From Burkholderiales bacterium (GTDB lineage: Bacteria; Pseudomonadota; Gammaproteobacteria; Burkholderiales; Burkholderiaceae_C), in assembly GCA_947372465.1 (NCBI GenBank), contig CANBTT010000026.1:1-41200 (forward strand): a stretch of 41,200 nt of DNA, written 5' to 3'. Below the pieces are notes generated by a model. That model worked only from the letters and a program-made list of their open reading frames with translations, did not search any database and was not told where the DNA came from. Below are positions 1 to 41,200 of this stretch, in pieces. Position 1 is the stretch's first letter; every line of letters starts with the position of its first letter. Both the position numbers and the translations under genes were made by a program.

Positions 1-86
1 AGCACATCCACCATTTTGTCCGAGTCGTACTCGTTCATTTGGCAACCAAAGGTTTTGATGAAGACTTTAGGGGAAGTGGTGCTCAT
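1..86 (-). CDS. miaB: MiaB, tRNA methylthiotransferase (N-terminal fragment)
   Basis: Only the first 28 codons lie in the window; the gene runs off the left edge. The translation [20 protein letters not shown] followed by DSDKMVDVL is the start of the UPF0004 domain of MiaB, the radical-SAM enzyme that adds a 2-methylthio group to N6-isopentenyladenosine-37 of tRNAs. The Cys in GCQMNEYDS is the first of the three cysteines of that N-terminal domain. YDSDKM in place of the YDSSKM of E. coli fits betaproteobacterial versions. The chosen ATG gives the normal family start, but its ribosome site is poor (an AGGA 12 bases upstream). The frame stays open upstream to an ATG at 230, which would add 48 residues. 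The radical-SAM and TRAM domains cannot be checked here. Confidence 0.85.
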
Positions 87-424
87 GGTGCTAGGGGATC
101 CTGAAATGTACTCAAAGTCCAGCGTGGCGTTTTCTTCGTCGACGGGCAATGAGACAAGGGGGCCATGTCGGCGTTTTTGTAAAAAAACGCCATAGACAAG
201 CCACTTGCATTTCAAGGTCCAGCGATTCATGGTGTAGAGCCAGAGGCTGAGCGCGAGAGGGGATTTTAGCGCATCTTTGTTGGCTTGAACTTGTGTCCAG
301 ATAGAGAGATTCAGCGCAGACCCATAAAAAACCCCTCCACGCACAAGGCTTGGAGGGGTTGGGTGCAAGTCGCGAGAAAGGGATGCCCTTATCGCAGCCT
401 AATCATTGGCAGGACATGCAGTGA
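87..424. other. Intergenic region between miaB and the carbonic anhydrase gene
   Basis: This 338-base stretch holds no convincing separate gene. It contains the miaB leader (minus strand), a perfect 9-bp inverted repeat at 170-191 (GGCGTTTTT, 4-base loop, AAAAACGCC), a possible sigma-70 -10 box for miaB (TAAAAT read on the minus strand, plus positions 263-268, followed by a C-rich stretch), and the carbonic anhydrase terminator at 325-360. A minus-strand frame open from ATG 230 runs into miaB. Confidence 0.5.
325..360 (-). terminator. Rho-independent terminator of the carbonic anhydrase gene
   Basis: Read on the minus strand there is a perfect 10-bp stem (AACCCCTCCA / TGGAGGGGTT) with an 11-base loop, running into six T residues. 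It lies 65 bases beyond the stop codon of the carbonic anhydrase gene and separates it from miaB. Confidence 0.9.
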
Positions 425-1630
425 TCAATTGGCGTAGATCTTTCGCTCGTTCAGAGCTTGAACGGGTCTGGCGTTCAATTTGAAGGGGAATTTGGCCACT
501 TGAGCTTTGGAGATGTCGACATTGTTTTTCAAAATGAAGAAGCTCACGCCCTCTGTGCATGGCGGTGTTGTCAAAGAGCCTTCATAGGAGAAGAAGGACA
601 TGTCGCTTGGCAACAAGCTGGCTGGATTGATGATCATCTTGGCGGGCAAGTACTCTTCACCTTCTTTTGGGGGCAGATTGGCCCACAAAGATTTGATGGT
701 GGCGTTTTCTTTGCCTTCGTTCAAAAGCACACCCAGCACCGCCAACTTGCCCTCTTTGCTCTTGTGAACAAAGTGAACGGTCATGGCCAAATTCTTGCCG
801 TCAATTTGCTCTTCAGAGGGACGGTGGAAATGGAATTGCAAAAGTTCGTATTGCTCTTTGTTGACCTTCAATGTGCCCGTACCGGGTTCAATGTTGACTT
901 GAATGGTGTGCCCATTGTTGATGATCTTCATGGGGCCTTCCTTGTACTCGGCCTTGACAACTTCTTTGGACTTCTCAAAAGGTCCAACGATGTTCAAAGG
1001 CGACTGCTTCTTGCCCGCAGCGCAGGTGGCGAAATTCTCACCCCAATGCTCTGGACCGTTGTCACCCTCATAGCCCCAGTGCACATTGTGCCCAGATGAC
1101 TTGGCATGCTCAGTGGGTTTTTCGAGTTTGCCACTGCATTCGGCCAAGACTTTGACTTTTTTACCTGCAGAGACCAAGGCACTTTGCGCTGCACAGACCG
1201 CTTGCATGCGAGCGCCCAGTTCGGCAATGTCCAGAGATTTTTGGAAGGCATCAACAGCTGATGGGTCCTCAAAGCCTTTGCTCAGTTGTCGCACGGTCCC
1301 TAAGCCCACCAAACGCTCAGCACTCAAGACCTTTTGCGCTTTGTACAAAGCTTCTACGTCTTGGAGCAGCACACCATTGGCAAAGGCTTGTTTGACCACG
1401 TCAAATTGTTTGGCCGTCTCTTCGAGCTCTTCGCTCTTCTTTTGAGCCTCTTCGAGTTGCTCTTTGGTCTTGTCCAGGGTGTCTTTGGTCTCATCGAGTT
1501 CTGCCGACACCTCTTCCATGTCTTGCGACAGGTGTTTTTTACCGGAGAAATTCATGTACGCGAATGTGCTGGAGGCCACCAACAAGATGACCAGCAAAAC
1601 CTCAAGTGCGATTCGTAGATACTTTTTCAT
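425..1630 (-). CDS. Membrane-anchored alpha-class carbonic anhydrase with coiled-coil linker
   Basis: Predicted zinc enzyme interconverting CO2 and bicarbonate. The C-terminal half (from about residue 185) is an alpha-class carbonic anhydrase: an HWGYEG start, KKQSPLNI, the zinc-binding pair in QFHFHRPSEE, the third zinc His in MTVHFVH, and the active-site loop LTTPPCTEGV. The N-terminus (KKYLRIALEVLLVILLVASSTF) is a single membrane segment or uncleaved signal anchor. It is followed by a Glu/Lys-rich coiled coil (about residues 35-80) and a linker of about 100 residues, so the enzyme domain should be periplasmic and held off the membrane. At about 400 residues it is much longer than a typical secreted bacterial alpha enzyme. 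I chose the ATG at 1630, preceded by GTGAG at a 7-base gap; a GTG at 1642 adds four residues. No link to the flagellar genes is evident beyond position. Confidence 0.9.
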   Translation of the reverse strand: MKKYLRIALEVLLVILLVASSTFAYMNFSGKKHLSQDMEEVSAELDETKDTLDKTKEQLEEAQKKSEELEETAKQFDVVKQAFANGVLLQDVEALYKAQKVLSAERLVGLGTVRQLSKGFEDPSAVDAFQKSLDIAELGARMQAVCAAQSALVSAGKKVKVLAECSGKLEKPTEHAKSSGHNVHWGYEGDNGPEHWGENFATCAAGKKQSPLNIVGPFEKSKEVVKAEYKEGPMKIINNGHTIQVNIEPGTGTLKVNKEQYELLQFHFHRPSEEQIDGKNLAMTVHFVHKSKEGKLAVLGVLLNEGKENATIKSLWANLPPKEGEEYLPAKMIINPASLLPSDMSFFSYEGSLTTPPCTEGVSFFILKNNVDISKAQVAKFPFKLNARPVQALNERKIYAN

Positions 1631-1715
1631 TGCCAAACTCACAAAAGTTATAGGATTGATTCGAACAAATCAAAGGGCGATTATGACAAATTAAGCCCAA
1701 GATTGCGCATTGCTG

Positions 1716-1784
1716 GCCTTACAAATCACGCGTGGAGACCAAATTATTTGATCAAAAGGGCTTGGAGCCACGGATTTGTAAGGC
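1716..1784. repeat. Imperfect long inverted repeat between fliN and the carbonic anhydrase gene
   Basis: GCCTTACAAATC (1716-1727) is repeated exactly in reverse complement at 1773-1784. The arms extend inward with CGTGG (1731-1735) against CCACG (1768-1772), with a 3-base bulge on the left arm. The 32-base loop contains the palindrome TTTGATCAAA (1747-1756). It lies upstream of the carbonic anhydrase gene and downstream of fliN, both on the minus strand. It has no T-tract typical of a terminator; it could be an operator, a structured leader or part of a small repeat element. Confidence 0.5.
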
Positions 1785-1795
1785 ACTTTGTGTTT

Positions 1796-1817
1796 AAAAC
1801 CCTTCTTAAAGGGTTTT
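1796..1817 (-). terminator. Hairpin overlapping the fliN stop codon, possible operon terminator
   Basis: Read on the minus strand, AAAACCCTT and AAGGGTTTT form a 9-bp stem with a 4-base loop that contains part of the fliN TAA stop. The U-tract is only the four T residues of the stem, so termination may be weak. Its position at the end of fliKLMN supports a terminator. Confidence 0.5.
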
Positions 1818-2204
1818 GAGGCGATCCGTTGAGGGGACAACGCGTGTTAAGCGAATGCCGTAACGGTCGTTGACCAAAACCACCTCACCTTGAGCGACCA
1901 CGGTGTCATTGACCAAGAGGTCCAAGGGCTCACCCGCAATGCGGTCAAGCTCCACCACGCTGCCTTGGGTCAAGCGCATCAAGTCTTTGATCTTGATGTG
2001 CGCACGACCGACCTCAATGGCCAAGGTCACCGAAATGTTTTGCAGCACATCGGGATTGATGTTGTTGGGGTTGGAGAGTTGGAAGTCCTTGGCATTGGGC
2101 AATGGATCGGCATGATCAAAATCATGGTTCGCCTCATCGCCGGCTTTCAATTCACCCTCGGGCGTCTTGGCTTCTGTGTTTTCTGTGTTTTCTGTATCTG
2201 ACAT
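1806..2204 (-). CDS. fliN: FliN, flagellar motor switch C-ring protein
   Basis: Component of the cytoplasmic C-ring that, with FliM and FliG, sets rotation direction and helps export. The 132-residue protein has an acidic, variable N-terminal 45 residues and a C-terminal SpoA domain (about 55-128) with typical FliN text: IEVGRAHIKIKDLMRL, GSVVELDRIAGEPLDLLVND and VVLVNDRYGIRLTRV. AGGAAG lies 7 bases before the ATG. It is the last gene of the fliK-fliL-fliM-fliN run, starting 18 bases after fliM. In many proteobacteria fliOPQR and flhB follow here; instead there is a hairpin and a non-flagellar gene, so the export-gate genes must be elsewhere in the genome. Confidence 0.97.
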   Translation of the reverse strand: MSDTENTENTEAKTPEGELKAGDEANHDFDHADPLPNAKDFQLSNPNNINPDVLQNISVTLAIEVGRAHIKIKDLMRLTQGSVVELDRIAGEPLDLLVNDTVVAQGEVVLVNDRYGIRLTRVVPSTDRLKTL

Positions 2205-2222
2205 GATGGGTCTTCCTGTTGA

Positions 2223-3221
2223 TCAAAGTTGGCCTGGAATGATCTGTCGCTCGATGCGAACCGCAACCTGAGAGCCTTGGGTCCCCACATTGACGCCAAA
2301 GGAGGGAACCCCTTGCGCAATGAATTGAGCCAATTCTGGTTTTTTGAAATAAAGCATATCGCCTTCTTTCATGTTTTGCAGGTGGTGCAAGGTGGTCTTC
2401 AATTGACCCATGACCACACGCACATCCAAGTGAGCGTCTCCCACGGCGATGGCCATCTCTTCGCGCCACTCGCGGTCCGAGTCCTCGTTGCCGTCGCCGG
2501 TTTGAACACGGTTTCTGAGCAGCTCTCTGAGGGGCTTCAAGGTGGCGTAAGGATAGACCAAGTCCATGAAGCCGCGAGCACTGTTGCTGGTCGCGTCCGA
2601 TTCGAAGCGACTGAGCACAATCAAATCGTTTTCATCTGCAATTTGCGCAAATTGGGGGTTGATCTCGGAGGCCACTCGCTCGCAATCGATCTCCATGACT
2701 GGCGCCCAGGCGTCCTTCAAGGACTTGAAGAACACCTCCAAAATGATGTTGATGATGCGCGTCTCGGTCGCGGTGAACAAACGCCCAGGCGGCAAGTCGC
2801 CAACCCCTTTGCCAAAGCCACCAAAAAAGCTGTCCAGCGAGCTAAAAATCACGGTCGGGTCAATGATCACCACCGAGAACCCTCTTAAGGGGTTGATGCG
2901 AATGGTGTTCACAGCCAAAGGCGGCTTGATGGTTTTTAAATAATCGCCGAACTTTAAGATCTGAACCTTCGAGGGGTTCACGCGTGGCGTGGTTCTTAGG
3001 ACCTCGAGTAGACCGAGTCGAAACATGCGAATGAAGCGCTCGTTGATCATGTCAACGGAGGAGACATTGACGCCTAGGCTGCTGTCTTCGCTGGCCAAGT
3101 CGTGTTTGTGCACCCGCACTTCGGTGTTAAAGCCCGTATCGACCTCGATCGAACCATCTTCAACCCCTTCAGTGAGGGCCGAGAGTTCTTCGGGAGACAG
3201 GAGATTGGATCGGTCAGACAT
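2223..3221 (-). CDS. fliM: FliM, flagellar motor switch protein
   Basis: C-ring protein that binds phosphorylated CheY and transmits the switching signal to FliG. The 332-residue length is normal. Residues 7-20 (LLSPEELSALTEGV) match the N-terminal CheY-binding segment, although the usual EIDALL core is altered. FFGGFGKG (132-139) is the conserved GGxG motif of the middle, FliG-contacting domain. The C-terminal region (about 255-325) is the SpoA domain shared with FliN. The gene lies between fliL and fliN with short gaps, consistent with one transcript started upstream of fliK. No strong ribosome-binding site is visible. Confidence 0.97.
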   Translation of the reverse strand: MSDRSNLLSPEELSALTEGVEDGSIEVDTGFNTEVRVHKHDLASEDSSLGVNVSSVDMINERFIRMFRLGLLEVLRTTPRVNPSKVQILKFGDYLKTIKPPLAVNTIRINPLRGFSVVIIDPTVIFSSLDSFFGGFGKGVGDLPPGRLFTATETRIINIILEVFFKSLKDAWAPVMEIDCERVASEINPQFAQIADENDLIVLSRFESDATSNSARGFMDLVYPYATLKPLRELLRNRVQTGDGNEDSDREWREEMAIAVGDAHLDVRVVMGQLKTTLHHLQNMKEGDMLYFKKPELAQFIAQGVPSFGVNVGTQGSQVAVRIERQIIPGQL

Positions 3222-3263
3222 CGCGTGGGACTTCAGTGTTGATATGAAAAGGGATTCAATTTC

Positions 3264-3851
3264 TTATTGCATCACAAAGGAGGTGAAGAAGACGTCTTCA
3301 ATGCCACCAAAATCTTCGTAATTCTCTAAAAGTTCGTTCATCACATCTTTCAACTTCGAAGCCAAAATTTTTCTAAAATCAGGCTTGGCAATGTCGGCTT
3401 CTGTGGACTGGCGCATCACGTCAAGCATCGCTGAGCGAAGTGCAAATTCGTGCTTTTTGACGTTGTCAAACACCCTTGAATCATAATGCGTCATGAGGGC
3501 AATTTGAACGACCATCACTTTTTTGGAGCCCGTGATGTTGGTCATCAGCTCCTTTTCCATTTGCATGTAGTTTTTCTCAAAGCGTGTGGCCTCAGGCGCC
3601 TCTTTCTTGATCTTTGAGGGCGCTTCGACCTTGGCTTTGCTGGCGGCGGCTTCAAGCTCTTCGAGCTTGTCCTCGGCCTCTAATTCGGCCTTCTTTTCAT
3701 AAAAGCCTGAGAAAAAGAGGGTGACAAAGACGACGCCCACGAGCAGCACAATGGCCAAAACAGCAAAGACGATGATTTTGACAATCGGCTTTTTCTTTTT
3801 CGGCTCTTCTGCGCCTTCTTCGGCTTCTGGGGCGGGGGCTGCTGTTGCCAT
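3264..3851 (-). CDS. fliL: FliL, flagellar stator-associated membrane protein
   Basis: FliL sits around the MotAB stator and supports torque or stator function. The 195-residue product has a short Glu/Pro-rich cytoplasmic start, a KKKK cluster, one membrane segment at about residues 23-47 (VKIIVFAVLAIVLLVGVVFV), a charged Glu/Lys/Ala linker likely to be coiled coil, and a periplasmic FliL domain. It ends in the typical manner with a conserved hydrophobic tail (IEDVFFTSFVMQ). GGAG stands 6 bases before the ATG. It is downstream of fliK and upstream of fliM, the standard order. Confidence 0.95.
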   Translation of the reverse strand: MATAAPAPEAEEGAEEPKKKKPIVKIIVFAVLAIVLLVGVVFVTLFFSGFYEKKAELEAEDKLEELEAAASKAKVEAPSKIKKEAPEATRFEKNYMQMEKELMTNITGSKKVMVVQIALMTHYDSRVFDNVKKHEFALRSAMLDVMRQSTEADIAKPDFRKILASKLKDVMNELLENYEDFGGIEDVFFTSFVMQ

Positions 3852-3907
3852 GATTAACTCCTAATAAACTGGTTGCGTGGTGGGTTCAAAATTTGAATGG
3901 CTTGGCC

Positions 3908-6082
3908 TTATGCCATCAAATCAAGCAATGAATCATTGTTTTTGACCTTCATCGAGGCATCGACAACGGGGCTGGAATCTTGAGCATTTGCGCTCGATTC
4001 GACCGCATTGCTGGGCTCAAAGGGGTTGCGGGCATTGTTTTCTTGTCCATTTTGTTGGGCCTGTCCACCGTTTTGTTGGTCAACTTGAACATAGGTCTGG
4101 TTGAGCCCTATATCTTTCAAACTGTCCTTGAGTTGTTGGCTGGCATGCTGCAAAAGATTTTGTGTCAAAGCGTTGTCCGCTTGGAACACGGCGGCCAATT
4201 TGCCGTCCTTCATCTCCAACTGCACGTCAACAGCGCCAAGTGTAGACGGTTTAAGTGCAAATTTCATCTTCCATTGGCCTTGGCTGATTTGTTCGTGCAT
4301 TCTTTTTGACAATTCTGCGGTCAATTGCTCGCTCAACTTTTCATAAGTGTCGGCCATGTTCACTGGGGTGCCTGTCGCCTGTGCGTTTTCCGCGGTCGTG
4401 TCACCTGAAGGGCTGCCATTGCCTGAGCCACCCGCGAGGTTGCCCGCGTCACCTGCATGGACTTGAGCGCTTGAGGCGAGTGCTGAATCCAGACCCAATG
4501 AGACGCCAAAGGCACTCGAGCTCGAGTCGCCCTTGTCAATGCCCTTCAATTGATTGAACTCCTTTTGAAGCGCCGCGATAGCGCCTTCTGAGAGTTTGGA
4601 GCCCGTCATGTTAAGAACGGCCAATGTGCTTGTGGGTGCCAAGCTGGCATTGCCCACAGGGTTCAGAGCGGCATTGCCCGTTTTAAGTGCTGTGGCGATG
4701 TTCAACTGCACGCTTTCTGGATCCACGCCTTCACCGGACAAGAGTTGAGCCAAATTTTCTGCGCTGCTCATGGTGCCATCTCTGCCTTTGCTGGTCAGCA
4801 TTTGCGCGTTCATATTGCCCATTGCCACTTGGCTGGGGAGGGCTGAAACCGCGGCCTGAAGGCTGGCATCGATTGGGGTGGGCGTCACAGGCAAGTCGTG
4901 TGCGCCCAAAGCGCTGTTGATGGAGACGCTTGGCAATTTGGACAAGGGATTGGCTTGCGTTGCGGCGGATGGGTCCCCATGGGTCAAAACGGACAAAACG
5001 GACGCATTGCCCGCAGACGATGTGAGGGTTGACGTCATGCCGGCCTGCGCCGCGCCTGCGGCACTCAAAGCAAGGAACGCTTTGTTGGCCGAGCCAGCCG
5101 GTGCAAGGCTTGAATTGAAGCCACGTTGAGCGCTGCTTGCGACATTCAAAGATGTGCTTGGACTGGCCTCTTTGCTTGAAATCATTGTTTGCGCGGCCTG
5201 TGGTCCAAATAGAGCGACCACTTGTGCTTCGTCAAAGCCCATGGCTTTGGCAAAGTCCGCAAGACTTTTTTCATTGGGCGCATCGTTGGTGGTGATGATT
5301 TGTGTTTGCTCGCTCAATACAAGAGTTTTCAAATTGCTCGCTGGATCGAGTTGGGACGCATCCAAAGGGATGGATGGGGTCACATCATCCGCCGAAGGCA
5401 CATTTGCTGCGCTAGGCAGGCGTTGTCCCTCCAAGGCTTGGGAGGCTTGGGCCAGTTTTTGTTCGGCATCCACGGCCTGGCTTGAGGGCTTGTCCTGAGC
5501 CGTTTTGGCCGCAGTCGTCTGATCATCACTGGCGCTTTGCGCCTGAGGATCTTCTTGTGTTTGTGCGGCGTTGACGCGTTTTTGCAAGCGTTCAACCGTG
5601 CTTTGCGCATGGTGGGCGCGTGATGCAACGCCATTGGCCTCATTGGGTGTGCGGGTCGCGTGATCCTTGGGTTGCGCGTTGCTGTGCGTCCCCCGAGCCT
5701 TGGTGTTGTTTGCCAAGCTGCCTGGGGCTTGGCTGGCGCTTGATTTGGGCGTGTTCAGCTGCAAATCTGTCACGCTGGCTTTGGCCTTTAAATAGTCATG
5801 ACTGAAGGCCAAAGTGCTTGAATTGGGGTCTAAAAGACTGCTTGAAAATGCACTTGAAGTGGCGTCCAGAGGTTTTGATCTGCTGGAGCCAGTGGTGCCA
5901 GGACTTTGCAGACTGCTTGAAGCAGAAAAAGCAGGATGCATCATCCTTTCAAAATACACAGAAAATTCTTGCCCATTTGGCGCGGGGCTTGTGTTTGCCG
6001 TTGCCGCTTTTGTGCCGCCCAATGCGTCGCTCGCACCGTTTGGCGTGATGGAAGGCAGTGAATTTAAAGAATTTATGCTCAT
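3908..6082 (-). CDS. fliK: FliK, flagellar hook-length control protein
   Basis: Secreted molecular ruler that measures the hook and triggers FlhB to switch from rod/hook to filament substrates. The 724-residue protein is longer than the roughly 400-residue enterobacterial form. Residues 1 to about 580 are low-complexity Ser/Ala/Gln/Asn-rich sequence, as expected of the ruler part. The C-terminal domain (about 590-680) is a recognisable Flg_hook domain: MKFALKPSTLGAVDVQLEMK, then GKLAAVFQADNALTQNLL and LKDSLKDIGLNQTYVQV. It is the first gene of the minus-strand fliKLMN group, divergent from flhA. A partial sigma-54 site lies at 6223-6239. A second, shorter FliK-like gene is present at 19572. 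Confidence 0.93.
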   Translation of the reverse strand: MSINSLNSLPSITPNGASDALGGTKAATANTSPAPNGQEFSVYFERMMHPAFSASSSLQSPGTTGSSRSKPLDATSSAFSSSLLDPNSSTLAFSHDYLKAKASVTDLQLNTPKSSASQAPGSLANNTKARGTHSNAQPKDHATRTPNEANGVASRAHHAQSTVERLQKRVNAAQTQEDPQAQSASDDQTTAAKTAQDKPSSQAVDAEQKLAQASQALEGQRLPSAANVPSADDVTPSIPLDASQLDPASNLKTLVLSEQTQIITTNDAPNEKSLADFAKAMGFDEAQVVALFGPQAAQTMISSKEASPSTSLNVASSAQRGFNSSLAPAGSANKAFLALSAAGAAQAGMTSTLTSSAGNASVLSVLTHGDPSAATQANPLSKLPSVSINSALGAHDLPVTPTPIDASLQAAVSALPSQVAMGNMNAQMLTSKGRDGTMSSAENLAQLLSGEGVDPESVQLNIATALKTGNAALNPVGNASLAPTSTLAVLNMTGSKLSEGAIAALQKEFNQLKGIDKGDSSSSAFGVSLGLDSALASSAQVHAGDAGNLAGGSGNGSPSGDTTAENAQATGTPVNMADTYEKLSEQLTAELSKRMHEQISQGQWKMKFALKPSTLGAVDVQLEMKDGKLAAVFQADNALTQNLLQHASQQLKDSLKDIGLNQTYVQVDQQNGGQAQQNGQENNARNPFEPSNAVESSANAQDSSPVVDASMKVKNNDSLLDLMA

Positions 6083-6222
6083 TGTGTGTACTTTAATAGT
6101 CTTTTGTAAGGTCTTTTACCGGCAAAAATGGTTTATTTCTGTCGGTGTCTTCTTCTAAAGCAAAAATCGTGACTGGTTAAAACTTGCCAGCTCAAGGGGC
6201 TTAACACATCAAGCTTTGGGCA

Positions 6223-6239
6223 TTCCAAAACCGTGCCAA
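6223..6239 (-). promoter_or_regulatory. Possible sigma-54 promoter of fliKLMN
   Basis: On the minus strand TTGGCACG is a perfect -24 element. The -12 element is TGGA instead of TTGC, so the usual GG-N10-GC becomes GG-N10-GA. It would start transcription about 130 bases before fliK. The defect in the -12 element keeps confidence moderate. Confidence 0.4.
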
Positions 6240-6461
6240 GTTGCTGCTTCAAACCATCTGGGCTTGTGGCTTGGAGCAAGTTGTCAGCAAAGAAGCAAAA
6301 GACAGGATTGGGTTTTGATAAAAATCATATATGAATTTTTGATTTGAGCTGGCCCGCTGTGTGCTTGTTGCTTCTTGGGCCGTCAAGAAAACAAAGCTTG
6401 TGTGTGCAAAGGGGCCTTGAAAGAACGCAACAAGCGAGGGTGTGAGTCACAGAGAGATAAC

Positions 6462-6478
6462 TGGCACATCGATTGCTT
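6462..6478 (+). promoter_or_regulatory. Sigma-54 promoter of the flhA-flhF-flhG-fliA operon
   Basis: TGGCAC (6462-6467), five bases, then TTGCT (6473-6477) gives the exact GG-N10-GC spacing of the -24/-12 sigma-54 promoter. The predicted start, near 6488, is about 65 bases before the flhA ATG. Confidence 0.85.
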
Positions 6479-6551
6479 AGAGTAATGGAAGATCGAATGA
6501 AAATATTCGAAAAAGAGAACTTAAACATTAAAAACTGATTTAAAAATCACC

Positions 6552-8654
6552 ATGACCACCTTAACACTGTCAACCATTCGACAGAATTTGATCAAATTTG
6601 ACTATTCCGGTCTGGGCATACCTGCGCTGGTGTTGATGATCATGGGCATGTTGGTTTTGCCTTTGCCGCCCCTGTTGTTGGACTTTTTGTTCACCTTCAA
6701 CATTGTGGCAAGTTTGGTGATCATCATGATCGCCATTGGCACGCGTTCCCCATTGGACTTTTCATCCTTCCCCTCGGTGCTGCTCTTTGCAACCATGCTC
6801 AGATTGGCATTGAACGTGGCGTCCACCCGGGTGATTTTGGTTCACGGTCACGAGGGCCATGACTCTGCGGGCAAGGTGATTTCTGCCTTCGGCGAGTTCG
6901 TGATCAGTGGCAACTACGTGGTTGGATTCATCATTTTCTCGATTTTGATGATCATCAACTTCATTGTGGTGACCAAGGGTGCTGGACGGGTGTCTGAAGT
7001 GAACGCGCGTTTCACCTTGGACGCCATGCCTGGTAAACAAATGTCCATCGATGCGGATTTGAATGCGGGTGTGATTGACCAAGAAACGGCCAAGAGACGA
7101 CGCGAAGAGTTGTCCCAAGAGTCGGACTTCTTTGGCTCGATGGATGGTGCCTCTAAATTTGTGAGTGGAGACGCGATTGCGGGTCTCTTGATTTTGCTCA
7201 TCAACGTGATTGGTGGTTTGGCCATTGGTGTGGCGCAACACAATATGTCGGTGGGTGATGCGGGCAAGTTGTATGTGCTCTTGACCATTGGTGACGGCTT
7301 GGTCGCTCAAATTCCGTCTCTCTTGTTGTCGCTCTCAACCGCCATCATTGTGACGCGTGTGACCACCTCGGAGTCCATGACCGAGCAGGCCAAGAGCCAA
7401 CTCTCGAACCCGTCCGCCTTGTTCATTGCCTCTGGTATTTTGATCGTTCTCGGTTTGGTGCCTGGCATGCCCCACATGATCTTTGTTGCTTTGGCCTCTG
7501 CCACGGCAGGTCTTGGTTTGATGGTGATTCGTCAAGAGGTGCAGGTTGAAGCCGATGTGCAAGCCGCGCAAGACGCACCCAAGGTGCAGGCGCCCAAAGA
7601 GCTTGACTGGGACGATATCGATCAAGTGGACTTGATTGGACTGGACATTGGTTATGGTCTCATTCCTTTGGTCAACCCAGAGATGGGTGGAGAACTCATG
7701 ACACGTGTCAAAGGGGTTAGGAAGAAATTGTCAGCCGAGCTTGGTTTCCTCGTGCAACCTGTCAGAATTCGAGACGATTTGAACATCGATCCAGATTCTT
7801 ACCGCATCGTGCTTAAAGGGGTCGTGCGTGGCAAAGGTGAGATCAAAGTGGGCCGTGAACTGGCGATCAATCCAGGCCAAGTCTTTGGTGAACTCAAAGG
7901 CATTGAAACGCTGGAGCCCGCTTTTGGATTGAAAGCCATTTGGATTGAACCCTCAGACCGAGACCAGGCCCGTGCATTGGGCTACACCGTGGTGGATGCA
8001 AGCACAGCGATTTCTACTCACTTGAACAAAGTGCTCAGAGAAAATGCGTCCGACTTGATCAGCCACGACGAAACACAACAACTGTTGGATAAATTGGCCA
8101 CTCGTTCCCCCAAATTGGTGGAGGACTTGGTGCCGTCCAAGATGTCGGTTGGCGTCTTGACCCGCGTTTTACAGTGCTTGTTGATCGAATCGGTGTCGAT
8201 CAGAGACATGAGAAGCATTGCTGAGACCCTCTCCGAAGTGGCCGGCAAAAGCAATGACCCCGATCAATTGGCAGCGATGGTCAGACCCAAATTGGGCCGC
8301 ATGATCATGCAAAGCTTGGTGGATGAAAAAAATACGCTCTCGGTCATGACCTTGGAGCCAAGTTTTGAACAACTTTTGCACAATGTGCTTGGACAAACCC
8401 AGCCCGGTCAACCCGTGGTGATGGAGCCAGGACTGTCAGAAAATTTATTTGCAGCCTTGAGAGACGGCGCCAGAACGATGGAAGACGATGGAAATCCTGC
8501 CGTGTTGGTGGTCTCTCCATTGATCAGAACCTGGCTCTCAAAGGCCGTTAGACACCGTGTCAATGATTTGACCGTCCTCTCCTACAGTGAAATTCCAGAT
8601 GACCAATCGGTCAAAGTGGTTCACACGGTGGATGCAAAAATCAAAGACCAGTAA
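6552..8654 (+). CDS. flhA: FlhA, flagellar type III export gate protein
   Basis: Inner-membrane export-gate component that forms the nonameric ring binding chaperone-substrate complexes and uses the proton gradient. The 700-residue length is standard. The N-terminal half (to about residue 330) has the expected series of membrane segments, including the FHIPEP-family signature region around RLALNVASTRVILVHGH, and the conserved FTLDAMPGKQMSIDADLNAG loop. The C-terminal cytosolic part (about 350-700) includes GYGLIPLV, GVLTRVLQCLLIE and VRHRVNDLTVLSYSEIP. It is the first gene of a plus-strand operon behind a sigma-54 promoter. flhB, often the preceding gene, is absent here. Confidence 0.98.
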   Translation: MTTLTLSTIRQNLIKFDYSGLGIPALVLMIMGMLVLPLPPLLLDFLFTFNIVASLVIIMIAIGTRSPLDFSSFPSVLLFATMLRLALNVASTRVILVHGHEGHDSAGKVISAFGEFVISGNYVVGFIIFSILMIINFIVVTKGAGRVSEVNARFTLDAMPGKQMSIDADLNAGVIDQETAKRRREELSQESDFFGSMDGASKFVSGDAIAGLLILLINVIGGLAIGVAQHNMSVGDAGKLYVLLTIGDGLVAQIPSLLLSLSTAIIVTRVTTSESMTEQAKSQLSNPSALFIASGILIVLGLVPGMPHMIFVALASATAGLGLMVIRQEVQVEADVQAAQDAPKVQAPKELDWDDIDQVDLIGLDIGYGLIPLVNPEMGGELMTRVKGVRKKLSAELGFLVQPVRIRDDLNIDPDSYRIVLKGVVRGKGEIKVGRELAINPGQVFGELKGIETLEPAFGLKAIWIEPSDRDQARALGYTVVDASTAISTHLNKVLRENASDLISHDETQQLLDKLATRSPKLVEDLVPSKMSVGVLTRVLQCLLIESVSIRDMRSIAETLSEVAGKSNDPDQLAAMVRPKLGRMIMQSLVDEKNTLSVMTLEPSFEQLLHNVLGQTQPGQPVVMEPGLSENLFAALRDGARTMEDDGNPAVLVVSPLIRTWLSKAVRHRVNDLTVLSYSEIPDDQSVKVVHTVDAKIKDQ

Positions 8655-8710
8655 GCAAAAGATTTCAAGCGTAATCAGACATTCAATCGACATTTAAAAC
8701 GAGATCAGCC

Positions 8711-10288
8711 ATGGAACTCAAAAGAATATTAGCCAAAGATGCACGTCAAGCCAACGAGAAGGCCATAGCGCTCTATGGCCAAGACGTGTTGGTGATATCA
8801 AGCTGCCAAGTTCGGGGGCAGACGGAGTTGATCGTCGCGGTTGATGTGGCTCCTCTTGAGTTGGAGGACGCCGTGCACGATGCATCTGGGACGAGCCATT
8901 TGCCCCTCGTTCAGTTGGGGGCTGCGTTGCCAATGGACAGCGAAAAAAACAGGCCCTTGCAAACCAGTGGCAAGGACTTCAAGGACAACTCGAAAAGATT
9001 TGAAGACATTTTGAGCGAAGAGTTGAATCACAACACCAACTTAAAAACAGACGTCGCCAAAACCAGCAACATCTCACCCGTCAAATCGCAGAAAAAGAAC
9101 AAGTCCATCGGCAAGGACGCAAAAACACTGGACGATGTTCAAGCCTTTGAAGAAAAGATGCTTGGTCACCGGGGTAAAAAAGCACAAGCCGCTTTGGATC
9201 ACACGACAGCGCTTCGAGCCGAAGAAGAAGAGGCGCAACCGCTTGCTTTTGTGGAGCGCAGCAGCACAGTCGATGAGCACGAACTCATGCGCGGGCGCGA
9301 CATTGTAGAGTTGGTGCGAGGAGAGCTCGCGCAGCTCAGGAAAGAATTCCGAATGACCCAGCAAATGAATTTGTGGCAAATGGGCACACAAATTCATCCC
9401 GCTTTGGCGCCCTTGAGGCAGTCGCTTCAAGAGGCCCCCATTCCAGCGGCCTTGAAGGCCTTGCTGGTCGACAGCATTCACCAAAAGGAAACGCCAGAGA
9501 GCGCTTTGCAAGAAATCAGGACACAGTTGCTCCACTCCATTGGCGACACACAGCGCGCTTTGCCAGACAGTGGGATCCATGTCTACTCTGGCTTCTCGGG
9601 TTCGGGAAAATCCATGACCGTTGCCCGTTTGGCACAACACGCCAGTTCCATGCACGGTGCCGAGCAAGTGGCCGTGATCAGTTATCAAGACATCAAGCCA
9701 GGCGCTTGGAACCAGACGCAACTCTTGTGCGCTCAGTCTGGCGCCGATTGCTTCAGAGCCACCAACGCCGCTGCCTTGCAACTCTTGTTGGAAGAATTGC
9801 AATCCAGACGCCTGATCTTGATTGACACCTCAGGTGTTCAAATTGGTGAACGCTTGCAAGAAATTCAAGCCGTTTCACAACAGCTTCAAATGCAAATGAG
9901 CATGCACGCTGTCTTGCCAGCCGATGCCTCACAAGCCACGATTGCCAAATTGAGCCAAATGGCCAACATGTCTTGGACCAGTTTGGTGGTGAGCAAGTTG
10001 GATGAGTCCACTCAGCCTTGGGCGCTTCTTCAGTTTTTGATCGAGCAACCCTTGGGGGTCAGCATGGCCAGTCGAGGCGAGCGCATGGTGGACTGGAGTG
10101 CAAAAGTGGATCCCAGCGAATGCGTGGATTTGGCTCTCGCACAGTTGAGTTTGAGCGCCGTTGCAGAAGGCACCTCACAACTTCACTCCGCCGTTGCCAG
10201 AGCGACACAAAAGATTGCACAATTGGCCACAGAAGGCTCAATTCATGGCGCCATGAGCGCCAGACAACCAGCAGGTATCAATTCATGA
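8711..10288 (+). CDS. flhF: FlhF, SRP-type GTPase controlling flagellar placement
   Basis: FlhF marks the cell pole and recruits early flagellar parts; it is a paralogue of Ffh and FtsY. The 525-residue product has the N-terminal B region starting MELKRILAKDARQANEKAIA, a long charged linker, and a C-terminal NG domain with the P-loop GFSGSGKS (294-301), LILIDTSG (about 367-374) and the guanine-specificity motif SKLDES (about 426-431). The P-loop reads GFSGSGKS where many FlhF proteins have GPTGVGKT. The gene overlaps flhG by four bases (ATGA), so the two are likely translationally coupled. The FlhF/FlhG pair is typical of bacteria with polar or number-restricted flagella. Confidence 0.96.
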   Translation: MELKRILAKDARQANEKAIALYGQDVLVISSCQVRGQTELIVAVDVAPLELEDAVHDASGTSHLPLVQLGAALPMDSEKNRPLQTSGKDFKDNSKRFEDILSEELNHNTNLKTDVAKTSNISPVKSQKKNKSIGKDAKTLDDVQAFEEKMLGHRGKKAQAALDHTTALRAEEEEAQPLAFVERSSTVDEHELMRGRDIVELVRGELAQLRKEFRMTQQMNLWQMGTQIHPALAPLRQSLQEAPIPAALKALLVDSIHQKETPESALQEIRTQLLHSIGDTQRALPDSGIHVYSGFSGSGKSMTVARLAQHASSMHGAEQVAVISYQDIKPGAWNQTQLLCAQSGADCFRATNAAALQLLLEELQSRRLILIDTSGVQIGERLQEIQAVSQQLQMQMSMHAVLPADASQATIAKLSQMANMSWTSLVVSKLDESTQPWALLQFLIEQPLGVSMASRGERMVDWSAKVDPSECVDLALAQLSLSAVAEGTSQLHSAVARATQKIAQLATEGSIHGAMSARQPAGINS

Positions 10289-11109
10289 GCAAGAAACAAA
10301 CACAAATCATTGGCATTGCCAGTGGAAAAGGCGGGGTTGGTAAAACCACATGCTCCATCAACTTGGCCGCGGCCTTGGTCATGCAAGGCCACCAAGTGAT
10401 GCTGTTTGATGCCGATTTGGGTCTGGCCAATGCGCAAATTGCGCTGGGTGCGCGTTCTACCTACAATTTAAGTCATGTGTTGTCGGGGGAAAAAACCTTG
10501 GCCGACATCGTGATGACCACAAAGCAAGGCATCAAATTGATTCCCGGCGCCTCAGGTGTGCAGGAGTTGGCCGGCTTGAATCAAATTCAAGCCGCCAGCA
10601 TCGTGCAGTCCTTTAGCAGTTTGTCCGATGACATCGATTATTTGATCGTCGACGTCGCTGCAGGCATCTCGCCCTCGGTGTTGGCCTTCCTTGGGGCCTG
10701 TCAAAGACGGTTCATTGTGGTCAAGGACGATCCCTCCTCTATAGCAGATGCATACGGCACGATCAAAGTGCTCTCAAAAGAGATGAATTTGGATGAGATC
10801 TATTTGTTGCCCAACATGGTTCATTCACAAGCCGAAGGCTGGAAGTTGTACCAAAGGCTCAACGATGTGTGTGTGAAGTTTTTGGGCTTGAACTTGCATT
10901 ACTTGACCGCCATTGAAAACGATGAATTTGTCTTGCGTGCGCTTCGCAAGTACCAGTCGGTGCTTGATTTTGCACCCGGTGCGGCGGCAACGAGAGACTT
11001 TAGGCGCTTGGCACAAATTTGCCAAGAATTGAGACCCATTGATCACGCGTCTGGCGGATTGCAGTTTTTTATGGAGAGATTGGTCAACCCCAGTCATCAA
11101 ACACTATGA
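10285..11109 (+). CDS. flhG: FlhG (FleN), MinD-like ATPase limiting flagellar number
   Basis: Antagonist of FlhF and, in Pseudomonas, of the flagellar sigma-54 activator. The 274-residue protein begins MSKKQTQIIGIASGKGGVGK, with the deviant Walker A motif GKGGVGKTT at residues 14-22, DADLGLAN around 47-54 and YLIVDVAAGIS as the switch II region. The start is the ATG that overlaps the flhF stop; the longer open frame upstream only shadows flhF. The DQAxxLR activation motif found before the P-loop in some FlhG proteins (for example Bacillus and Shewanella) is not present here. It overlaps fliA by ATGA. Confidence 0.95.
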   Translation: MSKKQTQIIGIASGKGGVGKTTCSINLAAALVMQGHQVMLFDADLGLANAQIALGARSTYNLSHVLSGEKTLADIVMTTKQGIKLIPGASGVQELAGLNQIQAASIVQSFSSLSDDIDYLIVDVAAGISPSVLAFLGACQRRFIVVKDDPSSIADAYGTIKVLSKEMNLDEIYLLPNMVHSQAEGWKLYQRLNDVCVKFLGLNLHYLTAIENDEFVLRALRKYQSVLDFAPGAAATRDFRRLAQICQELRPIDHASGGLQFFMERLVNPSHQTL

Positions 11110-11852
11110 GAGCACTATCCCCTGTCAAACAGTATCAGCAGCAAGTTGCACCGGGCGAGGAACTTGTGATGGCCCATTTGGGTCTGGTCAAGAGAGTGGC
11201 CATTCATTTGCGAGCGCGCGTACCTGCCTTCATGGAACTTGATGAACTCATACAAGTGGGCATGATTGGCCTATTGGAGGCGGCCAGGTCCTTTGATTTG
11301 AACAAAGGCGTTGAGTTTGAAAACTATGCCCACAGCCGTGTGCGAGGAGCCATGCTCGATGAGGTCAGGCGCTTGTCGTTTTTACCTCGATCAGCGGTGG
11401 CCTTTAACAAGTCACACAATGAAACAGTGCACACCCTGGCCTCCGAATTGGGACGCGCTCCGACGCAAGTTGAAATCGCTGAGTTCATGGGCAAGGACAT
11501 TGAGGAGTTCCACAAGGACCGAGGCAAGGCCTGGCAATTTGAGACCTACTCCATGGAGGTGGTCACTGAAGAGGTGATGAACATCGCCGACACCCGGGAC
11601 CAGCAGCCCGAGGCCATCGTTGAGCATGCTCAGTTGATGGACGCGGTGACGTCCGCCATTGAAGATCTTCCCGAGCGCGAGCAGTTGGTCATGCAGCTTT
11701 ACTATGTTGAAGAGCTCAATTTGAAAGAGATTGGAGAGGTCCTCGGTGTGAGCGAGTCCAGGGTCAGCCAAATCTTGTCCGTTGTGGTCAAAAAGCTGAG
11801 GGTCAATTTAAAAGGTGCAATTGAGCCCGTGGCCCTTGAAGAGCGAGGCTAG
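11106..11852 (+). CDS. fliA: FliA, sigma-28 factor for late flagellar genes
   Basis: Alternative sigma factor that directs RNA polymerase to late flagellar promoters once FlgM has been exported. The 248-residue protein shows region 2 (HLGLVKRVAIHLRARVP, then MELDELIQVGMIGLLEAA and FENYAHSRVRGAMLDEVR), region 3 (HNETVHTLASELGRAPTQ) and region 4 with the helix-turn-helix (LKEIGEVLGVSESRVSQI). It is coupled to flhG by a four-base overlap. The late promoters in this window share a -10 core of GTCGAT or GACGAT rather than the enteric GCCGATAA. The anti-sigma factor gene flgM is at 21550. Confidence 0.97.
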   Translation: MRALSPVKQYQQQVAPGEELVMAHLGLVKRVAIHLRARVPAFMELDELIQVGMIGLLEAARSFDLNKGVEFENYAHSRVRGAMLDEVRRLSFLPRSAVAFNKSHNETVHTLASELGRAPTQVEIAEFMGKDIEEFHKDRGKAWQFETYSMEVVTEEVMNIADTRDQQPEAIVEHAQLMDAVTSAIEDLPEREQLVMQLYYVEELNLKEIGEVLGVSESRVSQILSVVVKKLRVNLKGAIEPVALEERG

Positions 11853-11854
11853 TC

Positions 11855-12706
11855 ATGAGCAATTTTTATCAAATGTTTCTGGCCTGGGGCATTTTGCTGT
11901 TGGTGGTGCTGTCTTTTTACTTGATTGACAAAGTCAACACCATGTACCGCTTCTCTGTGCCAGCGGAAATTCCAAAAACCTATTCCGATGGCCTCTTTGG
12001 CGAGTTGGTGGGCAAGAATTTGTGGGATGCAATGAGTGGCTTGCCCGTTCAAGGCATTGACCCCCAGTTGGTTGAGAACCTCAAACCCCATTACGAACCC
12101 ATTTTGCGTCAACACATCGAGCAAACCTTCATGGAAGGCTTCAGGGACGGACAAGCCCAGCGTGCTGGCGTGCCCCCCAACAATCGACAAATTCCAACCC
12201 CTAGGGGCTCGGTGGAGTCTTGGTTGCCATTGCACCATTTGGCCACGATCTATCAAGCCGGGGCAGAGTTTGCCATGGGCCAGCCTGAAGAACAGTTGCG
12301 TTTGCAGCAAAATTTGGATCAAGTCACGGCCATGCTTTATGCGAGAACCAATTTTGAACTCAAAGACCCTTATTCGGAAACGCTTTTAAAGCTGCCCATC
12401 AAAGAGGGCTTGATGCCCGACCCAGAATTGGAGTCCCAAACCGTTCCCGATCTTTTGAGCTTTGAGGGCAGCCAAGACCAGGAAGTTGTGCCCATGAGCG
12501 AGGGCGCGATCAATGGCCAAAGCGAAAAAATGCAAGAGCTCTCCAACTCATTGGCTGGATTTGATGCCTTGGGAGAGCCCATGCAGGCGCCTGAACTTGC
12601 AAGCCCCTTGGTCGAGGAGCCCCAGACCCCCGTGTTGGCTCAAGAGGCCACAGGGCACGCGCTGGAGCCTCGCGCTACAAGTGTTGCACAAGCGCAAATG
12701 GTTTAA
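11855..12706 (+). CDS. Unrecognised one-TM protein in the fliA operon
   Basis: I do not recognise this 283-residue protein. It has an N-terminal membrane segment (about residues 8-24, LAWGILLLVVLSFYLID) with little before it. A soluble region (about 30-165) follows with possible helical motifs (YSDGLFGELVGKNLWDAM and HIEQTFMEGFRDGQ), then an acidic, Pro/Glu/Gln-rich tail likely to be disordered. The ATG follows the fliA stop after two bases, so it is probably co-transcribed and coupled with the flagellar genes. Position and membrane anchor suggest an accessory role at the base of the flagellum or in polar localisation, but this is only context. The DUF2802-type gene often seen near this point in gammaproteobacteria is much shorter and does not resemble it. 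Confidence 0.8.
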   Translation: MSNFYQMFLAWGILLLVVLSFYLIDKVNTMYRFSVPAEIPKTYSDGLFGELVGKNLWDAMSGLPVQGIDPQLVENLKPHYEPILRQHIEQTFMEGFRDGQAQRAGVPPNNRQIPTPRGSVESWLPLHHLATIYQAGAEFAMGQPEEQLRLQQNLDQVTAMLYARTNFELKDPYSETLLKLPIKEGLMPDPELESQTVPDLLSFEGSQDQEVVPMSEGAINGQSEKMQELSNSLAGFDALGEPMQAPELASPLVEEPQTPVLAQEATGHALEPRATSVAQAQMV

Positions 12707-12765
12707 GCATTGGGGTGAGATTTGATGCTTTGTTTGACGAATGGGTTTATTTTGAAGCGGATTAC

Positions 12766-12792
12766 TCAAGTTACGGCTGATAAGGACGATTC
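12766..12792 (+). promoter_or_regulatory. Sigma-28 promoter of fliS
   Basis: TCAAGTTA (12766-12773), an 11-base spacer, then GACGATTC (12785-12792). It fits the motif shared with fliC and fliD. The predicted start, near 12800, is about 30 bases before the fliS ATG. Confidence 0.65.
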
Positions 12793-12828
12793 CAAGAGTG
12801 TCAGATCAATACTCAGGAATTAAACACC

Positions 12829-13251
12829 ATGCGAGCAAATTTAAAAGGCATCGAGAGTTACGGAGACGTCAAGCACTCCACAGGCGTAGCAACGGCAAAC
12901 AACGTTGAGTTGATCCAGATGCTGTTTGATGGATTGATAGAGAGTTTGAGTACGGCCAAGGGCCATATTCAAAGAGGTTCGATTTCAGAGAAGTCCAAAA
13001 GCATTGCTCGCGCAAGCCGCATTGTGTTGGGTCTTCAAGGTGCTTTGGATTTCGAAAAGGGGGGCGACTTGGCCTCCAATTTGAATGAGTTGTATTCGTA
13101 TGTGACGCGTCGCCTGATTCATGTGAATTTGCACAATGATTTAAAGGCTTTGGAAGAGATTTTTGGTTTGATGAGTGAAATCAGAGAAGCATGGGATACT
13201 GTGCCTTCTTTGGTGCCACCTGCCAATACAGGTGTGATGAGAATGAATTGA
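12829..13251 (+). CDS. fliS: FliS, flagellin export chaperone
   Basis: Small helical cytoplasmic chaperone that binds the C-terminus of flagellin and prevents its polymerisation before export. The 140-residue product matches the family in length and pattern: a Tyr-Gly-containing start, VELIQMLFDGLIESLSTAKG, and LNELYSYVTRRLIHVNLHND followed by EIFGLMSEIREAWD. FliS is usually encoded beside fliD; here it lies between the fliA operon and motAB, 25 kb away from fliD. It has its own sigma-28-type promoter, which fits expression timed with flagellin. No fliT gene was found in the window. Confidence 0.92.
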   Translation: MRANLKGIESYGDVKHSTGVATANNVELIQMLFDGLIESLSTAKGHIQRGSISEKSKSIARASRIVLGLQGALDFEKGGDLASNLNELYSYVTRRLIHVNLHNDLKALEEIFGLMSEIREAWDTVPSLVPPANTGVMRMN

Positions 13252-13258
13252 GCAAAGG

Positions 13259-13300
13259 CCTCAAAACCCCACTGTTTTGCACAGGGTTTGAGTTCTTCTC
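13259..13300 (+). terminator. Imperfect hairpin after fliS, possible terminator
   Basis: CTCAAAACCC and GGGTTTGAG pair with one bulged A, around an inner CTGT/ACAG stem, followed by TTCTTCTC. The U-tract is broken, so this is a weak candidate separating fliS from motA. Confidence 0.4.
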
Positions 13301-13325
13301 AAAATTTGATACAGTGGGTTGAATG
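13299..13325 (+). promoter_or_regulatory. Weak sigma-28-like promoter before motA
   Basis: TCAAAATT, an 11-base spacer, then GTTGAATG. It has correct spacing but several mismatches to the local motif. It is supported mainly because motAB is commonly a sigma-28 target. Just downstream is an 8-bp inverted repeat (AATGAAAC and GTTTCATT, 13322-13342) in the leader. Confidence 0.35.
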
Positions 13326-13363
13326 AAACAAGGTGTTTCATTTGCCTTTTTTTGGAGCACGAA

Positions 13364-14224
13364 ATGGGATTTGTCGGCATTGGATTGTTATTCTTTTTCA
13401 TCTTCGGGGTGTTTGTCCTTCACGGAGGTGATTTAGAGCCAATTATTCACGCAGCCCCTTCGGAGCTTGCGACCATTGGGGGTGCGGCGGTGTCGGCCAT
13501 GTTGATTGGCCAAAGCATGGACACCGTGAAGGGTGCTTTTGCCGGCATGGGCAAATCCCTTAAAGGCCCCAAATACAAAAAAGAAGATTTCATGGGCGTG
13601 ATTTTTGTGGTCTCCAAGATCATGAAAACGCTCAAATCCGAGGGTGCCGTGGCCCTAGAAGCGCACATTGAGAACCCCGAGTCCTCGGCCATTTTTGCTG
13701 AACACCCCCCTCTCTTGGCGGATCACGGCGTGCTCGATCTGATTTGTAACACCATGCGTTTGTTGGTGGTCTCTTCTGGAAACCTAAGCCCCTACGCGGT
13801 CGAGGACGTCATGACCGCTTCCATCAAATTGCATCACCACAATGAATTGAAGCCTGCTGCGGCCTTGGCCGGTATGGCCGGCGCGCTCCCAGCGCTTGGA
13901 ATTGTGGCCTGTGTGCTTGGTGTGGTGAAAACCATGGGCGCGATCGATCAACCCCCTCCTGTGCTGGGTGCCTTGATTGGTTCGGCGCTGGTGGGTACGT
14001 TCATGGGGGTGTTCTTGGCCTACGGCTTGGTTGAACCCATGGGCATGCGCTTGCAACAAATTGTGGACGAAGAGGGCGAGATGTACAAAGTCGTCCAACA
14101 AATTCTCATTGGCACCATGCACGGTCACCCTGTGCCCTTGGTGATCGAGGCGGCCAGGGTTTGTATCAGTCATCACAACCAGCCCACCTTTGGTGAAATC
14201 TTTGATGGCTTAAGAGGCAAGTAA
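13364..14224 (+). CDS. motA: MotA, flagellar stator channel subunit
   Basis: With MotB it forms the proton channel that drives rotation. The 286-residue protein starts MGFVGIGLLFFFIFGVFVLH and has four membrane segments: about 1-20, 33-50, 168-190 and 200-222. The conserved segment ALPALGIVACVLGVVKTMG carries the proline of the third membrane helix, and GTFMGVFLAYGLVEPMG the fourth. I chose the ATG at 13364 because GGAG lies 6 bases upstream and the family start matches; the frame is open to a TTG at 13319. The gene is followed after two bases by motB. The MotA family includes the sodium-type PomA, and the sequence alone does not settle the coupling ion. Confidence 0.95.
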   Translation: MGFVGIGLLFFFIFGVFVLHGGDLEPIIHAAPSELATIGGAAVSAMLIGQSMDTVKGAFAGMGKSLKGPKYKKEDFMGVIFVVSKIMKTLKSEGAVALEAHIENPESSAIFAEHPPLLADHGVLDLICNTMRLLVVSSGNLSPYAVEDVMTASIKLHHHNELKPAAALAGMAGALPALGIVACVLGVVKTMGAIDQPPPVLGALIGSALVGTFMGVFLAYGLVEPMGMRLQQIVDEEGEMYKVVQQILIGTMHGHPVPLVIEAARVCISHHNQPTFGEIFDGLRGK

Positions 14225-14226
14225 AC

Positions 14227-15279
14227 ATGCCTGATGATCAAGCCCCAGAAGCCGGAGCGGTCGAAGCCCCTCCAGAGCCTCCAGCCAGCGACACGCCTGC
14301 AGCGCCCGCAGAAGGTGAAGCCTTAGCGCCAGTCATTGTCATCAAAAAAATCATTGATGACGGACACGGGGGAGCTCACGGCGGTGCTTGGAAAATCGCC
14401 TTGGCCGACATGATGACCGCCATGATGGCCTTCTTCTTGTTGATGTGGTTGCTGGGTGCATCCAACTCCGATCAACGCAAAAGCATTGCCGACTATTTCA
14501 AACCCAGCTCACACAGCATGGTCCCCTTTGGCTCCTTGGCCGGCTCCAACGGTGTCCTGGGTGGGCGCTCGATCATTGATCCCGATGGTTTCCCTTTCAC
14601 GGCCAAGCAAACCGGTTTGCTGGAACGTCTCACCCCGAGATCTGAGGGGGGTCCCAATCCCGATACCGAGCCTGGGCCCGAGAACGAGAACGATCCTTCA
14701 AAACCAGGCAAGGAAGGTCAAGGCAGCGAGGGCACGGGCAAGAACGGAAAAGCCTCGGCCGATGAGTTGACCGATGAAGAGAAAAAAGAGATTGCGGCTC
14801 AGCAAGACGAGAAGAATTTCAAAAAGCTCGAGTCTGAGATCAAGCAAAAGCTCTCTGAGAACAAGAAAATTGGTGGCTTGAAAGATCAAGTCTCGATCAC
14901 GCGTGACAAACAGGGCTTGAGAATTGAGATCATCGACAAGGCGGACTTTGCGATGTTCCCGTCTGGCACGGTCAGTATGCAAGGCAAGGCCCAGGCCTTG
15001 ATGGCGGAAGTTGCCGCGTCCCTTGCCAGCATGCCCAATAAAATTGCCATTCGGGGCCACACCGACAGCGTGCCCTTTCAAAACCCGGACATCTCCAACA
15101 ACTGGGAGTTGTCGGCTCAAAGGGCGGAGGCCACTCGCAAGATGCTTGAAAAGCAAGGCATTCCTGAGGCGCGCTTTAACCGAATAGAGGGCGTGGCCGA
15201 TACGGATCCGTTCAATTTGAACGATAAAAAGGATCCGAGAAACCGACGCATGAGCATCACGGTGTTGAACAACGATTAA
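14227..15279 (+). CDS. motB: MotB, flagellar stator peptidoglycan-binding subunit
   Basis: Stator subunit that anchors the MotA channel to the cell wall. The 350-residue product has an unusually long Pro/Ala/Glu-rich N-terminus (about 50 residues). One membrane helix follows, starting WKIALADMMTAMMAFFLLMW, with the channel Asp at residue 61. A charged linker leads to a C-terminal OmpA-like peptidoglycan-binding domain (about 245-348) with IRGHTDSVPF, NNWELSAQRAEATRKML and ADTDPFNLNDKKDPRNRRM. The spacing of two bases from motA indicates coupling. It ends at a bidirectional terminator facing the activator gene on the other strand. Confidence 0.96.
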   Translation: MPDDQAPEAGAVEAPPEPPASDTPAAPAEGEALAPVIVIKKIIDDGHGGAHGGAWKIALADMMTAMMAFFLLMWLLGASNSDQRKSIADYFKPSSHSMVPFGSLAGSNGVLGGRSIIDPDGFPFTAKQTGLLERLTPRSEGGPNPDTEPGPENENDPSKPGKEGQGSEGTGKNGKASADELTDEEKKEIAAQQDEKNFKKLESEIKQKLSENKKIGGLKDQVSITRDKQGLRIEIIDKADFAMFPSGTVSMQGKAQALMAEVAASLASMPNKIAIRGHTDSVPFQNPDISNNWELSAQRAEATRKMLEKQGIPEARFNRIEGVADTDPFNLNDKKDPRNRRMSITVLNND

Positions 15280-15280
15280 A

Positions 15281-15313
15281 AAAAGGCGTCAAAATTAAAT
15301 GGACGCCCTTTTG
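15281..15313. terminator. Bidirectional terminator between motB and the activator gene
   Basis: GGCGTC (15285-15290) pairs with GACGCC (15302-15307), flanked by A-rich sequence on the left and CTTTT on the right. On the minus strand the stem is followed by seven T residues, a good terminator for the activator gene. On the plus strand it can end motAB transcripts. Confidence 0.75.
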
Positions 15314-15346
15314 GGCTGGGCCTGTAGCGCAAGGCGCAAGGCTTCT

Positions 15347-16444
15347 TTATGCCGAGCGCAAATCGTATTTGTTGATTTTTTCAATCAAAGTTGTTCTTTG
15401 CAAATTCAAGAGCTTGGCCGTTTTGGATACATTGCCTTGTGAGCGGGTCAGGGCTTGCTCGATGATGCTTTTTTCAATTTCTGCCAAGCGGTCTTTGAGT
15501 GACAAGCCCTCTGGGGGGAGTTGAGGCATGCCTTGAGCGAGCATGATGATGTCTTCCACATCGGTCTCTAAATCCAGCTCCTCTTGGTTCATCTCGGCCA
15601 AGACTTCGGGGGGCGGCGTCATGGCCGTGGGCACGAACGGTGCCGCTGTGGGCGTCATCGTGGCTTGCAACATCACCAGCCCTTTGGGCAAAAGGGTGGG
15701 GGGAATCTTCTTCAAGTCCAGCACCTGTCCCGCATAAAGTGTGCTGAAACGGTCCACCAAGTTAGAGAGCTCGCGCACATTGCCTGGCCACGGATAGCTT
15801 CTCATGGCGTGGAGGAAGTCGACGCTGAATTTGATGGTGCCGTGTTGAACATGGGCAAACTTTTGTGCGAAATGGATCAAGAGGGGTTCGATGTCCTCCA
15901 CGCGTTCGCGAAGGGGAGGGGTGCTCACCGGCAGGACATTGAGTCGGTAATACAAGTCTTCCCTGAAGCGCCCTTCATTGATTTCTTGCTCCAAGTCTCT
16001 GTGGGTGGCCGCAATCACGCGCACATCAATGGGGATTTGGCGAGTCGACCCAATCGGGTCGATGGTTCTTTCTTGCAAAACACGCAGCAACTTCACCTGC
16101 ATGTCCATGGGCATATCGCCAATTTCGTCAAGAAAGAGCGTGCCGCCGTGGGCCAGTTCAAAGCGACCCAAGCGATCGGCCACGGCGCCAGTGAAGGAGC
16201 CTTTGCGGTGACCAAAGAGTTCGCTCTCCAAGAGTTCTTTGGGAATGGCGCCGCAGTTGATGGGCACAAAGTTCGATCCTGCTCTGACCGATTGGTCGTG
16301 CAGGGAGCGGGCCAACAACTCTTTGCCCGTCCCACTCTCGCCGGTGATCAATATGGTGGAGTTGGAGTTGGCGATGGTTGCGAGCAGACTTCTAAGAGAC
16401 TGCGCTGAGGGGCTTTGACCAATGTATTGAGCGCTTGATTTCAT
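15347..16444 (-). CDS. Sigma-54-dependent activator without N-terminal sensor domain, likely flagellar regulator
   Basis: Enhancer-binding ATPase that remodels the closed complex of sigma-54 RNA polymerase. The 365-residue protein starts almost directly with the AAA+ domain: Walker A GESGTGKE (35-42), the sigma-54 contact loop GSFTGA (82-87, usually GAFTGA), Walker B LFLDE (103-107), then RFREDLYYRLNVLPV and PWPGNVREL. After a Pro/Met-rich linker, the C-terminal Fis-type helix-turn-helix (about 315-362) reads LTRSQGNVSKTAKLLNLQRT. There is no receiver, GAF or FleQ-type N-terminal domain, an arrangement like PspF. Its position among flagellar genes and the sigma-54 promoters at flhA, flgB and flgA make it the likely activator of those operons. 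The exact orthologue (FlrA/FleQ or FlrC/FleR type) cannot be assigned, so no symbol is given. Confidence 0.92.
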   Translation of the reverse strand: MKSSAQYIGQSPSAQSLRSLLATIANSNSTILITGESGTGKELLARSLHDQSVRAGSNFVPINCGAIPKELLESELFGHRKGSFTGAVADRLGRFELAHGGTLFLDEIGDMPMDMQVKLLRVLQERTIDPIGSTRQIPIDVRVIAATHRDLEQEINEGRFREDLYYRLNVLPVSTPPLRERVEDIEPLLIHFAQKFAHVQHGTIKFSVDFLHAMRSYPWPGNVRELSNLVDRFSTLYAGQVLDLKKIPPTLLPKGLVMLQATMTPTAAPFVPTAMTPPPEVLAEMNQEELDLETDVEDIIMLAQGMPQLPPEGLSLKDRLAEIEKSIIEQALTRSQGNVSKTAKLLNLQRTTLIEKINKYDLRSA

Positions 16445-16582
16445 AAAGATGACGTTTTACTCAATTGTTCTAGAAGCTTGCATTCAACGCAAGAGATCAA
16501 AAGTTCTCCTCGAACAATCCCCTCATTTGCACAGTTCATTGTAAAGCCTTGAAAATACCATGATTTAGGGCCATTTTAAGAG

Positions 16583-16609
16583 TTAAGTTCATTATTTTAA
16601 TGACGATCT
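16583..16609 (+). promoter_or_regulatory. Distal sigma-28-like promoter of the flgP operon
   Basis: TTAAGTTC (16583-16590), an 11-base spacer, then GACGATCT (16602-16609). The -10 has the same GACGAT core as the fliS promoter. Confidence 0.45.
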
Positions 16610-16775
16610 CTTTAGCGTGTCTGTTTGAACTGTCGGTGATGGATTTTTGATAAAAATAGACCCCCCGCTGGACGGCACGTGTTTTTTTTATGCAAGTGGA
16701 TCAATAAATTGGGGATTAAACAACAAATTGATCGAGGCCCTTTCACCTTTGACAAGACTTTTATGCATTCGCCTA

Positions 16776-16802
16776 TAAAGGTTACGCTGTTACTGTCGAT
16801 TT
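16776..16802 (+). promoter_or_regulatory. Proximal sigma-28-like promoter of the flgP operon
   Basis: TAAAGGTT (16776-16783), an 11-base spacer, then GTCGATTT (16795-16802). The -10 core is identical to those of fliC and fliD. It lies about 110 bases before the flgP ATG. Confidence 0.6.
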
Positions 16803-16818
16803 AAGAGCTATGGGAAAT

Positions 16819-16840
16819 AAAGGGCAAGCCCTTTGTTTTT
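16819..16840 (+). terminator. Terminator-like hairpin in the flgP leader
   Basis: AAAGGG and CCCTTT form a 6-bp stem with a CAAG loop, followed by GTTTTT. It lies between the sigma-28-like promoters and flgP, so it may act as an attenuator or may end stray upstream transcripts. The stem is short. Confidence 0.4.
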
Positions 16841-16917
16841 AAAGTGAAATTTTCTAGAGGAGGAGTGGCAATCATTGGCCGCTTCGTTTGTTTTTTTTGA
16901 TTTTGAAGGACATTGTC

Positions 16918-17409
16918 ATGAAACGTTTATCCATTGTCAGCGCAGCCGCCGTATTAACGCTCCTGAGCGCATGCTCCAGCACGCAATTCTTCAAGTCGGC
17001 TGAAGTGCATGCGCCTGCCCCCAACCCAAACATCTCTTTGCTCGCTCCCATGGCGGAGAAGCGGGAAACGTTTGTGGCGACTGGCTATGCAGTGATCAGC
17101 ATTCAAAACCACAAGAATCCCGCTCAACAACGCCTTTTGGCCATCCGTGCTTCAAAATTGGATGCGTACCGTGCCTTGACCGAGCAAGTGTATGGTCAGC
17201 ATTTGGATGCCAACACCACGGTGTCGGACATGACTGTGGTGAACGACACATTTCGCTCAAAGGTGGAAGGTGTGATTTATGGCGCTCAGTTGGTCAGCAT
17301 CACGCCCGTGAGCGATGACACGTATGAGACCACCTTGTCATTGGACAGAGCGGTGGTACAAGATTTGCGTAATTTGTATTTGCAACAACTTGCCATGCGC
17401 ACGCGCTAA
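16918..17409 (+). CDS. flgP: FlgP-like outer-membrane flagellar lipoprotein
   Basis: Predicted lipoprotein of the LPP20/FlgP family. In Vibrio and Campylobacter, FlgP forms an outer-membrane disk or H-ring part around the flagellar base. The 163-residue product has a lipoprotein signal (MKRLSIVSAAAVLTLLSACS, lipobox LLSAC with Cys at about residue 19). The mature domain contains FVATGYAVISIQ, RLLAIRASKLDAYRALTEQV and YGAQLVSITPVSDDTYETTL, the ARxxA..DAyr pattern of the family. I chose the ATG at 16918 because AAGGA lies 7 bases upstream; the frame stays open to a TTG at 16888. It is the first of three genes whose other members are FlgT-like and LysM-containing. The family also includes non-flagellar LPP20 proteins, but the context supports FlgP. 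Confidence 0.85.
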   Translation: MKRLSIVSAAAVLTLLSACSSTQFFKSAEVHAPAPNPNISLLAPMAEKRETFVATGYAVISIQNHKNPAQQRLLAIRASKLDAYRALTEQVYGQHLDANTTVSDMTVVNDTFRSKVEGVIYGAQLVSITPVSDDTYETTLSLDRAVVQDLRNLYLQQLAMRTR

Positions 17410-17426
17410 GCCCACTCTGGGCTTAG
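17406..17426 (+). other. Perfect stem-loop at the flgP stop codon
   Basis: CTAAGCCCA and TGGGCTTAG form a 9-bp stem with a 3-base loop and include the flgP TAA. There is no T-tract, so it is more likely an mRNA stability or processing element than a terminator. It could make flgP mRNA more abundant than that of the flgT-like gene. Confidence 0.6.
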
Positions 17427-17450
17427 GGTCTGTAACAGGTACACTTCAAA

Positions 17451-18791
17451 ATGACAGATCCTAGACGTCTACCCATGTTCAAAACACATCATTTTCACCA
17501 ACTGGGCTTGCTCAACAAATCGATGGCGACGGCGACTCGATTGCAAGGCAGGCAGGGGTTTGGATTTGTCTTTTGGGTGGATGTCTTGAGTGCATTGGGC
17601 TTGTTGGCCGTGTTGTGCATGATGGCGATGGTGGTGAATTTGTCCATCACCACCACCTGGGCACAAGAAAAAAACGCCCGAGAACTTGTTCGCTCAGACC
17701 TCAGCGCCGATCAACGACTGCAAGCGGTCCGCGAGTCCTTGGTCCAATTGGCGCTTGAAGGCCCTACCCAGGTCACCAGCACGTCCTTTATCGATGAAAG
17801 TGGCGCGCTAAGAGACAGCGCGTCCTTTACCCATGACATGGTGGTGAGGGGTGTCAGGGTCTTGGCTTACGGACGAGACGAAGGGGAGCCCAAAGCCCAG
17901 ATCAGCGCCAATCACCGAGCTTTGGACGCGACGCTCGCGTGCACGGCCCAATCGGGGAAGCCCTCAGCGCAAAACACAAAAGTGCAACACCTGGCCATTT
18001 TGGATGTGAACATGGATGCGAGCATCAAGCACGCTGACCTTTATCAAGCACGTTTGATTTCTAGGGCTTTGCAAGAGAGTTTACTCAAGCTCACAGACCG
18101 ATCTGAGCTTGTTCGACTCAATTTAAGAACCATGCCTGTGAGCTCACAGTCGATTTATGGTTTGTCGCAACCGAGTTCAAGTGCGTCCTCTTCACTGCAA
18201 GCCAATCAAACCTTTTCCTCAGGCATGAACTATTACCAGCAAGCCTTGCTGGGTCGTGGGGATCAACGCGTGACTTGGTCTTTGAGTTTGAAGCTCGCTC
18301 CAGCAAAAGATGAAATTTCACAGGCGCCAGGATTGAAGGTCACTGCAACGCTCTTGAGCAAACTGGATCGTCATTTTTTGTTTGAAGATCAGCAATATGT
18401 TTGGTTTGAGGGCAAAAACCCAAATCAAGTGAGTTCGGTGCTCTCCAACGTCATGAACGAGCAAGTACAAGCACTGGCACGGTTGATTCAGCGCAGCGTT
18501 GAGGACCAACTCGCTTGCATTCCGCCCCAATTTGAAGTGACCAAATGGAGTGGGCAAGACATGAACATTGCAGCGGGCATGGTCAATGGATTGCGCGTGG
18601 GCGACCAGATGTTGGTCGGTGACCCGGAGGTCATCCCCTCGCGCATTTTGGACAAGGGCGCCATGAACAAATTGGTGCTGGCGGAAATCAAATCTGTGAC
18701 GCCTTATTCCGCGCAGTTAAAGCAAATAGCGGGGCCCACAATCAAGACTTCAGAACACTGGGTCGCCGTGGCCCATCGGCCCGTCAATTGA
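17451..18791 (+). CDS. flgT: FlgT-like flagellar H-ring protein
   Basis: In Vibrio, FlgT is a periplasmic protein needed to build the H-ring outside the LP-ring and to hold MotX/MotY. This 446-residue product has a hydrophobic signal or anchor segment after about 40 residues (FWVDVLSALGLLAVLCMMAMV). An N-terminal region follows with the repeated Ala-rich helix pattern (LVRSDLSADQRLQAVRESLV), then a middle domain. The C-terminal domain (about 375-440), with GLRVGDQMLVGDP and IPSRILDKGAMNKLVLAEI, ending YSAQLKQIAGP, resembles the FlgT C-domain. It follows flgP after 41 bases. The start is uncertain: the ATG at 17523 would place the signal segment nearer the N-terminus. MotX and MotY genes are not in the window. 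Confidence 0.72.
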   Translation: MTDPRRLPMFKTHHFHQLGLLNKSMATATRLQGRQGFGFVFWVDVLSALGLLAVLCMMAMVVNLSITTTWAQEKNARELVRSDLSADQRLQAVRESLVQLALEGPTQVTSTSFIDESGALRDSASFTHDMVVRGVRVLAYGRDEGEPKAQISANHRALDATLACTAQSGKPSAQNTKVQHLAILDVNMDASIKHADLYQARLISRALQESLLKLTDRSELVRLNLRTMPVSSQSIYGLSQPSSSASSSLQANQTFSSGMNYYQQALLGRGDQRVTWSLSLKLAPAKDEISQAPGLKVTATLLSKLDRHFLFEDQQYVWFEGKNPNQVSSVLSNVMNEQVQALARLIQRSVEDQLACIPPQFEVTKWSGQDMNIAAGMVNGLRVGDQMLVGDPEVIPSRILDKGAMNKLVLAEIKSVTPYSAQLKQIAGPTIKTSEHWVAVAHRPVN

Positions 18792-18819
18792 GAAATTTTT
18801 ATTGTCTTTGGAGAGATTC

Positions 18820-19410
18820 ATGAAAGTAACAATCGCAATGCTCGTAAAAACTTCGCTGTTGAGCCTTTTGCTTCAGCAGGCTGTGGCTGTGGCTCAGCCC
18901 TTGGAATTGGTGATGTTGAACGACAAGTCGGGCTTGTTGCCGCCAGAAGAAAAAAGTGCCAAAGATGAGGGTGGCAAAAATGCGCCGCCCAAGAGCACGC
19001 TGCCGGCCAAGAAAGCCTCGGCGGTGTCGCCCACAGATCGGCCGAGCGCTGCAACGCCTGCCAATGCGCCGACGCGCTCAAGCTATGTGGTCAAGACAGG
19101 CGACAATTTGGACAAGATCATTGCGCAAAATTACCCTGACAGTGTGATCAAAACCGAAGTGTTGAAAAAAGAATTGATGGCGCTCAACCCACAAGCGTTT
19201 TCAAAAAACAACCCCAAGATGCTTTTAAGCGGCGTGACACTCCAATTGCCCAGTGCAACGCAGTTGCTGGGCAAGCAAGCAAGCAACGCTGGCTCAACTT
19301 GGTCGAGTGAAAAAACCAAGCTGAGCCAGTCCGGTTACACCATCTATCCGCCCTTGCAAGCCACTGCGCAGACGAGTGAGAAACGCCGCAACTGGGTGCA
19401 GTACCCTTAA
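18820..19410 (+). CDS. Secreted LysM-domain protein of the flgP-flgT operon
   Basis: Predicted periplasmic protein of 196 residues. It has a signal peptide (MKVTIAMLVKTSLLSLLLQQ then AVAVAQ), a Lys/Pro/Ala-rich linker, and one LysM-like domain (about residues 87-145) starting SYVVKTGDNLDKIIAQNYPD and ending LLSGVTLQLPS, similar in style to the LysM region of FimV-type proteins. A Tyr/Trp-rich tail ends RRNWVQYP. The ATG at 18820 has GGAGAG 4 bases upstream. LysM domains bind peptidoglycan, so the protein could anchor the FlgP/FlgT-type ring to the wall; that is inference from the operon. It is not recognisably FlgO, the third member of the Vibrio group. Confidence 0.82.
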   Translation: MKVTIAMLVKTSLLSLLLQQAVAVAQPLELVMLNDKSGLLPPEEKSAKDEGGKNAPPKSTLPAKKASAVSPTDRPSAATPANAPTRSSYVVKTGDNLDKIIAQNYPDSVIKTEVLKKELMALNPQAFSKNNPKMLLSGVTLQLPSATQLLGKQASNAGSTWSSEKTKLSQSGYTIYPPLQATAQTSEKRRNWVQYP

Positions 19411-19436
19411 GGGCTTTGATCTCGAGGCTGCTTTTT

Positions 19437-19464
19437 AGGGATTGCAAATGCATGCAGTCCCTTT
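19437..19464 (+). terminator. Hairpin after the flgP operon, probable terminator
   Basis: AGGGATTGC and GCAGTCCCT form a 9-bp stem (one G-T pair) with an 8-base loop, followed by TT. The T-tract is short, so efficiency is uncertain. Confidence 0.5.
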
Positions 19465-19571
19465 AGAATGGCTTCATCAAACGCCTCCCCCCCTCCCCAA
19501 GCGTCCTTCGTTTGTAAGCACTTTATGGCCCAGCTCAAGTCTTTGGGCCCTTTAACTTTAGGTGGATCCAT

Positions 19572-20750
19572 TTGTTGCAAGGTCCTGATCTCGTTTTAGG
19601 TGTCCCGAGGGTGCCTTTGGTACAAATGGAGAGCAAGCCCATTTGGGTTGAAAGCCGTGTGGCTCAACAATTGGGGCTCACCGACAAGCAAATCGTTCAA
19701 GCCACCGTGTCCCTCAACTCAGGCAGTGTGCGCTTGTGGCTCAAAGATTTTTCCTTTGAGATTCCCAACACTTGGGCCCTCAAACCTGGGGACATGCCTT
19801 TTGTGCGGGCCACACAAAACGCGCAAGGCTGGAATGTTCAATTGACGGGAAAGTCCCCCCTCACAAGTGCTGACGCAGCCGCTGCAAAGACCGCCACACT
19901 GTCTTCTGCAGCCCTTGTGACCCCGCAAAAATTCAACGCTCAATTGGGCCTGATGGGCCTGCCTGGCGCTGTGCAATCGGAGCAAAATTTGGGCTCCAAA
20001 CTGGGCATGTTGCTGCAGCAACAAGTGGATTTTTCGCAAAGCGCAATGCTTTTGAGGCCCGACCAATTGACCCTGATGGCGAACAATCCATCTCTTGGAC
20101 AGTGGTTGTCTGTGTTTAAAAAAATGTCCTTGAGCATGTCGCATGTGTCGGCGCCCAGTTTAAAGAAAATGGTGCTCTCTCAATCGGTCAGTTCAGAGCA
20201 TTTGCTCGCCAGCGGTGAAGAGGTTGAAGACTCTCCCAGATCGATGCTTCGCACACTCTTGCAGACGCTGGAGTCATCGCACTCAGAGGACAAGTTGGAG
20301 GCGAAAGCACACATCAACCGAGCGCTTGAAGAGATGGAGTCGGCACAAGCGCAGTGTGCACAAGACTGGGCCCGAGGCGCATTGTCGCTCAAAGTGGTGA
20401 TTCCATTTGTCGATGCTGATCCGGTGGATTTGCATTTTAAAAAACCTCCTCGCCAGCAAGGGGAAAGCGACACGCCTTTGAGTGTGGACATCCACTCCAA
20501 GAGCCGTCTTCTTGGTGAGGTTTGGCTCAACACCACGATCACGCAAGGGCGGCAAGTCGATTTGGTGATGTGGGCTGTCAAACCGGAGGTGGCGCAGCTT
20601 GCAAAAGTGAACTCGAAAGAATTGGGTTTTGAGTTGGCCGACTCTGGTTTGAAGCTCAGCAGTTTTCAGATTTTTAATGTGCCAAGACCCCAAGAGGTGC
20701 TCCTTGAGACCTTGCCGAAATTGGGCACCGTGGTCGATGCCAAAGCCTGA
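19572..20750 (+). CDS. Second FliK-like protein with C-terminal hook-length-control domain
   Basis: Predicted 392-residue FliK-family protein, distinct from fliK at 3908. Its C-terminal domain (about 275-380) matches the Flg_hook fold in style: LSVDIHSKSRLLGEVWLNTT, then VDLVMWAVKPEVAQLAKVNS and FELADSGLKLSSFQIFNVPRP. The N-terminal region (1-95) looks like a small beta domain (IVQATVSLNSGSVRLWLKDF), and the middle is helical and Gln/Ser-rich. The start is a TTG: the only in-frame ATG nearby (19626) has no ribosome site, whereas AGGTGG lies 6 bases before the TTG at 19572. It is followed by an FlhB C-domain homologue, the same pairing as YlqG-YlqH of Bacillus. It may tune or replace part of the export specificity switch. 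Confidence 0.75.
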   Translation: MLQGPDLVLGVPRVPLVQMESKPIWVESRVAQQLGLTDKQIVQATVSLNSGSVRLWLKDFSFEIPNTWALKPGDMPFVRATQNAQGWNVQLTGKSPLTSADAAAAKTATLSSAALVTPQKFNAQLGLMGLPGAVQSEQNLGSKLGMLLQQQVDFSQSAMLLRPDQLTLMANNPSLGQWLSVFKKMSLSMSHVSAPSLKKMVLSQSVSSEHLLASGEEVEDSPRSMLRTLLQTLESSHSEDKLEAKAHINRALEEMESAQAQCAQDWARGALSLKVVIPFVDADPVDLHFKKPPRQQGESDTPLSVDIHSKSRLLGEVWLNTTITQGRQVDLVMWAVKPEVAQLAKVNSKELGFELADSGLKLSSFQIFNVPRPQEVLLETLPKLGTVVDAKA

Positions 20751-20766
20751 TCATGAAGAGCGCGCC

Positions 20767-21048
20767 ATGAACAAACCCCTCGAAGCGCTGGCCCTTGAGT
20801 ACGGCAAGCTAAAAACCCCCAAAGTGACGGCCAAAGGACAAAACGAGTTGGCCCGTCGGATCATTGAGGAGGCCAAAAAGCAAGGGGTGTATGTGGCGGA
20901 AGATCCGCAGCTCCTCGCCTTGCTCAGTAAACTTGATGTGGGAGAAGACATCCCGCAAGACATGTTCACGGCCGTGGCGGTGATTTTGTCGTGGGTGTAT
21001 TGGCTCAAGGGCATGAAGCCAGGGGACGAAAAAGCAAAAAGCCCATAA
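20767..21048 (+). CDS. flhX: FlhX, stand-alone homologue of the FlhB cytoplasmic C-domain
   Basis: A 93-residue soluble protein matching the part of FlhB released after self-cleavage. The frame includes ALALEYGKLKTPKVTAKGQN, ELARRIIEEAKKQGVYVAED, then LLSKLDVGEDIPQDMFTAVA and LSWVYWLKGM. In FlhB the domain starts at NPTHYAVAL; here the start reads MNKPLEALALEYG, so the NPTH autocleavage motif is missing and the protein begins about where cleaved FlhB-CC does. In Campylobacter and Helicobacter, FlhX can substitute for that fragment. The ATG at 20767 follows AAGAG. It lies 16 bases after the FliK-like gene, so the two are likely one functional pair. Confidence 0.85.
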   Translation: MNKPLEALALEYGKLKTPKVTAKGQNELARRIIEEAKKQGVYVAEDPQLLALLSKLDVGEDIPQDMFTAVAVILSWVYWLKGMKPGDEKAKSP

Positions 21049-21066
21049 AACACGTTCATGGGCTTT
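21038..21066. terminator. Bidirectional terminator between flhX and flgN
   Basis: AAAGCCCAT and ATGGGCTTT form a 9-bp stem that overlaps the flhX stop codon. On the minus strand the stem runs into TTTTT, making it a good terminator for flgM-flgN. On the plus strand only the stem's own T residues are present. Confidence 0.75.
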
Positions 21067-21087
21067 GTGTGGCGAAAAACGGGATGT

Positions 21088-21525
21088 TTAGGTGGCCATG
21101 TAATTGCGAGAGCGTTTGATCCTGTTGAGTTTGCCCAAACGATCATAGACCTCAACCGAACTGCTGGGATCTGTGATTTGAAGGCTTTTGAGTGCGCCTC
21201 GAATGGCATCGAGTTTGCGAAGAATCAAAATCTCGTTTCTTCTGTGCAAGTTTCTGCAGTACAGCATCTTGGATCGAAAGTTTTGCCATGAATCATCCAA
21301 TTCGTCTGCATCTTTTGGACTTTGCACACCCGTCATTTTGCCAATCTCTTCTAAAAGAGTGTTTTTGGCATTGAGCAATCGATCCAAGTGATCGAGGTCT
21401 TGAATTTTGAGGGCTTCAAATTCTTGCTCTAAAACGGATTCGAGCGACTCCACGCGTTGCATCACGTCGTAGAGCACAGCGGGGTTGGGCTTGAAAGCCG
21501 TTTCAATTGAATCAGTGGTGTCCAT
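21088..21525 (-). CDS. flgN: FlgN, export chaperone for hook-filament junction proteins
   Basis: Cytoplasmic chaperone that guides FlgK and FlgL to the export gate. The 145-residue, highly helical protein has the FlgN pattern: MQRVESLESVLEQEFEALKI, QDLDHLDRLLNAKNTLLEEI, and a Leu/Arg/Asn-rich central helix (LYCRNLHRRNEILILRKLDA). It ends in GKLNRIKRSRNYMAT, resembling the substrate-binding tail. It lies 24 bases after flgM on the same strand, the usual flgM-flgN arrangement, and ends at a terminator. Confidence 0.92.
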   Translation of the reverse strand: MDTTDSIETAFKPNPAVLYDVMQRVESLESVLEQEFEALKIQDLDHLDRLLNAKNTLLEEIGKMTGVQSPKDADELDDSWQNFRSKMLYCRNLHRRNEILILRKLDAIRGALKSLQITDPSSSVEVYDRLGKLNRIKRSRNYMAT

Positions 21526-21549
21526 CGTGATTCTTTATGTTGAATTCAA

Positions 21550-21873
21550 TCAGCCTTGAATCATTTGTTCAAGGGAGACAAAGTTCTCGGCAATTTTCCG
21601 AGGATTGATCGGATAGGTGCCTTCTTTCAATGCTTTCTTGATCGAGTCCACTTTTGCACGGTCAAAGGCAGGTTGCGCCATGACTTTTTGGGCAACGTTG
21701 CTAAGCGTCACGGAGGCGGCTTGAGTGGGCATGGTGTTTTTCCCAGTCGAGTCCAAAGTTGTGCTGGATGCCAAAGTTTGTTTGGCCCCCGCTTGATTTT
21801 GGTCTACAACCGTTTTATTGGGCATGCTTGCCTGGGCAAAGCGTGCTACGTTGTTTGAAATAGAGTCTGTCAT
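21550..21873 (-). CDS. flgM: FlgM, anti-sigma-28 factor
   Basis: Binds FliA and keeps it inactive until FlgM is exported through the finished hook. The 107-residue protein has a disordered Gln/Ala/Thr-rich N-terminus and the conserved C-terminal FliA-binding region (about 72-107): FDRAKVDSIKKALKEGTYPI then NPRKIAENFVSLE. A probable sigma-28 promoter precedes it (21938-21965), which would give the feedback loop known from other flagellar systems. flgA lies upstream on the same strand, separated by 164 bases. Confidence 0.95.
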   Translation of the reverse strand: MTDSISNNVARFAQASMPNKTVVDQNQAGAKQTLASSTTLDSTGKNTMPTQAASVTLSNVAQKVMAQPAFDRAKVDSIKKALKEGTYPINPRKIAENFVSLEQMIQG

Positions 21874-21937
21874 ACTGTTTTCACTTTCTCTGTTGGTGGG
21901 AAATGAATTGCTTCAATCCCTTTTCATGGCATCTATA

Positions 21938-21965
21938 TACTCGGCACATGCTTTACAAAACTTGA
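21938..21965 (-). promoter_or_regulatory. Sigma-28-like promoter of flgM-flgN
   Basis: On the minus strand TCAAGTTT, a 12-base spacer, then GCCGAGTA. The -35 is identical to that of fliD; the -10 has the GCCGA core but a 12-base spacer instead of 11. It lies about 65 bases before the flgM ATG. Confidence 0.5.
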
Positions 21966-22037
21966 GTAAAAAATAGAAAATAAATGAAAATATTTTGCAT
22001 TTAATTCTTAAGTTCTAATTTAAGCAATGAATCATCC

Positions 22038-23018
22038 TCATAGAGCCCGGGCCTCATTCAGTCCAGTGATCACACCAGATATTAATCGACCCGACTCGAC
22101 ATTTTTTAACTTGATTTGGTCGCCCAATGAACCATCTTGTTGGGCTTCGGTTTTGATGGTGATCAAAAAGCCTCGACCTTCGCCCACTGAAAAGTTGACT
22201 TGCTGACCTCTTTTGACCAGCAAGGTGGGTTTGACATCGTAATTTCTGATGGCTTGATCGACGCCCATGTCGTGCAAAAGCTCTGTATTTTCAATTTCCT
22301 TGAATTGGCTCAGGACCATGGCGTCGGTTGCCGCAATGGGCAACTCCACTTGTTTGAAGAAGGAGGCCTGCAAGACGGTGCCGCGCCTAAGAGGCTGATT
22401 GGCGACCAAGACCATTTTGACTTTGGCGCCTGCTGTCGCTTGGGAAGGACCGATTGAAAAATTGGGGGCCGCATCCACTTTGGGCGTGCTTGGTGTTGAA
22501 CGATTGACAGCTTTTGTCGGCGCCACGGGGATCGCCACTTTGCTGGCTTTCATAGCGGCCTGTTCATCGCTAAACGAGGCCTTCAAAAAATACTGCCAGG
22601 AGGGGTTCTCACACCTCGCACGGATGACTTGACGGTTGGTATAGGGGTGATCAAAAAGGGCGGCACCTTGGCACGGCAGGACCTTGAGTCGCGCATCCAT
22701 GTCGGCAATTTGCACTTGATCGGTGTTCAAGGCCAGTTGTTGAGCCAGCCAATTGCGCGCCTCGGATTGAAGCTGCAGTTGTCCACTCAGGGGTTTGCCG
22801 CTCAGCCCTGTGGGCTCAGCGTCGCGCCCCAAAGACGCCAACTGGACGGCGTTCAGGCTCTGTGCGGCCAATGGGCTCAGACCCAGGGCGAGCAGGCACA
22901 AACCCTGGCCTAAAAATTGGGTGATCTTCAAACAGGCATGTTCAATCCCCTTGCCCAGGTGTTCATGGCCCCGATGGGTCAGCACATCCAGCACGGCCCA
23001 GGCCTGGCCTGTGGACAT
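22038..23018 (-). CDS. flgA: FlgA, periplasmic chaperone for P-ring assembly
   Basis: FlgA helps FlgI subunits polymerise into the P-ring. The C-terminal half carries the SAF/FlgA domains (AKVKMVLVANQPLRRGTVLQ; IRNYDVKPTLLVKRGQQVNF; then LKNVESGRLISGVI). A hydrophobic signal segment (FLGQGLCLLALGLSPLAAQ) is present, but about 30 residues precede it from the ATG at 23018, an unusually long n-region. That ATG has GAAGGGG close upstream. The frame is open to an ATG at 23069 and a TTG at 23075, neither with a ribosome site, so the start is uncertain. A good sigma-54 promoter lies upstream on the same strand. Confidence 0.88.
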   Translation of the reverse strand: MSTGQAWAVLDVLTHRGHEHLGKGIEHACLKITQFLGQGLCLLALGLSPLAAQSLNAVQLASLGRDAEPTGLSGKPLSGQLQLQSEARNWLAQQLALNTDQVQIADMDARLKVLPCQGAALFDHPYTNRQVIRARCENPSWQYFLKASFSDEQAAMKASKVAIPVAPTKAVNRSTPSTPKVDAAPNFSIGPSQATAGAKVKMVLVANQPLRRGTVLQASFFKQVELPIAATDAMVLSQFKEIENTELLHDMGVDQAIRNYDVKPTLLVKRGQQVNFSVGEGRGFLITIKTEAQQDGSLGDQIKLKNVESGRLISGVITGLNEARAL

Positions 23019-23131
23019 GTTCCCCTTCAGCTGACTGGGTGTTGAGGTTTTGAAATAGCGGCACAGCATTTGCAATTAGGTACTCATGGTGTTGAAGTTT
23101 TGACGTCTTGATGACGGTCACAGGCTTAGAT

Positions 23132-23148
23132 AAGCAAACTTAATGCCA
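23132..23148 (-). promoter_or_regulatory. Sigma-54 promoter of flgA
   Basis: On the minus strand TGGCATTAAGTTTGCTT has exact GG-N10-GC spacing, with TGGCA at -24 and TTGCT at -12. The predicted start, near 23122, is 50-105 bases before the possible flgA starts. It reads away from the LysM-transglycosylase gene. Confidence 0.75.
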
Positions 23149-23175
23149 GTTCATTGTCTTCAAATGGAACATATT

Positions 23176-25080
23176 ATGTCCTTTAATATTGATACAAAAG
23201 GGTTATTAAATTATTCACCTATAGGTGTGAATGATTCATTTTTACCTGATCAAAAGGTGGATGCTTCCGAGGCGATGAGAGCTGCCTTTGCGCAGGCCTT
23301 GTCTCAAGCACAACAAAACAACCGTGTCGGATCTCCGTCAATATTGAGCCCAGATGTCCCACAAGTGACAGTCAAGGCCGGAGACAACATGACAAGCCTG
23401 GTGAAAAGCCATCTTTTGTCCAAAGGATTTGTGCCCAATCCAAGCGACCTGAAAAAGATGGTGTTTGATGTGGCCCGACAAAACGGCATTTCTAACCCCA
23501 ATTTGATTTTTCCCGGTCAACGACTTCAGATGGCTTCCTTGGAAGCCAGTTTGCTGGAAGGCTCCTTTCAAGCGGACAATAAAAAAACACCCACAGCGCA
23601 GTCAAAAGAAATCAATGTGGCCCTCAGTGACAGCGCTGGCGCTGGCGCTGGCGCTGCAGCAGACGATTCATCAAAGGCCAAGCTCGCTGATCTTGATTTG
23701 GGACTTTCAAGCGGTGAGCAAGTGCTCATGCCCGATGATTTGCAAGGCCACGCACAACATGTGGCCAAGGAGGCCCTGAAAAACTCTGAAACGCAGGGGG
23801 GGGTGGCGGCCAATGCGCATGCAACGCTCCCTTTGAGTGAGCAAAGTTCGGCTCAAAAGACGGCCCCATCTAATATAAGCACCCAACAACTCCTAGAGCA
23901 GCGGTCTGCGATCAGCAAAATGGCCATGAGTGTGATGGGTTCAGCCTTGAACCCCAACAGTGTCAATGCCAATTCGAGGTCGCCTATGGGCGTCGCTGGC
24001 CTGGGTGGACTTGGGGGGCTTGATGGTGCGAATGCGCAAATGTCAGGTGTCAACGCCTTGCCCGCCAATTTACAAGCCAAATTCAACCAAATGAACAGCT
24101 TGAATGCATTGAAGTCGCCGAGCGGTTTGGGCATGGGCGCCTCAAGCAATGCCATGCCGACCCTGATGGCCAACAATCCAGCCGATCCCAACAGCGCCTT
24201 GACGGCTGCCTCACAAATCCAATTGATGACCCGTTTGAATGGCTCGGCCTATCCCATTTTGCAAAAAACCTTGGACCGTGCAGTGGACAAAGGCTTCATT
24301 CCCCCACAAGACAAACAAGCCGTGCACGACAAAATTTTAAGCTTGGCGCGTCAATTTAAATTTGCACCCGACGATTTTGCAAAGGTCACGCTCATGGAGA
24401 GTGATGGCATGAATCCAAAATCCACCAACAACCGCTGTCACGGCATCATTCAATTTTGTGATGGACCGGACCGTGGCGCCGCCAGTGCAGGTTTTGCCAC
24501 CAATCCCAAGGCCATTTTGAGCCAAAGCGTGTTGAAGCAATTGGACTTGGTGGCCAAGTATTTTGATCAAACCGGACTCAAAAATGCGGGCCCCACCCAT
24601 TTAGACGATTTGTATTTGACCGTTTTGACGCCCTCAGCGAAAAGTGAGACCCGCACCGATGTGGGCTTGAACATCGCAGGACCTCAGGCCGCCCACTTGC
24701 ATGTGAACAAAGACAACCGGGCCCCCATCACGAGAGACTCACTGATCAAGGGTTTGCATCAAAACGCTTTGGATAAATTGGGGCTTGACGATAAATCGAT
24801 CAAAGATGCCATGCGAAGTGGTCTGTCAACACAAGTTGCATCCAATGCCCCTAGCAAACCGTCTGTTGTTTCTTCCGCCGTGGCGTCGACCATTGATGGC
24901 AGAGGAAATTTGATCAAGCCCAACTTACAAGCATCGGCCTCTTTCAACAACAGTTCCCCACCACAAGTGGCGACGATTGAGGGCCAATTGCAAAACAATT
25001 TGCGAAGAAGCCAGGCCTTGAGGGTCAACGCCTATCTCAACAACTCCTTAACAGGGGCCAACAATGGTTTGGGCAAGTGA
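23176..25080 (+). CDS. LysM and lytic-transglycosylase-like protein, probable flagellar peptidoglycan hydrolase
   Basis: A 634-residue protein with one LysM-type domain near the start (about 63-120, VTVKAGDNMTSLV to FPGQRLQMASL). A long Ser/Ala/Gly/Asn-rich linker follows. The C-terminal region (about 345-540) resembles SLT-type lytic transglycosylases: KVTLMESDGMNPKS supplies a candidate catalytic Glu, followed by NNRCHGIIQF and LDDLYLTVLTPSAKSETR. There is no signal peptide, and the first 50 residues resemble secreted flagellar proteins, so export through the flagellar apparatus is plausible. The FlgJ encoded here lacks a muramidase domain, so this protein may supply wall opening for the rod. 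I chose the ATG at 23176 over 23143 because the extra 11 residues look non-coding; no strong ribosome site exists for either. Confidence 0.78.
   Translation: MSFNIDTKGLLNYSPIGVNDSFLPDQKVDASEAMRAAFAQALSQAQQNNRVGSPSILSPDVPQVTVKAGDNMTSLVKSHLLSKGFVPNPSDLKKMVFDVARQNGISNPNLIFPGQRLQMASLEASLLEGSFQADNKKTPTAQSKEINVALSDSAGAGAGAAADDSSKAKLADLDLGLSSGEQVLMPDDLQGHAQHVAKEALKNSETQGGVAANAHATLPLSEQSSAQKTAPSNISTQQLLEQRSAISKMAMSVMGSALNPNSVNANSRSPMGVAGLGGLGGLDGANAQMSGVNALPANLQAKFNQMNSLNALKSPSGLGMGASSNAMPTLMANNPADPNSALTAASQIQLMTRLNGSAYPILQKTLDRAVDKGFIPPQDKQAVHDKILSLARQFKFAPDDFAKVTLMESDGMNPKSTNNRCHGIIQFCDGPDRGAASAGFATNPKAILSQSVLKQLDLVAKYFDQTGLKNAGPTHLDDLYLTVLTPSAKSETRTDVGLNIAGPQAAHLHVNKDNRAPITRDSLIKGLHQNALDKLGLDDKSIKDAMRSGLSTQVASNAPSKPSVVSSAVASTIDGRGNLIKPNLQASASFNNSSPPQVATIEGQLQNNLRRSQALRVNAYLNNSLTGANNGLGK
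23633..23655 (+). repeat. GCTGGC hexanucleotide repeat in the transglycosylase-like gene
   Basis: GCGCTG is repeated almost exactly, nearly four times, encoding an Ala-Gly run in the linker. Because the unit is six bases, copy changes would not shift the frame. Confidence 0.7.
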
Positions 25081-25193
25081 TGTGGCAAAAAATTGCCGAT
25101 GCACCCCTCCTTCAAGCCTGTTGTGCTGAAAGTTGGATGATGTTTGCCGTTAAAAATAGCAGTCCCATTGAGGAGTGGATGAACAGTTGTTTG

Positions 25194-25210
25194 TGGCACA
25201 CCTTTTGCAT
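25194..25210 (+). promoter_or_regulatory. Sigma-54 promoter of the flgB operon
   Basis: TGGCAC (25194-25199), five bases, then TTGCAT gives exact GG-N10-GC spacing. The predicted start, near 25220, is about 80 bases before flgB. An off-spacing look-alike at 25083 was not counted. Confidence 0.85.
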
Positions 25211-25299
25211 GTTCGGATTGAGACCTTCTAACTTGAGGGTTGGGTGTCGGGAAATTGTGAGAATTGTTTCGATGTTTTGCATAAAAGGAGCGTAAGAAG

Positions 25300-25683
25300 A
25301 TGAATTTATTATCAGACGCCTTTGGTATTCACGAGAAAGCCCTCTCTGTGCGCAGTCAGCGCATGGAAGTCTTGGCTCGCAACATTGCCAATGCAGACAC
25401 ACCCAACTACAAAGCGCAGGACATTGACTTCAAAGCCATGCTGCAAGATGTCAAGACCGAGTATTTGAATGCAACGAATGAAAAGCATTATGCCGGCATT
25501 CAAGATGCACCTGACGATGGCATGCGCTTCAGAATTCCTTACAACAGCTCCTTTGATGGCAACACGGTTGAAATCAGCTTAGAGCAAGCACAGTTTGGTA
25601 AAGCTGCAGGTGACTACCAAGCCACGCTGCAGTTTTTAGAAAACCGCATCGGCGGGATTCGCAAAGCATTGAAAGGGGAGTAA
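25300..25683 (+). CDS. flgB: FlgB, flagellar proximal rod protein
   Basis: Subunit of the proximal rod joining the MS-ring to the distal rod. The 127-residue product is of normal size. It has the conserved N-terminal rod motif (RSQRMEVLARNIANADTPNY followed by KAQDIDFKAML) and a helical C-terminus (DYQATLQFLENRIGGIRKAL). GGAG lies about 9 bases before the ATG. It is the first gene of flgBCDEFGHIJKL and is preceded by a sigma-54 promoter. Confidence 0.97.
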   Translation: MNLLSDAFGIHEKALSVRSQRMEVLARNIANADTPNYKAQDIDFKAMLQDVKTEYLNATNEKHYAGIQDAPDDGMRFRIPYNSSFDGNTVEISLEQAQFGKAAGDYQATLQFLENRIGGIRKALKGE

Positions 25684-25689
25684 ACGATC

Positions 25690-26118
25690 ATGAGAACCAT
25701 TGACAGTGTTTTTGGTATTGCAGGGACGGCCCTTAATTCACAACTGGTGCGTTTGAACACGACCGCGTCCAATTTGGCCAACGCCACAACCGTTGCGGCC
25801 TCAGAAAAAGACGCGTTCAGAGCAAAACGACCTGTTTTTAAAGCGCTCATGCAAGATGAGATGACCAATGCAGCCTTTCCAACCTTGGGGGGTGTGAAGG
25901 TCGATCACATCGCAGATGATCCAACGCCCATTCGAAGTTTGTACGAGCCCAACAACCCAGCCGCCGATAAAGACGGCATGGTGTATTTGTCCAATGTGAA
26001 TGAAATGCAAGAAATGGTGGAGATGATGGCTGCATCACGTTCCTATCAAAACAATGTTGAAGTGGTCAACACGGCCAAGCAACTCATGTCTAGAACCCTA
26101 GACCTTACCAAATCATAA
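25690..26118 (+). CDS. flgC: FlgC, flagellar proximal rod protein
   Basis: Second proximal-rod subunit. The 142-residue protein has the axial N-terminal motif (FGIAGTALNSQLVRLNTTAS followed by NLANATTV), a central GGVKVDHI and PIRSLYEPNNPAADKDG, and the typical C-terminus YLSNVNEMQEMVEMMAASRS. It starts six bases after flgB, so it is co-transcribed. Confidence 0.97.
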   Translation: MRTIDSVFGIAGTALNSQLVRLNTTASNLANATTVAASEKDAFRAKRPVFKALMQDEMTNAAFPTLGGVKVDHIADDPTPIRSLYEPNNPAADKDGMVYLSNVNEMQEMVEMMAASRSYQNNVEVVNTAKQLMSRTLDLTKS

Positions 26119-26131
26119 AGAGAGATAAATC

Positions 26132-26839
26132 ATGTCCACCGTTTCAACAGCAACACAAACAGCCGCTCCCCTGCCCAACGGCATCCTTCGTTACGAAGAT
26201 GCCGTGGCCGCACAAAAGAACAAGCCTCAAGGCGGTCAATCCATGGGGCAGGGCGCTTTTTTGACGCTTTTCACAACACAGTTGAAAAACCAAGATCCAA
26301 CCGATCCGGTTAAAAATGAGGCCTTCGTGGCACAGCTCGCGCAGTTCTCCCAGTTGGAGGCGACAACGGCCATGCAAAAGAGTTTGGACACGATGGTCTC
26401 GAACCAGTCCAGCGACCGCATGCTCACAGGTGCTTCGATGGTGGGCAGAAAAGTGGGGGTTCCAAGCGGACCGGCCGTGCTGATCAATGGACAAGCCGTG
26501 ACAGCCGTGACCAACTTGCCCACCGGTGCGGACAGCGTGACGCTTTCTGTCTCGGACAGCAAAGGCCAGGTGATCAAAACGACGGCTTATGACAAGCAGT
26601 TGCCAGGCGACATGAACGTCACTTGGGACGGCACGGACGACCAAGGCAATCAGGCGCCTGATGGGACGTACACCTTTGCAATCAATGCGATTGTTGCGGG
26701 ATCAAACACGAAGCCAACTTTCAGCACCATGGCCACGGTCAAGAGCGCAGCGAGTGCAGGTACATCCGACAACACATGGCTATTGAATGTGGATGGAGGC
26801 AAGTCGGTGAGTTTGTCAGATGTGAAGATGATCAATTGA
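26132..26839 (+). CDS. flgD: FlgD, hook cap (scaffold) protein
   Basis: Forms the temporary cap needed for hook subunit assembly. The 235-residue product carries the signature FLTLFTTQLKNQDPTDPVKN followed by EAFVAQLAQFSQLE (about 43-76). The C-terminal part has a FLG-like/tudor region (SVTLSVSDSKGQVIKTTAYD and WDGTDDQGNQAPDGTYTFAI). Its length is typical. It is 13 bases after flgC and 85 bases before flgE. Confidence 0.97.
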   Translation: MSTVSTATQTAAPLPNGILRYEDAVAAQKNKPQGGQSMGQGAFLTLFTTQLKNQDPTDPVKNEAFVAQLAQFSQLEATTAMQKSLDTMVSNQSSDRMLTGASMVGRKVGVPSGPAVLINGQAVTAVTNLPTGADSVTLSVSDSKGQVIKTTAYDKQLPGDMNVTWDGTDDQGNQAPDGTYTFAINAIVAGSNTKPTFSTMATVKSAASAGTSDNTWLLNVDGGKSVSLSDVKMIN

Positions 26840-26924
26840 TCGTCATTTGAAAAGAACAAAGATCAATTAAACAGTTGCGGCGATAAAGCGCTTGCATAGA
26901 ACATCATTTAAACGGAGTTAGAAC

Positions 26925-29786
26925 ATGTCCTTTTTTACATCCCTCACCGGTATCAATGCCGCAACCGCTCAGATGAGCGTGACCTCAAACAACATTGCCA
27001 ATGCGGGTACGGTTGGGTTTAAAAAGTCGAGGACCGACTTTGGCGATATTTTCGCCACGTCTCCCTTGCAAAAAGCCTCAACCACCATCGGTCAAGGTGT
27101 GTCATTGAAGCAAGTGTCTTTGGCCTTCTCACAGGGTAACGTCAGCTTTTCATCCAACACCTTGGACATGGCGATTTCCGGTGACGGTTTTTTCCCATTG
27201 AAGTCGCCCGATGGATTCCAAGACATTTATACCCGAAACGGTACGTTCATGATGAACGACCAAAACAACGTGGTCAACTCTTCAGGACAGCGTTTGATGG
27301 CGGCCAAGGTCGACAGCTCGGGCAAGGCTGACGTGAGCAATATGTCGGTGTTGACCATTCCTCAAAAAACCACGGGTCAAGCCAAACAAACGACTCAAGT
27401 GACCTTGGGTTTGAATTTTCCAGCCGATGCGCCAGTGATCTCTGCTCCCTTTAATCGCAACGACTCCACGACCTACAACAAGAGCACGGCTTTGACGGTT
27501 TATGACAAGGGCGGTAACGGTTACTTGGCCACAGTTTATTATCAAAAAACGCAAAATGCGTCACAAGCTTCGCCCAATAACAGGTGGCAGACGTATGTGT
27601 ACGTTGGAGACACTTTGGTCAATGCGGCTTTGCAGCAAGCAACCGATACCGCAACCGGCGAGCCCTTGTTTGTCAATAAATATGGACAATTAAAACCCTT
27701 GTCCCAGGTTTCTGATTTGCTGGTCAACCAGAAAACTCAAAAATTTGCTTTAACGGATTTGACCGATGTCAGAACGTCTGCGCCCGCCACCGTCTCAGGC
27801 GGTTTGGCCCCCAATTTAACGACCCTTTCAAGCGATGGCATTGATTTCGGTGGCACGTTCACAGGGCCTGCTGCAGGCGCTGTGCCACCTGCGGCCAATT
27901 CCATTGATAACTTAAAGAATTTGTTCAGCATCAGCATTGATGGAAGCCCAGCAAAATCCATCAGCTTGGACTATTTGGCCAAATTGCCTGCTGGTACTCG
28001 TTTATCGGGTGCGCAAATCGCGCAAGAATTGCAAAACAACATCAACCGTCAATTTGGCAATGAAAGAAAGTTCAACTTTAATTCAGCTGCGAATCGAAAC
28101 TTGATCATCACCTCTCAAGGCCCAGCGGTCAATGGTGTGATTCCAGCGCCCATCAACATCAATTTGGTCTTGGATGGAACAGCTGGCAACCCGCCACCCT
28201 TGGCCGCCGCAGGGCAAATGACGATTGAACAAACCGCTAAAAGCATCAACGACCAGTTGCTGGCTGCCAATACGGGCATCACGGCCGTCTACGATGCAGC
28301 GCTTCAAACGTTTACGTTCACACCGGCGGTGGGAACGAGTTTGGCCGTGAACACGCCCAATGCATTGATGGGTGTGACCACGACCATCAAGCAAGATCCC
28401 AATGCAACCGCTTTGACCTTGACGGCTTACCCGCAAGGCGATTTGATCACGCCTGTCAAAGACCAGCGTTATGGTGCAACAGTGACGTATGACAGTGTGA
28501 ACCAAAAATTTGTGTTTTCATCGGGCACCACGGGTGACGCCTCCAGTGTCAAAATCACAACCCAAAGCAGCGATTTAGGCAACAGCTTTGTGAGAAACAA
28601 ATTGGGCTTGATTGAGTCCGATCCCAACGGCAATGCGATTGGTACGGTTGATGCGGCCACGGCAGGCAACAACAATGTTAAAACGGTCACCTACAGCATC
28701 GACAAGTCTGACATCGCTACGCGAGGCACAACGTCAACCCCTGCGACCATGACGGGTTCTGCCATTGGCATTAACTTGAATCAAAACTTTGAGGTGAATG
28801 CTTCGAACAACAAATTTGTGGTGTCTGTGGACGATGTCAAAGGCACAGTCGTGATCCCCCCATTGCCCAACTACACACTGGACAGTTTTGTGCAAGCCTT
28901 GCAAGACGGTATCAATCGTTTGAAGGGGCCGCCTGCATTGAATGGCTTGACCGGTTCCACCGTTTCAGGTGTGAAAGTCAGCTACGATCCCTTGAAAAAC
29001 GCCTTGTCTTTCACCTCTGGCACGGCGTCCACCAACTCATTTATCAAGGTGAGCGGTGACTCTGTTTGGGGCTTGTCCAATGTGACGGCTGCGCGTGGAT
29101 CAACCTCAACTTGGATCAAGCCGACACAATCAACGGTGACCAGCTCTGGGACGCCTGTGTCGCAGTACATTGATGCCTTTGGCAAGGAGACTTCAAGCGC
29201 GACGGGCTTCAGTTCGCTGCCTGCTTGGTCGCCCATTTATCTGAACAAAGGCGAATTGACCTTTGACACCGGTGGAAACTTGGTCTCACCAAAGGGCGGT
29301 GCAAAACTCGACACCGTCTTTCTCCCCAACGGTAAAGGATCTTTGACGATCAACATCGATTACACCAAATCAACTCAGTTTTCGTCTCCCTATGCGGTTT
29401 TGTCGCAATCTCAAGACGGTGCACCTGAGGGTGACCTCGTGGGTGTGGCGGTGGGTACGGATGGACTGGTTCAGTGCAGTTACTCAAACGGCTCACAAAA
29501 CTCTTTGGGCAAAGTGGTCTTGGTCAACTTCGCCAATCCAGCCGGTTTGCGTCAGATTGGTGATGCGTCTTTTTATGCCAGTTCCTCTTCTGGTGTTGCC
29601 AAATTGGGTGAAGCGGGTTCGGCCGGTTATGGAACGGTGAAGTCGGGTGCGACAGAAAATGCCAACGTTGATTTGACGCAAGAGTTGGTGGATTTGATCA
29701 CCGAGCAACGTAACTTCCAAGCCAATGCGAAAGCCATTGAAACAGACACGACGCTCACCCAGACCATTATTCAAATCCGTGCTTAA
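26925..29786 (+). CDS. flgE: FlgE, flagellar hook protein, greatly enlarged
   Basis: Main subunit of the hook, the flexible joint. The 953-residue protein is more than twice the usual roughly 400. The N-terminus (INAATAQMSVTSNNIANAGT, with VGFKKSRTDFGDIF) and C-terminus (VDLTQELVDLITEQRNFQAN) are canonical D0/D1 sequences. In between are long, Thr/Ser/Asn-rich surface domains with loosely repeated units of about 90-110 residues. These units carry motifs such as ISIDGSPAKSIS, VVSVDDVKGTVVIPPL and YD-containing strands like VTYDSVNQKFVFSSGT and VSYDPLKNALSFTSGT. GGAG lies 7 bases before the ATG. The enlarged surface would give a thick hook. A lone sigma-28 -10-like word (26879-26886) lacks a -35 partner. 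Confidence 0.95.
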   Translation: MSFFTSLTGINAATAQMSVTSNNIANAGTVGFKKSRTDFGDIFATSPLQKASTTIGQGVSLKQVSLAFSQGNVSFSSNTLDMAISGDGFFPLKSPDGFQDIYTRNGTFMMNDQNNVVNSSGQRLMAAKVDSSGKADVSNMSVLTIPQKTTGQAKQTTQVTLGLNFPADAPVISAPFNRNDSTTYNKSTALTVYDKGGNGYLATVYYQKTQNASQASPNNRWQTYVYVGDTLVNAALQQATDTATGEPLFVNKYGQLKPLSQVSDLLVNQKTQKFALTDLTDVRTSAPATVSGGLAPNLTTLSSDGIDFGGTFTGPAAGAVPPAANSIDNLKNLFSISIDGSPAKSISLDYLAKLPAGTRLSGAQIAQELQNNINRQFGNERKFNFNSAANRNLIITSQGPAVNGVIPAPININLVLDGTAGNPPPLAAAGQMTIEQTAKSINDQLLAANTGITAVYDAALQTFTFTPAVGTSLAVNTPNALMGVTTTIKQDPNATALTLTAYPQGDLITPVKDQRYGATVTYDSVNQKFVFSSGTTGDASSVKITTQSSDLGNSFVRNKLGLIESDPNGNAIGTVDAATAGNNNVKTVTYSIDKSDIATRGTTSTPATMTGSAIGINLNQNFEVNASNNKFVVSVDDVKGTVVIPPLPNYTLDSFVQALQDGINRLKGPPALNGLTGSTVSGVKVSYDPLKNALSFTSGTASTNSFIKVSGDSVWGLSNVTAARGSTSTWIKPTQSTVTSSGTPVSQYIDAFGKETSSATGFSSLPAWSPIYLNKGELTFDTGGNLVSPKGGAKLDTVFLPNGKGSLTINIDYTKSTQFSSPYAVLSQSQDGAPEGDLVGVAVGTDGLVQCSYSNGSQNSLGKVVLVNFANPAGLRQIGDASFYASSSSGVAKLGEAGSAGYGTVKSGATENANVDLTQELVDLITEQRNFQANAKAIETDTTLTQTIIQIRA

Positions 29787-29825
29787 TTGACGGTCTCTAT
29801 CTTACTTTGACGCAATAAATTCACC

Positions 29826-30590
29826 ATGGAACGTCTCGTTTTTAACTCTACGGCTGCAATGAATGAGCAGCGACTGTCTAGGCAGGTGTTGGCGCATGAA
29901 ATGTCCAACGTCAACACGACCGGTTTTAAGCGAACTTACGAAGTGGCGATGAAAGCGTTCAAGGCCGATGGTCAAGGTTTTGACAGCCGCTTTCAGCCTC
30001 AGGCGATTCATACCGACTTGGTGCAATTGGCGCCAGGTCCCATGATCACATCAGGTCGAGATTTGGACATCATGATGAACGACTCCACGGTGATGGGCGT
30101 CACAGCGCCCAATGGCGAGCTGGCCTTCACAAGGCGCGGTGACCTGCACTTGAATGTCAATGGTGTCCTAGAAACTGGAACAAATCATGTGATTCAGGCT
30201 GAAGGGGGGGGTGTCATCACCGTGCCCGCAGGCTTTAAGGTCACGATTGCAGATGATGGGCAAGTTTATGCCGCAGATCCTGCGCAGCCGGGTGTTCAAC
30301 AGCCGGCGGTGATTGGTCAAATCATGCTCCGAGATGCGAGTCAAACGCCGCTTGCTCGCCGGCAAGACGGTTTGTTCAAGGTTGACGGACAAACAACTGG
30401 CTCGAATTTTGCTTCTGGTCCTAATAGAGCCACTATTACGACAGGTGTTTTGGAGGGCAGCAATGTCAATCCAATGGAGACCATGGTCAAGTTGATTGAG
30501 CAAAGCCGAACCTTTGAGAACCAAGTCCGGATGATCAAAGAGGCCAAGTCCAACGATGAGTCGGGCGCTTCAATGATGAAGCTTGCGTAA
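29826..30590 (+). CDS. flgF: FlgF, flagellar proximal rod protein
   Basis: Rod subunit linking the proximal rod to FlgG. The 254-residue protein has the rod motif in modified form (STAAMNEQRLSRQVLAHEMS then NVNTTGFKRT), the segment DLDIMMNDSTVMGVTAPNGE (normally DLAI.GdGFF), and the C-terminus GSNVNPMETMVKLIEQSRTF. It lies between flgE and flgG, the usual order. A hairpin with a T-run follows it. Confidence 0.93.
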   Translation: MERLVFNSTAAMNEQRLSRQVLAHEMSNVNTTGFKRTYEVAMKAFKADGQGFDSRFQPQAIHTDLVQLAPGPMITSGRDLDIMMNDSTVMGVTAPNGELAFTRRGDLHLNVNGVLETGTNHVIQAEGGGVITVPAGFKVTIADDGQVYAADPAQPGVQQPAVIGQIMLRDASQTPLARRQDGLFKVDGQTTGSNFASGPNRATITTGVLEGSNVNPMETMVKLIEQSRTFENQVRMIKEAKSNDESGASMMKLA

Positions 30591-30620
30591 TGGATGCGTT
30601 GAACGTTAAGTTAATTGTGG

Positions 30621-30657
30621 AAAAAGAGGTCTGATCTGTAAGGACATCCTCTTTTTT
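30621..30657 (+). terminator. Terminator-like hairpin between flgF and flgG
   Basis: AAAAAGAGG and CCTCTTTTT form a 9-bp stem with an 18-base loop, ending in six T residues. A smaller hairpin (GACGA, AAAG loop, TCGTC, then GCTTTTT) follows near 30688. The genes on both sides are clearly one flg series, so this may reduce rather than stop transcription into flgG. Confidence 0.5.
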
Positions 30658-30752
30658 CTGAAGATCGGTTCGAGTGGGGCCAGAGGTGACGAAAAGTCGT
30701 CGCTTTTTGCTCCATCAAAGCCGAACATCCTATTGAAAGAAAAGAGGGTCTG

Positions 30753-31538
30753 ATGGACGCAGCACTTTGGGTATCGAAAACAGGACTGGATGCGCAGCAA
30801 ATGCGCATGAACGTGATCTCCAACAACTTGGCCAACGTGAACACGACAGGCTTTAAGAGAGACCGCGCAGTTTTTGAAGACTTGCTCTATCAAAACGTAC
30901 GCCAAGCCGGTGGTCAAACCACTGCCAATACACAGTCGCCCACAGGCTTGATGCTGGGTACGGGTGTGAAGGTGGTTGCAACTGAAAAAATTGCAGCCCA
31001 AGGCAACATGATCAACACCCAGAATTCTCTGGATTTGGCGATCACGGGAGATGGCTACTTTCAGATCACTCAACAAGACGGCACGCTTGCCTATACCAGA
31101 GATGGTAATTTCAAAATATCGAGCACCGGGCAGGTGGTCACCGCCAATGGTGCCTTGCTCCAGCCGCCGATCACCATTCCCAACAATGCCTCATCCGTGA
31201 CAGTGGGCTTGGATGGAACGGTCTCTGCCGAGCTCAATGCGGGTGGCGGACAGCAAAATTTAGGTGTGATTCAAATTGCCAGGTTCGTCAACCCAAGTGG
31301 CTTGACGCCCATTGGTAACAACTTGATGACGGGATCGGCTGCAAGTGGACAGCCCCAAGTTTTGCAACCTGGCGTTGCAGGCGCAGGAAAAATCAATCAA
31401 GGCTCGCTAGAGGCGTCCAATGTGAACGTGGTTGAAGAGATGGTCAATATGATCGAGACGCAACGGGCGTATGAGATCAATTCCAAATCAATCTCTGCCG
31501 TTGACGGCATGCTCAAGTTCTTGAATCAGAACATGTAA
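30753..31538 (+). CDS. flgG: FlgG, flagellar distal rod protein
   Basis: Subunit of the distal rod, the drive shaft passing through the P- and L-rings. The 261-residue length is normal. Clear family text: LWVSKTGLDAQQMRMNVISN with NLANVNTTGFKRDRAVFEDL, the segment LDLAITGDGYFQI, and the C-terminus LEASNVNVVEEMVNMIETQR followed by AYEINSKSI. GAGGG lies 4 bases before the ATG. The leader upstream contains hairpins, so flgG may have a separate level of control from flgF. Confidence 0.98.
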   Translation: MDAALWVSKTGLDAQQMRMNVISNNLANVNTTGFKRDRAVFEDLLYQNVRQAGGQTTANTQSPTGLMLGTGVKVVATEKIAAQGNMINTQNSLDLAITGDGYFQITQQDGTLAYTRDGNFKISSTGQVVTANGALLQPPITIPNNASSVTVGLDGTVSAELNAGGGQQNLGVIQIARFVNPSGLTPIGNNLMTGSAASGQPQVLQPGVAGAGKINQGSLEASNVNVVEEMVNMIETQRAYEINSKSISAVDGMLKFLNQNM

Positions 31539-31581
31539 ATGTGATCTAAAAAGCCTTATTAAATTGAACTGGATGACTTTC

Positions 31582-32325
31582 ATGTACACATTCTTTGCTC
31601 TATCGTCAAAATCGACACAAGCCCAAAAACCTTTAGGGGTCTTTGGTGTTTTGCTCATGGGCACGTTCATTCTTGGTGCCTTGGGTGGGTGTGCCAGCTC
31701 GCAGCCAGAGGTCAATGCTTTGGCTCCATCGCCTGACTTTGCGCCAGTGTTTCCATTGGCAAGCGACAGACCCAAGATGGCCACAGGGGGCATCTACGGC
31801 AATTCACAAAACGATGCTTGGTTTGGTCGTGGAAGAAATTATCAAATTGGGGACATCATCACGGTTCTTTTGAACGAGTCCACACAGTCGGCCAGAACGC
31901 AAAACAGCGATGTCAGTCGGGTGACCAAGAACACGGCATTGCCCTCAGGGCTCAGCACGAAACTGGGCTCGCTCAGCCCTGTCTTGAATGGCCTGGACTT
32001 GAGTCAAGGCACGGTGAACAGCACAGGCACAGGCAAAGCCGGACAACAAGCCTCATTGCAAGGGTCCATTGCCGTCACCGTTGTTGAAATATTGAGCAAT
32101 GGCAACTTGATGGTTCGAGGCGAGAAGAAGCTGGGACTGGCTGAAGGCACCGAAGTGATTCAAGTCGCTGGTGTCATTCGCCCTCAAGACATTGGACCCA
32201 ATGGCACGGTCAACTCGCTCAGATTGGCCAATGCACAAATTGCCTACCGTGGAATTGGTGACTTGGCCAATGCGAGCAAAGTGGGTTGGGGAACCACCGC
32301 ATTGCACAAATTTTGGCCGTTTTGA
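31582..32325 (+). CDS. flgH: FlgH, flagellar L-ring lipoprotein
   Basis: Outer-membrane L-ring subunit. The product has an N-terminal signal with lipobox LGGC (Cys at about residue 40). The mature part contains GNSQNDAWFGRGRNYQIGDI, ITVLLNEST, and LSNGNLMVRGEKKLGLAEGT followed by VIQVAGVIRPQDI. The start is uncertain: TTG 31564, ATG 31573 and ATG 31582 are in frame. I chose 31582 because GGATGA lies just upstream; any choice leaves a long stretch before the hydrophobic signal core. Confidence 0.94.
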   Translation: MYTFFALSSKSTQAQKPLGVFGVLLMGTFILGALGGCASSQPEVNALAPSPDFAPVFPLASDRPKMATGGIYGNSQNDAWFGRGRNYQIGDIITVLLNESTQSARTQNSDVSRVTKNTALPSGLSTKLGSLSPVLNGLDLSQGTVNSTGTGKAGQQASLQGSIAVTVVEILSNGNLMVRGEKKLGLAEGTEVIQVAGVIRPQDIGPNGTVNSLRLANAQIAYRGIGDLANASKVGWGTTALHKFWPF

Positions 32326-32359
32326 AGAACCCACCTAAAAAATAAAGAAAAGAATTCTT

Positions 32360-33478
32360 ATGCGCAATATTCTCATTTCATTGTTGCTCCTTTGTTCAGG
32401 CTTGGCACAAGCTGATCGTGTCAAGGATTTGGCAACTTTGGCGGCTCAACGGCCGAACCAATTGATTGGTTTTGGATTGGTGGTCGGTTTACAAGGCACG
32501 GGAGATGATGCATCGGTCCCTTTCACAACGCAAAGCATGAAGGCCATGTTGGCCCAATTGGGCGTAAGAATTGACGGCCCTTTGTCTGACTTTGAGCAAG
32601 TTGCAACCACAGCCAGGGTTGATATCAAAAACACCGCTGCCGTCTTGGTGACCGCAGAGTTGCCTGGCTTTTCCAAGCCAGGGCAAAAAATTGATGTCAA
32701 TGTTTCATCCATTGGCAAGGCGTCGAATTTACGCGGTGGAAATTTGGTCATGACCGCTTTAAGAGGCGTGGACGGAGAGATCTACGCGTTGGCCCAAGGG
32801 TCTTTGACTGCGACGGGCATCGATGCCTCAGCGGCAGGATCAAAGGTAGCGATTGGTGTCCCCACCTCTGCACGCATTCCATCCGGTGCCATTGTGGAGC
32901 GAATGGTGGACACGCCTTTTGACAAAGCAGAAAACTTGCTTTTGAATTTGAGGGACAACGATTTTTCTACCAATGCAGCGATTGTGAACGTCATCAACAA
33001 TAAATTTGGCGGTGATGTTGCTCAGGCGCTGGATGGAACGAGTATTTCAGTCAGAGCCCCAGCTGATTTGAATCAACGCGTGGCCTTCATGAGCATGCTT
33101 GAAAATTTGGAAGTTCAGCCAAGCGAGCCCAATGCCCGCGTGGTCGTGAACTCTAGAACTGGAACGGTTGTGATCAACCGAGGCGTCAGACTCACCGCTG
33201 CTGCCGTGTCGCACGGCACCATTTCTGTCTCGATATCAGCCACCAATGAAGTGTCTCAGCCCAATGCCTTGTCCAATGGCACGACGCAGGCCGTCCAAAA
33301 TGCACAAGTCAATGTCAATGAGCCCAACAAGCCCATGTTCTTGTTCAAGCCAGGCGTGGAACTTCGCGACTTTGTGGATGCGGTCAATCAAGTGGGTGCC
33401 TCACCTTCTTCCTTGATTGCGATTCTTGAGGCCCTCAAAAGTGCGGGCTCCTTAAGAGCTGAATTGGTCATCATTTAA
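32360..33478 (+). CDS. flgI: FlgI, flagellar P-ring protein
   Basis: Periplasmic ring subunit in the peptidoglycan layer. The 372-residue protein has a signal peptide (MRNILISLLLLCSGLAQA, likely cut before DRVKD) and the family sequence LATLAAQRPNQLIGFGLVVG then LQGTGDD. Further on are PPGQKIDV-like SKPGQKIDVNVSSIG, GGNLVMTALRGVDGEIYALA and the C-terminus LRDFVDAVNQVGASPSSLIA. It follows flgH after 34 bases. Its assembly should depend on FlgA. Confidence 0.98.
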   Translation: MRNILISLLLLCSGLAQADRVKDLATLAAQRPNQLIGFGLVVGLQGTGDDASVPFTTQSMKAMLAQLGVRIDGPLSDFEQVATTARVDIKNTAAVLVTAELPGFSKPGQKIDVNVSSIGKASNLRGGNLVMTALRGVDGEIYALAQGSLTATGIDASAAGSKVAIGVPTSARIPSGAIVERMVDTPFDKAENLLLNLRDNDFSTNAAIVNVINNKFGGDVAQALDGTSISVRAPADLNQRVAFMSMLENLEVQPSEPNARVVVNSRTGTVVINRGVRLTAAAVSHGTISVSISATNEVSQPNALSNGTTQAVQNAQVNVNEPNKPMFLFKPGVELRDFVDAVNQVGASPSSLIAILEALKSAGSLRAELVII

Positions 33479-33488
33479 TAAGAACATC

Positions 33489-34049
33489 ATGAGTACATCT
33501 TTGGGTTTATCTTCACCTGCGAGCTCTGCGTCCAACTCATACTTGGACTTTCAGGGCTTGGGCGAATTAAAAGGGCAAGCCCAACAAGACGAGCAAGGTG
33601 CGCTCAGAAAAACGGCGGAGCATTTTGAAGGACTCTTTATTCAGATGATGATGAAGTCCATGCGAGAAGCCAACTCGGAGATGAAGAGTGATCTCGTTCA
33701 ATCCGATGCGGCCGATCAGTTTGAAAGCATGTTTGACAAAGAATTGTCAGTGCAAATGGCCAAAAGAAACAGCATGGGTTTTGCCGATATGCTGGTCACT
33801 CAATTGTCCAAGAGTGGCCCCGCCAAAGATGCCAGTGCCATGACACTGGATGGCAGCAAAGCTCTAGAACAAAAGGGCTTGCCTTTGGTAAAAGAGGCCA
33901 AAGCTTTTGAAATGAAAAGCAATGAACCCAAGGGCTTGCCAGTTCTTCGCCCATTCATCAAGCCTTTGCCCGCAAGACCGGCTGCCTTGGGCGAGATGGG
34001 CCGCATTGACGCCCCCATGACCACGACACCATTGGGAGGTGGATCATGA
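33489..34049 (+). CDS. flgJ: FlgJ, rod-cap protein lacking the muramidase domain
   Basis: The N-terminal rod-binding domain is present (about 38-105): LRKTAEHFEGLFIQMMMKSM then REANSEMKSDLVQSDAADQF and FDKELSVQMAKRNSMGFADM. In enteric FlgJ a glucosaminidase domain of about 150 residues follows; here the protein is only 186 residues and ends in a Pro/Lys/Met-rich tail with no such domain. Wall cutting must therefore come from another enzyme, plausibly the one at 23176. The gene overlaps flgK by ATGA. Confidence 0.92.
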   Translation: MSTSLGLSSPASSASNSYLDFQGLGELKGQAQQDEQGALRKTAEHFEGLFIQMMMKSMREANSEMKSDLVQSDAADQFESMFDKELSVQMAKRNSMGFADMLVTQLSKSGPAKDASAMTLDGSKALEQKGLPLVKEAKAFEMKSNEPKGLPVLRPFIKPLPARPAALGEMGRIDAPMTTTPLGGGS

Positions 34050-36835
34050 GTGATTTACTGGGCATCAGCAGCTCCGCGGTTGCGGCCTATCAAAGGGCTT
34101 TGACAACGGTCTCCAACAACATTGCCAATGCAAGCACAGAAGGTTACTCTAGACAAGTTGCCAGTTTAGAGGCCAATTCGCCTGAAAAATTGGCCACCAA
34201 CTACATTGGTACGGGCGTTTCCTACGGTGCGGTTGCAAGACAAGTGGATGTTTTTGCAGAAAAGAATTTGCTCAACAGCAACAGCGACTTGGCCACCCAA
34301 ACACCCATCGTTGATTATTCTCAGCGTGTGATTGACATCATGGGCGACAAGACGGTTGGTTTAAGTTCTGCCTTGGACCAATTCTTTACCGACGCCAATG
34401 CCTTGTCATCCGATCCAGCGTCGAGCGTTGTTCGCAATCAATTTTTGACAACCACGGGTGGTGTCACATCCAGGTTTTCCGAAGTCTCCACGCAATTGGA
34501 CTCTGTGGCCAACGATACCAAGCAGGCGCTTGACAGTGCGATTTCACAGGTCAACACATTGACCGGACAGTTGGCCTTGGTCAACGGTCAATTGACGTCC
34601 AACGCCAAATTGGCCAATCAGCCTGCAGAGTTGTTGGACAGGCGTGATTTGTTGTTGCGACAACTCTCCAACTTGACCCGCATCAACACCAGTTTTACAG
34701 CCAATGGCACGGTCAGTGTGAGTTTGGGCGGCACGATCACGCAAAGCGTGGTGGTGGATGGTCAAAAGAGCATCCCCATTGGGCGAAATGACAAATCAGC
34801 TGATCCATTCGGACTCTTGTTGGATCCCTATGGCAATACACAGTCTTTGGCCGATGCCAGTGGTGGGACGATTGGCGGGCTAAAAACCTTCATGAGTCAA
34901 ATTCTGGATCCGGCACAAAAAAGTTTGAACTTGCTTGCCAAAACCTTTGTCGATCAAGTCAACACGGTTCAAAGAAACGGAGTGGACGCCTACGGCAATT
35001 CAGGGGTTGATTTGTTAAAAATTGACCCTGGCGTGCTCAATGACGCAGCAGGCATGAAAGTGACCTTCAGTGATGGATTGAGGCTTGCGACAGGGTCTAA
35101 ATTCAGAGTGGCTGAAAACGTGAGCAACCCAAGCTCGGTTCAAGCGACGGTCAATTACACCCCCGTTGCGCCCATTCCCAGTGTGAGCAATCCCTTTTTG
35201 GTCAACAACCCCAACCCAGCCTCAGGACTCAAGGTGGTGAACCAAGGATCCAAGGACTACACGGTGATTGCCACTGTCGCTGCAGGACTGAATTCACCTG
35301 CATTTTATCTTGACAACGCTCAGCCTGGGCAACAGTTGCAGATGATCACAAGAGATGGGCGCCAGATTTTGGGTCAGCCTTTGACAACGGATCAGCAGTT
35401 CAAAATATTGACCCCGGACAATGGCTTCAATCAGCCCGCAACCTACAGCACCCAGTACTTGAATACCGTGGGTGTCAATGGGTATTTGGGTGCAGATGTT
35501 TTTTACGGGATCAAAGCCGATCCCATCAACTCCCAACAATTTGATGGTGTGGGCAACCCCTTGCCCCCCGTTCCAATTGCCGCTGTTTTGAGCAGCAATC
35601 GAATCGATTTGACACAAACGGGTGTGGTCGTCCCCAATGGCGCCTTGGTGATCAATGATGTGCCCATGAAGGCCTTGGTCGCAACGTTTACAGGCAACCC
35701 ACCCAACCCACTGGCAACGCCGACCTTGTCACTCAATGACATCAGCACTTGGATCAACCAAGCAGGCTTGAGCGATGTGCATGTCAGTCAAACCAATTTG
35801 GTCACGGCACCGGCCAAAACACTGAATTTCACCAAAGCCTTGAGCATCAATGGTGTGGACATTGGGGTCATTCCACCTGGGGGCCTTGAGCCAGCTGAGT
35901 ACAACAACAGCAAAACATTGGTTGCAGCGATCAATTCAAAATCAGCGCAAACCAATGTGGTTGCCAATTTGTCGGTCAATGGCGATTTACAACTGTTCAA
36001 TGTGCCAGGACATGAGGGTGACACGATCAAGATAGGTCAAAGTGGTTCAACAGGCAGCAACAATGCTTTGAATGTGGCCTCACAATCGTACACAGGCCAG
36101 ATTGTTTTGACCAGGGATCTTTCAGACCCCAAACAGTCCAGCATCCGAATTTCTTTTGGTAAGAACGGCACGCCGGCCGATTTGGCCAAGGCGGGTTTCA
36201 GAACTGGGGCTTACATCAATGGACCTGTACCCGATGATTTGCAGTTGATCATGACGGGCAATGGAACGGCAAGTGTGGCCGCTTCGTACACGGGCTTGCC
36301 CAGCGACCATCAAGAAAAACTAAGGGGCCAATCCCTCAGCATCAAATTCACTGCAGCAAATCATTACACCATCACGGATGTGAAGACGGGCACCGAGTTG
36401 GCCAGCCGAGATTACGACAATTCTGTGCTGAACCCAGTGGTCAATTATGAGGGTTTAAGCATTCAGTTGAGTGCACCCCCTACACCTGGTGACGTCTTCC
36501 AAGTCGATGGCAACCAAGATGGTTTGGGCAACAATCAAAACATCAAGGTGATGGCGGAGTTGGCGAAAAAGAAGGTCTTGAATGGCTTGACGATTTCGGA
36601 CAGTTATATTGACCAGGTCAACAAGGTGGGAAACACCTCGCAGCAGGCAACCATCACACAACAAGCGTTGACGGTTGTGAACAACCAAGCCGTTGCAGCC
36701 AGAGACAAGGTCTCGGGTGTGAACTTGGATGATGAAGCCGCTTCCCTGATCCGTTACCAACAAGCGTATCAAGCGGCTGCGAAATCCATGCAGATATCGA
36801 GTCAATTGTTTGATTCGATCGTTCAAATTCACTGA
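34046..36835 (+). CDS. flgK: FlgK (HAP1), hook-filament junction protein, enlarged
   Basis: First junction protein between hook and filament. The 929-residue product is much longer than the usual 450-650. The N-terminus (LLGISSSAVAAYQRALTTVS then NNIANASTEGYSRQVASLEA) and C-terminus (SGVNLDDEAASLIRYQQAYQ followed by AAAKSMQISSQLFDSIVQIH) are canonical. The insert lies about 300-800 and includes flagellin-IN-like pieces (LSINGVDIGVIPPGG, NNSKTLVAAINSKSAQTNVV) and beta-rich, Thr/Asn-rich domains. It is translationally coupled to flgJ. FlgN at 21088 is its expected chaperone. Confidence 0.96.
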   Translation: MSDLLGISSSAVAAYQRALTTVSNNIANASTEGYSRQVASLEANSPEKLATNYIGTGVSYGAVARQVDVFAEKNLLNSNSDLATQTPIVDYSQRVIDIMGDKTVGLSSALDQFFTDANALSSDPASSVVRNQFLTTTGGVTSRFSEVSTQLDSVANDTKQALDSAISQVNTLTGQLALVNGQLTSNAKLANQPAELLDRRDLLLRQLSNLTRINTSFTANGTVSVSLGGTITQSVVVDGQKSIPIGRNDKSADPFGLLLDPYGNTQSLADASGGTIGGLKTFMSQILDPAQKSLNLLAKTFVDQVNTVQRNGVDAYGNSGVDLLKIDPGVLNDAAGMKVTFSDGLRLATGSKFRVAENVSNPSSVQATVNYTPVAPIPSVSNPFLVNNPNPASGLKVVNQGSKDYTVIATVAAGLNSPAFYLDNAQPGQQLQMITRDGRQILGQPLTTDQQFKILTPDNGFNQPATYSTQYLNTVGVNGYLGADVFYGIKADPINSQQFDGVGNPLPPVPIAAVLSSNRIDLTQTGVVVPNGALVINDVPMKALVATFTGNPPNPLATPTLSLNDISTWINQAGLSDVHVSQTNLVTAPAKTLNFTKALSINGVDIGVIPPGGLEPAEYNNSKTLVAAINSKSAQTNVVANLSVNGDLQLFNVPGHEGDTIKIGQSGSTGSNNALNVASQSYTGQIVLTRDLSDPKQSSIRISFGKNGTPADLAKAGFRTGAYINGPVPDDLQLIMTGNGTASVAASYTGLPSDHQEKLRGQSLSIKFTAANHYTITDVKTGTELASRDYDNSVLNPVVNYEGLSIQLSAPPTPGDVFQVDGNQDGLGNNQNIKVMAELAKKKVLNGLTISDSYIDQVNKVGNTSQQATITQQALTVVNNQAVAARDKVSGVNLDDEAASLIRYQQAYQAAAKSMQISSQLFDSIVQIH

Positions 36836-36853
36836 TCATAGGAGCAAACACAC

Positions 36854-37783
36854 ATGGTCATGAAAGTATCAACTGGACAGTATTTTGACAATGCGTCATC
36901 TCAATTGGCGACCTTGCAAAACAGTCTTTCCCAAACACAAACGCAACTCTCTACCTCGCTTCAAATTGTCAAGCCCAGTGATGCGCCTGACAAAGCTTCA
37001 TTGGTCACCAGGTTGAACACAGAGATCGCAAAACAAAATTCTTATGTTGCAAGCATCAAGACGCTGCAAAACAGTTTGATGGCTCAAGACACCGCCTTAA
37101 AAAGTGCCGATGAGGTGATGGCCAGGATCAAGGAGTTGACGGTACAGGCGAATTCAGACACCATGGGGCCGAGCGATCGAAAGACCATTGCGCAAGAAAT
37201 GACGCAACTCAGAGATCAAATTCTCAGCATTGCCAATACACAAGACAGCAACGGCAATTACATTTTTGCTGGAAGTCGCGTGGGCCGCCCCGCTTTTGGG
37301 CCAGATGCCAAAGGCATGATCAATTACCAAGGTGATCAAACACGCTTGACGGTTGCCGTGGGCGACAGTCGAGTGATTTCCATGAACACACCCGGATCGG
37401 ATGCGTTCACGCGTTTGGTGAGAGATGATGGCAAAGGCGGTAAAGTGGGCGTGGGATTCTTCCAAGCCATGGGGGACTTGATCACCTCGATTCAAACGTC
37501 GGACAAGGTGGGCATGCAGCAAGGTTTGAAGGAAATTGACACCATGACCTTGGGTTTGAGCGATGCCAACGCCAAGGTTGGGACTTCGCTCAACATCGCA
37601 GACATGCAAAGCAGCATTCTGGGTGAAGTCAATCTTCGCTTGCAAACGACTTTGTCAGACATTCAAGATTTGGATTACACCAAAGCCATCACCAAAATGA
37701 ACAAAGATGAGTTGGCCTTGCAAGCCGCCCAAAGTGGATTTGCCAAGATCAGCAAGTTGAGTCTTTTCAATTACATCAATTGA
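36854..37783 (+). CDS. flgL: FlgL (HAP3), hook-filament junction protein
   Basis: Second junction protein, flagellin-like. The 309-residue length is normal. The N-terminus (QNSLSQTQTQLSTSLQIVKP and SDAPDKASLVTRLNTEIAKQ), the middle RIKELTVQANSDTMGPSDRK and GNYIFAGSRVGRPAFG, and the C-terminus with NEDELALQ-like MNKDELALQAAQSGFAKISK all match the family. A second ATG two codons downstream (36860) is an alternative start. It ends the flgB-flgL series; fliD follows behind its own promoter. Confidence 0.96.
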   Translation: MVMKVSTGQYFDNASSQLATLQNSLSQTQTQLSTSLQIVKPSDAPDKASLVTRLNTEIAKQNSYVASIKTLQNSLMAQDTALKSADEVMARIKELTVQANSDTMGPSDRKTIAQEMTQLRDQILSIANTQDSNGNYIFAGSRVGRPAFGPDAKGMINYQGDQTRLTVAVGDSRVISMNTPGSDAFTRLVRDDGKGGKVGVGFFQAMGDLITSIQTSDKVGMQQGLKEIDTMTLGLSDANAKVGTSLNIADMQSSILGEVNLRLQTTLSDIQDLDYTKAITKMNKDELALQAAQSGFAKISKLSLFNYIN

Positions 37784-37816
37784 TGGCTTGTTCAGCTCAA
37801 CGGGTTTTATCAATCA

Positions 37817-37843
37817 TCAAGTTTTTTCCGTAGGTGTCGATCC
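37817..37843 (+). promoter_or_regulatory. Sigma-28 promoter of fliD
   Basis: TCAAGTTT (37817-37824), an 11-base spacer, then GTCGATCC (37836-37843). The predicted start, near 37851, is about 55 bases before the fliD ATG. Confidence 0.75.
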
Positions 37844-37904
37844 AATCAGGTTAAACGTCTAATTTTGGATCAAGCACTTTAAGAGGCGTCAAGAGAACAT
37901 TCAT

Positions 37905-40322
37905 ATGAGTACAAGCGCAGTCAGTTCAAGTTCATCGACCTCGGCGACGACAACGGCCGCTCAATCTGCAGCCAGTTTGCAGCAAGCCAATCAGGCCTCT
38001 GCGCAGAAAATCATCAACTCTTTGAGTGCTGGTTCTGGCGTTGATACGGCCGCTCTTGCTCAAAATTTGGTGAACGCGGAGATGGCGCCCAAGCAAAATG
38101 AGATCAACTCCAAGATCACCAAGAACGACTCAAAGATTTCAGGCTTGTCGGGCGTGATGTACATCATGCAGGCTTTTTCGGACAGTTTGACGGCCTTAAA
38201 AGACAAGAGCAATTTCAATGTATTGACCGCCAACAACAGCAACACCGCTGCTTTTGGGGTCACTGCAGACAACACGGCCGTTCCTGGTGCGCACAGCGTG
38301 AGCGTGACAAGCATTGCTCAGCCCCAAGAGACCTTGTCCAATGGTTTTGCAAGTTCCAGCACAGCGATCAACGCGGGTGCCGCGTTCAATTTAACCATTC
38401 AAGGCACCAATGCCGGTGTTTTGGTGGGTACACCCAGTACGCCAGGTGCAGTGGGTTCGATGGCCACGATTGCCAACGTGAGTTTTGGAACCAATCCATC
38501 CACCAGTGACTTTAAAACTTTTTCTCTCAATGTGGGCGGTGTTCAGCGCACACTCACACCAAGACCTGCAACGGCGAGCTTAGCGGATTTGGCCGCAGAT
38601 CTTCAAACCCAGTTGCAGGCCTTGGAGGGCACGAGCGACTTGACCGTTTCAGCGAATGGCTCCACATTGATGATCAATTCGGCCGATGGGCGCTCCATCA
38701 GCAGTGTGGGTTTGTCCAAGGACGCAGTGGTCACCATAGGCAAGCCTGCTGGTGTGAACTTGGGTCAAACTCAAAGTGCGACATTGGCTGGCGTGAGTTT
38801 TGGGTCTTCGCCTGCTTTGAGCGACTTTGGGAACATGACCGTGACCGTGGGAGGCGTGACAAAAACCATCACGCCTACCTTGATTTCCACATCGATCACC
38901 GATTTGGCGACCAGTTTGCAAACCCAGTTGAACACCGCCTACGGTGGATCAGATATCCATGTGACTGTGGTGAGCGATGCAGTTGGCAGCAATTTGCAAA
39001 TCACTTCTGACACGCAGGCGGTTTCGTACGCCAAGTTGATGACGGGCTCGTCCAACCCAGCTGGTGCATCGGGCGGTGTGTTTAACAATGGCACGGTTTC
39101 GGGCGTGACGTTCACCAACACGACCGATCTGCAGAGTTTTTCCGTCAGTGTGAATGGCAAGCCTTTGACCATTTCCCCTTCTCCGTCAGCGGCAACGATG
39201 GACAGTTTGGCGGCTGATTTACAAATGCAATTGAATGCCCAAGACAAGTTGAGCAATGGCGGATCTGGCACAGACTTGGTGGTGACCAACAATGCAGGTG
39301 TTTTAACCATCACCTCCACAGCGGGTAAAGCGATTACCAATCCCATGTTCAGTGAGTTTGAAGACACGCCCCAGGGCATTGTGTCGGCCATCAACGCAAG
39401 GAAATTGGGCATTCAAGCGCAGGTGGTGGATACGGGTTCCACGGATCCAGCCGTGCCACCCATACAAATCATGCTGGCAGGTGGCATTGGGGCGGCCAAT
39501 GCGTTTACTCTGAGCGCCAGTGCATCGGGTTTGTCGTTTGGCGCCAATATTCAAAATGCGACCGATGCCAAATTGTCTGTGGATGGGGTGAGTTATACCC
39601 GGCACACAAATGCAGTGACCGATATCGTTAAAGGCGTGACCTTTAATTTGAGTTCTCCAACGGGTACGACCGCAAGCATCAATTTGACCAGGGACACCTC
39701 CAGTTTGGTGGCCAATATCAATTCGATGGTGTCTGCCTACAACGACGCCATGAACGTGTTGACTGCGGTGTCTGACCCCAAGTCCACACTGGAGACCTAT
39801 GGTGGAACTTTGGTTGGAGATTCGACGGTTCGCATGCTCAAGCAAAAAATGCGCGACATGATGCTGGGTTCGTCCTCAACCCCTGGCACGTCTGTGGGAG
39901 CCTTGTGGCAAATGGGCATTTCGGTGGATGAAAAAGGGGTGATGTCTGTATCCGATACCACCTTGCTCAATTCAAGCTTGAACAATCATTTTGATGATGT
40001 GGTCAAAACGTTCACGGGCAATCAGAACAAATTGACGTCTTTGAGCGCTGTACCGGGTGGTTTGGCCGGTGACGCGGTCAAGCAATTGACCTCGTTGTTG
40101 TCCACGACAGGCCCCATTGCAACAAAATCTGCCACCGCCACAAGCCAAAACTCCAAATACCAAGACGACTTAACGGCTTTGCAAACCAGGATGGATGCTT
40201 TGCTGAAGCGTTATCAGACACAATTTGCCGCAATGAACAGTTTTGTAGGCGGGATCAATAGTCAGAAGACAAGTCTGAAATCCAGTTTTGATGGCATGAT
40301 GGCCATGTACACCAATAAATAA
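37905..40322 (+). CDS. fliD: FliD (HAP2), filament cap, with three tandem repeat domains
   Basis: Cap that guides flagellin folding at the filament tip and often touches surfaces. The 805-residue protein is far longer than the usual 450-670. The N-terminal part (about 35-140) has NSLSAGSGVDTAALAQNLVN and LSGVMYIMQAFSDSLTALKD. The C-terminal part contains LVANINSMVSAYNDAMNVLT and ends SFVGGINSQKTSLKSSFDGM. Three related units of about 90-100 residues start at residues 191, 296 and 400, each with a (N/G)V(S/T)F-type start, a VGGV- or VNGK-type strand, a TITP/TLTP-like word, and LA(A/T)(D/S)LQ(T/M)QLN. They presumably form stacked surface domains. A sigma-28 promoter precedes the gene. Confidence 0.95.
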   Translation: MSTSAVSSSSSTSATTTAAQSAASLQQANQASAQKIINSLSAGSGVDTAALAQNLVNAEMAPKQNEINSKITKNDSKISGLSGVMYIMQAFSDSLTALKDKSNFNVLTANNSNTAAFGVTADNTAVPGAHSVSVTSIAQPQETLSNGFASSSTAINAGAAFNLTIQGTNAGVLVGTPSTPGAVGSMATIANVSFGTNPSTSDFKTFSLNVGGVQRTLTPRPATASLADLAADLQTQLQALEGTSDLTVSANGSTLMINSADGRSISSVGLSKDAVVTIGKPAGVNLGQTQSATLAGVSFGSSPALSDFGNMTVTVGGVTKTITPTLISTSITDLATSLQTQLNTAYGGSDIHVTVVSDAVGSNLQITSDTQAVSYAKLMTGSSNPAGASGGVFNNGTVSGVTFTNTTDLQSFSVSVNGKPLTISPSPSAATMDSLAADLQMQLNAQDKLSNGGSGTDLVVTNNAGVLTITSTAGKAITNPMFSEFEDTPQGIVSAINARKLGIQAQVVDTGSTDPAVPPIQIMLAGGIGAANAFTLSASASGLSFGANIQNATDAKLSVDGVSYTRHTNAVTDIVKGVTFNLSSPTGTTASINLTRDTSSLVANINSMVSAYNDAMNVLTAVSDPKSTLETYGGTLVGDSTVRMLKQKMRDMMLGSSSTPGTSVGALWQMGISVDEKGVMSVSDTTLLNSSLNNHFDDVVKTFTGNQNKLTSLSAVPGGLAGDAVKQLTSLLSTTGPIATKSATATSQNSKYQDDLTALQTRMDALLKRYQTQFAAMNSFVGGINSQKTSLKSSFDGMMAMYTNK
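38475..39370 (+). repeat. Three tandem diverged repeats inside fliD
   Basis: The repeats start near 38475, 38790 and 39102 (about 105 codons apart). Shared protein words include VSFGTNPSTSDF, VSFGSSPALSDF and VTFTNTTDLQSF at the start, and LAADLQTQLQ, LATSLQTQLN and LAADLQMQLN in the helix. The DNA has diverged, so the duplication is not recent. Confidence 0.8.
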
Positions 40323-40359
40323 TATATAAGTATTCATTTAAAGGCATTTTGCTCTTTTG

Positions 40360-40402
40360 GGCCTGGTCCTTTTAAGGGCTCAAGGCCTTATTTGCGTTTT
40401 TT
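40360..40402 (+). terminator. Possible terminator after fliD
   Basis: GGCCT (40360-40364) pairs with AGGCC (40383-40387) around an inner CCTT/AAGG stem, followed by TTA and, ten bases later, a T7 run. The structure is interrupted, so this is a weak candidate. Confidence 0.35.
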
Positions 40403-40414
40403 TCTATTTTTCAC

Positions 40415-40441
40415 TCAAGTTATCTTTTTCTGGTCCGATTG
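40415..40441 (+). promoter_or_regulatory. Sigma-28 promoter of flaG
   Basis: TCAAGTTA (40415-40422, same -35 as fliS), an 11-base spacer, then TCCGATTG (40434-40441). The predicted start, near 40449, supports the flaG start at 40510 rather than 40357. Confidence 0.6.
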
Positions 40442-40509
40442 TGATCCGTAAGCCTAAAAGAAAGGGCTCAAACGGGAGCATGCAAATGCTCAAGCAAGGA
40501 GATAGAAAG

Positions 40510-40902
40510 ATGCCAATCGAACTTCAAAAAGCCGGGATGGATTTACCGTCCCTATCCGCTGCATTGAGCAATTCTGCATCCGGTGTTTCGCAGGGTGCAC
40601 CCGCCATGTCAACGGAGCCCAAAAAGCCACTGGTTCATGAAAGACCACAAGTGGACATCAAAATTGATGTGGAGCAAATGCGCCAGAACTTGGAGCAAGC
40701 CATCACCCAACTCAATCAGACCCTTAAAGATGGTGGTCGGGGGATCAGCTTTCAGATGGACAGCGCACTCAATGGCCCCATCGTGACGGTGATCAATGAC
40801 TCGACGGGTGAAATGATTCGCCAACTGCCCAACGCGGCCGTGGTCAGTGTTGCACACAATATGCAGCAATTAAAAGGTTTATTTCACAATGCAATTGTGT
40901 AA
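40510..40902 (+). CDS. flaG: FlaG family protein
   Basis: Small flagellar protein whose loss lengthens filaments in some species; its exact role is unclear. The 130-residue product has a variable N-terminus and the FlaG C-terminal region (about 58-125): VDIKIDVEQMRQNLEQAITQ with LNQTLKDGGRGISFQMDSAL and the highly typical PIVTVINDSTGEMIRQLPNA. I chose the ATG at 40510 because AAGGAGA lies about 7 bases upstream and a sigma-28 promoter ends at 40441; the open frame back to 40357 codes for an unlikely hydrophobic stretch. It lies between fliD and fliC, its usual neighbourhood, though in many genomes the order is fliC-flaG-fliD. Confidence 0.92.
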   Translation: MPIELQKAGMDLPSLSAALSNSASGVSQGAPAMSTEPKKPLVHERPQVDIKIDVEQMRQNLEQAITQLNQTLKDGGRGISFQMDSALNGPIVTVINDSTGEMIRQLPNAAVVSVAHNMQQLKGLFHNAIV

Positions 40903-40937
40903 AGAAGCAATTATTTTGAAATTAATCCATTTTTATT

Positions 40938-40964
40938 TAAAGTTTTATTTTAAGTAGTCGATTC
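40938..40964 (+). promoter_or_regulatory. Sigma-28 promoter of the flagellin gene
   Basis: TAAAGTTT (40938-40945, a perfect -35), an 11-base spacer, then GTCGATTC (40957-40964). The predicted start, near 40972, gives a leader of about 65 bases. It is the best match to the sigma-28 consensus in the window. Confidence 0.85.
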
Positions 40965-41036
40965 ATCAACTATCAGGAAATCAATTTCGTTTTCTGTTTT
41001 ATCAATCAGTGATGTAATTTTTTTAGGAGAACATCC

Positions 41037-41200
41037 ATGTCAGTTATCAACACAAACATCAAGGCTTTGAGTGCTACAACGGCAGCTTTTAACGCTGACA
41101 AGGCTCAATCCACAGCAATGCAACGCTTGTCAACTGGTTTGCGCATCAACAGCGCAAAAGACGATGCTGCTGGCTTGGCCATCACAAACCGCATGACTTC
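41037..41200 (+). CDS. fliC: Flagellin (N-terminal fragment)
   Basis: Filament subunit. Only 54 codons are inside the window; the gene continues past the right edge. The translation starts MSVINTNIKALSATTAAFNA and continues through STAMQRLSTGLRINSAKDDA to AGLAITNRMTS, the conserved D0/D1 sequence of flagellin. AGGAGA lies 6 bases before the ATG. A strong sigma-28 promoter lies upstream. Whether further flagellin copies follow cannot be seen. Confidence 0.97.
   Translation, partial: MSVINTNIKALSATTAAFNADKAQSTAMQRLSTGLRINSAKDDAAGLAITNRMT

Follow-up and report, generated by a model that had tools for sequence, protein, structure and literature searches.

The window, the whole 41,200-nucleotide stretch that was analysed, corresponds to contig 26 of a genome of 3.05 Mb (completeness 99.7%, contamination 2.7%). 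The host is a relative of Comamonas from freshwater. Its nearest named sequences and loci are from uncultured Burkholderiales and Comamonadaceae genomes, which places the host among relatives of the Burkholderiales and agrees with the betaproteobacterial origin suggested by the first-pass annotation. Flagellar genes, some of them named from gene order, fill nearly the whole window. The genes fliN, fliM, fliL, and fliK form a group on one strand. The order of the window includes flhA, genes for an SRP54-type GTPase and a ParA-type ATPase (read here as flhF and flhG), a flagellar-type sigma factor gene, fliS, motA, and motB. These are followed by a sigma-54 activator gene, flgP, flgT, a LysM gene, a second fliK-like gene, and a gene resembling the C-terminal part of flhB, and then by flgN, flgM, flgA, flgB to flgK, a flagellin-family gene, fliD, and flaG. 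The consecutive arrangement of flgP, flgT, and the LysM gene, all on the same strand, is as annotated in the first pass; we selected their start codons.

Features of the flgP-flgT-LysM cassette in the window
Feature	Position	Strand	Basis
flgP, outer-membrane lipoprotein of the LPP20/FlgP family, 163 aa	16918..17409	+	LPP20 match (E 1.1e-7), above cut-off
Lipobox LSAC, FlgP residues 16-19	16963..16974	+	Pattern alone; Cys19 invariant in 18-row alignment
flgT, divergent, N-terminal signal helix, 446 aa	17451..18791	+	Family profile, hhalign, Foldseek
FlgT N-like region, residues 86-152	17706..17906	+	Inside hhalign span; modelled at low confidence, tentative assignment
FlgT M-like (TolB-N-like) region, residues 166-354	17946..18512	+	Model; low-confidence insert at 228-260
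FlgT C domain, residues 360-445	18528..18785	+	Profile, FlgT_C matches of the family, fold
Secreted LysM protein (signal helix, disordered linker, one FimV-type LysM domain, C-terminal tail), 196 aa	18820..19410	+	FimV_core match and model
LysM domain, residues 88-155	19081..19284	+	Model; block pLDDT 86-91 over residues 91-150
C-terminal tail, terminal W[VI]x[FY]P with basic residues before it	19384..19407	+	ORFs in loci and database relatives

The LPP20 domain of FlgP scores 32.6 bits against a Pfam cut-off of 25.9 and is the sole LPP20 match in the genome. A profile of the FlgP family (A4, 18 rows) matched the solved Vibrio FlgP of the LPHT-ring entry 8z5n (E 3.2e-18) as well as other chains annotated as FlgP or lipoprotein. 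Identity to the window protein ranges from 56 to 91% over the 18-row alignment.

The 446-residue FlgT yields no FlgT_N, FlgT_M, or FlgT_C match in Pfam at E values up to 1 when searched alone, and single-protein scans of Pfam and NCBIfam suggested that it falls outside the FlgT family. This assignment was overturned by the family profile and the fold. The FlgT-family profile matched four FlgT chains among solved structures (E 2.7e-6 to 6.5e-5), with the next match at E 0.19; all four matches below 0.001 in the profile search of solved sequences are FlgT. A partly circular hhalign comparison of the window FlgT family with the FlgT alignment extends over all three regions (probability 98.1, E 1.4e-13, 308 columns). 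Foldseek retrieved FlgT of the LPHT ring with the model (E 2.8e-13), with low global TM-scores (0.39-0.48) in the FlgT comparisons. The folds of the M and C domains are present by comparison of the model with 3w1e, an alignment that begins at FlgT residue 125, so that the N region is only partly covered. Among the 32 family members, FlgT_C was matched in 15 (E up to 1, best 1e-7), whereas FlgT_N and FlgT_M are not among the 10 families listed. The “FlgT-like C-domain” of the first-pass annotation thus holds for the C-terminal likeness and was drawn too narrowly, because the fold supports both the M and the C domain and the profile-profile comparison all three regions.

The product of the third gene matches FimV_core (E 3.4e-6) with 26.8 bits against an NCBIfam cut-off of 43.45, and the same match is found in 24 of 28 relatives (E up to 0.01, best 1.1e-10). 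According to its model, the protein possesses no transmembrane, acidic cytoplasmic, or TPR/FimV C-domain part, and no hydrolase domain was detected by a domain search or by VIA-align on the model. Two other matches to the LysM profile exist in the genome, in frames of 624 and 577 aa. In a class sample, the LysM profile matched 187/258 genomes, mostly in long frames among the matches listed; this search therefore maps FimV-type domains and not the tailed LysM protein.

Among 45 loci taken from named genome records, 41 have flgP, flgT, and the LysM gene in this order, and in the remaining four the contig breaks off within or at the FlgT gene. The 45 loci include Limnohabitans, other Comamonadaceae, and Porticoccaceae (Gammaproteobacteria), and some are close copies. 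Nine further loci are of the LysM type, eight with the LysM gene and a ninth that is cut. In most of the loci that extend far enough, other flagellar genes adjoin the cassette. Among the relatives examined, the LysM partner of this operon is conserved wherever the locus is long enough.

The LysM relatives share an invariant C-terminal tail. It is found in 42 of 43 LysM ORFs of the loci (the ORF of the window included), the exception being cut by a contig end. These ORFs were reached through FlgT and synteny and give a fairer count than the database relatives, in which the tail is present in 120 of the best 120 of 163, a figure biased upwards by this selection and by a search profile that contained the tail. 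A similar tail recurs in canonical flgP-flgT loci of other Betaproteobacteria (18 loci of further families in the order, L140-L157), eight of which encode a short secreted, mostly Pro/Ala-rich protein ending in Trp, two residues, Tyr, Ser/Thr, Phe/Tyr, and Pro. The gene directly follows flgT in seven of the eight and lies between flgP and flgT in the other one. The Trp-to-Pro pattern, which was set after six of the loci had been seen, occurs in only those 8 of the 1893 ORFs with 50 or more residues in L140-L157, compared with 0.7 expected from shuffling the last 30 residues. Among seven canonical loci fetched later, the tail is present in one and absent in five, and one (L156) is cut at a contig end; in total, ten of the 18 loci are without a tail gene, one of these being cut. 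By family label, the tail gene is present in 4/6 loci of f174, 3/4 of f202 (the fourth is cut), 1/2 of f184, and 0/6 of f197 and f220 together, and loci within one family are not independent. The eight canonical tail proteins have no evident LysM domain, as judged by eye and with profile A3 (no match at E 1e-4). The spacing of the two tail forms differs by two residues, and the two may plausibly be homologous. Both the invariant tail of the LysM relatives and the similar tail on secreted Pro/Ala-rich proteins elsewhere in the Betaproteobacteria are new here.

One of the canonical loci (L145) encodes an FlgT with the same sequence as a protein assigned to Chitinibacter fontanus (Chitinibacter belongs to the Neisseriales), with relatives named from Deefgea, Andreprevotia, Jeongeupia, and Iodobacter; automatic annotation already calls FlgT in Chitinibacter and Deefgea. 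In a FlgP tree of 81 rows, most LysM-type and Porticoccaceae sequences separate from most canonical betaproteobacterial sequences. The split is weakly supported (61/84), L137 is found on the opposite side, and a number of rows are fragmentary sequences on very long branches; no gene transfer is therefore drawn from the tree. In 14 of the 18 canonical loci, FlgP carries a C-terminal extension with an aromatic end motif, a pattern picked after inspection of the ends; FlgP of the window is without it.

The ring genes are an uncommon trait. With the genome itself counted each time, FlgP was found in 9/220 genomes of the family (one match weak), 21/220 of the order, and 11/258 of the class sample, and most relatives in the family therefore do without the ring. 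The FlgT-family profile matched 5/258 genomes of the class sample, four of them over part of the C-terminal region only. FlgO had no match in the genome, and the same model matched 18/258 genomes of the class sample, nine of them strongly. Of the 11 FlgP-positive genomes in this sample, three have an FlgO match (two weak), whereas the seven others and the genome itself have none. In one FlgO-bearing genome of the class (L099), the gene order differs from that of the window. The identity of the third gene as FlgO was rejected, since its domain is of the LysM/FimV type and FlgO was undetected in the genome. The first-pass annotation had proposed a LysM protein in place of FlgO. The lack of an FlgO match in the genome fits this idea, but the LysM protein is no FlgO homologue, its gene lies after flgT, and FlgP commonly occurs without FlgO (unmatched in 7 of the 10 other FlgP-positive class genomes), which weakens the proposed replacement. 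The LysM protein fits better into the set of third-gene proteins that share the tail.

One MotB-plug match was found in the genome. MotY had no match in the genome, with a model that matched nowhere in the controls either. MotA of the window matched seven solved sequences, all named MotA and none PomA, a result too weak to settle the choice of ion.

In Vibrio and Cereibacter (Rhodobacter) sphaeroides, the L and P rings are surrounded by an H-ring made of FlgT, and FlgP builds a disk under the outer membrane, an assembly that supports outer-membrane passage and stator function (PMC7990780, PMC7277832). The three genes of the cassette very probably encode a variant of this Vibrio-type H-ring. 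By analogy, the FlgP lipoprotein would oligomerise beneath the outer membrane, and FlgT would encircle the L and P rings and join FlgP to them. The secreted LysM protein probably grips peptidoglycan through its FimV-type domain, as the LysM domain of FimV binds peptidoglycan in vitro (PMC12918733). Its aromatic-proline tail, modelled at low confidence, may dock on the ring, either on FlgP or on FlgT. Such a ring would be supported by the outer membrane and the cell wall alike, and the first-pass description of an extra basal-body layer tied directly to peptidoglycan would apply to it. With one MotB and neither FlgO nor MotY detected, the ring may double as a stator-holding hub, as proposed for FlgT of C. 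sphaeroides. We assign a probability of roughly 0.6 to the combined reading, in which the cassette encodes an H-ring or basal-disk variant of a polar motor together with a LysM wall tether.

That ring specificity lies in the tail rather than in the LysM domain is best evidenced by the recurrence of a similar tail beside flgP-flgT on proteins without evident LysM. The tail may thus be a ring-docking tag and the LysM domain an added peptidoglycan-binding head. Tentatively, and with somewhat less than even odds, we extend this to the FlgP-FlgT rings of Betaproteobacteria and some Porticoccaceae. Their third component would be a class defined by the aromatic-proline tail that plugs into the ring, with an exchangeable head, either a Pro/Ala-rich disordered arm (Chitinibacter-type) or a FimV-type LysM domain (freshwater Comamonadaceae). 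The LysM form would bolt the outer-membrane disk to peptidoglycan, and such rings would be candidates for the Aquaspirillum serpens disk of 1977.

Other roles for the LysM protein were weighed against a wall tether. It might be a small FimV-like polar landmark that reads septal or polar peptidoglycan and guides the site at which motor or ring are built, without being a structural part of the ring. The resemblance to FimV_core in 24/28 relatives, several of which are named “Tfp pilus assembly protein FimV” by JGI, speaks for this role, as do the action of FimV/HubP on polar flagella (PMC12918733) and the SRP54-type and ParA-type genes in the same cluster. However, the protein is without the transmembrane and cytoplasmic parts of FimV, the 624- and 577-aa frames are better FimV candidates in this genome, and a similar tail accompanies flgP-flgT on secreted proteins without evident LysM; we consider a landmark role unlikely. 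A function limited to assembly, for example in marking the peptidoglycan hole for the rod and P-ring, with the protein absent from the finished motor, seems less likely still. In favour of such a function, FlgJ (186 aa) covers FlgJ models over their N-terminal part only and another LysM protein (23143-25080) precedes flgB, so that different genes share the tasks at the wall. Against a purely assembly-related role stand the hydrolase searches, which detected no such domain in the LysM protein, and its operon partners, which are ring proteins.

It is far less probable that the cassette is an H-ring in name only, with FlgP and FlgT having taken on a different role in the envelope. For this reading speak the frequent occurrence of LPP20 and TolB-like folds, the lack of an FlgT Pfam match for the single FlgT protein, and the resemblance of TolB, LptE, and PelC to the middle domain of FlgT. 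However, FlgT is clearly ahead of the runners-up in the fold comparison, FlgP retains its high identity across the 18 rows, and most loci of sufficient length show other flagellar genes next to the cassette.

The Vibrio H-ring (FlgO, FlgP, and FlgT) and T-ring (MotX and MotY) resemble this system in FlgP and FlgT, which are homologous by profile and fold, and in the proximity of the cassette to flgM, flgN, and flgA. Unlike in Vibrio, FlgO was not found in the genome, MotY was not found with a weakly controlled model, an additional tailed LysM protein is present, and the host is a betaproteobacterium. The Fla1 system of C. sphaeroides also combines FlgP and FlgT with a MotAB motor and FliL, without MotX/MotY homologues. 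It differs in being alphaproteobacterial and acquired by transfer, and excerpts of its description do not mention a tailed LysM partner (PMC7277832). A BLASTP survey of Gammaproteobacteria reports, in excerpt, that FlgO, FlgP, and FlgT accompany sodium stators, with one FlgO exception (PMC6375700). As C. sphaeroides possesses FlgP and FlgT with a proton channel and no MotX/MotY (PMC7277832), a break with the sodium-stator rule would not be unique. The landmark proteins FimV and HubP share a periplasmic FimV-type LysM domain, whereas the window protein is secreted, only 196 aa long, devoid of transmembrane, acidic, and TPR parts, and ends in the conserved tail. In Helicobacter pylori, an extra ring close to the outer membrane depends on FapH, a small envelope protein whose gene adjoins flgP (PMC11756786); unlike the LysM protein, FapH is a lipoprotein. 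The canonical pairs of Chitinibacter, Deefgea, Andreprevotia, Jeongeupia, and Iodobacter share FlgP-FlgT itself and, in 8/18 loci, an adjacent tail protein, but their FlgT is recognised by Pfam in most cases and their tail proteins have no evident LysM domain.

FlgP and FlgT in several families of Betaproteobacteria are candidate genes for the unexplained 90-nm disks described under the outer membrane of Aquaspirillum serpens (Neisseriales) in 1977 (PMC7990780). In the betaproteobacterium Hylemonella gracilis, a ring that surrounds the stators and consists of unknown proteins was described as analogous to the T-ring (PMC5758724), which makes a link to FlgP/FlgT weaker than that for Aquaspirillum. 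Neither species is represented among the 45 loci from named genomes, which says nothing about absence of the genes. The H-ring components given in excerpts of a 2026 review come from gammaproteobacteria and a single alphaproteobacterium (PMC13023049). Our literature search found nothing on FlgP with Betaproteobacteria flagella; FlgT/FlgP were not among the best matches for Comamonadaceae, Limnohabitans, Chromobacterium, or Burkholderiales, nor LysM among those for FlgP, FlgT, or the flagellar H ring. The tail motif makes accessory-protein docking on motor rings simple to test, and the LysM head lends itself to asking if wall anchoring is required for a ring to hold stators.

Several other features of these loci were observed. 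One metagenome-assembled genome (bin-193) contains two cassettes, L003 and L005, with FlgT proteins 76% and 51% identical to that of the window, which indicates either two flagellar systems or a mixed bin. Downstream of the LysM gene, the second FliK-like protein (19572-20750, +) and the stand-alone FlhB C-terminal-like protein (20677-21048, +) have matches in 39/45 and 37/45 related loci, respectively. A 283-aa protein without a Pfam family (11855-12706, +) lies between the sigma factor gene and fliS and has relatives in several related loci. The window contains six zero-mismatch sigma-54-like sites, including those before flhA (6462-6477, +), flgA (23133-23148, -), and flgB (25194-25209, +), and none of the six precedes flgP; with up to one mismatch, 64 sites were observed versus 43 expected.

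The LysM-domain protein before flgB (645 aa, 23143-25080, +) has a LysM match just under the cut-off (E 4.3e-4), no solved relative by sequence, no signal peptide evident by eye, and no detected hydrolase domain. Matches were found in 12/45 related loci; many of the 45 do not extend far enough to include the gene. Since FlgJ (33489-34049) matches FlgJ models over their N-terminal part only, the 645-aa protein may be a separate rod-associated wall enzyme. Adjoining fliN, a eukaryotic-type (alpha) carbonic anhydrase (425-1642, -) carries ∼190 extra N-terminal residues. The hook protein FlgE (26925-29786, +) comprises 953 residues, which is very long for a hook subunit.
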